42,430 bases of DNA from Acidobacteriota bacterium (GTDB taxonomy: Bacteria; Acidobacteriota; Terriglobia; 2-12-FULL-54-10), in contig SHUM01000027.1 of NCBI GenBank assembly GCA_009691245.1, positions 1 to 42,430 on the forward strand, given 5' to 3'. The notes beneath the pieces are model-generated. The model saw nothing but the letters and a program-made list of their open reading frames with translations. It had not been told where the DNA came from and searched no databases. Made by a program: the position numbers and the translations under genes. This document shows, one piece after another, positions 1-42,430 of this stretch (positions are counted from its first letter, which is position 1; each line of letters begins with the position of its first letter).

Positions 1-204
1 CGGGATCACGGTGCAGAGCTGAGAGATGAATGTCTGAATGGAGAGATCTTCTATTCATTGAAGGAGGCTCAGGTGGTGATCGAACAGTGGCGGCAGCAGT
101 ACAACACCAGCAGGCCGCACTCGGCGCTCGGCTATAGGCCCCCGGCGCCGGGGGCCTATAGCCCTGTCAAAAACCCGGTTTCTCGGCCTCAGGTTGTGAT
201 GTAA
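1..204 (+). CDS. IS3-family transposase (OrfB), C-terminal fragment
   Basis: The window opens inside this gene: frame 1 is open from base 1 to a TAA at 202-204 (67 residues). The remaining part contains RDECLN followed about 30 residues later by YNTSRPHSALGY, the end of the rve/DDE integrase core of IS3-type transposases, which cut and join element ends. The first part of the catalytic domain lies outside the window, so completeness cannot be judged. The coding sequence contains a perfect 34-bp palindrome (130-163). After the stop, the stretch to about 245 (GGTACAAAATCTCGGGC and following) looks like an IS3-type terminal inverted repeat, but its partner is not visible. Bases 205-466 hold no other gene I can recognise. 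Confidence 0.8.
   Translation, partial: RDHGAELRDECLNGEIFYSLKEAQVVIEQWRQQYNTSRPHSALGYRPPAPGAYSPVKNPVSRPQVVM
130..163. repeat. 34-bp perfect palindrome inside the transposase gene
   Basis: The two 17-base halves meeting at 146/147 are exact reverse complements (left half begins GGCTATAGGCCCC) with no loop. It encodes the GYRPPAPGAYS part of the transposase tail. It could extrude as a cruciform in DNA or form a strong hairpin in mRNA. Confidence 0.9.
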
Positions 205-466
205 ACTCTCTCACAAGGATTGGTACAAAATCTCGGGCGGGCCAGGCCTCCGTCAAGCCGTCCGCATGTCCAAGAGGAGGTCTCAAATGGTTCACTTTAA
301 CCCTTTAATGGCCTAGTTAATCGTGAAGATATCCGTGTTGTTCGCGATCCACTCGGATCCGGATACGGTCGTGCTTCATGTTTTGCTGGATGTCTATATT
401 TATTTGTTCATGGAATCAATGCGCTCGAATTAGTAGGCTGAGACCAGCGCTACTTCGTGACTTTAA

Positions 467-2185
467 TTAGCGAACCGGCACGGTACGCGGTCCGGGTTTG
501 GGTAGAGGCTTGCGCGGCAGCGGTTCGGGCCGGTTGGCCGTGTGATAGACGAATGACGCGATAATCGCCGCGGCCTGCATCAGGTCGGCGGGCACGATGC
601 GGTCGTAGACGTCCATGTTGGAGTGATGCGTGCGCGAGTTGTACTCGACCTGATCCTGAATAAACTGGAAACCGGGTATGCCCACTGCGTCGAATGACAG
701 GTGATCGGTGCCGCCCGTGTTGCGAATCGAGAGCGTGGTCGCGCCCAGATCGCGGAACGGCGACAGCCACGCATCAAAAGTGGGCCGCACCATGTCGTTG
801 CCCTGCAGATAGACGCCGCGTATCTTCCCCGTGCCGTTGTCGAGATTGTAGTAGGCGGAGACCTTGCCATGCTCGGGAAGCAGCTTCATCGTCTCCGTAT
901 CGGCATAGTGATTCTTCACGTAGCCCTCAGAGCCAAACAAACCTTGTTCCTCGCCGCTCCAAAGAACTAACCGGACGGTGCGGTCCATCTTGAGGTCCAA
1001 CGTCTTCAGGATGCGCATCGCCTCCATCATCACCGCGCAGCCGGCGGCGTTGTCGGTGGCACCGGTGCCGAAGTCCCATGAATCGAGATGCCCGCCGATG
1101 ATGACCACTTCATCGCGCTTGGCGCCGCCGGGCAGTTCGGCGACCACGTTCGCCGCTTCCACCGGGTTCTCGTAAAACTGCGCCTGGACTTCGACCTCGA
1201 TCTTCACTGGCTGCTTTTTCTCGACGAGGCGCATGAGGCGGTTGTAGTGCTCCGGCGTCAACGCGATCGACGGCGGCGGGAGCGGGAAGCCGCTCTGGTA
1301 GGCCGAGCCGGCCGTGGGAGGAAATATTGTTCCACCATCACCCGCGCTGGCCGGATAGATCAGCAGCCGCACGCCCTCATTTTTCAGAAACGTGTAGAGC
1401 TTCCTGTACATGACTTCGCGCTTCACGCGCGTTTGCTCGAAGACCCATGCCGGCGCGTAGGCATTGAATCGGCGGCGCTCCTCGGGATCGGAGGGCGGAT
1501 GGGGATCGTCCATATTAATGTCGATTGGCTCGACCGGCTCGGGAGCCTCGGCGCGCTCGCGCAACTGGTCCGCCGAGTAACGAGTCGATGCGGCCTTGTC
1601 TTGAGGCTCCAGTTTTTTCAATGGACGGTACAGCAACATTTGATCGCGCAATTTGCCCTTGTACTTGGCCATGAATTTATCGATCGCGGCTTGGTATTCG
1701 TCCACATCCTGGCTGGGTTCCAGTGTGGCGATGATGGGCGTCCCGGTGAGCACGCCATTGGTGCCAGGCGTCCACGAGAGCGGCACGGCGATCAGCGGCG
1801 CATAACCCGGCTCGATCAAATGTGCTGAGACGCGGCTCGACGACCAGCCGCGCCCGAATTTTCCCCAAGGTTCCAGCGCGGCGTTCGCCAGTCCCATTTC
1901 CTTCGAACGTTTCACCACCCAATCCGCCGCTTTGTGGAAGCCGGGGGAGTTGGTCAGCCGCGGACCATGCACGTCGGTCAGATAGAATAGATGATCCATC
2001 ACCTGCGAGCGAGTGAGCGCCTCCTCGCGGATGCGATGCACCACCTGAAGGTCACTGCTGTCGGCGGCATCGAGACACGCGGCCGGCGTCAGTAGTGTGA
2101 GCAGGAGCGCAAGATGGAAAACAGGGTTGCGTGGACTTCCTGACCAGCGCTGGCGCGACAGGCAATGGATATTTATGTTTGACAC
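467..2185 (-). CDS. M28-family zinc metallopeptidase, exported
   Basis: A 572-residue protein that most likely hydrolyses peptides or amino-acid conjugates outside the cytoplasm. Residues 20-40 are a hydrophobic signal segment ending near an Ala-Ala-Cys. A long middle region, probably containing a PA-like insert, precedes the catalytic domain at about 345-550. The M28 zinc ligands are visible in order: GGHLDSWD, then GATDNAAG, then the GEEQGLFGSEG block with the catalytic glutamates, NLDNG, and a final THHSNMD histidine. The length fits the glutamate carboxypeptidase/aminopeptidase branch of M28. The start is a GTG at 2183-2185 with GGAGG only about 4 bases upstream; no better in-frame start lies before the signal segment. 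It is not in an obvious operon. Substrate cannot be told from sequence. Confidence 0.88.
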   Translation of the reverse strand: MSNINIHCLSRQRWSGSPRNPVFHLALLLTLLTPAACLDAADSSDLQVVHRIREEALTRSQVMDHLFYLTDVHGPRLTNSPGFHKAADWVVKRSKEMGLANAALEPWGKFGRGWSSSRVSAHLIEPGYAPLIAVPLSWTPGTNGVLTGTPIIATLEPSQDVDEYQAAIDKFMAKYKGKLRDQMLLYRPLKKLEPQDKAASTRYSADQLRERAEAPEPVEPIDINMDDPHPPSDPEERRRFNAYAPAWVFEQTRVKREVMYRKLYTFLKNEGVRLLIYPASAGDGGTIFPPTAGSAYQSGFPLPPPSIALTPEHYNRLMRLVEKKQPVKIEVEVQAQFYENPVEAANVVAELPGGAKRDEVVIIGGHLDSWDFGTGATDNAAGCAVMMEAMRILKTLDLKMDRTVRLVLWSGEEQGLFGSEGYVKNHYADTETMKLLPEHGKVSAYYNLDNGTGKIRGVYLQGNDMVRPTFDAWLSPFRDLGATTLSIRNTGGTDHLSFDAVGIPGFQFIQDQVEYNSRTHHSNMDVYDRIVPADLMQAAAIIASFVYHTANRPEPLPRKPLPKPGPRTVPVR

Positions 2186-2335
2186 GGGACCTCCGTGAAT
2201 GTTGAATAATCCTGAGCGATTATAGTGTACCTGCAGGACTTACGAAACAGTAATTGTGCCCCCGATCCTTTCCCCAGTTCCGCTTAATGGTAGAATCCCC
2301 TTTGCTTCATATTCGTCCCTCATCCGGGCTATGAC

Positions 2336-3343
2336 ATGAATCCACTTTTGAAAAACATTCTCCTCACCATACCGGCGGTTCGCCGCAGACGGACGGAACG
2401 GCTACGGCTAGAGAGTCTGCTGGAGGAAACCAACGCCACGCTGGCGGACGCCATTAAGCAACACCGCAAAGAGCTTGCGGGGTTGAGTATGGAGAAAGGG
2501 TTTCGGCCGGGACATTTCTACTCGCCCTACCTCGACCCGGAAGATCCGGCCGTCATCCAGGCGATGGAGTTGGAGGCGCAGTCCTCCATGACGCTCGATC
2601 AATTGGGTATTGATGAGCGGGAAGTGTTGGGCTGGTTTGAGCGCATCGCCGAGCACTATGACGCGCCGCGCGGCAAAGACCAGCCGTTTCCCAAAGATTC
2701 CACCGCGGGCAGGCGCTACCTCTACTACGCCAACCCGGCGTTTCCCCTGGCCGACGCGCTGGCCTTGCTGGCCTTCATGACCACCACGCGACCGCGGCGC
2801 TATATTGAGGTTGGGGCGGGGCACTCCTCCTGCGCGGCGCTGGACATCAACGAACAGTATCTCGGCGGGGCCGCGGAGATGACCTTCATCGATCCCCACC
2901 CGGAGACCTTTCACCAGCTCATCGCCGATTTTCCAGAGGACCGCCAGCGTATCGTGTCATCGCCATTGCAGGATGTTCCCATCGAGCGATTCACCGCGCT
3001 CGAGTCCGGCGACATTCTCTTCATCGACTCTTCGCACGTGGCCAAGACCGGCAGTGATGTGGTCGACTACATGTTCCGCATCCTGCCCGCGCTGCGTCCC
3101 GGCGTATTCGTTCACGTTCACGATATCTTTTATCCGTTCGAGTACCCGCGGCGGTGGATCGTGGACCAGAACCGCTCGTGGAACGAAGCCTATCTGCTGC
3201 GCGCCTTCCTGCACGCCAACCCGCGCTTCCGCGTGCTGTATTTATCCGACTGGATTTTTAAATGCCGCCGGGACTTGTTCGAGACGCGCATGCCGTTGTG
3301 CCTCCTGAACGCCGGCGCCAGCCTGTGGATGCGCGCCGTATGA
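2336..3343 (+). CDS. Class I SAM-dependent methyltransferase (Methyltransf_24-like)
   Basis: A 335-residue soluble protein. The Rossmann-type SAM site is visible in the middle: YIEVGAGHSSCAAL (motif I) at about residues 157-170, FIDPHPE (motif II acidic end), then DILFIDSSHV and PGVFVHVHDIFYPFEYP, which resemble the catechol-O-methyltransferase-like branch in which the Asp/His cluster lies near the active site. The first 100 residues are charged and helical with no recognised domain. No signal peptide is seen and no glycosyltransferase neighbours are present, so the substrate is unknown. It starts at ATG 2336 without a convincing ribosome site and lies divergent from the M28 peptidase gene, sharing the 150-bp gap 2186-2335 for both promoters. 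Confidence 0.8.
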   Translation: MNPLLKNILLTIPAVRRRRTERLRLESLLEETNATLADAIKQHRKELAGLSMEKGFRPGHFYSPYLDPEDPAVIQAMELEAQSSMTLDQLGIDEREVLGWFERIAEHYDAPRGKDQPFPKDSTAGRRYLYYANPAFPLADALALLAFMTTTRPRRYIEVGAGHSSCAALDINEQYLGGAAEMTFIDPHPETFHQLIADFPEDRQRIVSSPLQDVPIERFTALESGDILFIDSSHVAKTGSDVVDYMFRILPALRPGVFVHVHDIFYPFEYPRRWIVDQNRSWNEAYLLRAFLHANPRFRVLYLSDWIFKCRRDLFETRMPLCLLNAGASLWMRAV

Positions 3344-3422
3344 GCCGTTTACATTCTCATTGCGCAACCGATAAAATGATCGTTACGGTCGTCCGAATCT
3401 CATCCATCGCCAGGACTATTCA

Positions 3423-4616
3423 ATGCCATCCGAAAAATTTCCGGCACTGTTCCGCAGTCCGCTGCGCTCGCAGCTTGAACGAGCCGGCGCAAAATTTGTT
3501 GTCGCCGCGACCGCAGACGGCGGCGTGGAATCCGCCGCCACCTTCGGCTCCGCTGAGTCGGAGTACTGGGCGCTGAAGGAGTCCTCCGGGCTGATGGACC
3601 TGTCGCATCGCGGGCGGCTCCTGGTCAGCGGCCCGGACGCGGCGCGGTTTCTTCATGGCATGACTTCCAACGAAGTGAAGAACCTCGCCGTGGGGCAGGG
3701 CAATCATGCGTTCTTTCTGAATGTGCATGGGCACATTCTTTCCGACGCACGCGTGTTCCGCTTCGCCGAGCAGAAGTTTCTGATCGACTGCGATCCACAG
3801 CGCGTGGGCATGGTGCGCGAGAGTCTGGAGAAACACATCATTGCCGATCAGGTGGAGGTCAGCGACGTGCGCTCTGCGCTCGCGTGCCTGGCGATCGAGG
3901 GTCCCACGTCGCGCGAACTATTGCGCCAGGCCATAGGATTTGAACCGCCCAACTTACAGCCGCTCGAATCGTTGATCGTGCCGGGGGACGTTCCCGAGGA
4001 TGGCGCCACCGGGCCGGCGTCGTTGGGGGAATCTCTGCGAATTGCGCGCGCGCGCATCACCAGTGAGACGGGCTTCTGGCTGTGGGCTGCGCCGGAGCGC
4101 CTCGCCGCCATCTGGGAGAAGGCCGTGGCCGTGGGCCTGCCGCTGGGCGCGATTCCGGTGGGCATGGACGCGGTGGAGATTTGCCGTGTGGAGGCGGGCC
4201 TGCCGCGCTGCGGCGCCGAGATTGTCGAGAAGACGCTCGTGCAGGAGACCAGCCAACTGCGCGCCGTCAGTTCTACCAAGGGTTGCTACATCGGGCAGGA
4301 GATCGTGGAGCGCGTGCGCTCGCGCGGCAATGTGCATCGCCAGTTGATGGGCCTGCTCTTCGACGGCCCGCAGGAAGTAGCGGCGGGTTCAGAAGTCCAC
4401 ATTCTGGGCGACGCCGGCCGCGTCCACGCCGGAACGGCGACCAGCTTCACTTACTCCTTCGGCCTGCGCCGCACGATCGCGCTGGCCATGCTGGATATTG
4501 GGAAGGTTGGGGGCCAGGCCGGCGACCAAGCTGAAGCCGGCAAGACGGTGGAGGTTGCTGGCTTGGCCGCGGAAACCTCCGCGCTGCCATTCTTCTTCCC
4601 CACTGCACGGTACTGA
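3423..4616 (+). CDS. ygfZ: YgfZ/GcvT-domain folate-binding protein
   Basis: A 397-residue member of the YgfZ (COG0354) family. These are tetrahydrofolate-binding paralogues of the glycine-cleavage T-protein that support assembly or repair of certain Fe-S enzymes. The family signature K-G-C-Y-x-G-Q-E is present at about residues 286-293, with the conserved cysteine at 288. The N-terminal half carries the GcvT-like fold (LMDLSHRGRLLVSGPDA, then FLHGMTSNEVKNL). It is a lone gene, 79 bp after the methyltransferase gene and convergent with nuoB; a G-rich inverted repeat separates the two 3' ends. YgfZ rather than true GcvT is preferred because of the KGCYxGQE motif and the absence of gcvH or gcvP nearby. 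Confidence 0.87.
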   Translation: MPSEKFPALFRSPLRSQLERAGAKFVVAATADGGVESAATFGSAESEYWALKESSGLMDLSHRGRLLVSGPDAARFLHGMTSNEVKNLAVGQGNHAFFLNVHGHILSDARVFRFAEQKFLIDCDPQRVGMVRESLEKHIIADQVEVSDVRSALACLAIEGPTSRELLRQAIGFEPPNLQPLESLIVPGDVPEDGATGPASLGESLRIARARITSETGFWLWAAPERLAAIWEKAVAVGLPLGAIPVGMDAVEICRVEAGLPRCGAEIVEKTLVQETSQLRAVSSTKGCYIGQEIVERVRSRGNVHRQLMGLLFDGPQEVAAGSEVHILGDAGRVHAGTATSFTYSFGLRRTIALAMLDIGKVGGQAGDQAEAGKTVEVAGLAAETSALPFFFPTARY

Positions 4617-4621
4617 AAGCA

Positions 4622-4738
4622 GGGGTTTGGGATTAGGGGTTAGGGATTGGGGGAGGAGCGGGATGAGATTGGAAACTATCGACTAGGCATAGCGTGTAGT
4701 TCGACTAATTCCCAAAACCTAATCCCTAACCCCCAATA
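4622..4738. repeat. G-rich TTAGGG-like inverted repeat between convergent genes
   Basis: The left arm (about 4622-4653) reads as runs of GGGTT/GGGATTAGGGG on the plus strand. The right arm (about 4710-4738) carries the complementary CCTAATCCCTAACCCCC. The arms are imperfect and separated by about 57 bp. The right arm overlaps the last codons and stop of nuoB. It may act as a bidirectional terminator; four or more G-runs per arm could also form a G-quadruplex. Confidence 0.65.
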
Positions 4739-5277
4739 TTAATCGTTCGCTTGAAGCTGCCGCTTTCGCGCTCAATCTTCTTTTGCAGCATCAATATTGC
4801 GTAGATGAGCTGCTCGGGTCGCGGCGGACAGCCGGGGACATACACGTCAATGGGGATCACCTGATTGACGCCCTGCACAATTGCGTAGTTGTTGAACACG
4901 CCGCCCGAGGTCGCGCACGCGCCCATCGAGATCACCCACTTGGGCTCGGCCATCTGCTGATAGAGCAGCTTGATCACCGGCGCCATCTTCTGCGAGACGC
5001 GCCCCGCGATGATCATCAAATCAGACTGCCGTGGCGAGGGCCGGAAAACCTCCGCGCCGAAGCGCGCAATGTCAAAGCGCGAGCCGCCCATCGACATCAT
5101 CTCAATGGCGCAGCAGGCCAGCCCAAACGACATGGGCCACAGCGACGACTTGCGCGCCCAGTTCAGCGCATGGTCAAGCTGCGTGGTGATGATGCCCTCG
5201 GTGGAGTGCCCGCCCGTCCCAACATCGAGAGAGGATTGCCCCGCCGGCAACGGCGATGGATAATTTTCCTGCTGCAT
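4726..5277 (-). CDS. nuoB: NADH-quinone oxidoreductase subunit B (orphan copy)
   Basis: A 183-residue homologue of NuoB, the complex I subunit holding the terminal [4Fe-4S] cluster N2 that passes electrons to quinone. The four cluster cysteines are all present: adjacent C55-C56 in [12 protein letters not shown]121 in [11 protein letters not shown], and C150 in [12 protein letters not shown]. The core motifs [10 protein letters not shown] and YAIVQGV are intact, so it appears functional. It has a short non-conserved N-terminus (about 25 residues) and a short C-terminus. No nuoA or nuoC flanks it: upstream lies a decayed toxin gene and downstream the convergent ygfZ. It is therefore either a split-off part of a scattered complex I or a second copy. 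The last codons overlap the G-rich inverted repeat. Confidence 0.93.
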
Positions 5278-5449
5278 AATTAGTTCCGCCTAATTTCATT
5301 TTTCGATGCATCTGGCTAATTGTATATCGAATGCACCTACCCATTCACAAACTGAAAAACACTCAAGAATGGCCCGCAGATAGATTTCCGGGATCACTAG
5401 TGGCTACCGATACTAGAAGACGTTCGGTCCGCCATCGATTAAGGACAAA

Positions 5450-5700
5450 TTATTTGAATTCCGAACTTCGTCCGGGCGTAAAGAGCTGGGCCATCTGCGT
5501 GCCCACTTCGGTTACGAGGACGTGTCCAAGTTTGATGCTATGATTTGTCCTATTCAAAAACCGAGTGTTCCGGGTCTGGGTAGTCTCTGCTGTCGGGTCG
5601 AGGTACACGGAAGCAGCTTCCTCGAAGGAGACGGCGTGCTTGCGCTGATTGGTTCTGGCTTCGCCGCATCCCACTCGAAGATCACAGCATAAGTTTACCT
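5450..5700 (-). pseudogene. BrnT-type toxin gene remnant
   Basis: Pieces of a BrnT-like ribonuclease toxin are spread over all three minus-strand frames. At 5685-5659 a GTG-initiated VIFEWDAAK matches the usual BrnT start. After a shift of frame, RTNQRKHAVSFEEAASVYLD follows (about 5657-5595), the most diagnostic block. After another shift, DYPDPEHSVFE appears and ends at a stop, and a last block near 5470 reads LYARTKF, resembling the ISARKATKxE end of BrnT. At least two or three frameshifts plus stops make it non-functional. No BrnA antitoxin was recognised in 5330-5450, where it would normally follow. The whole gap 5278-5834 contains nothing else I could identify. Confidence 0.6.
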
Positions 5701-5834
5701 CAGGGAATGCTTGAATCAAACATTGGGTGTTGCCCGAGGAGGAGGCGCCGAAACGTCGAGCTGTGCGGGGCTTGCGCATGGCAGTAACGTGCGGTATCTT
5801 GCTTGCCAGCGGTTAGAGAGTACAGGAGGATATC

Positions 5835-6821
5835 GTGAACATCATTCTACTTGCGGCTATCATTTGGGCGGGGGCATCCGTTGTTGGCGTAGCTCCTCCC
5901 GCGGGGCAAACAATCGTCAAGCTTGATCCGGTGCTGGACGCGCTGATTGCGGCGGACGCCAGGCTGGAGATTGTCTCCAAGGATTTTGCGGAGGGCGACA
6001 GTCCCGCCACGGAAGGGCCGGTGTGGATCAAACAGGCGTCCTCGCCCGATGGCGGCTACTTTGTCTTCACCGATTCGCGGCGCACGCAGTTGACGCGCTG
6101 GTCGCCTGGCGCGGGGCTGGTGCAGGCGCATGATCTGAAGAAAATGCTCGGCGCGCTCGACCCAGAGCGGTCCCCCTCGAGCGGGCTGGCGGTTGATCCG
6201 CAGGGGCGCATTGTGTTTTGCAGCTCGGCGCGGCACGCCGTGGTGCGCATCGAGAAGGACGGCAAAGCCACCATCCTTGCCGAGACGTACAACGGCAAGC
6301 AGCTCAATAATCCCAACGACGTAACCATTGCGGCCAATGGGACCATCTTCTTCACCGACAATTCGCGCGACGAGACCGGCCAGATGCCCCCCACCGTTTA
6401 CCGCATCAAGGACGGCAAGCTTACGGCAGTGGTCAGCGGGCTCACCAGCCCCAACGGCATCACGCTCTCGCCCAATGGCAAGGTGCTCTACGTGAATGAT
6501 ATTCGCCCGCGCAAGGTCTATCGCTACGACGTCGCAGCCGACGACAGCGTGGCCAATCAGCGCCTGTTTATTGATATGAGCGCGCGCACCGAGCCTGGCT
6601 CGAACGACGGTATGCGCACCGATGAAAAGGGGAATCTCTACGACAGCGGACCCAGCGGCGTGTGGATCATCTCGCCGCAGGGCAAGCATCTGGGGACGAT
6701 CACGACGCCCGACCGTGTGTCAAATTTAAGCTTCGGCGGCGCCGACGGCAAGACGCTGTTCATGACCGGACGCTCGTCGGTGATGAGCATCCGCGTCAAG
6801 ACCGGCGGCGCGATGCGCTAG
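5835..6821 (+). CDS. SMP-30/gluconolactonase family protein, exported
   Basis: A 328-residue six-bladed beta-propeller of the SMP-30/gluconolactonase/LRE type, which typically opens sugar lactones using a bound divalent metal. Visible motifs include EGPVWIK (the family's metal-ligand Glu near residue 60), NNPNDVTIAANGTIFFTDN, SPNGITLSPNGKVLYVND and PGSNDGMRTDEKGNLYDSG, which together supply the Asn/Asp metal ligands. The first 20 residues form a signal peptide, so it acts in the periplasm. The start is GTG 5835, chosen because AGGAGG lies 8 bases upstream at 5824-5829. It is monocistronic; a long palindromic repeat begins 20 bp after the stop. The lactone substrate is unknown. Confidence 0.87.
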   Translation: MNIILLAAIIWAGASVVGVAPPAGQTIVKLDPVLDALIAADARLEIVSKDFAEGDSPATEGPVWIKQASSPDGGYFVFTDSRRTQLTRWSPGAGLVQAHDLKKMLGALDPERSPSSGLAVDPQGRIVFCSSARHAVVRIEKDGKATILAETYNGKQLNNPNDVTIAANGTIFFTDNSRDETGQMPPTVYRIKDGKLTAVVSGLTSPNGITLSPNGKVLYVNDIRPRKVYRYDVAADDSVANQRLFIDMSARTEPGSNDGMRTDEKGNLYDSGPSGVWIISPQGKHLGTITTPDRVSNLSFGGADGKTLFMTGRSSVMSIRVKTGGAMR

Positions 6822-6841
6822 CCCATTTTTATAGTTGGTGT

Positions 6842-6931
6842 ATCAGAGCCCCGACCGCCAGGGAGAGGGCACGCTTGCCGGATATCGCAGCCCGTTGAAC
6901 GTGCCCCCTCCCTGGCGGTCGGGGCTCTGAT
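6842..6931. repeat. REP-like inverted repeat, copy A (32-bp arms)
   Basis: Arms 6842-6873 and 6900-6931 are reverse complements with one mismatch (core GAGCCCCGACCGCCAGGGAG), around a 26-base loop. The outer flank TTTTTATAGTTGGTGTATC (6823-6844 region) recurs near 41660-41690 on the other strand. It lies between two convergent genes and could also terminate transcription. Confidence 0.9.
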
Positions 6932-6965
6932 TGCTAGACGCCGACAAATCTTCAGCGATTAGACT

Positions 6966-7367
6966 TCAGCGATTAATCCACGCCAGGGCTAGCGATGCGA
7001 TGAGTTTCGTTATCGAGTCATAGCCGATCTGCTGGGCGACCAGCGCGGCGGGCAGCGGCTGTACGGCGTAGTAAATCATGTAAGTGGGAAACACCAGCAG
7101 CACGATCATAGCCAGTCCGAAGCGGACGCCCTGCGCCAGCCACGGCGCGTCCTTGCGCCCCTCCAGATAGACCCACACCATGCCCACTGCGATGAATACG
7201 TGCGCCAGGAACATGTGCAGGAAGTGTGTCTGCTGGTCTTCCAGCGTGCGATAGAGCAGCGGCAATTGCGAATATCCGTCCGCTAAGAGTGCGCCATGCA
7301 CCACGAAATCCAGTCCCATGCCGAGTACGAACATGGCAACCAGCGAAATCAAGACTTTTTTGTTCAT
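6966..7367 (-). CDS. Small integral membrane protein of unknown function
   Basis: A 133-residue protein with about four predicted membrane segments: residues 4-24 (VLISLVAMFVLGMGL), about 50-70 (FLHMFLAHVFIAVGMVWVYL), 80-105 (GVRFGLAMIVLLVFPTYMIYY) and a weaker C-terminal one. It lacks obvious catalytic motifs. I could not assign a family; it resembles general small DUF membrane proteins. The start ATG 7365-7367 was chosen because GGGAGGA sits 6-8 bases upstream; the longer reading to 7487 adds an unlikely 40-residue leader that overlaps the neighbouring gene's start region. It is divergent from the VOC gene at 7502. Confidence 0.65.
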   Translation of the reverse strand: MNKKVLISLVAMFVLGMGLDFVVHGALLADGYSQLPLLYRTLEDQQTHFLHMFLAHVFIAVGMVWVYLEGRKDAPWLAQGVRFGLAMIVLLVFPTYMIYYAVQPLPAALVAQQIGYDSITKLIASLALAWINR

Positions 7368-7501
7368 CCGTTTCCTCCCGCGACAGTAAACGCTTGCAGA
7401 CTGCGCCTGATTATAGCGGAATCTTAAGGTATTGACAGCATGGAATTCGTTGAGTATCTTCAGCGAGCAGTCGTTTTTGGATGCCAATGGAGGAACAATC
7501 T

Positions 7502-7933
7502 ATGAGTTTGCAAAAATACGCCGCCACGATGCTTGCGCTCACGTTGATGCTGGGCGCGGCTGGCGTGCGCGCGCAGGCGCAGGCAGGCGCCGCGGCGACG
7601 CTCGAAGCACGGCACATTCACATTCGCGTGATGGATGTAGAAAAAACCAAGGCGTTCTATCGTGACAAGCTCGGACTAAAAGTCACCAATGAGCGCGGCG
7701 GCGCGGTGGTGGAATTTCCTGGCCTGTGGTTCGGCAAGTGGAGCGGGACCGGCGCCATTCCCACCGGCGGGATTACCATCGGCCTGGCCGCGAAATCCGT
7801 GCAAGCGACTTACGACATGATGAAGAAGAACGGCGTGAACATCCCCAAGCCTCCCGCGCCCGCGCGCGACGAGTGGGCCTTCAGCTTTCAAGACCCGGAC
7901 GGCTACGCCATCGAAGTCGAAGGGCCGAAATAA
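7502..7933 (+). CDS. VOC/glyoxalase-fold protein with signal peptide
   Basis: A 143-residue single-domain vicinal-oxygen-chelate protein. Residues 1-26 form a signal peptide ending near AQAQAG, so the domain acts in the periplasm, which is less common for this fold. The domain then shows HIHIRVMDVEKTKAFYRDKLGLK (the classic first beta-alpha-beta unit), a central VEFPGLWFG, and the end FSFQDPDGYAIEVEGP with the usual terminal Glu ligand. Ligands H40-like and E at the end suggest a divalent metal site, but the substrate cannot be inferred. ATG 7502 is preferred to ATG 7481 because GGAGGA lies 8 bases before 7502. Confidence 0.83.
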   Translation: MSLQKYAATMLALTLMLGAAGVRAQAQAGAAATLEARHIHIRVMDVEKTKAFYRDKLGLKVTNERGGAVVEFPGLWFGKWSGTGAIPTGGITIGLAAKSVQATYDMMKKNGVNIPKPPAPARDEWAFSFQDPDGYAIEVEGPK

Positions 7934-8071
7934 CACCTGCGGTGTGGCGTGCGCAGCGCTCCCGTTGGTCGCTTCGCAGGAGCGCGTTGTCTTAATTCGA
8001 ATCGCGTCCAGCCTTTTCGCTGCGCGCTCTCTGGCTGCACGGCAGAAACCTAGCAGTGATGGACCTGCGAA

Positions 8072-8956
8072 CTAAGTGTCGGCTGGAGTCAAAGTGAATT
8101 TGGTTACTTCCGGGCGCACGCCGAAGCGCACTTGCGCCAGATGTCCGACGCCGCGATTAATGTAGAGCCGCCGATTCCCTGCCAGATCGAACTCTCCGGC
8201 CGTATAGCGGCGATTGACCACGGGAAGAATGGGTGGCGGCAGGAAGGGCGGTTTGCATTGTCCGCCGTGGGTGTGGCCGGAGAGTATCCAGCCCTGATAA
8301 TTTCCCCACCCATGCATATCGACGGTATCGGGATTGTGGCTCAAGGCAATCGCCGCCGTATCGTGTCGAAGTTTTGCCAATGCGTGTCCCGGGTTGAATT
8401 GGTTGGCCCACAGGTCATCCATGCCCACGATCTGAAGTCCTTCCACATCGCGCACTTCGTTGCGCAGAATTTGGATGCCGCAGGATCCAAAAATTGCGGC
8501 GAGCCGTTCGGCGATATCCAGATACGCCCAATTCCAACCATAATCATGGTTGCCCAAAATTCCCAGCGTCGCCAGACTCCCTCGCGGAGCCTGCGCATAT
8601 ATTTGTTCGGCTTTCTCGAATAAGTCGCTTTGGAACGAGGTGAAGTCTCCCGTATAGACTACGATCTCCGGCTGCAAGCGATTCACTCGTTCGAACGTCT
8701 CCAGAATGTATGCGTCCGATACTAGTGGCCCGACGTGCAGGTCGCTTAATTGAACGAGTGTTTTGGATTCAAGAGAGCGGGGAAGATTGCGGATTGGCAG
8801 GGGTCTGGAAACAATCTCCAGCCAATGCGGCTCGACGAAGGCGGCATACCCGCCCAGTGCCATTCCACCCGCGGCGGCGGCCATGACTCCTTGCAAAAGG
8901 CGGCGCCGGCCGGGGCTGGGGATATCGAGAGCGCGATTGCTTTCATCCATATTCAT
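8072..8956 (-). CDS. Metallophosphoesterase (YkuE/YaeI-like), Tat-type leader
   Basis: A 294-residue calcineurin-like phosphoesterase. All signature blocks are visible: SDLHVG (D72, H74), GDF (D104), GNHD (N136-D138), SHNPD (H207) and GHTHGGQ (H228, H230), so a binuclear metal centre should form. The N-terminus has arginines at 17-19 (GRRRLLQG) followed by a hydrophobic Ala/Gly stretch, consistent with Tat export or a membrane anchor, as in YkuE-type proteins. Such enzymes cleave phosphomonoesters or phosphodiesters, in some cases UDP-diacylglucosamine or lipid headgroups. It starts 15 bp after the stop of the ABC ATPase-DtxR gene, same strand, so it is probably the last gene of the iron operon, though its role there is unclear. 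Confidence 0.88.
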   Translation of the reverse strand: MNMDESNRALDIPSPGRRRLLQGVMAAAAGGMALGGYAAFVEPHWLEIVSRPLPIRNLPRSLESKTLVQLSDLHVGPLVSDAYILETFERVNRLQPEIVVYTGDFTSFQSDLFEKAEQIYAQAPRGSLATLGILGNHDYGWNWAYLDIAERLAAIFGSCGIQILRNEVRDVEGLQIVGMDDLWANQFNPGHALAKLRHDTAAIALSHNPDTVDMHGWGNYQGWILSGHTHGGQCKPPFLPPPILPVVNRRYTAGEFDLAGNRRLYINRGVGHLAQVRFGVRPEVTKFTLTPADT

Positions 8957-8971
8957 AACCCACTCGAATCA

Positions 8972-10165
8972 CTAGCGCGTCGGGCAGCACTCGCCCGTGG
9001 GGATGGGGCTGCCGTGGGGGCAGCGGTCCGGGTGATTCAGAAAGATGCAAATGCGCTCGGTAACTTCCGGCGACAGGATGTGCTCAAAGGTGCAGGCGTT
9101 TGCTTCGAGTTGCTGTTCGTCGTGCATCTGAAAGGTGTCGGAGAACAGGCGCTCGGCAAGACGGTGTCGGCGGATGATGTTGGCGGCCCGCGCGCGTCCT
9201 GGTTCCGACATGACTACGAGTCCACCCTCTGGCAGCGCGCCTGCTGACTGCAAATGGCCGATGGGCTGAGACTGGCCAATAGGCTGCAACAGGCCAATCT
9301 CCCGCATCATCGGCAGCGATCTTGGATTGGCGCCGCATGAGGAATGAATCTTCTCCAGAGTGGCCGGCGTATCGGTTTCCTCCAACACCCATAGCTGCTC
9401 CAGCACTTCGTCAAAGTCCCTCTCCTGCTCGATGCTGAAACGACTGCCGGTCGGGCTGTGATCCCATATTTGCTCAATGCGCCCGTGGGCCAGGTCGATG
9501 CGGCGATTGGCCGAGCGGGCGATGATGGGATCGTGGGTCACCATGATTATGGTGTGCCCTTCGCCGTGTAGCTCGCGCAGCAGGCGCATCACGATGGCCT
9601 CATTCTCAGCGTCGAGATTTCCTGTTGGTTCATCGGCGAGCAGCAAGCTCGGCTGATTGATCAGCGCGCGGGCGATGGCCACGCGCTGCTGCTCGCCGCC
9701 GGAAAGTTGACCGGGCAGGTGCGTGGCGCGAGCGTCCAGGCCAACGCGCTCCAGCATCTCCCGCGCCTCGCGTTCGTCGGAGATGGAATGAAAGTACTGC
9801 GCTAGCATCACGTTCTCTACAGCGGTCAGGTAAGGGATCAGATGAAATTGCTGGAAGATGAAGCCGACGTGTGCAGCGCGAAAAGCCGCCAATTGCTGCT
9901 TGGAGAGGCTGGCCAGCTCCGTGCCCGCTATGCGCACCAAGCCGGCCGACTGCTGATCAAGGCCACCCAGAATGTTCAGCAGCGTACTCTTGCCGGAACC
10001 CGACGGCCCCATGATGGCCACCCACTCGCCGCCCGCCACGGTGAGATCCACGTGATCCAGCGCGATAACTGGAGTCAGGGATTTGCCGTACTGCTTGCGC
10101 AGTCCGGCAATCTCAATCAACGGCGCACCCACATCTACTTGATGTTCCACCTGATTCTTCTTCAT
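8972..10165 (-). CDS. ABC transporter ATPase fused to a DtxR/MntR-type metalloregulator domain
   Basis: A 397-residue two-part protein. Residues 16-235 are a MacB/LolD-type ABC ATPase: Walker A GPSGSGKST 53-61, Q-loop Q105, signature LSGGEQQR 154-161, Walker B LLLADEP 174-180, H-loop H211. It should power the two FtsX-type permeases encoded just upstream. Residues about 250-397 match a DtxR-family repressor: N-terminal helix DEVLEQLWVLEE, a shortened helix-turn-helix (266-293), a wing GGLVVMSEPGR, then RRHRLAERL (H334, E338) and ACTFEHILS (C358, E361, H362), which correspond to DtxR metal ligands H79, E83, C102, E105 and H106; H98 is replaced by E354. CPHGSPIP at 382-389 is also typical of the family. 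An 18-residue repeat-derived insert splits HTH and wing. The ATG at 10163-10165 has CAGGAA upstream; an in-frame extension to 10279 is unlikely. Probably a metal-gated transporter subunit, an autoregulator, or both. Confidence 0.9.
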   Translation of the reverse strand: MKKNQVEHQVDVGAPLIEIAGLRKQYGKSLTPVIALDHVDLTVAGGEWVAIMGPSGSGKSTLLNILGGLDQQSAGLVRIAGTELASLSKQQLAAFRAAHVGFIFQQFHLIPYLTAVENVMLAQYFHSISDEREAREMLERVGLDARATHLPGQLSGGEQQRVAIARALINQPSLLLADEPTGNLDAENEAIVMRLLRELHGEGHTIIMVTHDPIIARSANRRIDLAHGRIEQIWDHSPTGSRFSIEQERDFDEVLEQLWVLEETDTPATLEKIHSSCGANPRSLPMMREIGLLQPIGQSQPIGHLQSAGALPEGGLVVMSEPGRARAANIIRRHRLAERLFSDTFQMHDEQQLEANACTFEHILSPEVTERICIFLNHPDRCPHGSPIPTGECCPTR

Positions 10166-10273
10166 CTGGTTTCCTGCAGTCCTAAGCCTTGAGTCTAACT
10201 TAGTATCGTGTCCCGACAGTATTGCGTCGTTTCTCTCCGTGTCGGCCCGTTTCGGCCCGTGTCGTCCCGATGG

Positions 10274-10362
10274 TGTCATTCTGAGCCAGCGAAGAACCTG
10301 CTTTTCTCTGAATCACCCGGCTGCCAAGGTAAAGCAGGTCCTTCGCTGCGCTCAGGATGACA
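10274..10362. repeat. Long inverted repeat inside the iron operon
   Basis: The arm at 10274-10304 (GTCATTCTGAGCCAGCGAAG core) is complemented by 10331-10362 (CCTTCGCTGCGCTCAGGATG core) with few mismatches. It fills the 252-bp gap between the second permease gene and the ATPase gene. This type of repeat (GTCATTCTGAGC...CTCAGGATGAC) is common in intergenic DNA of acidobacteria, from memory. It may attenuate transcription into the ATPase gene. Confidence 0.8.
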
Positions 10363-10417
10363 GCGTAGCGGGGGGAGCGGGAGGGCGAGCGAAGGAGAAT
10401 ACATTCTCCCCATGGCC

Positions 10418-11743
10418 CTACTCGCCGCGCAGAATCACGGCTGGGTCAATACGCTTCATCTGCTGCGCGGGCAGAGCGCAGGCGAGCAACGCCACGGCCA
10501 CCGTGATGCCTACCACCGCCGCGAAGACATCTCCGCGCAAAGCCAGCGCCGCTTCACCAGAGGCAATATTGAAGATGCGGTTCGCCGCCATCCTCGCCAG
10601 GCCAAAGCCCACGGCATATCCGGCAATTGATGCGCCCAGGGCCAGCAGGGAAGTCTCCGCGATCAGCAGCTGCAGGATGCGGCCGTCGCTGCCGCCCAGC
10701 GCTTTCATCACGCCAATCTCCTTCGAGCGATCTAGCACCAGCCCGCTGACCGTTGTCATCACGCTTAACAGGACCAGCGCGAGGACCATGGTGGTCAAGC
10801 CGAGCATCAGGCCGCGAATCTTCATCACAACGCGGGCCTGCGCTTCGATGACGGGCCGCAGTGCGCGGACTTCAATGTCGCCAAAGCCAATGTCGCCAGC
10901 GCCAAGGCCGCCAGTGCCAAGGCCAGCAGTGCCAGGCGTCGAGGAAGTGGAGGTGGCCAGTCCGGCAAGCAGAGACGCGCGCGCCGCCTCCACCTGAGCC
11001 GTCTCGCCGGGCGCGGCTACTTCAATGACGCTGAGCTGACCGCGGTGCCCGGTTAGTTTCTGTAGGGTGTCCAGCGGCAGGAATATCTGCTTGTCCTCGC
11101 TGCCGCCCGTGGCGACGATGCCACGCAGGGGCAGCTCCAGCTCACGGCCAGCGTATGCAATCTTCACCATCTGTTCGCTGTTCGATGCAGCGTTCCAACC
11201 CTTCGGGGCAAGCTGTTCCGCGGCGCGCTCACCCATCCATACCGCTGGCTCGTCGGTTGGCTTGCCTGAAGGCTTAAATGGAGCGGGAGCTAATTGCAAA
11301 TCCCAACTCGGATGTAGTTGAGCAATGCGCTCCATCTCCGTTCCCGCCAGTACCAGACTCTTTTGGTTCACGGTGCCGACCGCGTAGAGCCACGGCAGCA
11401 TCGCCGCGGACGGAGTCAGTGTGCGAGCTTGGGCGAGCGTTGCTTGTGGCAGCATGGCGTGGGGTGCGTCCGCGGATTCGGTGTCCGAAGACTTCGCAGA
11501 CGGAGCGATCAGCAGATTGGGGCCGAGCGTTCGGAACTCGGCAGTCATTTTGGAGGGCAGGTCGAAATAGAGACTCAAAAACGCGCTGGAGAGCGTGGCG
11601 CTCACCACCAGCGCGGACAGTACGGCTATCAGCTTGCCGGGCCTGTGCGCGATGGCCCGCAGCAGCAGGCGCGGCATCATCATCTGTGAGGCCAGCGTGG
11701 GTGCAGCGTTCGACGACCGGCCGAATTGTGCTCTGCTCGTCAT
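10418..11743 (-). CDS. ABC transporter permease, FtsX/MacB type (second)
   Basis: A 441-residue permease with the FtsX layout: one N-terminal membrane helix (about 35-60), a large extracytoplasmic MacB-like domain (about 65-300), then three helices (about 315-345, 365-390, 405-430) with the cytoplasmic DRSKEIGVMKALGGSDG loop that contacts the ATPase. The periplasmic part contains a Gly/Thr-rich low-complexity stretch (GTAGLGTGGLGAGDIGFGD). It starts 12 bp after the first permease gene stops, so the two are co-translated and probably form a heterodimer. By neighbourhood with FTR1 it belongs to the iron system, similar to the paired permeases of the Campylobacter p19-FTR1 locus (known from that family); the substrate is inferred. 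Confidence 0.85.
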   Translation of the reverse strand: MTSRAQFGRSSNAAPTLASQMMMPRLLLRAIAHRPGKLIAVLSALVVSATLSSAFLSLYFDLPSKMTAEFRTLGPNLLIAPSAKSSDTESADAPHAMLPQATLAQARTLTPSAAMLPWLYAVGTVNQKSLVLAGTEMERIAQLHPSWDLQLAPAPFKPSGKPTDEPAVWMGERAAEQLAPKGWNAASNSEQMVKIAYAGRELELPLRGIVATGGSEDKQIFLPLDTLQKLTGHRGQLSVIEVAAPGETAQVEAARASLLAGLATSTSSTPGTAGLGTGGLGAGDIGFGDIEVRALRPVIEAQARVVMKIRGLMLGLTTMVLALVLLSVMTTVSGLVLDRSKEIGVMKALGGSDGRILQLLIAETSLLALGASIAGYAVGFGLARMAANRIFNIASGEAALALRGDVFAAVVGITVAVALLACALPAQQMKRIDPAVILRGE

Positions 11744-11755
11744 TAAATCAAATCC

Positions 11756-13135
11756 CTACTCCCCACGCAAAACGGGTGCGGGTTGCTGGCGTACCGCGCG
11801 CAACACGGGCAGCCATGTGCCGGCCAGACTTAAGATCACCGCACCAGCCACAATGACCGGTAGCAACAGCCAATGGACGGCCACATCGGTTTCAAATACG
11901 GCGCGACCGACTGCGCTGGCCAGCAGTTGTCCGCCGCAGAAACCGAGTACGCCGCCCGCCAGCCCTTGCAGGGCCATCTCAGTCATCAGGAAGGTGGAGA
12001 CCAATCCGTCTGTTGCGCCGATGGCCTTCATCAAAGCGATCTCCTGGCGGCGCTCGATAACACTAAGGCTGGCCAGGCTGGAGATGCCCATCGCCGCGGC
12101 CAGCAGGGCCAGCAGTGCGAGCAGCACCATCAGGAAAGTCATCTTGCTCAAGATGCTGCCTTGGGTCTCGGCCACTTCGCGGATCGGCCGCACCACGGAA
12201 CCGGGAATCGCGCCGCCAATCTGATACATGATGGAGGAAAGATAGGGCGCGCAAAACCAACGATCGTAGTCCGCCGGCGACATGGACTCCGGATCGCGCC
12301 GCGAGAGTGGGTCCTCCGGCTTGATCAGCGCGCTGACGCGGATGGTTTCCACCTGGCCCAATCGCCCCGAGATTTTCTGGACCGCTGCCAGAGGAGCAAA
12401 TATCTGATCGTCCTCCGCCGTGCCGGTGGAAAGAATGCCGGTGATGCGGAATACGGATGGCGCGAAAGCTTGTCCGTCGGCTGGTGCGAAGTCCGCTGCG
12501 ATGAGATCACCGGGTTGCGTCTTCAGTTGCCGGGCTAGTCGCTCACCGAGCATGGCGGGAATCGGTTGGCCGGAGTCGGGAGGTTGAGTCGTGTCGGTGG
12601 CCCACTCTCCTTGGACAAACCAAGCCGGATTCAGCGCGCGGATTCCGGTCCGAAAAGATTCATCTTCATTCTTAATCATCGGAAAATCGAACCAGGTTCC
12701 GGTCAGAGTAGCCGATACCGCAGATTCCGACAATTTGGATGATTTGTCTGTGGCCAGAGTGGTCAATTTGGGCAATTCCGTGAAAGTGTGCAATTTGGTC
12801 GGAACCGCAAGAAACGGCGCGAATGACTTGATATTATTGCGCCAGAAAATCGACTTCAGTTTGGGCAGAGACCCTTCGGCGAGGCTGCTTTCCTCCGAGA
12901 TCGGGCGGTATTCCATGCCTCCGATGGCGACGGGAAGAGAGTCGCCTGCCGAAGTGATGACGATGTTGGGGCCCAGTGCGCGAACTTCCTCACCCATGCG
13001 ATCGCCGATTTCAATCGAAACGTTTAGCATGGCCGCCGACACGGCTGTGCCCAGTGCCATGGCCGCCACGGCCCACAGCGCCCGGCGGCGCGTGTGAGGC
13101 CGGCGAAAGGGTTCGCGAATAAGTCTCCAATACAT
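11756..13135 (-). CDS. ABC transporter permease, FtsX/MacB type (first)
   Basis: A 459-residue FtsX-type permease: N-terminal helix about 20-42, extracytoplasmic domain about 45-330, then helices near 335-365, 385-410 and 425-445. The loop IERRQEIALMKAIGATDG between helices 2 and 3 is the ATPase-contact motif, and the protein ends PVLRGE, an ending shared with its neighbour (AVILRGE), which shows that the two permeases are distant paralogues. It begins 31 bp after the FTR1 stop codon. It lacks catalytic motifs. Likely role: with the second permease and the fused ATPase, a mechanotransmission-type or efflux/insertion ABC module that assists iron handling at the FTR1 permease. Confidence 0.85.
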   Translation of the reverse strand: MYWRLIREPFRRPHTRRRALWAVAAMALGTAVSAAMLNVSIEIGDRMGEEVRALGPNIVITSAGDSLPVAIGGMEYRPISEESSLAEGSLPKLKSIFWRNNIKSFAPFLAVPTKLHTFTELPKLTTLATDKSSKLSESAVSATLTGTWFDFPMIKNEDESFRTGIRALNPAWFVQGEWATDTTQPPDSGQPIPAMLGERLARQLKTQPGDLIAADFAPADGQAFAPSVFRITGILSTGTAEDDQIFAPLAAVQKISGRLGQVETIRVSALIKPEDPLSRRDPESMSPADYDRWFCAPYLSSIMYQIGGAIPGSVVRPIREVAETQGSILSKMTFLMVLLALLALLAAAMGISSLASLSVIERRQEIALMKAIGATDGLVSTFLMTEMALQGLAGGVLGFCGGQLLASAVGRAVFETDVAVHWLLLPVIVAGAVILSLAGTWLPVLRAVRQQPAPVLRGE

Positions 13136-13166
13136 CGCGTGGGTAGCTAGTAACTAGATGGATATA

Positions 13167-14444
13167 TCAGTTACTTGACCGAGTATCTCCTGTAAAGAAT
13201 CTGCTGCCAGTAGTTAGGTCACTTACATTGATTAGTAACTCATTGTCTTGGACGCGTGAGGCCAGCGGCAGGGGATTGCATCCGCCAGTGACTCCTATGG
13301 ATGGCGCATAAATCTCCGCTGTGCAATTCTTGCAGAAAACGTGTGGTCCCTGCTGATAGTAGCCCTGCGATCCGCAGATCACGCAGGCATCGAAGGCTGT
13401 GCCGATGCGGTCGCCGGTCTGGATGGCGATGAAGCGCGCCGTCGTGTCCGTGCCCTGATAGAGAAAACGCTGTAGCGTGCCATCCGACACTTGCGCCAAT
13501 GGTATGCGGATAACGCCATCCACAGCGGTTACAGACTGGGCAGGCGTAAGAGAAGTCTGGCTCTTGGCATAAATGAATTCGGCGGTGATGGCCATTATGA
13601 AAATCAACGAGCTGGCGCAGACCGCGCCGGCCCAGAGTTTTTCGCGGCGAGCGATGTGCAACGCAGAGCGGCGCTCGGCGGCGGGCAGGGTGGAATCATC
13701 GGTCCGGTGAGTGTTGCGCGCGCGCCAATCAAATAGAATCATCATGCTGGCCAGGGCAAGAATGAGTACAATAAAGAAGAAGTCATTACTCACTATTGGT
13801 CCGATCAGAGCCATCATTTGCCGGTTACTGGGAACCACACCGGCTTCAGATAGTTCATGCAAGCCGGAGACTACCAATTGAATGACTACGGCGATGAGTA
13901 TGACGGTAGTGATCTGGAAGAAGCGGCGGATATCCAGGCGCACCGAACCACGTAGAAAGAGCACACCAAAGATCGTGGCGAGAGCCAGACCGGCGATGGC
14001 CCCGAAGAAGTCCAGCAAGTCAGAGGTGTTCAGGGTAACGGCGCTGAGGATCAGTACCGTCTCCAGGCCTTCGCGGAAGACAATGAGAAATACGAAGAAA
14101 AACACGCCCCATAGCGAGGCTGCTGGCTGGGCGGATACGGACTCCAGCCGCTGTTCGATGTGCTGCTTCAAGCCACGTGCGGTCCGGTGCATCCAATAGA
14201 GCATGGTGGCGACGAAGAAGGCGGCGGTCAGGAAGACATATCCCTCGAAGGCTTCCTGATTGATGGAGATGCCTTGCAGGATTACGGCACCCGCAATGCT
14301 CGCCGCGATCGCGGCGCCCAGTGCCCAGTAAACGGTTCTGACGGCCTGTTCGCGGCCCGTCTTGCGCAAGTAGATGATCGCGATCCCGATGATCAGGGCC
14401 GCCTCAACTCCTTCGCGCAATGTAACCACCAATGATTGAATCAT
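13167..14444 (-). CDS. FTR1-family iron permease fused to a DUF2318-like Fe-S domain
   Basis: A 425-residue protein. Residues 1-295 form the FTR1/EfeU permease with about seven membrane helices and both iron-binding REGxE motifs: REGVE 10-14 and REGLE 124-128. Residues about 308-395 form a DUF2318-like (Fe-S-containing membrane protein) domain with cysteines C354 and C357 (CVIC), C371 and C374 (CKNC) and C389 (GGC), suited to bind metal or an Fe-S/redox centre. In Campylobacter-type p19-FTR1 loci the two parts are usually separate genes (established knowledge); here they are one chain. This is the first gene of the operon, preceded by the promoter and operator at 14583-14637. No P19, EfeO or EfeB gene is in the window, so the oxidase or periplasmic chaperone partner is missing or elsewhere. 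Confidence 0.92.
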   Translation of the reverse strand: MIQSLVVTLREGVEAALIIGIAIIYLRKTGREQAVRTVYWALGAAIAASIAGAVILQGISINQEAFEGYVFLTAAFFVATMLYWMHRTARGLKQHIEQRLESVSAQPAASLWGVFFFVFLIVFREGLETVLILSAVTLNTSDLLDFFGAIAGLALATIFGVLFLRGSVRLDIRRFFQITTVILIAVVIQLVVSGLHELSEAGVVPSNRQMMALIGPIVSNDFFFIVLILALASMMILFDWRARNTHRTDDSTLPAAERRSALHIARREKLWAGAVCASSLIFIMAITAEFIYAKSQTSLTPAQSVTAVDGVIRIPLAQVSDGTLQRFLYQGTDTTARFIAIQTGDRIGTAFDACVICGSQGYYQQGPHVFCKNCTAEIYAPSIGVTGGCNPLPLASRVQDNELLINVSDLTTGSRFFTGDTRSSN

Positions 14445-14582
14445 GACCTTAGATGGAATCCTCTGTATGGCTAGCTTGTCTTAAAATGTTATGCCATCTC
14501 CGTTCGAGTAGGAGCTGGATCGAGTGTAAGTTGGTGCAGTTCCGCGTGGATGGGCAAGCCTGACCTCAACTTCAGAAAATCC

Positions 14583-14605
14583 TTATTGCAAATAGGTTGC
14601 AATAA
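14583..14605 (-). promoter_or_regulatory. Perfect inverted-repeat operator of the iron operon
   Basis: TTATTGCAA (14583-14591), a 5-base spacer, then TTGCAATAA (14597-14605), an exact 9+9 inverted repeat. It begins two bases downstream of the -10 box of the minus-strand promoter and so covers the expected transcription start. AT-rich dyads of this size suit Fur- or DtxR-family repressors; which protein binds is inference. Confidence 0.6.
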
Positions 14606-14607
14606 AT

Positions 14608-14637
14608 ATTGTACCTCAAGCCTGCTGAGCGGTGCAA
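14608..14637 (-). promoter_or_regulatory. Sigma70-like promoter of the FTR1 operon
   Basis: Reading the minus strand, TTGCAC (14637-14632) and TACAAT (14613-14608) are separated by 18 bases. Transcription would start near 14600, inside the operator, leaving a leader of about 155 bases before the FTR1 start codon. Confidence 0.5.
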
Positions 14638-14694
14638 GCAGGTAGTCCATGCAGCGAATTCACCTCGGCAACTTCGCCGCCAACGGGCGGGATG

Positions 14695-14718
14695 AATGAC
14701 AGTACTAATGACAGTACT
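14695..14718. repeat. 12-bp tandem duplication
   Basis: AATGACAGTACT occurs twice head to tail in the non-coding gap before the TPR gene. The rest of the gap 14445-14835 holds the promoter and operator listed above and nothing else recognised. Confidence 0.9.
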
Positions 14719-14835
14719 CAGGATAATGGAGGACGGAGGATGCAGGACAAATGACGGGAAGGTCCCAAGCTAGGAACCGGCAGGATAGGATTCCAGTTGT
14801 CAATTCACTAACATAAGCCATCGGATTTCATTACA

Positions 14836-16683
14836 ATGGAAAGGTTGTTTGCTAGGGATTCCGATGCAAAGGAACTCCAAAGACCATTAATGAACAAGCA
14901 TCTTGAAAAAGCGGAAAAGCTTTTCCAGAAGGGCAAGATCGAGGGCGCGCTCGAAGAGTATTTACTTGCTTGGAAGGACGAGCCAGCCAACGATTCCATC
15001 GTTTACACCGTCGCAGATCTTTACCAGTCGCTGAAGCGCGGCAAGGAAGCGATGGAGTGCTTTAACTTTCTGTTTGAAAAAGCCATGGAGCGCAATGACG
15101 CGCAACGCGCCGTCGAGTTGATGCGCAAGATGCAAGTCACCGGGACGGTTGATGCGCCAAAGGTTCTGCGGCTGGCCCAAGCGATAGAGAAGTTGCGCCC
15201 GGACTTATCCGCCGAGCAGTATCGCCGCTTGATGGATACTGCGGGCGAAAAGGATCCGGAACTCAAGCTGGAATGTCTGCAAGGGTTGCTCAGAATTCAG
15301 CCGAGTTCACAGGAGATCACGCGGCGAGTGGCGGAAGCTGCTTCCAAGCTGGGCCGGCGCGAGGTGGCGCGCACGAGCTTTCAGGAATTGGCGGACCAAA
15401 TGGCTGCGATCAATAAATGGCCGGAAGCCATTGCGGCTCTCGATCAGGTGGTTCGTTATGATCCAGCCGATATGGCCGCGCAGATATCCTTGGTAAAGGC
15501 CTATTTGAAGAACGACGACCCGAAAAGCGTGCTTTCTTTGTGGGAAGGCGAAGAAACTAGTACGGAAAGCATCGAGGTAGCGCGCCTTTTAGCTGAGGCA
15601 TTCAGCAAGAGTGGCCACCCGGACAAAGCGGAAGCGCTTACCTGGCGCCTAGCCGAGAAAGATCCGGAAACAAGTAAAGCCCTATTTGAGATTGCACAGG
15701 GCTATTTTGAACAGGGGGACATGCAGGCATTCCAGGCGTTCGTGCAGCGGTTGGAAAAAAGTCTGGGTGAAGACTATGCCTCCAAGGAAAAACTCTTTCT
15801 GTTCGAAAAACTTGCCAGTCTGCCACACACCAGCGTGCCCATATTCGAATCGATCATCCGCATCATGGATCGGATGAACATGGACGCCACGCTTGCCGCG
15901 GCGCTTAGTAAACTGATCGGCCTCTATTTTGCCGAAGGCAATTTTAATGGCGCGGCCGATAAGCTCGAAACGCTGGTGGCGATTGATCCCTACAACCCGG
16001 AAGCGTCCAGACTTCTGGAGAAATTACGCGGGCAAATTGAAGATAGAAAGTTTCAGGCCCTTTCGATACGCCTTGGTTTTGCCCCTGCGGAGTCTGGATC
16101 GAATCCTTCGTTTCACGTGGATGAACGCACGACTCCAGCCCTTTCTGATTCTCTTGCGGCAGAGTCTGGAATGCAGCCCCCTAGCGACCGGCGGGCACAG
16201 GAAGCATCCCCCAGTTCACTCAAGGATCTGATGCTGCAGGCCGAAATTTTTTTGCAGTACGGGATGTCTGACAAAGCTCGTGAGCGGCTGGAGCGAATCG
16301 CCAGGACATTCCCGGGGGAAGCGGAGCGGAGCGATGAGTTGCGAGCGTTATTTCAAAGGGGTGGAATTCTCAACATTCCAAGTCCAACGGCCGCGCCGCC
16401 AGTGACGACGTCGGCGGACACTCCCGCTGAAACCAGAGATATCCGCGCGGACTTGAAGAAGATATCCGAGATCAGCCGCAATCTATCGCGACAAGGCACC
16501 ATAAAGGCAGTAATTTCAACGGCGGTGAATGACCTCGGAAGATTTCTTCAGGTCAGCCGTTGCGTGGTTGGACTGGCAGCACCCAATCGCCCACCCAGCA
16601 TGGTCATGGAGTATATCTCGCCGGGCATCAAGCATGGTCATGGAGTATATCTCGCCGGGCATCAAGTCCTCCGATGGTGCTAG
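14836..16683 (+). CDS. TPR-repeat protein, N-terminal part of a gene split by a 34-bp duplication
   Basis: This frame encodes an array of TPR-like helical repeats from the NKHLEKAEKLFQKGKIEGAL segment to about residue 420, a linker with a further helical pair (SLKDLMLQAEIFLQYGMSDKARERLERI), and the start of a GAF domain (DLGRFLQVSRCVVGLA). At 16631 the sequence re-enters a second copy of a 34-bp unit, the frame shifts, and translation ends 17 codons later at 16681-16683. With one copy removed, the frame would continue into 16667-17530 to give an 886-residue TPR-GAF-GGDEF-like protein. ATG 14890 (MNKHLEKAEK) may be the true start, since AAGGAA precedes it and the first 18 codons look unconserved. 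The TPR part probably mediates protein contacts in signalling; the product here may be stable but lacks its sensor. Confidence 0.8.
   Translation: MERLFARDSDAKELQRPLMNKHLEKAEKLFQKGKIEGALEEYLLAWKDEPANDSIVYTVADLYQSLKRGKEAMECFNFLFEKAMERNDAQRAVELMRKMQVTGTVDAPKVLRLAQAIEKLRPDLSAEQYRRLMDTAGEKDPELKLECLQGLLRIQPSSQEITRRVAEAASKLGRREVARTSFQELADQMAAINKWPEAIAALDQVVRYDPADMAAQISLVKAYLKNDDPKSVLSLWEGEETSTESIEVARLLAEAFSKSGHPDKAEALTWRLAEKDPETSKALFEIAQGYFEQGDMQAFQAFVQRLEKSLGEDYASKEKLFLFEKLASLPHTSVPIFESIIRIMDRMNMDATLAAALSKLIGLYFAEGNFNGAADKLETLVAIDPYNPEASRLLEKLRGQIEDRKFQALSIRLGFAPAESGSNPSFHVDERTTPALSDSLAAESGMQPPSDRRAQEASPSSLKDLMLQAEIFLQYGMSDKARERLERIARTFPGEAERSDELRALFQRGGILNIPSPTAAPPVTTSADTPAETRDIRADLKKISEISRNLSRQGTIKAVISTAVNDLGRFLQVSRCVVGLAAPNRPPSMVMEYISPGIKHGHGVYLAGHQVLRWC
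16597..16666 (+). repeat. 34-bp exact tandem duplication causing a frameshift
   Basis: Copies at 16597-16630 and 16631-16664 are identical, and two further bases (AG) also match. Both copies encode SMVMEYISPGIK in the same phase of the ancestral frame. Because 34 is not a multiple of 3, the duplication separates the upstream and downstream reading frames. Confidence 0.95.
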
Positions 16684-17530
16684 CTTAGGTCGCCTGGTGA
16701 TGGGCATTCAGCAAACGATCGCGGGAAAGAATTTTCCAATGGTTGCTGAAAACGCATCTGAATCTCCCATGCTGGTGGGACTTCAGGAGGCACTGAAGCT
16801 GCTGGGTGTGGAATCGCTTGTGGCTGTTGCCTTGCGCGATGGCGAACAGGATATCGGCATCCTTGTCGTTCAAGAGTGCGGGAAGCGCAGGACATTTCGC
16901 GGTAACGATCTGGCGGCGCTGGAAGCGATCTCCGAACAGATTGTCATGGCGGTAGCCAATGTTCGTTTGCGCAATTTGATGAAGGCGCTGGCGGTAACCG
17001 ATGAGCGCTCCGGCCTGTTGGCCCGTGATTCGTATCTGACTTGTTTGGCCTCGGAGGCCGAACGAATGCGAACACAGAAGTCGCCGTTGACTGTGGGTCT
17101 ATTGCAATTTGTTGCCGTAGCGCAAGCAAATGGCGGAAAAAAATCCGAGGGCAGCCGAAAAGCGGAAGACCCAACTCTCGATGATTTCATTCAGCGCTTC
17201 TCCTGCAACGTCATGCAGCAACTGCGTCAGAATGATATCGCATTGAAGTACTCCTCGCGAGTGCTCGCGCTGGTGCTTCCCGGCGCCACCACCAAGGACT
17301 CCGCTCCGGTGATGGAGAAGATGCGGCGGCTGGCCATTAACACCGCGTCGGGAACGGGTACGGCGCCGCCGGAGATCATTGCGGGCTTCGCGGAAGCCAT
17401 CCGCGAGGGGACCATGGATAATGTGGACCGGGTTACGGAGTTGATCAATCGCCTGGAGTGGGCTCTTGATGATGCAGTGAAGGAAGGCGGCTCCAATGTG
17501 AAAATCGTGAGTCCGCCGCTAACCCCCTAA
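16634..17530 (+). CDS. GAF plus degenerate GGDEF domain, C-terminal part of the split gene
   Basis: The reading frame that continues the ancestral protein after the duplication. It holds the rest of a GAF domain (VAVALRDGEQDIGILVVQECG, then FRGNDLAALEAISEQIVMAVAN) and a C-terminal region shaped like a GGDEF domain: TDERSGLLARDSYLTCLASE matches the usual D-xLTGL-N-R-x-F opening and IALKYSSRVLALVLPGAT matches the GGDEF strand-loop, with the signature replaced by SSRVL. It therefore should not make cyclic-di-GMP. The first possible start inside the frame is ATG 16634 in the second repeat copy, without a ribosome site, so on its own it is probably poorly made. The frame is open further back to 16529, but that part is out-of-frame with the ancestral protein. 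Confidence 0.7.
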   Translation: MVMEYISPGIKSSDGASLGRLVMGIQQTIAGKNFPMVAENASESPMLVGLQEALKLLGVESLVAVALRDGEQDIGILVVQECGKRRTFRGNDLAALEAISEQIVMAVANVRLRNLMKALAVTDERSGLLARDSYLTCLASEAERMRTQKSPLTVGLLQFVAVAQANGGKKSEGSRKAEDPTLDDFIQRFSCNVMQQLRQNDIALKYSSRVLALVLPGATTKDSAPVMEKMRRLAINTASGTGTAPPEIIAGFAEAIREGTMDNVDRVTELINRLEWALDDAVKEGGSNVKIVSPPLTP

Positions 17531-17594
17531 CCCAGGCGAATACTGAAATCAGCTAAGGATCTGTGAAATTAAAGGCAGCAGAACGGACAAGGGT

Positions 17595-18134
17595 ATGAAG
17601 CAACGAGAACTGCAGGGCGAATTGAGCGCCGCCGGATTGCGGCTGGCCGTGCTGGTTGGCCGCTTCAATTCATTTGTAACGGAACGGCTCCTGAGTGGCG
17701 CATTGGATGCGTTGACGCGTGCTGGCGCTAGCGACGTGGACGTCGTTCGCGTGCCGGGTGCAATGGAAATCCCCGTGGCCGCGCGCCATCTGGCGGAAAC
17801 GGGAAATTATGACGCCATCGTTTGTCTGGGCGCGGTGATTCGGGGAGACACTCCGCACTTCGATTATGTTTGCGCGGAGTCGGCGCGCGGGGTCACGCAG
17901 GTGATGCTGGAGACCGGCATTCCGCTGGCCTACGGCATCCTCACCGTGGACAGCTTGGAGCAGGCTGTGGACCGGGCCGGGTTGAAGTCCGGGAACAAAG
18001 GCTTTGACGCGGCTATGACCGCCATTGAAATGGGCAATCTGGTGAAGAAGATTTATGGCAGTACAGAGCAGGAAATTGAAAAGCCAACAGCCCCGGCAGT
18101 AAGGACTCGCGCGAAAGGCCGGACGCGCAAGTAG
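17595..18134 (+). CDS. ribH: 6,7-dimethyl-8-ribityllumazine synthase
   Basis: A 179-residue lumazine synthase, which joins 5-amino-6-ribitylaminouracil with 3,4-dihydroxy-2-butanone 4-phosphate in the penultimate step of riboflavin synthesis. Family motifs are clear: [13 protein letters not shown] (substrate-binding Phe/Asn near residue 24), [32 protein letters not shown] (with the catalytic His in PHFDYV), and [29 protein letters not shown] forms the end. A basic tail of about 20 residues is not conserved. ATG 17595 follows AAGGG. nusB starts 68 bp later on the same strand, the familiar ribH-nusB pairing, and the two are likely co-transcribed. Confidence 0.96.
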
Positions 18135-18202
18135 ACACCCGAGAGAATTGATCGAAACTTTTTTCGCCCACCACGGTCGGTCCGTCGAATTGCCAAACTT
18201 AA

Positions 18203-18667
18203 ATGCCTTCTAGAAGAAAAGCTCGAGAGTGTGCCCTGCAGCTATTATTTCAGTGGGATCTCGCTCGCGATCTGCCTGAGCGAATCCAGGAAATCTATTG
18301 GACCAACACGAGGCGGTCCGATGATGTGGCGCTGCAGGCAATTTCAAATCGCCTGTTTTACGGTGCCGTCGAGAGTATCAAGGAACTGGATGAGGCGATT
18401 CGCACGCATGCCGAGAACTGGCGACTGGAACGCATGCCCGCCGTAGATCGGAATCTGCTTCGGCTGGCGATTTACGAGTTGACCGTGGGAATGGAAAATG
18501 AGCGGACGCCACCGGCGGTAGTCATTAATGAGGCGTTGGAGATCGCCCGCCGCTACAGCGGCGAGGCATCGATCCCCTTCATCAACGGCGTACTAGACGG
18601 TATGCGCAAGAGTCTGGGATCTGCCGAGGCCAAGCAACCCTTGGGAGCCGCTGAGGAGCAATCCTAA
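18203..18667 (+). CDS. nusB: Transcription antitermination factor NusB
   Basis: A 154-residue all-helical NusB. With NusE (S10) it binds boxA RNA and supports rRNA antitermination. It shows the N-terminal SRRKARECALQLLFQWDLA block with basic RNA-binding residues, the central AENWRLERMPAVDRNLLRLAIYEL block, and PPAVVINEALEIARRYSGEASIPFINGVLDG, all hallmark NusB sequences. It follows ribH and ends by overlapping the convergent HAD gene by 4 bp (18664-18667). The non-conserved tail after the last helix is 20 residues. Confidence 0.96.
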   Translation: MPSRRKARECALQLLFQWDLARDLPERIQEIYWTNTRRSDDVALQAISNRLFYGAVESIKELDEAIRTHAENWRLERMPAVDRNLLRLAIYELTVGMENERTPPAVVINEALEIARRYSGEASIPFINGVLDGMRKSLGSAEAKQPLGAAEEQS

Positions 18668-19374
18668 GCAGGCTGGTCCTGTTTTTTTGCTAGGGCAAGC
18701 AGAGCAGGCAGGTCGTGGATGCTCTCGGCATGGAGCAGTCGCGGATGCGGATTGAGTGTTTGATGCTCCAATTCCCAGGTGTGCGGGTGGGGAACAAAGA
18801 TGGCCCAGAGCCCCGCCGCCATGGCCGGAATCACATCTGACCGCGGACTATTGCCAATCATCACCGTGTCGTCGGCAGTAAGATCATGCGCGCGGATCAG
18901 GTCATGATAGGCTGCCGTATTCTTTTCTCCGGTAATGACCACGCGATCAAAGTAACGGTGCAATCCGGAGCGACGGACCTTCCCGGACTGTTCTTCAAAA
19001 TCCCCTTTGGAAAATACCAGAAGGCGATACTGTTCATGCAACGACTCCAGTATTTCAACGACACCGGGCCTTAGGTCCATCGGGTGTTGGATCAGCTTCA
19101 CGCCAATCCCCTCGATGCGCCGCAGATACACCGCCGCATCCTTACCCTTATATAGCCGACAGCAAGTCTCCTTCAGCGCATAGACGAAGTTGCGCGTGCC
19201 ATAACCGCCCGTCGGAATACACTCCAGCTCGACGGCGGTGAGTAGCGCGCGCACCCGCAACACATCTGGAGCGAATGGCGACACCAGCACGAGGAACTCC
19301 TCAATGGCCTGCTGAAAATAGATATTGTTTTCCCAAAGCGTGTCGTCGGCGTCGAAGATAAGGCAGCGGGGCAT
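18664..19374 (-). CDS. HAD-superfamily hydrolase (phosphatase-like)
   Basis: A 236-residue HAD-fold protein. Motif I FDADDTLWENN supplies nucleophile D8 and acid/base D10. Motif II is the serine of LLVFSKGDFEEQ, motif III the lysine in the EKNTAAYHD region, and motif IV GNSPRSDVIPAMAAG with the metal-binding Asp. A helical cap at about 20-90 suggests a C1-type small-molecule phosphatase similar to the YjjG/Gph group. It is convergent with nusB, whose stop it overlaps, and begins just after a palindromic repeat. The substrate is unknown. Confidence 0.85.
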   Translation of the reverse strand: MPRCLIFDADDTLWENNIYFQQAIEEFLVLVSPFAPDVLRVRALLTAVELECIPTGGYGTRNFVYALKETCCRLYKGKDAAVYLRRIEGIGVKLIQHPMDLRPGVVEILESLHEQYRLLVFSKGDFEEQSGKVRRSGLHRYFDRVVITGEKNTAAYHDLIRAHDLTADDTVMIGNSPRSDVIPAMAAGLWAIFVPHPHTWELEHQTLNPHPRLLHAESIHDLPALLALAKKQDQPA

Positions 19375-19433
19375 ATCTTTTCAAGACTAACGTAATTAAA
19401 AAGACTGGGGCAGGGAATTCGCCAGGTATTGTT

Positions 19434-19513
19434 GCCGCGACCGACGAGGGAGTAGTTGCATTTCACGACTATTGTCGACCGTTAAACGTGTCCGCTCCCT
19501 CTCGGTCGCGGCT
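19434..19513. repeat. REP-like inverted repeat, imperfect arms
   Basis: GCCGCGACCGACGAGGGAG (19434-19452) pairs with CTCCCTCTCGGTCGCGGCTC (about 19494-19513) with one bulged base. The core CCGACC/GAGGGAG resembles the element at 6842-6931. It sits between the divergently placed HAD start and the end of the next minus-strand gene. Confidence 0.75.
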
Positions 19514-19523
19514 CTGTTTATCG

Positions 19524-20693
19524 CTAGAGTACCGCCAGTCCAGCGGAGATGAGATTTCCATCCAGATCAAACTGAGCACGAAAAGTGAAGGGCGAATCAC
19601 GCCGATTCGCGGGGCGAATGAATTGCAGATCGCGATACTCCACAACTTGCTTACCATCCCGCTCCTGGGATGTAACCCACGGAAACCGGGCAAACCAAAG
19701 GTAGGTTTGCAGCGCCGGAAGCGCGTGTAGCTTTTGCTCGTTGGGAATGGGATAGGTGTTAGCGAAATGTTCCGCCGAAGCATTGCCGCGATCAGTCAAG
19801 TCGATGGCGAAGCGCGTAACGCCTGTGTCGGTTTGCACCAGGCCGCTCCATTTCAGCAACGACGGAGGAGCGGGCAGCGCCGCGATGCGCAGGGCCGTCA
19901 ATTGATTGCGAGCCACCAACTGTGCGACTCGGTCGAGCGCAACCTTATGTGCGAATCCGCAGGCCGCCAGATATAGAATCATCAAACCCAACCCTGCCTG
20001 ACAGTATCGCGACTGAGGCCACGCTTTTGCCCGCGTGAAGCGCGGCAGAGCGAAGGCGGTGGCGAAGATGGCAATGCTGACGGCGATGGCGCCGAGCGAT
20101 AAGGGAACTCCTACTGCATTCACCAGAAACCACGCGGCGATGGCGCCACAGCTGAGTGCCAGCCACATCATCCAGGCTCGCTGCCAGCTTCGACGGTAAC
20201 CTGTCCGGCGCGCGCCGTGCTCAGGCTGCGACCAGGCCGACGCTACCAATTGCGGGATCAGAACGATGGCGCCCAGTGTGAGATCAATAATAAAAACCAT
20301 GTCGAAGGTATAGCGCGCCATGCTCACCGGCTGGAGGATCATGGTGCCATATGCGGTGATCAAATCGAATAGGATGTGCAGTGCTAAACCGGTCCCGTAG
20401 GCTAATGCCAGAAGTTTCCAACGTGATTTCGCGTCTGATACCGGAGAAGTGAGACGGACGGTGGCCAGTGCCAGAAGCAGAGCGAACGCAGGCAGCGCGA
20501 TAATTGAATGGGTGATGCCGCGGTGAAACTCCAGTTGAAAAAGTTCATCCGCGGTCAGCCAGCCGCCGATCATGTCAAGATCAGGAGCCACGGAACCGAT
20601 GATTACGGATCGGCGTACCAGCCGGTTATCTGGCTGGTCGCAGAAGGCTTTTCCAAGCAGCGCTCCGGCCACGCCGTGTGTAATGGTATCCAC
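19524..20693 (-). CDS. YdjM/YfhO-type inner-membrane metal-dependent hydrolase
   Basis: A 389-residue protein beginning MDTITHGVAGALLGKAF, the characteristic start of the YdjM (DUF457, LexA-binding membrane-bound metal-dependent hydrolase) family. APDLDM at about residue 37 and FHRGITHSI at about 57-65 give the His/Asp metal motif. About six membrane helices follow (near 65-82, 94-112, 130-150, 172-190, 195-215, 230-248). The C-terminal 140 residues are soluble and beta-rich (WSGLVQTDTGVTRFAIDL, YLWFARFPWV), typical of the longer versions. Function in the family is unproven and is often guessed as phospholipid or membrane hydrolysis. Monocistronic. Confidence 0.82.
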   Translation of the reverse strand: MDTITHGVAGALLGKAFCDQPDNRLVRRSVIIGSVAPDLDMIGGWLTADELFQLEFHRGITHSIIALPAFALLLALATVRLTSPVSDAKSRWKLLALAYGTGLALHILFDLITAYGTMILQPVSMARYTFDMVFIIDLTLGAIVLIPQLVASAWSQPEHGARRTGYRRSWQRAWMMWLALSCGAIAAWFLVNAVGVPLSLGAIAVSIAIFATAFALPRFTRAKAWPQSRYCQAGLGLMILYLAACGFAHKVALDRVAQLVARNQLTALRIAALPAPPSLLKWSGLVQTDTGVTRFAIDLTDRGNASAEHFANTYPIPNEQKLHALPALQTYLWFARFPWVTSQERDGKQVVEYRDLQFIRPANRRDSPFTFRAQFDLDGNLISAGLAVL

Positions 20694-20772
20694 AGAAAAT
20701 TATAAGGTCAAATGGGAATGGATGCGAACAGCCCGCTCCGCCTGGAAGCGGGCCTGCTCAAGAAAGCGTGAT

Positions 20773-21036
20773 TTACCGGAAGCGGTAAGTGATGCGGCCA
20801 CGGGTCAGATCGTAGGGCGAAAGCTCCAGCGTAACGCGGTCGCCAGGAAGGATGCGGATGCGATTCTTGCGCAGCCGTCCAGACAGATGCGCCCGCACGA
20901 GCTGCTTTTGCTGCTCCAGCTCTACGTCGAACACCCCGCCGGGAAACTTTTCCACTACGGTGCCGCCGACTTCTATGCCTTCCTCTTTCAAATCCTCTGT
21001 CGGCTTCTTATCTTTCTTATATTTTCCTTTGGCCAT
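20773..21036 (-). CDS. infA: Translation initiation factor IF-1
   Basis: An 87-residue OB-fold protein that occupies the ribosomal A site during initiation. The S1-like core is clear: [19 protein letters not shown], then [41 protein letters not shown]. It is about 15 residues longer than the usual 72, owing to a lysine- and glutamate-rich leader ([18 protein letters not shown]). It is not next to ribosomal protein genes, and lies 79 bp upstream of the YdjM-like gene on the same strand. The extended leader resembles second-copy IF-1 proteins, so this could be a paralogue of a main infA elsewhere. Confidence 0.93.
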
Positions 21037-21267
21037 AGACTCCCTGATCCCAATCCAATCGCACAGCGCTTAGTTTGTCGCCCGCAGCCACTTCTACTCT
21101 CAACCGCCAAGCGCCCTCAAACGATAAGACACTGGTGGATGCGGAAAGCGCTGTCCGACGCAAGCCCTATCCTATCACTGTGTCTGCATGGAGTCGAGAT
21201 ACGCGGAGCATTCTTCCGCGCCTCCAGTTGCGTGCAGGAAAAATAATCTTGCCCGAAACTTGACGCG

Positions 21268-21936
21268 ATGGCACTAATTTCAGCAGAATCAGTTGATATG
21301 GCTCGCATTGAACGACAGGTTAATCCCACCGCGGAACAGATAAAGGCTGCGCAGTCGCAGCATCGCATGGTATTCGATGCGCCGCAGATACCGCCATTTG
21401 ACCAGGGCAATCTCTCGTTTCTGATGGATCATCTGGAGAAGATGGCCAGTTTGGAGAATCGGCGTTTGAAGGCCAAGGCAGCCGGCGAAACCGAGCGCGT
21501 TGCCGACCTCGCTGCCAGTCAGAAGAAGCTGGCGACAAGCGATGGTGCAGGGCAATTGAAGAAGTTTGAAGTCACGCGCTGGAGCCGCATCGTTGCAGGA
21601 GCGCTGACGCAGGGCGTGGTGCTGAGTCTGGTCATGTCACTGCTGATGCTGGCCTTCACGCAACGCTGGACCTGGTCGCCGCTTTCATTTGTGGTGATGC
21701 CGATCATGTGGATCATCCTGATGTGGAATCTGGCGCCGCCCGTCTTCGGAGGGGCGCCATCGCCCAAACGCGCCCGCAAGCTGGCCAAGGCGCTCGGCAA
21801 GCGCATGCAGACGGCTGGCGTATATTCGCTCGTCGCGCGACCTTGGATGACGGCGCTGGTTTTATGGCGGATACCGAAGCAGATGCTGGCAGTCTATCGG
21901 GCAAACAAATCCGCAGGCAAAGCAGCCAGAAAATAG
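21268..21936 (+). CDS. Hypothetical membrane protein
   Basis: A 222-residue protein I do not recognise. The first about 95 residues are hydrophilic, charged and helical (LDHLEKMASLENRRLKAKAA type), possibly a coiled coil. Two membrane segments follow, near 105-127 (VAGALTQGVVLSLVMSLLML) and 133-152 (SFVVMPIMWIILMW). The end is strongly basic (KRARKLAKALGKRM) with a further amphipathic stretch and a Lys-rich tail. The start could be ATG 21268 or ATG 21298 (MARIERQ). It stands alone between the divergent infA and pilT. No catalytic motif is visible. Confidence 0.6.
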   Translation: MALISAESVDMARIERQVNPTAEQIKAAQSQHRMVFDAPQIPPFDQGNLSFLMDHLEKMASLENRRLKAKAAGETERVADLAASQKKLATSDGAGQLKKFEVTRWSRIVAGALTQGVVLSLVMSLLMLAFTQRWTWSPLSFVVMPIMWIILMWNLAPPVFGGAPSPKRARKLAKALGKRMQTAGVYSLVARPWMTALVLWRIPKQMLAVYRANKSAGKAARK

Positions 21937-22124
21937 TTTTGCGGTATATCTAGCGAAACTTTCCACCTACGAACACTTCATAATGTCACGAATTGGGCAT
22001 TACTCCATTAGAGAAGTGGACATGGAAACTCCCAATCAATTGAGCTAAACTTACGGTCTAAGGTGCTTATAGGCGAGTGTAGGCCTGTGGCAACCGCTGG
22101 AACATTGAATTGGAGGAACCCTTT

Positions 22125-23390
22125 TTGGCCACACCGCCGCCCCCCGCACCGAGGCCCGCACCGCCAGCCGCGCCGGCTGCGGGACCAATGATCCTGCCGA
22201 CTCATATGATCATGGGTCAAATGCTGCGTGTCTCGCCGCGCATCAGTGACTTGATTTTCTCACCCGGCCGGCCGCCCCAAGTGGAGTTGGACAACAAGCT
22301 CACCGCGGTCAAGATCGATGGTCTTCCTTTTCTGCGGCCTGAGGACACCGTGCGTATCGCCACGGACTTGATCGGCACCAACAAGTCTGCCTTTGAGAAG
22401 TTACGCACCGAGGGATCGTGCGACATCTCCTACAGCCTGGCCAAGTCGGCTCGCTTTCGCGTAAACATTTTTACGCAGCGCGGCTCGTGCGCCATTGTCA
22501 TGCGCGTGATTCCCTCGGAGGTCCCCAACTTCGAGACGTTTAATCTTCCACCCACGCTACGCAACATTTGTAATTTGAAAAATGGCATTGTGCTGGTTAC
22601 CGGACCCACCGGATCGGGAAAGTCCTCCACGCTTGCGGCAATTATCGATAAGATAAACAACGAGCAAGCCATCCACATTGTCACCATCGAGGATCCCATC
22701 GAGTTTCTCCACTCGCACAAGCTATCCACCATCCACCAGCGTGAGCTGCACTCGGATACGCCCAGTTTCGCTCTGGCCATGCGCGCCGCCCTGCGTCAGG
22801 CGCCCAAGATCATCATGGTGGGCGAGATGCGTGACCGCGAGACCGTGGAAATCGCGCTGGAGGCCTCCGAGACAGGCCACCTGGTTTTCTCGACGCTGCA
22901 CACCACCGATGCCTCCAAGACGATCGAGCGCATCATCGGCGTGTTTCCGCTGACTGATCAGCATGTTATCCGCACACGTTTCTCGAAGATGTTTCGCTAC
23001 ATCGTCTCGCAGCGCCTGATGCCCAGGAAAGGCGGGGGACGCGTAGCTGCAATGGAAGTTCTGATCTCCACCATGCGCACTCGTGAATACGTGGAAAAAG
23101 GCGAGCAGGAAGGCAAGACGCTGGTGGACGCCATGGAAGATGGCACACTGGAAGGCATGCAGCACTATGACATGGTCATCGAACAGCAGATTCGCGATGG
23201 CATTATTGATATGGAGACGGGCCTGTCCTATGCCACCAACGCCGGAAATATGCGCCTGAATCTTTCCGACTTGCTCGATGATACCCAACGCGATCTAGCC
23301 AAAGCCGAGGCGGACGCCGAAGCGAGACTAAAGTCAGGCAAATCCGGCAAACAGGGTCGCGAAACTGAGTTGGAGATTGAGCGGCTCTAG
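22125..23390 (+). CDS. pilT: Type IV pilus retraction ATPase PilT
   Basis: A 421-residue secretion-type ATPase of the PilT/PilU group, which powers pilus retraction and twitching motility at the inner membrane. After a proline/alanine-rich leader (residues 2-22) comes the N-terminal PAS-like domain (LRVSPRISDLIFSPGRPPQ). The core has Walker A GPTGSGKSS at 160-168, the Asp box TIEDPIEFLHSH, Walker B IIMVGEMRDRETVEIALEA and the His box TGHLVFSTLHTTDA. The start is a TTG at 22125 with GGAGG at 22112-22116; the in-frame TTG at 22110 lies before that site. The C-terminal tail is charged. No other pilus genes are in the window. PilU or another paralogue remains possible. Confidence 0.9.
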   Translation: MATPPPPAPRPAPPAAPAAGPMILPTHMIMGQMLRVSPRISDLIFSPGRPPQVELDNKLTAVKIDGLPFLRPEDTVRIATDLIGTNKSAFEKLRTEGSCDISYSLAKSARFRVNIFTQRGSCAIVMRVIPSEVPNFETFNLPPTLRNICNLKNGIVLVTGPTGSGKSSTLAAIIDKINNEQAIHIVTIEDPIEFLHSHKLSTIHQRELHSDTPSFALAMRAALRQAPKIIMVGEMRDRETVEIALEASETGHLVFSTLHTTDASKTIERIIGVFPLTDQHVIRTRFSKMFRYIVSQRLMPRKGGGRVAAMEVLISTMRTREYVEKGEQEGKTLVDAMEDGTLEGMQHYDMVIEQQIRDGIIDMETGLSYATNAGNMRLNLSDLLDDTQRDLAKAEADAEARLKSGKSGKQGRETELEIERL

Positions 23391-23483
23391 GGTGGCCAGA
23401 TTACACCGTGTCCGGTTTCGGACAACTATCCGTCCATTAAATACATCCGATCTGTAGACGCAGCGTTCGTTGCAGGAGGCAGT

Positions 23484-24515
23484 TTGCGAATTCCGTGCTG
23501 GTCCGCCATCACACATTTATTCGCAACAGGAGTTCTTGGTGGCGCCCTGCTGACTCAGGTTGGCGCCACCCAGGTGCCTTCCGCAGGAGCTGCCAGCGAG
23601 ACTATTGTGGATGAGGTCAATGTCATCCGCGTCGATGTGTCGGTGGTCAACGTGTTGTGTACCGTCCGGGATCGCAAGGGCGGACTGGTGGACACCTTGG
23701 ACAAAGCGGCCTTCGAGATTCGCGAGGACGGCAAGCCACAGCAGATCGTTTACTTTTCCCGCGAGAATAACATTCCCCTCACCGTGGGGCTGCTCTTTGA
23801 TTCCAGCGTCAGCCAGGAGCGTCTGATTCCCGCCGAGCGTGAGGCCTCGGAGCTATTCTTCAACACTTTCCTTCAACCGCACGATGCGGCGTTTCTCATC
23901 GGGTTCGATGCCTCTGTTGAACTGCTTCAGGATGTATCCAGCAGCAAGGACGATCTGCGCGATGGTCTTGGGCACATTCGCGTGCATGGCGGGTCCCCTG
24001 CCGGCCTCGGACCGTTTCCTAGCATCAGTATCGGCGGAACGCACCTGTTCGACGCAGTTTTTCTGGCGGCTGAAGATGTGATCGCGCGCGAGGCCGGTCG
24101 TAAGGCGCTGATCCTGATAACGGACGGCCAGGATCAGGGCAGTAAAGTATCGCTCGACCGCGCCCTCCGGGCCGCGCATGAAGCCGATGCGATCATCTAT
24201 GGAATTTTATTTGTGGATCAGTCGTTCTACGGTTCGCGCGGCATGGGTGCAGGTTACAGCGGCGATAGCACTCTCCGCAAAATGGCGGAGCAGACCGGTG
24301 GCAGAGTGTTCCGCGCGGATAATGATACCGAACTCAACCGAGCATTTAATGAAATTTCCCAGGAGCTGAGGACGCTGTACAGCATCGGCTATTCGCCCAC
24401 CAACTCCGCCCAGGATGGCAGTTTCCGCAAAATCGATGTCCGCACGAAGACCGGCGGCATGAAGGTCCAGGCCCGCAAAGGCTACTACGCGCTTGATGGA
24501 AGCGAGCTGCGCTAG
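23484..24515 (+). CDS. VWFA-domain protein, acidobacterial type, exported
   Basis: A 343-residue protein with an N-terminal signal segment (residues 8-30). The strand-rich stretch VVNVLCTVRDRKGGLVDTLD and FEIREDGKPQQIVYFSREN is the start of the VWFA-related domain seen repeatedly in Acidobacteria. It continues into a von Willebrand A fold with an incomplete MIDAS: GLLFDSSVSQE in place of DxSxS, a later ALILITDGQDQGSK and DAIIYGILFVDQ. The end GYSPTNSAQDGSFRKIDVRTK, then QARKGYYA is also typical. Role unknown, likely protein binding in the periplasm. The start is TTG 23484 with AGGAGG 7 bases upstream. Confidence 0.86.
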   Translation: MRIPCWSAITHLFATGVLGGALLTQVGATQVPSAGAASETIVDEVNVIRVDVSVVNVLCTVRDRKGGLVDTLDKAAFEIREDGKPQQIVYFSRENNIPLTVGLLFDSSVSQERLIPAEREASELFFNTFLQPHDAAFLIGFDASVELLQDVSSSKDDLRDGLGHIRVHGGSPAGLGPFPSISIGGTHLFDAVFLAAEDVIAREAGRKALILITDGQDQGSKVSLDRALRAAHEADAIIYGILFVDQSFYGSRGMGAGYSGDSTLRKMAEQTGGRVFRADNDTELNRAFNEISQELRTLYSIGYSPTNSAQDGSFRKIDVRTKTGGMKVQARKGYYALDGSELR

Positions 24516-24535
24516 GGTATCCGGCTCTGTAAAAG

Positions 24536-25717
24536 TCAGCGCTCCACAGCCAAGGCAAAAGCATTGCCCCCGCCCAGGCACAGTGCAGCGATGCCGCGCC
24601 GAGCCTGCCGCCGCTCCATCTCGTAAAGCAGAGTGGTCAGAATACGTGCGCCGCTGGCTCCAATCGGGTGGCCTAGCGCGACAGCTCCACCATTGACGTT
24701 CACTCGTTCCGGGTCCAGATCGAGTTCACGAATGAGTGCCACCGACTGCACGGAGAAGGCCTCGTTTAGTTCGTATAGATCCACTTCATTCCGCATCCAG
24801 CCGGTCTTCCTGAGAATTTTTTCGATAGCCACAACCGGGGCCATCATCACCATCATCGGTTCGATACCGCTGGCAGCCTGCGCTACCACGCGCGCCAATG
24901 GGCGTAATCCATGTTTCTCCGCCAAGGACTGCGAGGTCACCACCAGCGCCGCCGCACCATCGTTCATGCCGGAAGCATTGGCGGCCGTAACGGTGCCGTC
25001 TCTTTGGAAGACAGGCTGCAAGGCGCGCATGGCCTCCAGACTCACATCCGCGCGCGGGGATTCATCGCGATCCACTGTCTTGGGCACTCCTTTCTTGGAT
25101 GGGAGCGGTACGGAAAGAATCTCCGCGTGGAAGCGTCCGGCATCAATCGCGGCCATTGCTTTGCGATGACTGTGGAACGCGTACTGATCCTGCTGCTCGC
25201 GCGTAATGCCGTACTTCTCCGCGACGGCCTCTCCGGTGCAGCCCATGTGACAGTTGTGAAAAGCATCGGTTAGCCCGTCGAAGACCACTGAGTCGATCAT
25301 TTCGCCGTGGCCGAGCCGGTAGCCGTCGCGCATCTTGCGCAGCAGAAGAGGCGCGTTGGACATGGACTCCATGCCGCCGGCGACGATCATCTCACTGTCG
25401 CCGCATTGGATCGCCTGCGCGGCCAGCCCAACGGCCTTCAAACTCGACCCGCAGACTTTATTGATGGTCATCGCCGCCGCTTTGTCCGGGATGCCGCCGT
25501 GCCGCGCCGTCTGCCGCGCCGGATTCTGTCCCAGCCCAGCCGAGATCACATTGCCCATGATCACTTCCTCGATCAGCTCCGGGGGCACACCCGCGCGCGT
25601 TACAGCCTCGCGCACCACCAGCGCGCCCAGCTCCGTGGCGGACAGCTCAGCCAAAGCGCCAAGAAATTTTCCCACCGGCGTGCGCACGGCGCTCAATATT
25701 ACCGGTTGATCATTCAT
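24536..25717 (-). CDS. atoB: Acetyl-CoA C-acetyltransferase (thiolase)
   Basis: A 393-residue thiolase. The nucleophile C89 lies in [12 protein letters not shown], the second-site His H350 in [12 protein letters not shown], and the acid/base C380 in [14 protein letters not shown]. Size and motifs fit biosynthetic/degradative acetoacetyl-CoA thiolases that split acetoacetyl-CoA into two acetyl-CoA, or do the reverse. The ATG at 25715-25717 follows AGAGG; an upstream in-frame reading to 25753 is unlikely. It stands alone here, 8 kb from the plus-strand acyl-CoA operon (33508-41612), for which it would supply the last step. A broader-range 3-ketoacyl-CoA thiolase cannot be excluded. Confidence 0.93.
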
Positions 25718-25868
25718 GATGGGAACCTCTTCAGAGCAGTCTTCGCCGTCCATATTAACATTTCAGATGACGGCTGCGGGTCACAGCAGAATTTTTAACT
25801 CGAGTGGCTGGAGTGAAGCTTGGGGACATGGTAATATGGTTGGCAGGTAGAGTAGTTACAACCAATGT

Positions 25869-25944
25869 GGGCGGCTAGCTCAGCTGGGAGAGCGCTGCGT
25901 TCGCAATGCAGAGGCCGCCGGTTCGATCCCGGCGCCGTCCACCA
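25869..25944 (+). tRNA. tRNA-Ala (CGC)
   Basis: A complete 76-nt cloverleaf: acceptor GGGCGGC/GCCGTCC with one G-T pair, D arm GCTC/GAGC, anticodon stem CTGCG/TGCAG with loop TTCGCAA (anticodon CGC), T arm CCGGTTCGATCCCGG, and encoded ACCA end. CGC reads GCG alanine codons. Its 3' side is a likely integration site: a tyrosine-recombinase gene converges on it and uses its antisense strand for its last codons. Confidence 0.95.
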
Positions 25945-26630
25945 TATTCTTCAATAACTTCCGGGATAACCGTTTCCGTGAAAACTCCATTTGTGTCGTG
26001 CTTTGTGTCATAACCTACTGGCTCATCCTTGGGTTGGGCCGCTGGCGTGCGGTTCAGGGAGTCCAGGGCGCGGCGCTTCGCGTCCAGCCGAACGTGCGAA
26101 TAATGCTCCAGCATCTTCCGGGAGACGTGGCCAGCGATGGACATGATTACAGTCTCCGGGGTCTCCGATTCAGCAAGCTCGGTGATCGAATGATGGCGCA
26201 GATCGTGGAAGCGAAAGCCGGGAATACCGGCTAGCTTGGTGATCCGCCTCCAGGCCGAGCGCCAGCCATGTGCTGGCTTTGTCGGATCAACGTGTCCCGT
26301 CTCGCAGGCTGGAAAGGCGAAGTGATCCGGCTCTGTTGAGCCAAGTTGTTTACCGCGCTCGCGCAACTCCATCATTGCCTGCCACGCCTCGTGGTTGAGC
26401 GGTATGACGCGCTCGCCCGCCTCCGTCTTGCTATGGCGGATCGTGAGCGTCTTCTCGAAGAAGTTAATATCCCGCCACTGAAGGCCCTTAATCTCGCAAC
26501 CGCGCATGGTGGTATTCAATGCCAGAGTCATCGCCAGCCGCGCGCCCTGCCAGCCTTCCTGGGACGCAGCGGACTTCTGTAGCTTGATCTTTTCCCCGTG
26601 GCTTAGAGAACGAGAACTCCAGCGATGCAA
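25875..26630 (-). CDS. Tyrosine recombinase (integrase), N-terminally truncated
   Basis: A 251-residue reading frame containing the whole catalytic domain: R43 in TMRGCEIKGL, the K in RHSKTEAGER, H-x-x-R in HDLRHHSI, the GHVS histidine and the Tyr of LEHYSHV. The arm and core-binding domains, normally about 150 residues before SLSHGEK, are missing: an in-frame TAG lies shortly upstream and the only start is a TTG near 26630. It is therefore probably a remnant of an integrated element. The last 23 residues are encoded by the complement of the tRNA-Ala gene and the stop codon lies in its acceptor/D junction, showing that the attachment site joined tRNA and element. A neighbouring element is no longer evident. 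Confidence 0.82.
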   Translation of the reverse strand: MHRWSSRSLSHGEKIKLQKSAASQEGWQGARLAMTLALNTTMRGCEIKGLQWRDINFFEKTLTIRHSKTEAGERVIPLNHEAWQAMMELRERGKQLGSTEPDHFAFPACETGHVDPTKPAHGWRSAWRRITKLAGIPGFRFHDLRHHSITELAESETPETVIMSIAGHVSRKMLEHYSHVRLDAKRRALDSLNRTPAAQPKDEPVGYDTKHDTNGVFTETVIPEVIEEYGGRRRDRTGGLCIANAALSQLS

Positions 26631-27002
26631 GCCGGACTCGTCACAAAGCGACTAACCTTCCGCGATGTATTCATGTCCGTATCGCTTTTCTTGCGCTTAA
26701 CGCTGATCATTTTCCATGTCATCTGGGAGAGGGAATCTTACCCAGGGGAAATTCCGCCGATTTCTATTGCAGCCTAACAACACTGGATGGCGGAAGCACC
26801 CGGTCGGTGATGATCGCCAATTCGCGCGGCGCTGCGTTGCCCGTCTCGGCGGCGGTCATCACCTCACATCGGTAAAAATCCGCTTGGATTTCTTGAAAAT
26901 ATTCGCCCGCCGGATTCGCGGAATTCGCGGCGGTGACCAAATCATCTACTTCTCAGGTTTTTTCCACTCCCGCGGAACTTGCGGTTTCCGCGGTCAAGCG
27001 TA
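26631..27002. other. Gap of 372 bp without a recognisable gene
   Basis: Between the truncated integrase and the amidohydrolase end. No reading frame on either strand shows family motifs, and I saw no second copy of the tRNA-Ala 3' end that would mark the other attachment site. It may be the eroded interior of the integrated element. Confidence 0.6.
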
Positions 27003-28793
27003 TTACCAGGTGCTGGCTCCGACGGGTTGCGCGCCGATTTCCTGGGCCAGCGCGGAAACCAGATGCACCGTTTTTCCGCCCACCACGGTCATCAGAACTT
27101 TGGTATTGGGAATGTCGTTCTCGGGGATCGCGAGGAAGTCGCGGTCGAGCACAATGAAGTCCGCGTACTTTCCCGCCTCCAGCGTTCCCAGGACTTTCTC
27201 CCTCAGCAGATAGTAGCCGCCCCAGCGGGTCAGCGCCTTCAACTGCGTAACCCGATCGGTTCGCTCCGCCGGGCCATAAACTTTCTGGTCCTTGTCATTG
27301 AAGCGGGTCATGCCTCGATTGATGAAGAAGAAGACCTTCTCCGGAATCCAGCGGTCAATCTCAAAGGTGTGCATCACCCCGGCATCGTTCACGCTTTTTC
27401 TGGGGACGGTCCAATTGGCGTACTCCACTCCGTAATTGCGCACGCGGAAGGTCATGTCGTAATCGGTGCGATCCTCCCACAGCACGGTGTTGATCATGCT
27501 GGTCATCATGCCCAGATTCTTGAGGACCGGAATCTGGTCCGGGCGCGGCGCGCCGGAGGAGTGGTCGAAGGCGTGGCGCTTGGCGCGGATGTCGTCCAGC
27601 GACATGCCGGCCTCCTTGCTGGCCTTCACGATCGAGTCCATGAAGTAGTCAATGTCCTTGTCGCCGCCCGTGTGCATGGTGGCGATGCGTCCGCCGGCGC
27701 GAATGATGCGGTCCAGCGTTTCGCGATCCTTGCTGCCGGGCGTGAAGCTGCAGGTCTCCTTGGCCTTCACCTCCGGCTTGGCGTTGATGGTGGTGCATCC
27801 GCCGCCGGCGCCCGACCAGATGCCCACGTTCCAGAAGTAATCGCTGCCGCTGCCGAGCAGGCCCGCGACGTAACTCAGCGTATCCACGCTCATGTCAGTT
27901 CCGGTGTAGGCCCAGCCCATGCGCGCCGGCAACTCATTTCTGCGATCCAGATATGCCAGCGCCTGAAAATTGCCGTAGGCATAGGTGGAGGATCCAAAGG
28001 TGGTGATGCCGTTGGAGGCCCAATACTCAAGGGTGGCCTTCAGCAGCGCCGCCATCTGCGGCGTGCGGCCCTTGAAGAGCACGTCCGGCTCAAATTCACG
28101 ACCGCTGCGCTCAGTCGTCTCGGGATGAACTTTGCGCGCCTCCTCGAGTCCTTTGGTGTTCAGCAGCACCTGCTCGCCGATGGGCCAGGAGTTGCGCACT
28201 CGCGCCGGATTATTCGGAACCAGTTGGTCCAGCTTGGCGCGCGTTACCAGCTTGGGAAACGTGGCGTAGAGTTCATTGGCATATTCAAAGTCCGGCCCCC
28301 AGGTGAAACTGAGCCACACCCATTGACCCGGCTTGGCCTTAGCCGCGAGATCCTTCAGCGCGGTTTCCCACTGCGCGATCTGCTGCGCGGCGGTGCCGGT
28401 CAGGTAGCGAAATACGATGAAGTCGTTCTGCTCGGGGATGGCGCGCTTCATCGACACCTGATCAATCAGCGCCCAATCGGTGGGATGCTCGTGCGTCATG
28501 ATGAATCCCGGCAGCACGGTGCGCCCCTTCAGATCCACCTGCCTGGTTTGCGGGCCGGCCAGCGCGCGCACGTCGGCGCTTGTTCCGGTCGAGAGTATCT
28601 TGCCGTCACGGATCGCCATGGCCTGCACGATGCTGCCGACATTCGCGGTGAACGTCGGATCGTCCATGGTTACGATCTTGCCGTTATGCACGATCAAGTC
28701 GGGATAGCCAAGCTTGGCGGCGATTCCGCGCTCCTGGGCCGATGCACACACGCTGCCGAGGAGCATCCCCAGCACCAAGACAACGATTCGCAT
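27003..28793 (-). CDS. Amidohydrolase family protein (YtcJ-like), exported
   Basis: A 596-residue metal-dependent hydrolase of the Amidohydrolase_3 type. Residues 1-20 are a signal peptide (ends ASAQ). The beta-sandwich opening IVHNGKIVTMDDP leads into GRTVLPGFIMTHEHPTDW, where the HEH replaces the HxH metal motif. Later metal-site candidates are IATMHTGGDKDIDY and KRHAFDHSSGAP, and the end is the typical EAGKYADFIVLDRDFLAIPE. Large inserts, such as the Cys-containing GCTTINAKPEVKAKETC, fit a periplasmic enzyme. It is the third gene of a TonB receptor, deacetylase, amidohydrolase row, although an inverted repeat lies in front of it. The amide or lactam substrate is unknown. Confidence 0.85.
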   Translation of the reverse strand: MRIVVLVLGMLLGSVCASAQERGIAAKLGYPDLIVHNGKIVTMDDPTFTANVGSIVQAMAIRDGKILSTGTSADVRALAGPQTRQVDLKGRTVLPGFIMTHEHPTDWALIDQVSMKRAIPEQNDFIVFRYLTGTAAQQIAQWETALKDLAAKAKPGQWVWLSFTWGPDFEYANELYATFPKLVTRAKLDQLVPNNPARVRNSWPIGEQVLLNTKGLEEARKVHPETTERSGREFEPDVLFKGRTPQMAALLKATLEYWASNGITTFGSSTYAYGNFQALAYLDRRNELPARMGWAYTGTDMSVDTLSYVAGLLGSGSDYFWNVGIWSGAGGGCTTINAKPEVKAKETCSFTPGSKDRETLDRIIRAGGRIATMHTGGDKDIDYFMDSIVKASKEAGMSLDDIRAKRHAFDHSSGAPRPDQIPVLKNLGMMTSMINTVLWEDRTDYDMTFRVRNYGVEYANWTVPRKSVNDAGVMHTFEIDRWIPEKVFFFINRGMTRFNDKDQKVYGPAERTDRVTQLKALTRWGGYYLLREKVLGTLEAGKYADFIVLDRDFLAIPENDIPNTKVLMTVVGGKTVHLVSALAQEIGAQPVGASTW

Positions 28794-28880
28794 AACTCCT
28801 CCTTCAATTCACCAAACCGGCCATTGCACCAAGCCGCCATTGCCGACCAGCCAGCTCATTTTTACTTTTGGTATAGCCCG

Positions 28881-29015
28881 ATCCGAGCCGCGCCAGTCAT
28901 GGCGCGTCCACGATGTACGAAAATACGATGTACGAAAATCTGAATGCTCCTAAACGCGAAACATTGGTAGCGTGCCCGATTCTGGTGGACGCGCCATGAC
29001 TGGCGCGGCTCGGAT
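28881..29015. repeat. REP-like inverted repeat, copy B (31-bp perfect arms)
   Basis: Arms 28881-28911 and 28985-29015 are exact reverse complements (core GCCGCGCCAGTCATGGCGCG). The 73-base middle begins with a tandem pair of ACGATGTACGAAAAT (28910-28939). The outer flank ATCCGAGCC / GGCTCGGATACGCCAA matches the ends of the elements at 6842 and 41637. It fills the gap between the deacetylase and amidohydrolase genes. Confidence 0.92.
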
Positions 29016-29034
29016 ACGCCAATGCAGGATTGCT

Positions 29035-30039
29035 CTACACCGTCATGAAGTTCTTCATCCAGTGCTCGGCGATGTCCTGGTAGCGCGCCACCCAAACATC
29101 CTGATGCTTGCGCACATGCTCGAAGAAGCGATCATGCACGCCGATGCGATCGGGAATTGCCGAGCGCATGGGATGGATGCCGTAAGTCAGCGCCTGCGGA
29201 TATTCCTCGCGGCCCAGCTTGTAATAAGAATCGAAGAAGTCCTTCACAAACTCATAGGCATCGTTGCCGCTGCGGAAGCCCTTCAGGCTGGTAACTTCCG
29301 GGAAAATCGCGAAGTCGTTGCTGGTCATGGTACGGTGCGGGATGACCACGATCTTCTTGCCATTCTTCGTCTTGATTCCATAAGGCAGGTCGTCGCCTTT
29401 CAGATCGCCGAACCAGAGATAGCCGGCATCGGCGAGCAGGTCCGGCGTGCGGTCGGTACACTTCGCGCCGGGGCTGATCCATCCCACTGGCTTCTTGCCA
29501 ATCACTTTCTCCACCAACTGCGAGGCGCGCTGAATGTCCATGCGCTCGGCTTCCGCGTTGAGATGCGGAGGCGGCACGCCCTGATCGAAGCTGCGCCCGA
29601 CGATCTCGTGGCCCTTGCTGTAGAGTTCGCGGAACAGGTCCGGGTATTTATCCACCATGCCTGAGCTGGGGAAGATGGACGCCTTGATGCCGTGCTTGTC
29701 AAGCAGCTTGGCGGCGCGCCACACGCCCACGGTGAAAGTGTACTGATCCTGCTCGGACTCGAGCGAGAGATCGCGCTTGTACACGGCCTGCGGATCGGCC
29801 AGCGGACGGTTGGCGCTCCACTCCGCGGTCAGATAAACATGCAGGCACAGCGGCCCGCCGTTGGGCCAGTGGATGCGTCCGGGCCGGTCGCGATACGGAA
29901 TGCGAATCTCCTCGAACGGCCAGCTCGGCCACGGCCCGGCAGCGCCGCCCTCCAGCTTAGTCTGTGCCGGCGCCTTGCGAATGGCCGCCAGCGCCGCTCC
30001 GGCAAAGGCGAAGGCCTTGAATATGTCTCTACGTTGCAT
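29035..30039 (-). CDS. Polysaccharide-deacetylase-fold protein (PuuE-like), Tat leader
   Basis: A 334-residue NodB-fold protein. The N-terminus MQRRDIFKAFAFAGAA is a twin-arginine leader, so export folded is expected. The domain follows the PuuE/allantoinase-like subgroup: GIKASIFPSSGMVDKYPDLFREL, KGHEIVGRSFDQ, IGKKPVGWISPGAKCTDRTPDLL and GYLWFGDLKGDDLPYGI. The catalytic TFDD and HxxxH motifs of true deacetylases are absent (YLTAEW and RSFDQ in their place), so zinc-dependent deacetylation is doubtful; a cyclic-amide hydrolase role, as in PuuE, or a non-catalytic role is possible. It starts 29 bp after the TonB receptor gene stops, so the two are probably co-transcribed. Confidence 0.78.
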   Translation of the reverse strand: MQRRDIFKAFAFAGAALAAIRKAPAQTKLEGGAAGPWPSWPFEEIRIPYRDRPGRIHWPNGGPLCLHVYLTAEWSANRPLADPQAVYKRDLSLESEQDQYTFTVGVWRAAKLLDKHGIKASIFPSSGMVDKYPDLFRELYSKGHEIVGRSFDQGVPPPHLNAEAERMDIQRASQLVEKVIGKKPVGWISPGAKCTDRTPDLLADAGYLWFGDLKGDDLPYGIKTKNGKKIVVIPHRTMTSNDFAIFPEVTSLKGFRSGNDAYEFVKDFFDSYYKLGREEYPQALTYGIHPMRSAIPDRIGVHDRFFEHVRKHQDVWVARYQDIAEHWMKNFMTV

Positions 30040-30068
30040 AGCTCACTCTCTCCTCTGTTTCCCTTCGC

Positions 30069-33000
30069 TTAAAAGCTGAACTTCAGGGCAAACTGCACTT
30101 CTCGGCTGGTGGTGGTTGTTCTGGTAATTACTCCCGCATTTTCCTGCCGCGCGCCGGTGGCGGTGAAGAGATTGCCGCCCGGCAATGCGAAGGTCGGATG
30201 ATTGAAGAGGTTGAAGATTTCCGCGCGGAACTGGAAACTCTTGGTCTCGCTTACCGGGAATTTCTTGTACACCGAGAAATCGAAGTTCACCAGCGCGGGA
30301 CCGATCAAGGTGTTGCGGCCTGCGTTGCCGAAAGTGCCGGCGTCCTGCAGGGTGAAAGCCGTGGCGTCAAAATAACGGGTCGGATCGCCGATGAGCGGAT
30401 TGTTGCTGGCTCCCGGCGCCAGGTTCGGGCGATCAGCGCCGCAGTTGGTAGTGACATTGGAACGGCAGAATCCCGTCAGTGCCGTATAGGGGTTGCCACC
30501 CGCCAGGGAGATGATGCCACCCAGGCTCCAGCCGCGCAGGGCGGCGCGGGCCACTGCGCTGTTGCGCTCGCCGGAGGGAACCTCATACAGATAATTCAAC
30601 GTGAAGTTCTGCCGGGCGTCAAAGTCCGACAAGCCTTTGTCGATGCTGTGCAGGAAGGGATTCATGAACAGCGTGGGAGCGCCGCGCGAATCCGCGCCGG
30701 CCTGCGAGGACAGGTTGTCGATGCTCTTGCTCCACACGTAAACCGTCTGAATCTCCAGCCCGTGCGTCGGCCTCATGCGGAAATCCAGTTGCAGCGAGTT
30801 GTAGCGCGAGGCTGCCTCGCTGCTGCGCTCGGTGATGGGATTCAGGCGTGGATTCACCAGCGGAGTGGTCGCCGCGAAGAACATTCTGCCGTCAGGAAGA
30901 ATGGTTGGGAGCCTTGGATTGCCCAGTGAATTGCTCAACAGGCTATAGCCTTTGCTGCCGACATAGCCCACGCGCAGCATTCCGGTGGGAAACAGTTCGC
31001 GTTGAACCTCCAGACTGTAGTGCAGCATGGTGGGAGTCTTGACGCCGTCATACTGCACGTGGCTGCCGGTGGGCAGGCTCGACGAGATGGGGAAGCCCAA
31101 GCCCTGCTGCACCAGAAACTCATTCGGGAACACTGGCTGCCGGGCGGGCGGCTGAATGGTCAGCGTGCCGCGGTACTGCGGAGCGGGCTGCACGAAAATG
31201 CCATAATCACGACCAAGCCACAGGTTGTGATACAGGCCGAAGCCCGAGCGGATGCTGGTCTTGCCGTCCCCGGAGACGTCCCAGGCCAAACCGACACGCG
31301 GCGCGAATTGGTTCTTGGTAACATTGAACAGCACCGGCGTGAGTGTGGCATCGGGATCGCGGGCGAGGCTCAGGAAGGCCGCCGTGTGGCCGGCGCGGCG
31401 GTCGCGCGGCGAGGTAACGAACTCGTGCCGCAAGCCAAGGTTGAGCGTCAGGCGCGGCAGGATTTTGAAGTCGTCCGCCACATACCAGCCGAGATAGTGC
31501 TGGTAGTAGTCGCCGCTGGGATCGCGGCTTGGCAGATCAGCGGTGAAGCGCGCGGGCTGGCCGGCCAGGAATGACTCGATGCTGGTAAACGTATAGGAGC
31601 CGCCGGCCACCGTTCCATTGTTGATCCAGTCGCGGATCAACTCATATTCAAAGCCAAACTTTATGGCATGGTCTCCGCGCGTCAGCACCAGGTGGTCATT
31701 CAACTGATAGCCGGTGGTGAACCAGTGGCCGGGCGTCAGGCTGGCCTGTCCGAACGGGGTCAGGGCGGAAGATGCGCCCGCGCCAAAGGTGTTGGAGGTG
31801 GTGCTGAACTCCATGCGCCCGAAGGGCTGGCTGGGGATGAAGGTCAGCGCCTGCTCCGGGAAGTCCGAGCCGGCCAGTGGCACGCTCTTGGGCACCGCGC
31901 GCTTCACGCCCACGCGGGAAATGTTGATCAGCGAGGGGCTCAGGATGCGCGTGTATTGGAAGACGCCGCTGTGCTGCGTGAAGTCGTGCGCGGCGTTGAA
32001 TGATGGCGTGGAGCCGCGCAGGTCGGGGTCCACCGAGCTGGACTCATCGCGCGTGTAGCGGAAATAAATCGAGTCGTTGTCGTTGATGCGATAGTCGAGA
32101 CGCCCCATGCCGTAGTCTTCCTGGGTCGGCTTCTTGAACTGGTAGAGAAAGCGGCCGGTAACTCCGCCGGGCAGGATGCCCGCGTTGGGAAGCTGCATCA
32201 CGTTGGGCGACAGATACGGCATGACTTGAGGCGCCACCGTGATCGTGCCGGTGGGCAGAATCCCACGGCGCGCCGTCTCAGTCAGCACGAAGTTGGTGAA
32301 CGGGCTGCCGCGGCGCTCGCGGAAACCTTCATAGTTGGCCACGAAAAACGCCTTGTCCGTCCTGATAGGCCCGCTGACCACGCCGCCGAACTGATTGCGG
32401 CGCAGGGTGCGCTTCTCGGCGTCGAAGAAGTTCCGGGCGTCCAGCCGGTCGTTGCGCAGGAACTCATAGACCGAGCCATGCATGGTGTTGGTGCCGGAGC
32501 GCGTAACAATGTTGATCACCGCGCCGGCGTTGCGCCCGAACTCGGAGGAGTAGTTGTGCGTGAGCACTTTGAACTCCTGCACCGCGTCCACGCCCAGGAA
32601 CAAGCCCGCCGCGCTGCCGCCGCCGGAGCGGGACCAGTCATTGATCTCGATGCCGTCAAGAATAATATTGTTGGCGTCGATGCGCGCGCCGCTGACCGTC
32701 ATCCGCGTGGAGAAGCTGGTGTTGGCGGTAACCAGCACCTGGCGAAACGCCTGCACGCCAGCCTGCAGCAGCGCCAGTTGATCGAAGCTGCGTCCGTTGA
32801 GCGGCAGCTCGCGAAGCTGGTTGCTGCTGACCAGTCCGGCCAACTGCGCGTTGGTGGTCTCGATGAGCGGGGCTTCCGCCGTTACCACCACCTGCTCGGA
32901 AACATCGCCGAGTTCCATCTGGATGTTCACCACGGCATTCTGCCCGACGACCAGGGTGATGCCCTTGCGCACGAATTCCTTGAATCCGGTGAGCGACACC

Positions 33001-33254
33001 GCCATCTCGTAGCTGCCCACCGCCAGGTCGCGCGCGTTGTAGCGGCCCTGATCGTCGGTGGCCACGCTGCGCTTCAGGCCGGTCTCCTGATTGCTGATCA
33101 CCACCGAGACGTTGGGCAGCACGGCCGCGCTGGAATCCTTGATGACCCCGGAAATTGTGGCCGAGGTAATCTGGGCGCGGGCCTGTTGGCTGACAGGCTG
33201 GCTGACTAGAACAACCAGCATCACTGCCATTGCTAAAAATAAGTTCGCTTTCAT
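30069..33254 (-). CDS. TonB-dependent receptor with carboxypeptidase-regulatory domain (Oar-like)
   Basis: A 1061-residue outer-membrane protein. After a signal peptide (residues 1-28, ending ARAQ) comes a beta-sandwich regulatory-like domain (ATISGVIKDSSAAVLPNVSV to about 115), then the plug (LRELPLNGRSFDQLALLQAGV, with DGIEINDWSR and the EFGRNAGAVINIVTRSGTN block). A 22-strand barrel follows and ends in VQFALKFSF, the C-terminal Phe typical of outer-membrane insertion. This architecture is very abundant in Acidobacteria and is thought to import oligomeric or complex substrates. ATG 33252-33254 (MKANLF) was chosen over the longer frame to 33341 because it directly precedes the signal peptide. 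Head of the minus-strand unit with the deacetylase-like and amidohydrolase genes. Confidence 0.93.
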   Translation of the reverse strand: MKANLFLAMAVMLVVLVSQPVSQQARAQITSATISGVIKDSSAAVLPNVSVVISNQETGLKRSVATDDQGRYNARDLAVGSYEMAVSLTGFKEFVRKGITLVVGQNAVVNIQMELGDVSEQVVVTAEAPLIETTNAQLAGLVSSNQLRELPLNGRSFDQLALLQAGVQAFRQVLVTANTSFSTRMTVSGARIDANNIILDGIEINDWSRSGGGSAAGLFLGVDAVQEFKVLTHNYSSEFGRNAGAVINIVTRSGTNTMHGSVYEFLRNDRLDARNFFDAEKRTLRRNQFGGVVSGPIRTDKAFFVANYEGFRERRGSPFTNFVLTETARRGILPTGTITVAPQVMPYLSPNVMQLPNAGILPGGVTGRFLYQFKKPTQEDYGMGRLDYRINDNDSIYFRYTRDESSSVDPDLRGSTPSFNAAHDFTQHSGVFQYTRILSPSLINISRVGVKRAVPKSVPLAGSDFPEQALTFIPSQPFGRMEFSTTSNTFGAGASSALTPFGQASLTPGHWFTTGYQLNDHLVLTRGDHAIKFGFEYELIRDWINNGTVAGGSYTFTSIESFLAGQPARFTADLPSRDPSGDYYQHYLGWYVADDFKILPRLTLNLGLRHEFVTSPRDRRAGHTAAFLSLARDPDATLTPVLFNVTKNQFAPRVGLAWDVSGDGKTSIRSGFGLYHNLWLGRDYGIFVQPAPQYRGTLTIQPPARQPVFPNEFLVQQGLGFPISSSLPTGSHVQYDGVKTPTMLHYSLEVQRELFPTGMLRVGYVGSKGYSLLSNSLGNPRLPTILPDGRMFFAATTPLVNPRLNPITERSSEAASRYNSLQLDFRMRPTHGLEIQTVYVWSKSIDNLSSQAGADSRGAPTLFMNPFLHSIDKGLSDFDARQNFTLNYLYEVPSGERNSAVARAALRGWSLGGIISLAGGNPYTALTGFCRSNVTTNCGADRPNLAPGASNNPLIGDPTRYFDATAFTLQDAGTFGNAGRNTLIGPALVNFDFSVYKKFPVSETKSFQFRAEIFNLFNHPTFALPGGNLFTATGARQENAGVITRTTTTSREVQFALKFSF

Positions 33255-33373
33255 TGTGCGCTGCTCCTTAGGCTGGAATAACTTGAAACCGCAACTTCCA
33301 GCCACTAGACACGATGCATTTTTGAAAATAGCTCCAATCAACTACGGCTTACTCTTACTCAAACAGCCCATAA

Positions 33374-33402
33374 TTGTCAATGGGGGTTATCTTGTATAGT
33401 AT
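33374..33402 (+). promoter_or_regulatory. Candidate promoter of the acyl-CoA operon
   Basis: TTGTCA (33374-33379), 17 bases, TAGTAT (33397-33402), in the divergent gap before the 3-hydroxyacyl-CoA dehydrogenase gene. Good -35 and spacing, moderate -10. Confidence 0.4.
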
Positions 33403-33507
33403 TGGCTTTACGAACCGCCGGCGCCGACCGGCAGCGGGTGGGCAGGGCTGGATTGCGCGCGCCAGGAGCTGCGCCAGATGCAGGCCCGGGTGAAAGGCTC
33501 GATCAGG

Positions 33508-34401
33508 ATGAAGCTACAGCATGTCGGAGTATGCGGATGCGGGCTGATGGGCGCGGGAATCGCCGAAGTGGTGGCGCGTGCCGGCTACCCGGTGGTTGTG
33601 CTGGAAGCAACCAACGAGCTTTGCGAGCGCGGGCTAGGCTCGATCACGCGCAGTCTGGACAAGCTTGTCAGCAAGAGTCTACTGCCGGCCGATGAGAAGC
33701 TGGCAATCGTGAATCGCCTGCGGGCCACGGTTGATCCCAGTGAGTTGGCGCACTGCGACCTGATTATTGAAGCGATCGTTGAAGACCTCGACGCCAAGAA
33801 GAAGTTGTGGCGCGCCCTCGACCCACATCTGAAGAAGGACGCCATACTGGCCAGCAATACTTCCTCGCTATCGATCCGCGAAATGATGACCGCCACCAGC
33901 CGGCCGGAGCGATTCGTAGGCCTGCATTTTTTCAATCCCGTTCCGCTCATGTCCTTGGTTGAGGCCAGCAAGTCGGATCGCACCGACCCGGAAGTCTATC
34001 GCGCCGCGCTCGAGTTTGTCGCGGTGCTGGGCAAGACGGCCGTCGAGGTCTCCGATCGTCCCGGCTTCATCGTCAATCGCCTGCTGATTCCCTACCTGCT
34101 CGACGCCGTGCGCGTCCTGGAGCAGCGCGTGGGGACCATCGCCGACATCGATCAGGCCATGAAGCTGGGCTGCGGCTACCCGATGGGGCCGTTCGTGCTG
34201 ATGGACCTGATCGGCATTGACACCACCGTCTCCATCGCCAACATCTTGTTCGCGCAACTCGCCGAGCCGCGCTTCGCCCCGCCCGCGCTGCTGCGGCGCA
34301 TGGTCGCCGCCGGTTGGCTGGGGCGCAAATCCGGCCAGGGCTTTTACGATTACGCGGATCGCAACTCACCCAAGCCTCAGGATGAGTTACTTTTGAGTTA
34401 G
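33508..34401 (+). CDS. 3-hydroxybutyryl-CoA dehydrogenase
   Basis: A 297-residue NAD(P)-dependent dehydrogenase that oxidises (S)-3-hydroxyacyl-CoA to 3-ketoacyl-CoA. The Rossmann motif GVCGCGLMGAGIAEV is at residues 7-21. The catalytic His of GLHFFNPVPLMSLVE, the SNTSSLSI block and the C-terminal dimer domain beginning DRPGFIVNRLLIPYLLDAV are all visible. The size without an N-terminal hydratase domain indicates the short Hbd/PaaH type. ATG 33508 (MKLQHVG) is preferred; an in-frame ATG at 33478 adds ten unlikely residues. First gene of a five-gene plus-strand operon; enoyl-CoA hydratase follows after 31 bp. Confidence 0.92.
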   Translation: MKLQHVGVCGCGLMGAGIAEVVARAGYPVVVLEATNELCERGLGSITRSLDKLVSKSLLPADEKLAIVNRLRATVDPSELAHCDLIIEAIVEDLDAKKKLWRALDPHLKKDAILASNTSSLSIREMMTATSRPERFVGLHFFNPVPLMSLVEASKSDRTDPEVYRAALEFVAVLGKTAVEVSDRPGFIVNRLLIPYLLDAVRVLEQRVGTIADIDQAMKLGCGYPMGPFVLMDLIGIDTTVSIANILFAQLAEPRFAPPALLRRMVAAGWLGRKSGQGFYDYADRNSPKPQDELLLS

Positions 34402-34432
34402 TGACTGCGCGCCGGTGTCAGGAGTCAAGGCC

Positions 34433-35218
34433 ATGGAACTTTTCGAGAACCTGAGCATCGAGCGGCGCGATCAAGTGGCCTTGGTAACCATCAACCGGCC
34501 CAAGGTGCTGAACGCGCTGAACGCGCTGACGATTGACGAGCTGGCGCGCTGTTTCACGACATTGAAGACAGATGCCGATGTGAGCGTGGTCATCCTGACC
34601 GGCGCGGGCGAGCGCGCCTTCGTGGCCGGAGCGGATATCCGGGAGCTTGCCCAGTACACCCCGGAACAGGCCAAGGCCTGCGCGCTGAAGGGGCAGGCGC
34701 TGTGCGACAAAATCGAGAAACTCGGCAAGCCGACCATCGCGGCCATCAACGGGCTGGCGCTGGGCGGCGGTTGCGAAATCGCCCTGGCCTGCACGCTGCG
34801 CATCGCCAGCCAGACGGCGCGCCTGGGCCAGCCGGAGGTGAAGCTGGGCATCATCCCTGGCTACGGCGGAACGCAGCGGTTGCCGCGCCTGGTGGGGCGG
34901 GGCCGAGCGCTCGAGCTGATCCTAACCGGCGAGCAACTCTCCGCCGAGGACGCCCTTCGCTGGGGCCTGGTGAATCGCGTCGTGCCGCCCGATCAATTAA
35001 TCGCCGCGGCCCTCGAGCTGGCGGCCAGGATTGTCGCCAACTCGCCGCGCGCAGTCTCTCTGGCCATGGAAGCCGTGAACGAAGGACTTGACTCGCCGCT
35101 GGCGCAGGGACTATTCCTGGAGGCCAGTCTGTTCGGCCTCAGCTTTTCGACCAGCGACATGCAAGAGGGCACCAAATCTTTTCTGGAGAAAAGGCCCGCG
35201 AATTTCGCGAAGCCATGA
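34433..35218 (+). CDS. Enoyl-CoA hydratase (crotonase)
   Basis: A 261-residue crotonase that adds water to trans-2-enoyl-CoA. The oxyanion-hole and catalytic parts are intact: AFVAGADIREL, GGGCEIALAC with catalytic E115, and GQPEVKLGIIPGYGGTQRL with catalytic E135. Having both glutamates favours a true short-chain hydratase over other crotonase-fold enzymes. ATG 34433 has GGAG 8 bases upstream; an earlier in-frame GTG at 34415 lies before that site. It follows the dehydrogenase gene by 31 bp and precedes the acyl-CoA dehydrogenase by about 100 bp, where a long hairpin sits. Confidence 0.94.
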   Translation: MELFENLSIERRDQVALVTINRPKVLNALNALTIDELARCFTTLKTDADVSVVILTGAGERAFVAGADIRELAQYTPEQAKACALKGQALCDKIEKLGKPTIAAINGLALGGGCEIALACTLRIASQTARLGQPEVKLGIIPGYGGTQRLPRLVGRGRALELILTGEQLSAEDALRWGLVNRVVPPDQLIAAALELAARIVANSPRAVSLAMEAVNEGLDSPLAQGLFLEASLFGLSFSTSDMQEGTKSFLEKRPANFAKP

Positions 35219-35248
35219 TCCCGCCGGTTTTAATGCCTGTGTAACGAA

Positions 35249-35297
35249 CGCACTGGTAGCCACGGTGAGTGATTTTCTCACCGTGGCTACCAGTGCG
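35249..35297. terminator. Perfect 21-bp-stem hairpin within the acyl-CoA operon
   Basis: Arms 35249-35269 and 35277-35297 are exact reverse complements (core GGTAGCCACGGTGAG), around the 7-base loop TGATTTT. No T-run follows the stem, so it may be an mRNA processing or attenuation hairpin, or a dispersed repeat, rather than a classical terminator. Confidence 0.6.
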
Positions 35298-35321
35298 GAT
35301 TAGGATAAGATGTGGAGACGC

Positions 35322-36503
35322 ATGAACGACATTGACCAACATCTCGAGTACCGGCCGGCGCCACTGACTCAGCTCACCGAAGACGAGTTGCTGCTGCAGG
35401 CCAGCGTGCGTAAGTTCGCGCGCGAGCGCATTTCCCCGCTCGTGAAGCAGATGGACGAAGAGGCCGCTTTCCGCCGCGAGCTGCTCGATGAGTTCTTTCA
35501 GTTGGGATGGATGGGCATCGAGATTCCCGAGCGCTACGGCGGCGCCGGCTGCAGCTTCATGAGTTGCGTGGTGGCCATCGAAGAGCTCGCCGCCGTGGAC
35601 CCTTCCGCCGCGGTGATTGTGGATGTGCAGAACACCCTGGTCAACAACGCGCTGCTGCGCTGGGGCAACGAGGAGCAGAAGCGCCGCTACCTGCCGAAGA
35701 TGGCGGCCAAGTTCGTCGGCGCATACGCATTGTCGGAAGCCTCATCGGGCAGCGACGCCTTTGCCATGGCCACAACGGCTGTGGAGCAAGGCGATCATTA
35801 CATTCTGCAAGGCCGCAAGCTTTGGATCACCAACGCCTACGAGGCCTCCGTCTATCTCCTTTTCGCCAACGCCAACCCGGCGGCGGGCTATCGCGGCATC
35901 ACCGCCTTTCTGATTGACCGCGACACGCCGGGCTTCCAGGTCGGGCGCAAGGAAGACAAGCTCGGCATTCGCGCCAGCAGCACGTGTGAACTGTTGCTGG
36001 ATGACTGCCGCGTGCCCAAAGAAAATGTGATCAGCGAAGTTGGACAGGGCTACAAAGTCGCCATTGAGACGTTGAACGAAGGCCGCATCGGCATCGGCGC
36101 GCAGATGATTGGTCTGGCGCGTGGCGCGCTGGATCATGCGCTTGCCTACACCAAGGAGCGCAAGCAGTTCGGCAAGGCCATCGCGGAGTTTCAAGGCGTG
36201 CAGTTTCAACTGGCGGAGGTCGCCACCAGGATCGAAGCCGCGCGCCTGCTGGTCTATAACGCCGCGCGGCTGCGCGAAGCCGGCAAGCCGTTCCTGAAGG
36301 AGTCGGCGATGGCCAAGTATTATTCGTCGGAGGTGGCCGAGCGCGCGTCGTCGCTGGCCGTCGAGTTGTTCGGCGGCTATGGCTTCACGCGCGACTATCC
36401 GGTTGAGAAACTTTATCGCGATGCCAAGATCGGGAAGATTTACGAAGGCACTTCCAACCTGCAACTGCAAACCATCGCGCGGGCGATTCTTGGCACTCGT
36501 TGA
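35322..36503 (+). CDS. Acyl-CoA dehydrogenase, short/branched-chain type
   Basis: A 393-residue FAD enzyme that makes a trans-2 double bond in acyl-CoA and passes electrons to ETF. It shows the substrate/FAD motifs YALSEASSGSDAFAM and LWITNAYEA, the GYKVAIETLNEGRIGIGAQ helix, RKQFGKAIAEFQGVQF, and the catalytic Glu E375 in KIYEGTSNLQLQTIAR. The Glu at this position matches SCAD and 2-methyl-branched-chain dehydrogenases, not the isovaleryl/long-chain position. The start is ATG 35322 (GGAG close upstream) or ATG 35310. In this operon it would oxidise butyryl-CoA formed by the mutase, or isobutyryl-CoA directly. No etfAB genes are in the window. Confidence 0.93.
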   Translation: MNDIDQHLEYRPAPLTQLTEDELLLQASVRKFARERISPLVKQMDEEAAFRRELLDEFFQLGWMGIEIPERYGGAGCSFMSCVVAIEELAAVDPSAAVIVDVQNTLVNNALLRWGNEEQKRRYLPKMAAKFVGAYALSEASSGSDAFAMATTAVEQGDHYILQGRKLWITNAYEASVYLLFANANPAAGYRGITAFLIDRDTPGFQVGRKEDKLGIRASSTCELLLDDCRVPKENVISEVGQGYKVAIETLNEGRIGIGAQMIGLARGALDHALAYTKERKQFGKAIAEFQGVQFQLAEVATRIEAARLLVYNAARLREAGKPFLKESAMAKYYSSEVAERASSLAVELFGGYGFTRDYPVEKLYRDAKIGKIYEGTSNLQLQTIARAILGTR

Positions 36504-36556
36504 GCATCCGGCGTAAATGCAACGCCTAAATTACCGGAACCTGTTGGAGGCCGTCA

Positions 36557-38128
36557 TTGGAAACCGCGCTGACTCCCTTGGAATTTGCCCGCCGGGCCCG
36601 CCGCCTTTATCCCCATCGCGAGGCGGTGGTGGACAACGATCTGCGCCTAACTTACGCGCAATTTTTTGAGCGCTGCGACCGTTGGTCGGCTGCTCTGCAG
36701 CGCATGGGCGTGCGGCAGGGCGATCGCGTCGCTTACATCGCGCCGAACACCCATGCGCAACTCGAGTCCTTTTACGCCGTGTTGCAGATCGGCGCCATTC
36801 TCGTTCCCCTGAATTACCGCCTGACGCCCGATGATTTCGCCTACCTGATTCAGCACAGCGGCGCTCGAGTGGTTTGCGCGCACTCCGATTATCTGGATGC
36901 CGTCGCTGGCATTCGCGCGCAGATACCTGAGGTGCGGAACTTTGTCGCTTTGGAGGGAACGGAAGAAGGCTGGCTGGATTATGAGTCGCTATTGCAGTCC
37001 GCGCCAGCCGAGTTTGCCCGGCCTGATATTCTCGAGACGGACATCGCCACCATCAACTACACCAGCGGCACCACTTCGCGGCCCAAGGGCGTCATGATCA
37101 CGCATCGCAACGCTTTCATGAATGCCGTCGGCACGCTGCTGCACTTTCGCCTTTCCCCCGCGGACCGGTATCTGTGGACCCTGCCGATGTTCCATGCGAA
37201 CGGATGGACCTTCACGTGGATGGTGACGGCGGTGGGCGGAACTCACATCTGTCTGCGCCGGGTCGAGCCCCGGGCGGTGTTTGAAAAAATCATTGGCGAG
37301 CGAATTACCGCGCTTTGCGCGGCTCCCACGGTCCTGATTATGCTGTCTCATGCGCCCGAGGACGTGCGCCGCGGCGCGCAATCCGGCGTTCGCGTGATGA
37401 CCGCCGGCGCGCCACCGGCCGCGGCCACCATCGAGCGGATCGAAGGTGAGTTGGGCTGGGTGATTACTCATACTTATGGATTGACGGAGACGTCTCCGTT
37501 CATCACGGTTTGTGAGCCGCTGCCCGAGCACTTGGGGCTCAGCACGCAGCAGAAATGTGTCACCAAATCCCGGCAGGGCGTCGAGCTGCTGACCTCCGGC
37601 GAGCTGCGCGTGGTGACTCCGGATGGCTCGGAAGTTCCCCATGATGGAGCGGCGATCGGCGAAATCACGGTCACCGGAAACGTGGTGATGAAAGGTTACT
37701 ATAACGATCCGGAAGCGACCGCGAAGGTGATTCGCGACGGGTGGTTTTATACCGGCGACGCCGCCGTGGTGCATCCCGACGGTTATGTGGAAATTCGCGA
37801 CCGCCTGAAAGACGTGATCATCAGCGGCGGCGAGAATATCTCATCGGTGGAGGTGGAGGGCGTGCTGCTGCGCCATCCCGCCGTGCAGGAAGTGGGTGTG
37901 GTCGGCCTTCCGCACGAGCTTTGGGGCGAGACGCCGCACGCCTTTGTGGTGCTGAAGGCCGGGGGACAGGCCAGCGAAGATGAACTGCGCGAGTTCGCGC
38001 GAGCCCGCATGGCCCATTTCAAAGTACCCAGCGGATTTACGTTCGTGCCCGAGCTTCCCAAAACCGCCACCGGCAAGATACAGAAATACGTGCTGCGCGC
38101 GAATCATGCCGCCGCGAATCAGCGGTAG
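36557..38128 (+). CDS. Acyl-CoA synthetase (AMP-forming), probably short/medium chain
   Basis: A 523-residue adenylate-forming ligase that activates a carboxylic acid with ATP and CoA. Conserved blocks: YTSGTTSRPKGVM (P-loop, from residue 168), THTYGLTETSP, a later YTGDAAVVHPDGYVEIRDRLKDVIISGGENISS and the A10 lysine in PKTATGKIQKYVLR, all intact. Acyl-chain range cannot be told with certainty; operon context suggests isobutyrate, butyrate or similar acids. The start is a TTG at 36557 with TTGGAGG at 36544-36550. It sits between the dehydrogenase gene (53 bp) and icmF (37 bp). Confidence 0.92.
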   Translation: METALTPLEFARRARRLYPHREAVVDNDLRLTYAQFFERCDRWSAALQRMGVRQGDRVAYIAPNTHAQLESFYAVLQIGAILVPLNYRLTPDDFAYLIQHSGARVVCAHSDYLDAVAGIRAQIPEVRNFVALEGTEEGWLDYESLLQSAPAEFARPDILETDIATINYTSGTTSRPKGVMITHRNAFMNAVGTLLHFRLSPADRYLWTLPMFHANGWTFTWMVTAVGGTHICLRRVEPRAVFEKIIGERITALCAAPTVLIMLSHAPEDVRRGAQSGVRVMTAGAPPAAATIERIEGELGWVITHTYGLTETSPFITVCEPLPEHLGLSTQQKCVTKSRQGVELLTSGELRVVTPDGSEVPHDGAAIGEITVTGNVVMKGYYNDPEATAKVIRDGWFYTGDAAVVHPDGYVEIRDRLKDVIISGGENISSVEVEGVLLRHPAVQEVGVVGLPHELWGETPHAFVVLKAGGQASEDELREFARARMAHFKVPSGFTFVPELPKTATGKIQKYVLRANHAAANQR

Positions 38129-38165
38129 AATGCGGCGACAGCCGAACATGAATAGCTGAACCCAG

Positions 38166-41100
38166 ATGAGCGACCACCACGACAGACCCGCAACGGAACT
38201 TGTTGAAGCAGCGCCGCGTCGCGCGCCGCGCGTGTGGGTGCGCGTGCTGACGGCGGCGGCGCTGTTCGACGGGCACGATGCCTCCATCAACGTGATCCGC
38301 CGCATGCTGCAGGCCGAGGGCGCCGAGGTGATCCACCTGGGCCATGATCGCTCGGTCGGCGAGCTGGTCGCGGCCGCCATTCAGGAAGATGTGGACGCCG
38401 TTGCCGTGTCTTCTTATCAGGGCGGGCACCTCGAGTTTTTCAAGTTTCTGGTCGATGAGCTGCGGCGCAGGGGCAGTGCCCACATCCGCGTCTATGGCGG
38501 CGGCGGTGGAACCATTCTACCGGAGGAGATCGCCGAGCTGCAGGCTTATGGCGTCGCGCACATCTTCAGTCCGGAGGACGGGCGCCGCCTGGGATTGAAG
38601 GGCATGGCCCGGCACATTCTGGATGAGGTCGGCGCAAGAGCCGCAAGAGTCGGCGACGCGCCGGATGCGTTGTTGACGCGCCTGGCATCCCAAGACGACG
38701 GCCAGGACGACGTCGCCATCGCGCGCATGATCACCTGGATCGAGAACCATCAGGAGGACTTCAGCGCCGAGCTTGCGGACATTCGCAAGAAATTGGAGGC
38801 GGCGGCGCAGGCATCGCCCTCGCTCACCATCGGACTGACCGGCACGGGCGGCGCGGGAAAGTCCAGCGTGCTGGATGAGCTGGTGCGCCGCTTCCGGCTG
38901 GACAATCCGCTGGCCTCCGTCGGCATTCTGCTGATTGATCCGACGCGGCGCAACTCGCGCGGCGCGCTGCTGGGCGACCGCATTCGCTTGAACGCGATTC
39001 ACGCGCCGGGAATTTACGTTCGCTCGCTGGCCACGCGCCGCGAGCATCGCGCCATCTCCGCCGCGGTGGGCGATGCCATTGGCGTGCTGCGCGCCGCGCG
39101 CTTCGATCTGGTGATTGTGGAAACTTCGGGCATCGGCCAGAGCGATTCCGAGATTGTCGAGTACGTGGATGTTCCCGTGTATGTGATGACGCCGGAGTAC
39201 GGCGCGCCATCGCAGCTCGAGAAGATCGACATGCTGGAGATGGCCGAGCTGGTGATCCTGAACAAGGCCGACCGGCGTGGCGCGCAGGACGCCCTGCGCG
39301 ACATTCGCAAGCAGTGGCGGAGAAACACCAACCGGCCCGCGCTGCTCGACGCCGAAGTTCCCGTGGTGGCCACGGTGGCGAGTCAGGCGGACCATCCGGG
39401 ATTGAATGACGCTTACGACCGGCTGATGGCGCAGGTGGCCGCGAAATGCGGGAAGCGCTTCGCCCGCTCCGCGCGCGCGGCGAGTGGCGAGTATGTTGTC
39501 CCAACGCTGCCAACGCTGATTGATCCGGCGCGCGACCGGTACCTGGCCGAGATCGCCGATACCGTGCGCGCCTATCACCAGGAAACCGAGCGGCTGGCCG
39601 AGCGTGCCGCCGACGCGCGAGCGATCGAGCGCACCATTAGCATGGTCGGGGCCCAGATCGGCGCAACCGCATCGGTGGAGGGCGGACGAAATCTCGACGA
39701 CTACCGCGCGGCGGCGCTGGCGGAATTGGACCCGCAACTGCGCCAACAACTGGAAGCGTGGCCGGGCGTTCGCGCGAGCTACGAGTCGGAGGAGCAGTTC
39801 TACACGGTTCGCGGCAAGCAGATTCCGGTCGCCAATCATGCCGAGACACTCTCGCATTCCAAAGTTCCCAAGGTGGCGCTGCCGCGCACCAGCGATTGGG
39901 GCGAGCTGACTCGTTATCTGCGCAGCGAGAATCTGCCGGGGCGTTTCCCATTCACCGCCGGGGTGTATCCATTCAAGCGGCAGGACGAAAGTCCGGTGCG
40001 CATGTTTGCGGGCGAGGGTCCGCCGGAGAGCACCAATCGGCGCTTCCACTATCTGGCGAAAAATCAGGACGCCGCGCGGCTCTCGACCGCCTTCGACAGC
40101 GTTACGCTCTATGGCCGCGATCCGCACCAGCGCCCGGACATCTACGGGAAGGTGGGTAACTCCGGCGTCTCCATCTGCACCGTGGATGACGCCAAGAAAC
40201 TTTACTCGGGGTTTGATCTTTGCTCGCCCTCCACTTCCGTGTCCATGACCATCAACGGCCCGGCGCCGATGATCCTGTCCTTCTTCCTGAATGCGGCGAT
40301 TGATCAGCAGGTGGAGCAGCACCTCGTCGAAACCGGGAAGCTCGATGAAGCGCTGCAACCCTATGCCGGCAAGAATCTTCCGCGCTATTCTTCCGAGCTT
40401 GCGGAGAATCACAGCGGCCTGGGCCTGCGGCTGCTGGGCATTCCGGGCGACGAGGTGGTGGACGCCGAGACCTATCAGCGCATCCGGCGGCGCGTGCTCT
40501 CCACCGTGCGCGGCACCGTGCAGGCCGACATTCTGAAGGAAGATCAGGCGCAGAACACCTGCATTTTCTCGACCGACTTCGCATTGAAGATGATGGGCGA
40601 CATACAGGAGTACTTCGTCGCCAACCAGGTGCGGAATTTTTATTCCGTCTCCATCTCCGGCTATCACATCGCCGAGGCGGGCGCGAATCCCATCAGCCAA
40701 CTGGCGTTCACCCTGGCCAACGGATTCACTTACGTCGAGCATTACCTGAAGCGCGGCATGAAGGTTGACGACTTCGCGCCGAATCTTTCCTTCTTTTTCT
40801 CGAACGGGCTGGATGCCGAGTACACCGTGATCGGGCGCGTGGCGCGGCGGCTGTGGGCCATCGCCATGCGCGAGCGCTACGGCGCCTCCGAGCGCAGCCA
40901 GTTGTTGAAGTATCATGTGCAAACCTCCGGGCGCTCGCTGCACGCGCAGGAGATGGCCTTCAACGATATTCGCACCACGCTGCAGGCACTGCTGGCGCTC
41001 GAGGACAACGCCAATAGCCTGCACACCAATGCGTATGATGAAGCCGTTACCACGCCCACGCAGGAGTCGGTGCGGCGCGCCGTGGCGATTCAGCTGATTA

Positions 41101-41612
41101 TCGGCAAGGAGTTCGGCCTATCCAAGAATGAGAATCCGCTGCAGGGATCATACGCCATCGAGTATTTGACCAATCTTGTTGAACAGGCCGTGCTGGATGA
41201 ATTCCACCGCCTGTCGCAGCGCGGCGGAGTGCTGGGCGCAATGGAGACCGGCTATCAGCGCAGCCGCATTCAGGAAGAGAGCATGCACTATGAGTCGCTG
41301 AAACATTCCGGCGAGTTGCCCATCGTCGGCGTAAACACTTTTGAAAGTCCTGATCCCGCCGAGGCCTCGGCGCGGCCCAAGGATATCGCCCGCTCGACCG
41401 ATGAAGAGAAGCAGGCGCAACTGCGGAATCTGGAATGCTTCAAGAATGCCCGGCCCGAGAAAGCGCGCGCGGCGCTGGCCCGCCTGCAGCAGGTGGCGCT
41501 GGCGCGCGGCAACGTTTTCACCGAGCTGATGGAGACCGTGAAGTACGCGAGCCTCGGGCAGATTTCCGACGCGCTGTTTGCCGTGGGCGGCCGGTACCGC
41601 CGGTCCATGTAG
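38166..41612 (+). CDS. icmF: Fused isobutyryl-CoA mutase IcmF (B12-binding, G-protein and mutase domains)
   Basis: A 1148-residue adenosylcobalamin enzyme interconverting isobutyryl-CoA and n-butyryl-CoA. Domain order is that of IcmF. B12-binding is at about 22-150, with the DGHDASINVI motif at 35-44 supplying cobalt ligand H37, and GGGGTI. A MeaB/ArgK-like GTPase chaperone follows at about 220-420, with P-loop GTGGAGKSS at 226-234 and NKAD. The large mutase TIM barrel is at about 560-1110. Two substrate-site residues fit Icm and not methylmalonyl-CoA mutase: F614 in RMFAG replaces the Tyr of RQYAG, and Q796 in DQAQNT replaces the Arg of FMVRNT, which in methylmalonyl-CoA mutase binds the carboxylate. 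Q rather than H also argues against pivalyl-CoA mutase. Last gene of the operon. Residue correspondence is by eye. Confidence 0.95.
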   Translation: MSDHHDRPATELVEAAPRRAPRVWVRVLTAAALFDGHDASINVIRRMLQAEGAEVIHLGHDRSVGELVAAAIQEDVDAVAVSSYQGGHLEFFKFLVDELRRRGSAHIRVYGGGGGTILPEEIAELQAYGVAHIFSPEDGRRLGLKGMARHILDEVGARAARVGDAPDALLTRLASQDDGQDDVAIARMITWIENHQEDFSAELADIRKKLEAAAQASPSLTIGLTGTGGAGKSSVLDELVRRFRLDNPLASVGILLIDPTRRNSRGALLGDRIRLNAIHAPGIYVRSLATRREHRAISAAVGDAIGVLRAARFDLVIVETSGIGQSDSEIVEYVDVPVYVMTPEYGAPSQLEKIDMLEMAELVILNKADRRGAQDALRDIRKQWRRNTNRPALLDAEVPVVATVASQADHPGLNDAYDRLMAQVAAKCGKRFARSARAASGEYVVPTLPTLIDPARDRYLAEIADTVRAYHQETERLAERAADARAIERTISMVGAQIGATASVEGGRNLDDYRAAALAELDPQLRQQLEAWPGVRASYESEEQFYTVRGKQIPVANHAETLSHSKVPKVALPRTSDWGELTRYLRSENLPGRFPFTAGVYPFKRQDESPVRMFAGEGPPESTNRRFHYLAKNQDAARLSTAFDSVTLYGRDPHQRPDIYGKVGNSGVSICTVDDAKKLYSGFDLCSPSTSVSMTINGPAPMILSFFLNAAIDQQVEQHLVETGKLDEALQPYAGKNLPRYSSELAENHSGLGLRLLGIPGDEVVDAETYQRIRRRVLSTVRGTVQADILKEDQAQNTCIFSTDFALKMMGDIQEYFVANQVRNFYSVSISGYHIAEAGANPISQLAFTLANGFTYVEHYLKRGMKVDDFAPNLSFFFSNGLDAEYTVIGRVARRLWAIAMRERYGASERSQLLKYHVQTSGRSLHAQEMAFNDIRTTLQALLALEDNANSLHTNAYDEAVTTPTQESVRRAVAIQLIIGKEFGLSKNENPLQGSYAIEYLTNLVEQAVLDEFHRLSQRGGVLGAMETGYQRSRIQEESMHYESLKHSGELPIVGVNTFESPDPAEASARPKDIARSTDEEKQAQLRNLECFKNARPEKARAALARLQQVALARGNVFTELMETVKYASLGQISDALFAVGGRYRRSM

Positions 41613-41961
41613 GAAGCTGTGATCCAATCCAATCCAAGCCGCGCCAGTCATGCCGCGGCTCTGATACGCCAACTGTAAAAATAGTCTGGTCGTGGAGATT
41701 GCCGGGCAGTTGCATCTCCGGCGAGCGCGCTGCGCTCCTGCACCCACTTCCAGGCGCTGGCGACCATGTCGTATGGTCCAAAAACTCAAACGTCGACCGC
41801 GGCGGTACGGATTTCACTTCGGCGGCCAGCCTGATGGTTACCACTACAGGCCACTCTCGCTGCTGCCATAAGAACCAATTGGGGTGTTGAACGGAAGGAG
41901 GCGCAGGAACTCTCGCGAGTGTCCATGCCGTGACGAAAATTACTGGCATTTTGTTCGTTTG
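41613..41961. other. Gap of 349 bp with a repeat and IS flank, no gene
   Basis: It contains the REP-like hairpin at 41637-41660 just after icmF, then no convincing reading frame until the broken transposase. The region next to 41961 could include the end of that insertion sequence, but no inverted repeat pair could be fixed. Confidence 0.5.
41637..41660. repeat. REP-like hairpin, short copy
   Basis: Stem AGCCGCG (41637-41643) / CGCGGCT (41654-41660), loop CCAGTCATGC. The sequence after it, CTGATACGCCAACTGTAAAAATA, is nearly the reverse complement of the flank of the 6842-6931 element. It may end icmF transcription. Confidence 0.7.
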
Positions 41962-42430
41962 CTATGCGGCGTTTCGATAGTAATAGTTGAGCATGCCGCC
42001 AAGGCGCTGCCGGCGTTGCACCGGGCCCGATGATTTGACGGCATTGATCGGCGTGATCAACCGGTTCCCCAAGCCTTGGTGATTTCGCTCCAGGTGATAG
42101 TGGGCCACGTATTCCGTGATCGATCTTCGCAATGCTGTTTCGCTGAAGAAAATAGTTCGCTCCAGGCACGATTCCTTGATGGTGCGGACGAATCTCTCGG
42201 CGTGGGCATTCAGGTTCGGCGATCGTGGTGGTAGCTTTACAGATCGAATACCAGTTACCTCCAGAATCTGAAGAAACTCGACCGTAAACAGCGGGTCGCG
42301 ATCATGAATCAAGAACCGTTTCCCCAATAGAATTCCATCGACCGAATCTGTCAGATTCCGGGCCATCTGGGTCATCCACAGACCATTGACCAGCTTTGCG
42401 ATGCCTCCGATTTTGACTCGGCGGGTAGAA
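41962..42430 (-). CDS. rve-type integrase/transposase, 3' part, runs off the window
   Basis: The frame is open from the window edge (42430) to a stop at 41962-41964, giving about 155 residues. It matches the end of the integrase-core transposases common in soil bacteria: RRVKIGGI, NGLWMTQMARNLTD, LIHDRDPLF (catalytic Asp), VKLPPRSPNLNAHAERFVRTIKE (catalytic Glu) and HYHLERNHQGLGN. The N-terminus is outside the window. The motifs are intact, so the visible part could be functional. I cannot assign an IS family beyond the IS481/IS3-like rve fold. Confidence 0.82.
   Translation of the reverse strand, partial: STRRVKIGGIAKLVNGLWMTQMARNLTDSVDGILLGKRFLIHDRDPLFTVEFLQILEVTGIRSVKLPPRSPNLNAHAERFVRTIKESCLERTIFFSETALRRSITEYVAHYHLERNHQGLGNRLITPINAVKSSGPVQRRQRLGGMLNYYYRNAA

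Follow-up and report, generated by a model that had tools for sequence, protein, structure and literature searches.

What is a metal sensor of the DtxR type doing on the ATPase of an ABC transporter? The question is raised by the last gene of an iron-uptake operon in the window, the whole 42,430-nt stretch of acidobacterial DNA that was analysed. The gene (8972–10165, minus strand) starts at an ATG with AGGAAACC just before it and runs for 397 codons without an internal stop. A sequence-only reading had described a MacB-type ATPase continuing in frame into a DtxR-like region, and the single intact reading frame bears this out. The ABC ATPase domain, of the MacB/LolD type (residues 16 to 235; 9461–10120, minus strand), which belongs to a FetD orthologue, matches the Pfam family ABC_tran at residues 36 to 181 (1.9e-35), and its best match in the PDB is the ABC domain of MacB (5lj9). 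The suspected nature of the tail was confirmed by both profile and structure. Fe_dep_repr_C (PF02742), the DtxR metal-binding and dimerisation domain, matches residues 321 to 390 (8996–9205, minus strand) at 1.5e-23, scoring 83 bits where 27 is the cut-off. The same match was recovered in a genome scan, and a profile search found the family in 48/48 fusion homologues. The AlphaFold models, which are of monomers only, have a mean pLDDT of 87 for the whole protein and 88 for the tail (residues 240 to 397). Foldseek matched the predicted tail to the two-domain DtxR/IdeR fold in the PDB at E-values around 1e-8 (best entry 7b24, 1.4e-8), with TM-scores of up to 0.84.

The suspected association with FTR1 genes proved constant; the fusion is the last gene of an operon FTR1(DUF2318)-FetB-FetC-FetD in every locus with enough flanking sequence. 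In the window, an FTR1 iron permease that is fused to an FtrD-like/DUF2318 domain (13167–14444, minus strand; FTR1 1.8e-37, FtrD-like 1.9e-25) is followed by two permeases of the FtsX/MacB type. The FetB-type permease (11756–13135, minus strand; PF02687 3.2e-16) and the FetC-type permease (10418–11743, minus strand; PF02687 4.3e-15) are respectively 37% and 29% identical to FetB and FetC of the E. coli plasmid fet operon, and the ATPase is 57% identical to FetD. In pairwise comparisons E. coli FetM and FetA are the counterparts of the two halves of the window FTR1 protein. The operon is thus an orthologue of fetM/fetABCD, known from Campylobacter and E. coli. It has the gene order of the Fet system (fetMP-fetABCDEF in C. 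jejuni, FetMP-Fls on E. coli and Salmonella plasmids), with an FTR1 permease, a DUF2318/FtrD-like protein, two FtsX-type permeases and an ATPase. The E. coli plasmid operon comprises genes for FTR1, P19, an Fe–S/FtrD protein, two permeases and the ATPase, then a TlpA-like gene and a small gene. The window operon differs in that FetM and FetA are fused into one protein, P19 (FetP; PF10634) has no match in the window's genome and no thioredoxin genes were seen adjoining the operon. It also differs in the DtxR tail, which is absent from the 231-residue E. coli FetD and is not mentioned for FetD in PMC10783030 or PMC6083913. Growth of C. jejuni in low iron depends on each of fetB, fetC and fetD, and what the Fet ABC transporter carries is not known (PMC10783030). 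A palindromic repeat with 18-nt arms (10262–10372) is inserted between fetC and fetD; it has 64 matches in several dozen places of the genome and is probably a MITE/REP-like element.

The same in-frame fusion is found in relatives of the same class at 57–68% identity. GTDB contigs contain 533 relatives, of which the best 80 are all from Acidobacteriota, and these 80 loci together with regions from other acidobacterial genomes gave 91 distinct in-frame fusions. Because the fusion recurs in frame in all 91 sequences, chance and sequencing error can both be dismissed as its cause; the concern that two separate genes had been joined by such an error falls away, and a frameshift or assembly artefact is likewise ruled out. 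No plasmid-borne fusion covering 80% of the query was present among the 5000 best tblastn records. The remark that no example had been described agrees with our search of the open-access literature, which found no description of an ABC-DtxR fusion.

The tail is not universal. FetB is present in 51/396 sampled acidobacterial genomes; by place-matching of two listings, the DtxR domain adjoins FetB in 22 of these, is absent in 26 (21 from one genus, two on short contigs and possibly cut) and is cut off by a contig end in three. The FetD tree requires several changes between the fused and unfused state. Since unfused FetD sits within the otherwise fused families f6 and f9, repeated loss of the tail is probable. 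No remnants of a DtxR tail were found 3′ of the unfused FetD genes. Two unfused loci of family f6 (L038 and L200) share a similar small protein after fetD, with a CPCAMC and a second CPC motif. Another unfused FetD of the same phylum (L194:119-964, minus strand) has another cysteine motif at its end, ACPNCGMNLFKKHEH, which may be a metal-binding tail of independent origin.

The nearest relatives of the tail are not ordinary DtxRs. They are proteins of approximately 180–300 residues in which the same domain is followed by FeoA, and which in 30/32 loci are encoded immediately downstream of FeoB, on the same strand. A tree of 72 DtxR domains, for which 139 columns is a small number, places the fusions in a single group (93/94) that nests with 15 of these DtxR-FeoA proteins (97/96) and stands apart from the ordinary DtxRs (100/98). 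The simplest reading of this tree would be a single fusion event in which FeoA was lost. The FeoB-linked (“CC type”) proteins have in common with the fusion the domain itself, a Cys/His motif, a decayed helix-turn-helix (HTH) and their ancestry. They differ in possessing a FeoA domain and a FeoB neighbour, whereas the fusion has no FeoA domain by Pfam and is joined to an ATPase instead. Since the fusions fall within this family, a single transporter-associated derivative of DtxR is used by two Fe2+ uptake systems that are unrelated to each other. In the window's genome no FeoB is convincing, the best matches scoring 36–48 bits in open frames of 342–486 residues. Two further proteins directly beside FeoB begin with what appears to be a membrane helix, which is followed by a DtxR-type domain and a pair of FeoA domains (L213:2305-3333, minus strand, FeoB at 77-2491, minus strand; L215:3863-4891, plus strand, FeoB at 4888-7119, plus strand). 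These are apparently membrane-tethered DtxR-like proteins, a third transporter-linked arrangement. FeoB in L222 (3533-5742) and FTR1 in L031 (4583-5816) are each split over two ORFs that adjoin or overlap, perhaps through frameshifts or assembly errors.

Compared with the DtxR/IdeR/MntR metalloregulators, the tail shares the two-domain fold and most metal ligands but is fused to an ATPase, lacks a FeoA/SH3 domain, carries an extra Cys/His motif and has an HTH that PF01325 does not recognise. This decayed winged HTH (residues 245 to 320; 9206–9433, minus strand) retains Glu-253 and Glu-256. PF01325 has no Pfam match in the window protein and is not among the families that at least three of the 48 fusions match at E 0.1. 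It matches 11/11 ordinary DtxRs and only 1/31 FeoB-linked proteins, weakly. The HTH is the least conserved portion of the tail: the mean pairwise identity of HTH and metal core is 0.20 versus 0.61 in 15 diverse fusions and 0.16 versus 0.57 in the FeoB-linked proteins, compared to 0.37 versus 0.60 in ordinary DtxRs. In the AlphaFold model a helix spans residues 245 to 263 and the recognition helix has seven residues only (283 to 289). DNA binding by the tail has probably gone, to judge from this sequence record. The sequence-only reading had noted a shortened HTH and took it to favour an allosteric role; the missing PF01325 match and the low conservation agree. An imperfect 18-bp tandem repeat inside the gene (9255–9298) encodes QPIG-like repeats that form a short insertion in the wing; its sequence differs in a relative of the same genus (L023). 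A His-rich insertion (HPPEPHGHKHIVNPCHD) found in the wing of L029, L030 and many fusions from Acidobacteriaceae may be a further metal-binding element.

The metal ligands, by comparison, have been kept. His-334, Glu-338, Cys-358, Glu-361 and His-362 are all where the sequence-only reading had put them, with Glu-354 at the position of DtxR His-98. Two ligands of helix 1 which had been missed, Glu-253 and Glu-256, occupy the positions of MntR Asp-8 and Glu-11. These residues other than Glu-354 are kept in 79–91 of the 91 fusions; at the His-98 position, mostly Glu, Glu-354 is kept in 74/91. The most conserved feature of the tail had also been overlooked. This is a Cys/His motif, C373-x4-H378-x3-C382-x-H384-x8-C393-C394 (8984–9049, minus strand), which is invariant in 91/91 fusions and conserved in 29–31 of 31 FeoB-linked relatives. 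Its cysteines are missing from ordinary DtxRs with one exception, at Cys-382. The motif may be a second metal or Fe–S site. In family f4 (L033, L035, L036 and L039) several primary DtxR ligands are lost and the motif stays; the DtxR site may therefore not be the working sensor everywhere. The FTR1 and FeoB context points to Fe2+ as the ligand of the tail, although Mn2+ may be sensed instead.

These observations suggest that FetD-DtxR is a Fet-type iron-uptake ATPase with a built-in cytoplasmic iron gauge that acts as a trans-inhibition brake, a proposal to which we give an even chance. Two copies of FetD under FetB–FetC would bring two DtxR-derived tails together on the cytoplasmic side. Plentiful cytoplasmic Fe2+ would load the DtxR site (Glu-253, Glu-256, His-334, Glu-338, Cys-358, Glu-361 and His-362), the Cys/His site or both. 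The loaded tails would pair or rotate in the manner of a DtxR dimer and keep the ATPase domains apart; the ABC complex would stop and FTR1-dependent uptake would fall. We infer the pairing of tails in the FetD dimer, as well as metal binding and gating by the tail. The inhibitory sign of the control is inferred by analogy. In MetN and ModC, C-terminal ligand-binding domains restrain the ATPase domains by trans-inhibition; like these the FetD tail is C-terminal on an ABC ATPase, and pairing across two copies is expected (PMC10710835). The tail has a DtxR fold, not that of MetN or ModC, and inhibition is carried over from them by analogy only. A further point against the brake is that the partners of FetD are of the MacB/FtsX type, whereas MetNI and ModBC are type I importers. 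In its favour, the operon is an iron operon orthologous to fet, the tail has the fold and ligands of DtxR, the metal core is conserved while the HTH is unrecognisable and unconstrained, and the same domain is tied to two unrelated iron-uptake systems, each containing an NTPase. The domain is accessory, being absent in some sister operons, which fits a regulator rather than a catalytic part.

The Cys/His motif admits another reading, unlikely but the strongest of those we considered besides the brake: the tail would be a FeoC-like redox or Fe–S sensor, in which an Fe–S cluster or thiolate metal site held by the motif would register oxygen or iron status and govern how active or how stable the ATPase is, with a secondary part for the original DtxR site. 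The invariance of the motif, its persistence where DtxR ligands are lost and its presence in the FeoB-linked relatives are all consistent with such a sensor. The FeoC fold is a winged helix. FeoC has an oxygen-sensitive Fe–S cluster and controls FeoB stability, and so acts on a Fe2+ transporter (PMC10710835). FeoC is, however, a separate small protein whose mechanism is protection from proteolysis, and no homology or sequence relation between it and the tail was detected. The spacing of the motif matches no Fe–S motif that we could name, and in most members the DtxR ligands are conserved too.

The many soft and hard ligands of the tail, its constant location in an FTR1 operon and the related domain beside FeoB would also suit a role as iron chaperone or acceptor, in which the tail would collect Fe2+ emerging from the FTR1 channel and pass it on in the cytoplasm. 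We consider this improbable; the tail belongs to the ABC ATPase and not to a permease, the DtxR fold is that of a switch which dimerises, and FetB/FetC are not known as an iron channel. Retention of the dimerisation helices with a decayed HTH, and the probable loss of the domain in some lineages, could indicate a vestigial dimerisation module that stabilises the FetD dimer. Near-invariant ligands and a Cys/His motif maintained phylum-wide would not be expected of a mere clamp, making this distinctly improbable.

Transcriptional control of the operon appears to lie elsewhere. A palindrome upstream of FTR1, TTATTGCAAATAGGTTGCAATAA (14583–14605), contains a TTGCAA-N5-TTGCAA core (14586–14602) with one other exact copy in the 3.43 Mb genome, 85 bp before a TonB-dependent receptor gene; a reversed-pattern control found no copies. 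Related boxes (TTGCAA-N5-TTGCAA or TTGAAATTGAAATTCATTTTCAA) occur approximately 15–210 bp before FTR1 in most fet operons, including operons with unfused FetD (L038, L195 and L200). We take these boxes to resemble 7-1-7 Fur boxes (TGCAAATnATTTGCA). The copy at the TonB-receptor gene and the boxes at unfused operons are as expected for a Fur-type iron box, which the palindrome would be on sequence grounds. C. jejuni fetM has a Fur site too (PMC10783030). With boxes at fused and unfused operons alike, transcriptional control is most simply ascribed to Fur. A second job for the ATPase, as DNA-binding repressor of the operon that encodes it, is very improbable: a winged-helix topology is still predicted and a palindrome lies upstream, but the HTH is decayed, boxes of this type also precede unfused operons and the TonB-receptor gene, and the genome has a separate Fur and one ordinary DtxR. 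A repressor acting at 14583–14605 was rejected as unlikely on the same grounds of HTH decay and boxes elsewhere. The sequence-only reading had offered gating or moonlighting; its DtxR-type sensor on an iron-operon ABC ATPase, with an allosteric role, stands, and the moonlighting repressor is not supported since unfused operons have the boxes too.

Both the Fet system and regulated ABC ATPases are already known, and the fusion is a variant of both. The more surprising point is that a transporter-bound DtxR branch occurs in two unrelated systems. It is plausible, if somewhat short of an even chance, that this branch left transcription and became a general post-translational iron gauge, in the DtxR-FeoA proteins beside FeoB and in the FetD fusion. 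That the old Fe2+ site and the new Cys/His metal or Fe–S site would there switch the NTPase directly is a suggestion we hold just as tentatively. The fast shut-off of iron importers, ahead of gene repression, is poorly known, and work on the Fet system has yet to settle what FetBCD does. An ATPase that carries its own iron sensor, one shared with FeoB-linked proteins, would make post-translational control directly testable. By implication, some of the genes annotated as regulators of the DtxR family may not encode transcription factors. In many soil Acidobacteriota the DtxR-derived tail seems to have abandoned DNA binding, so that the pump probably gauges cell iron for itself and holds back its activity accordingly.
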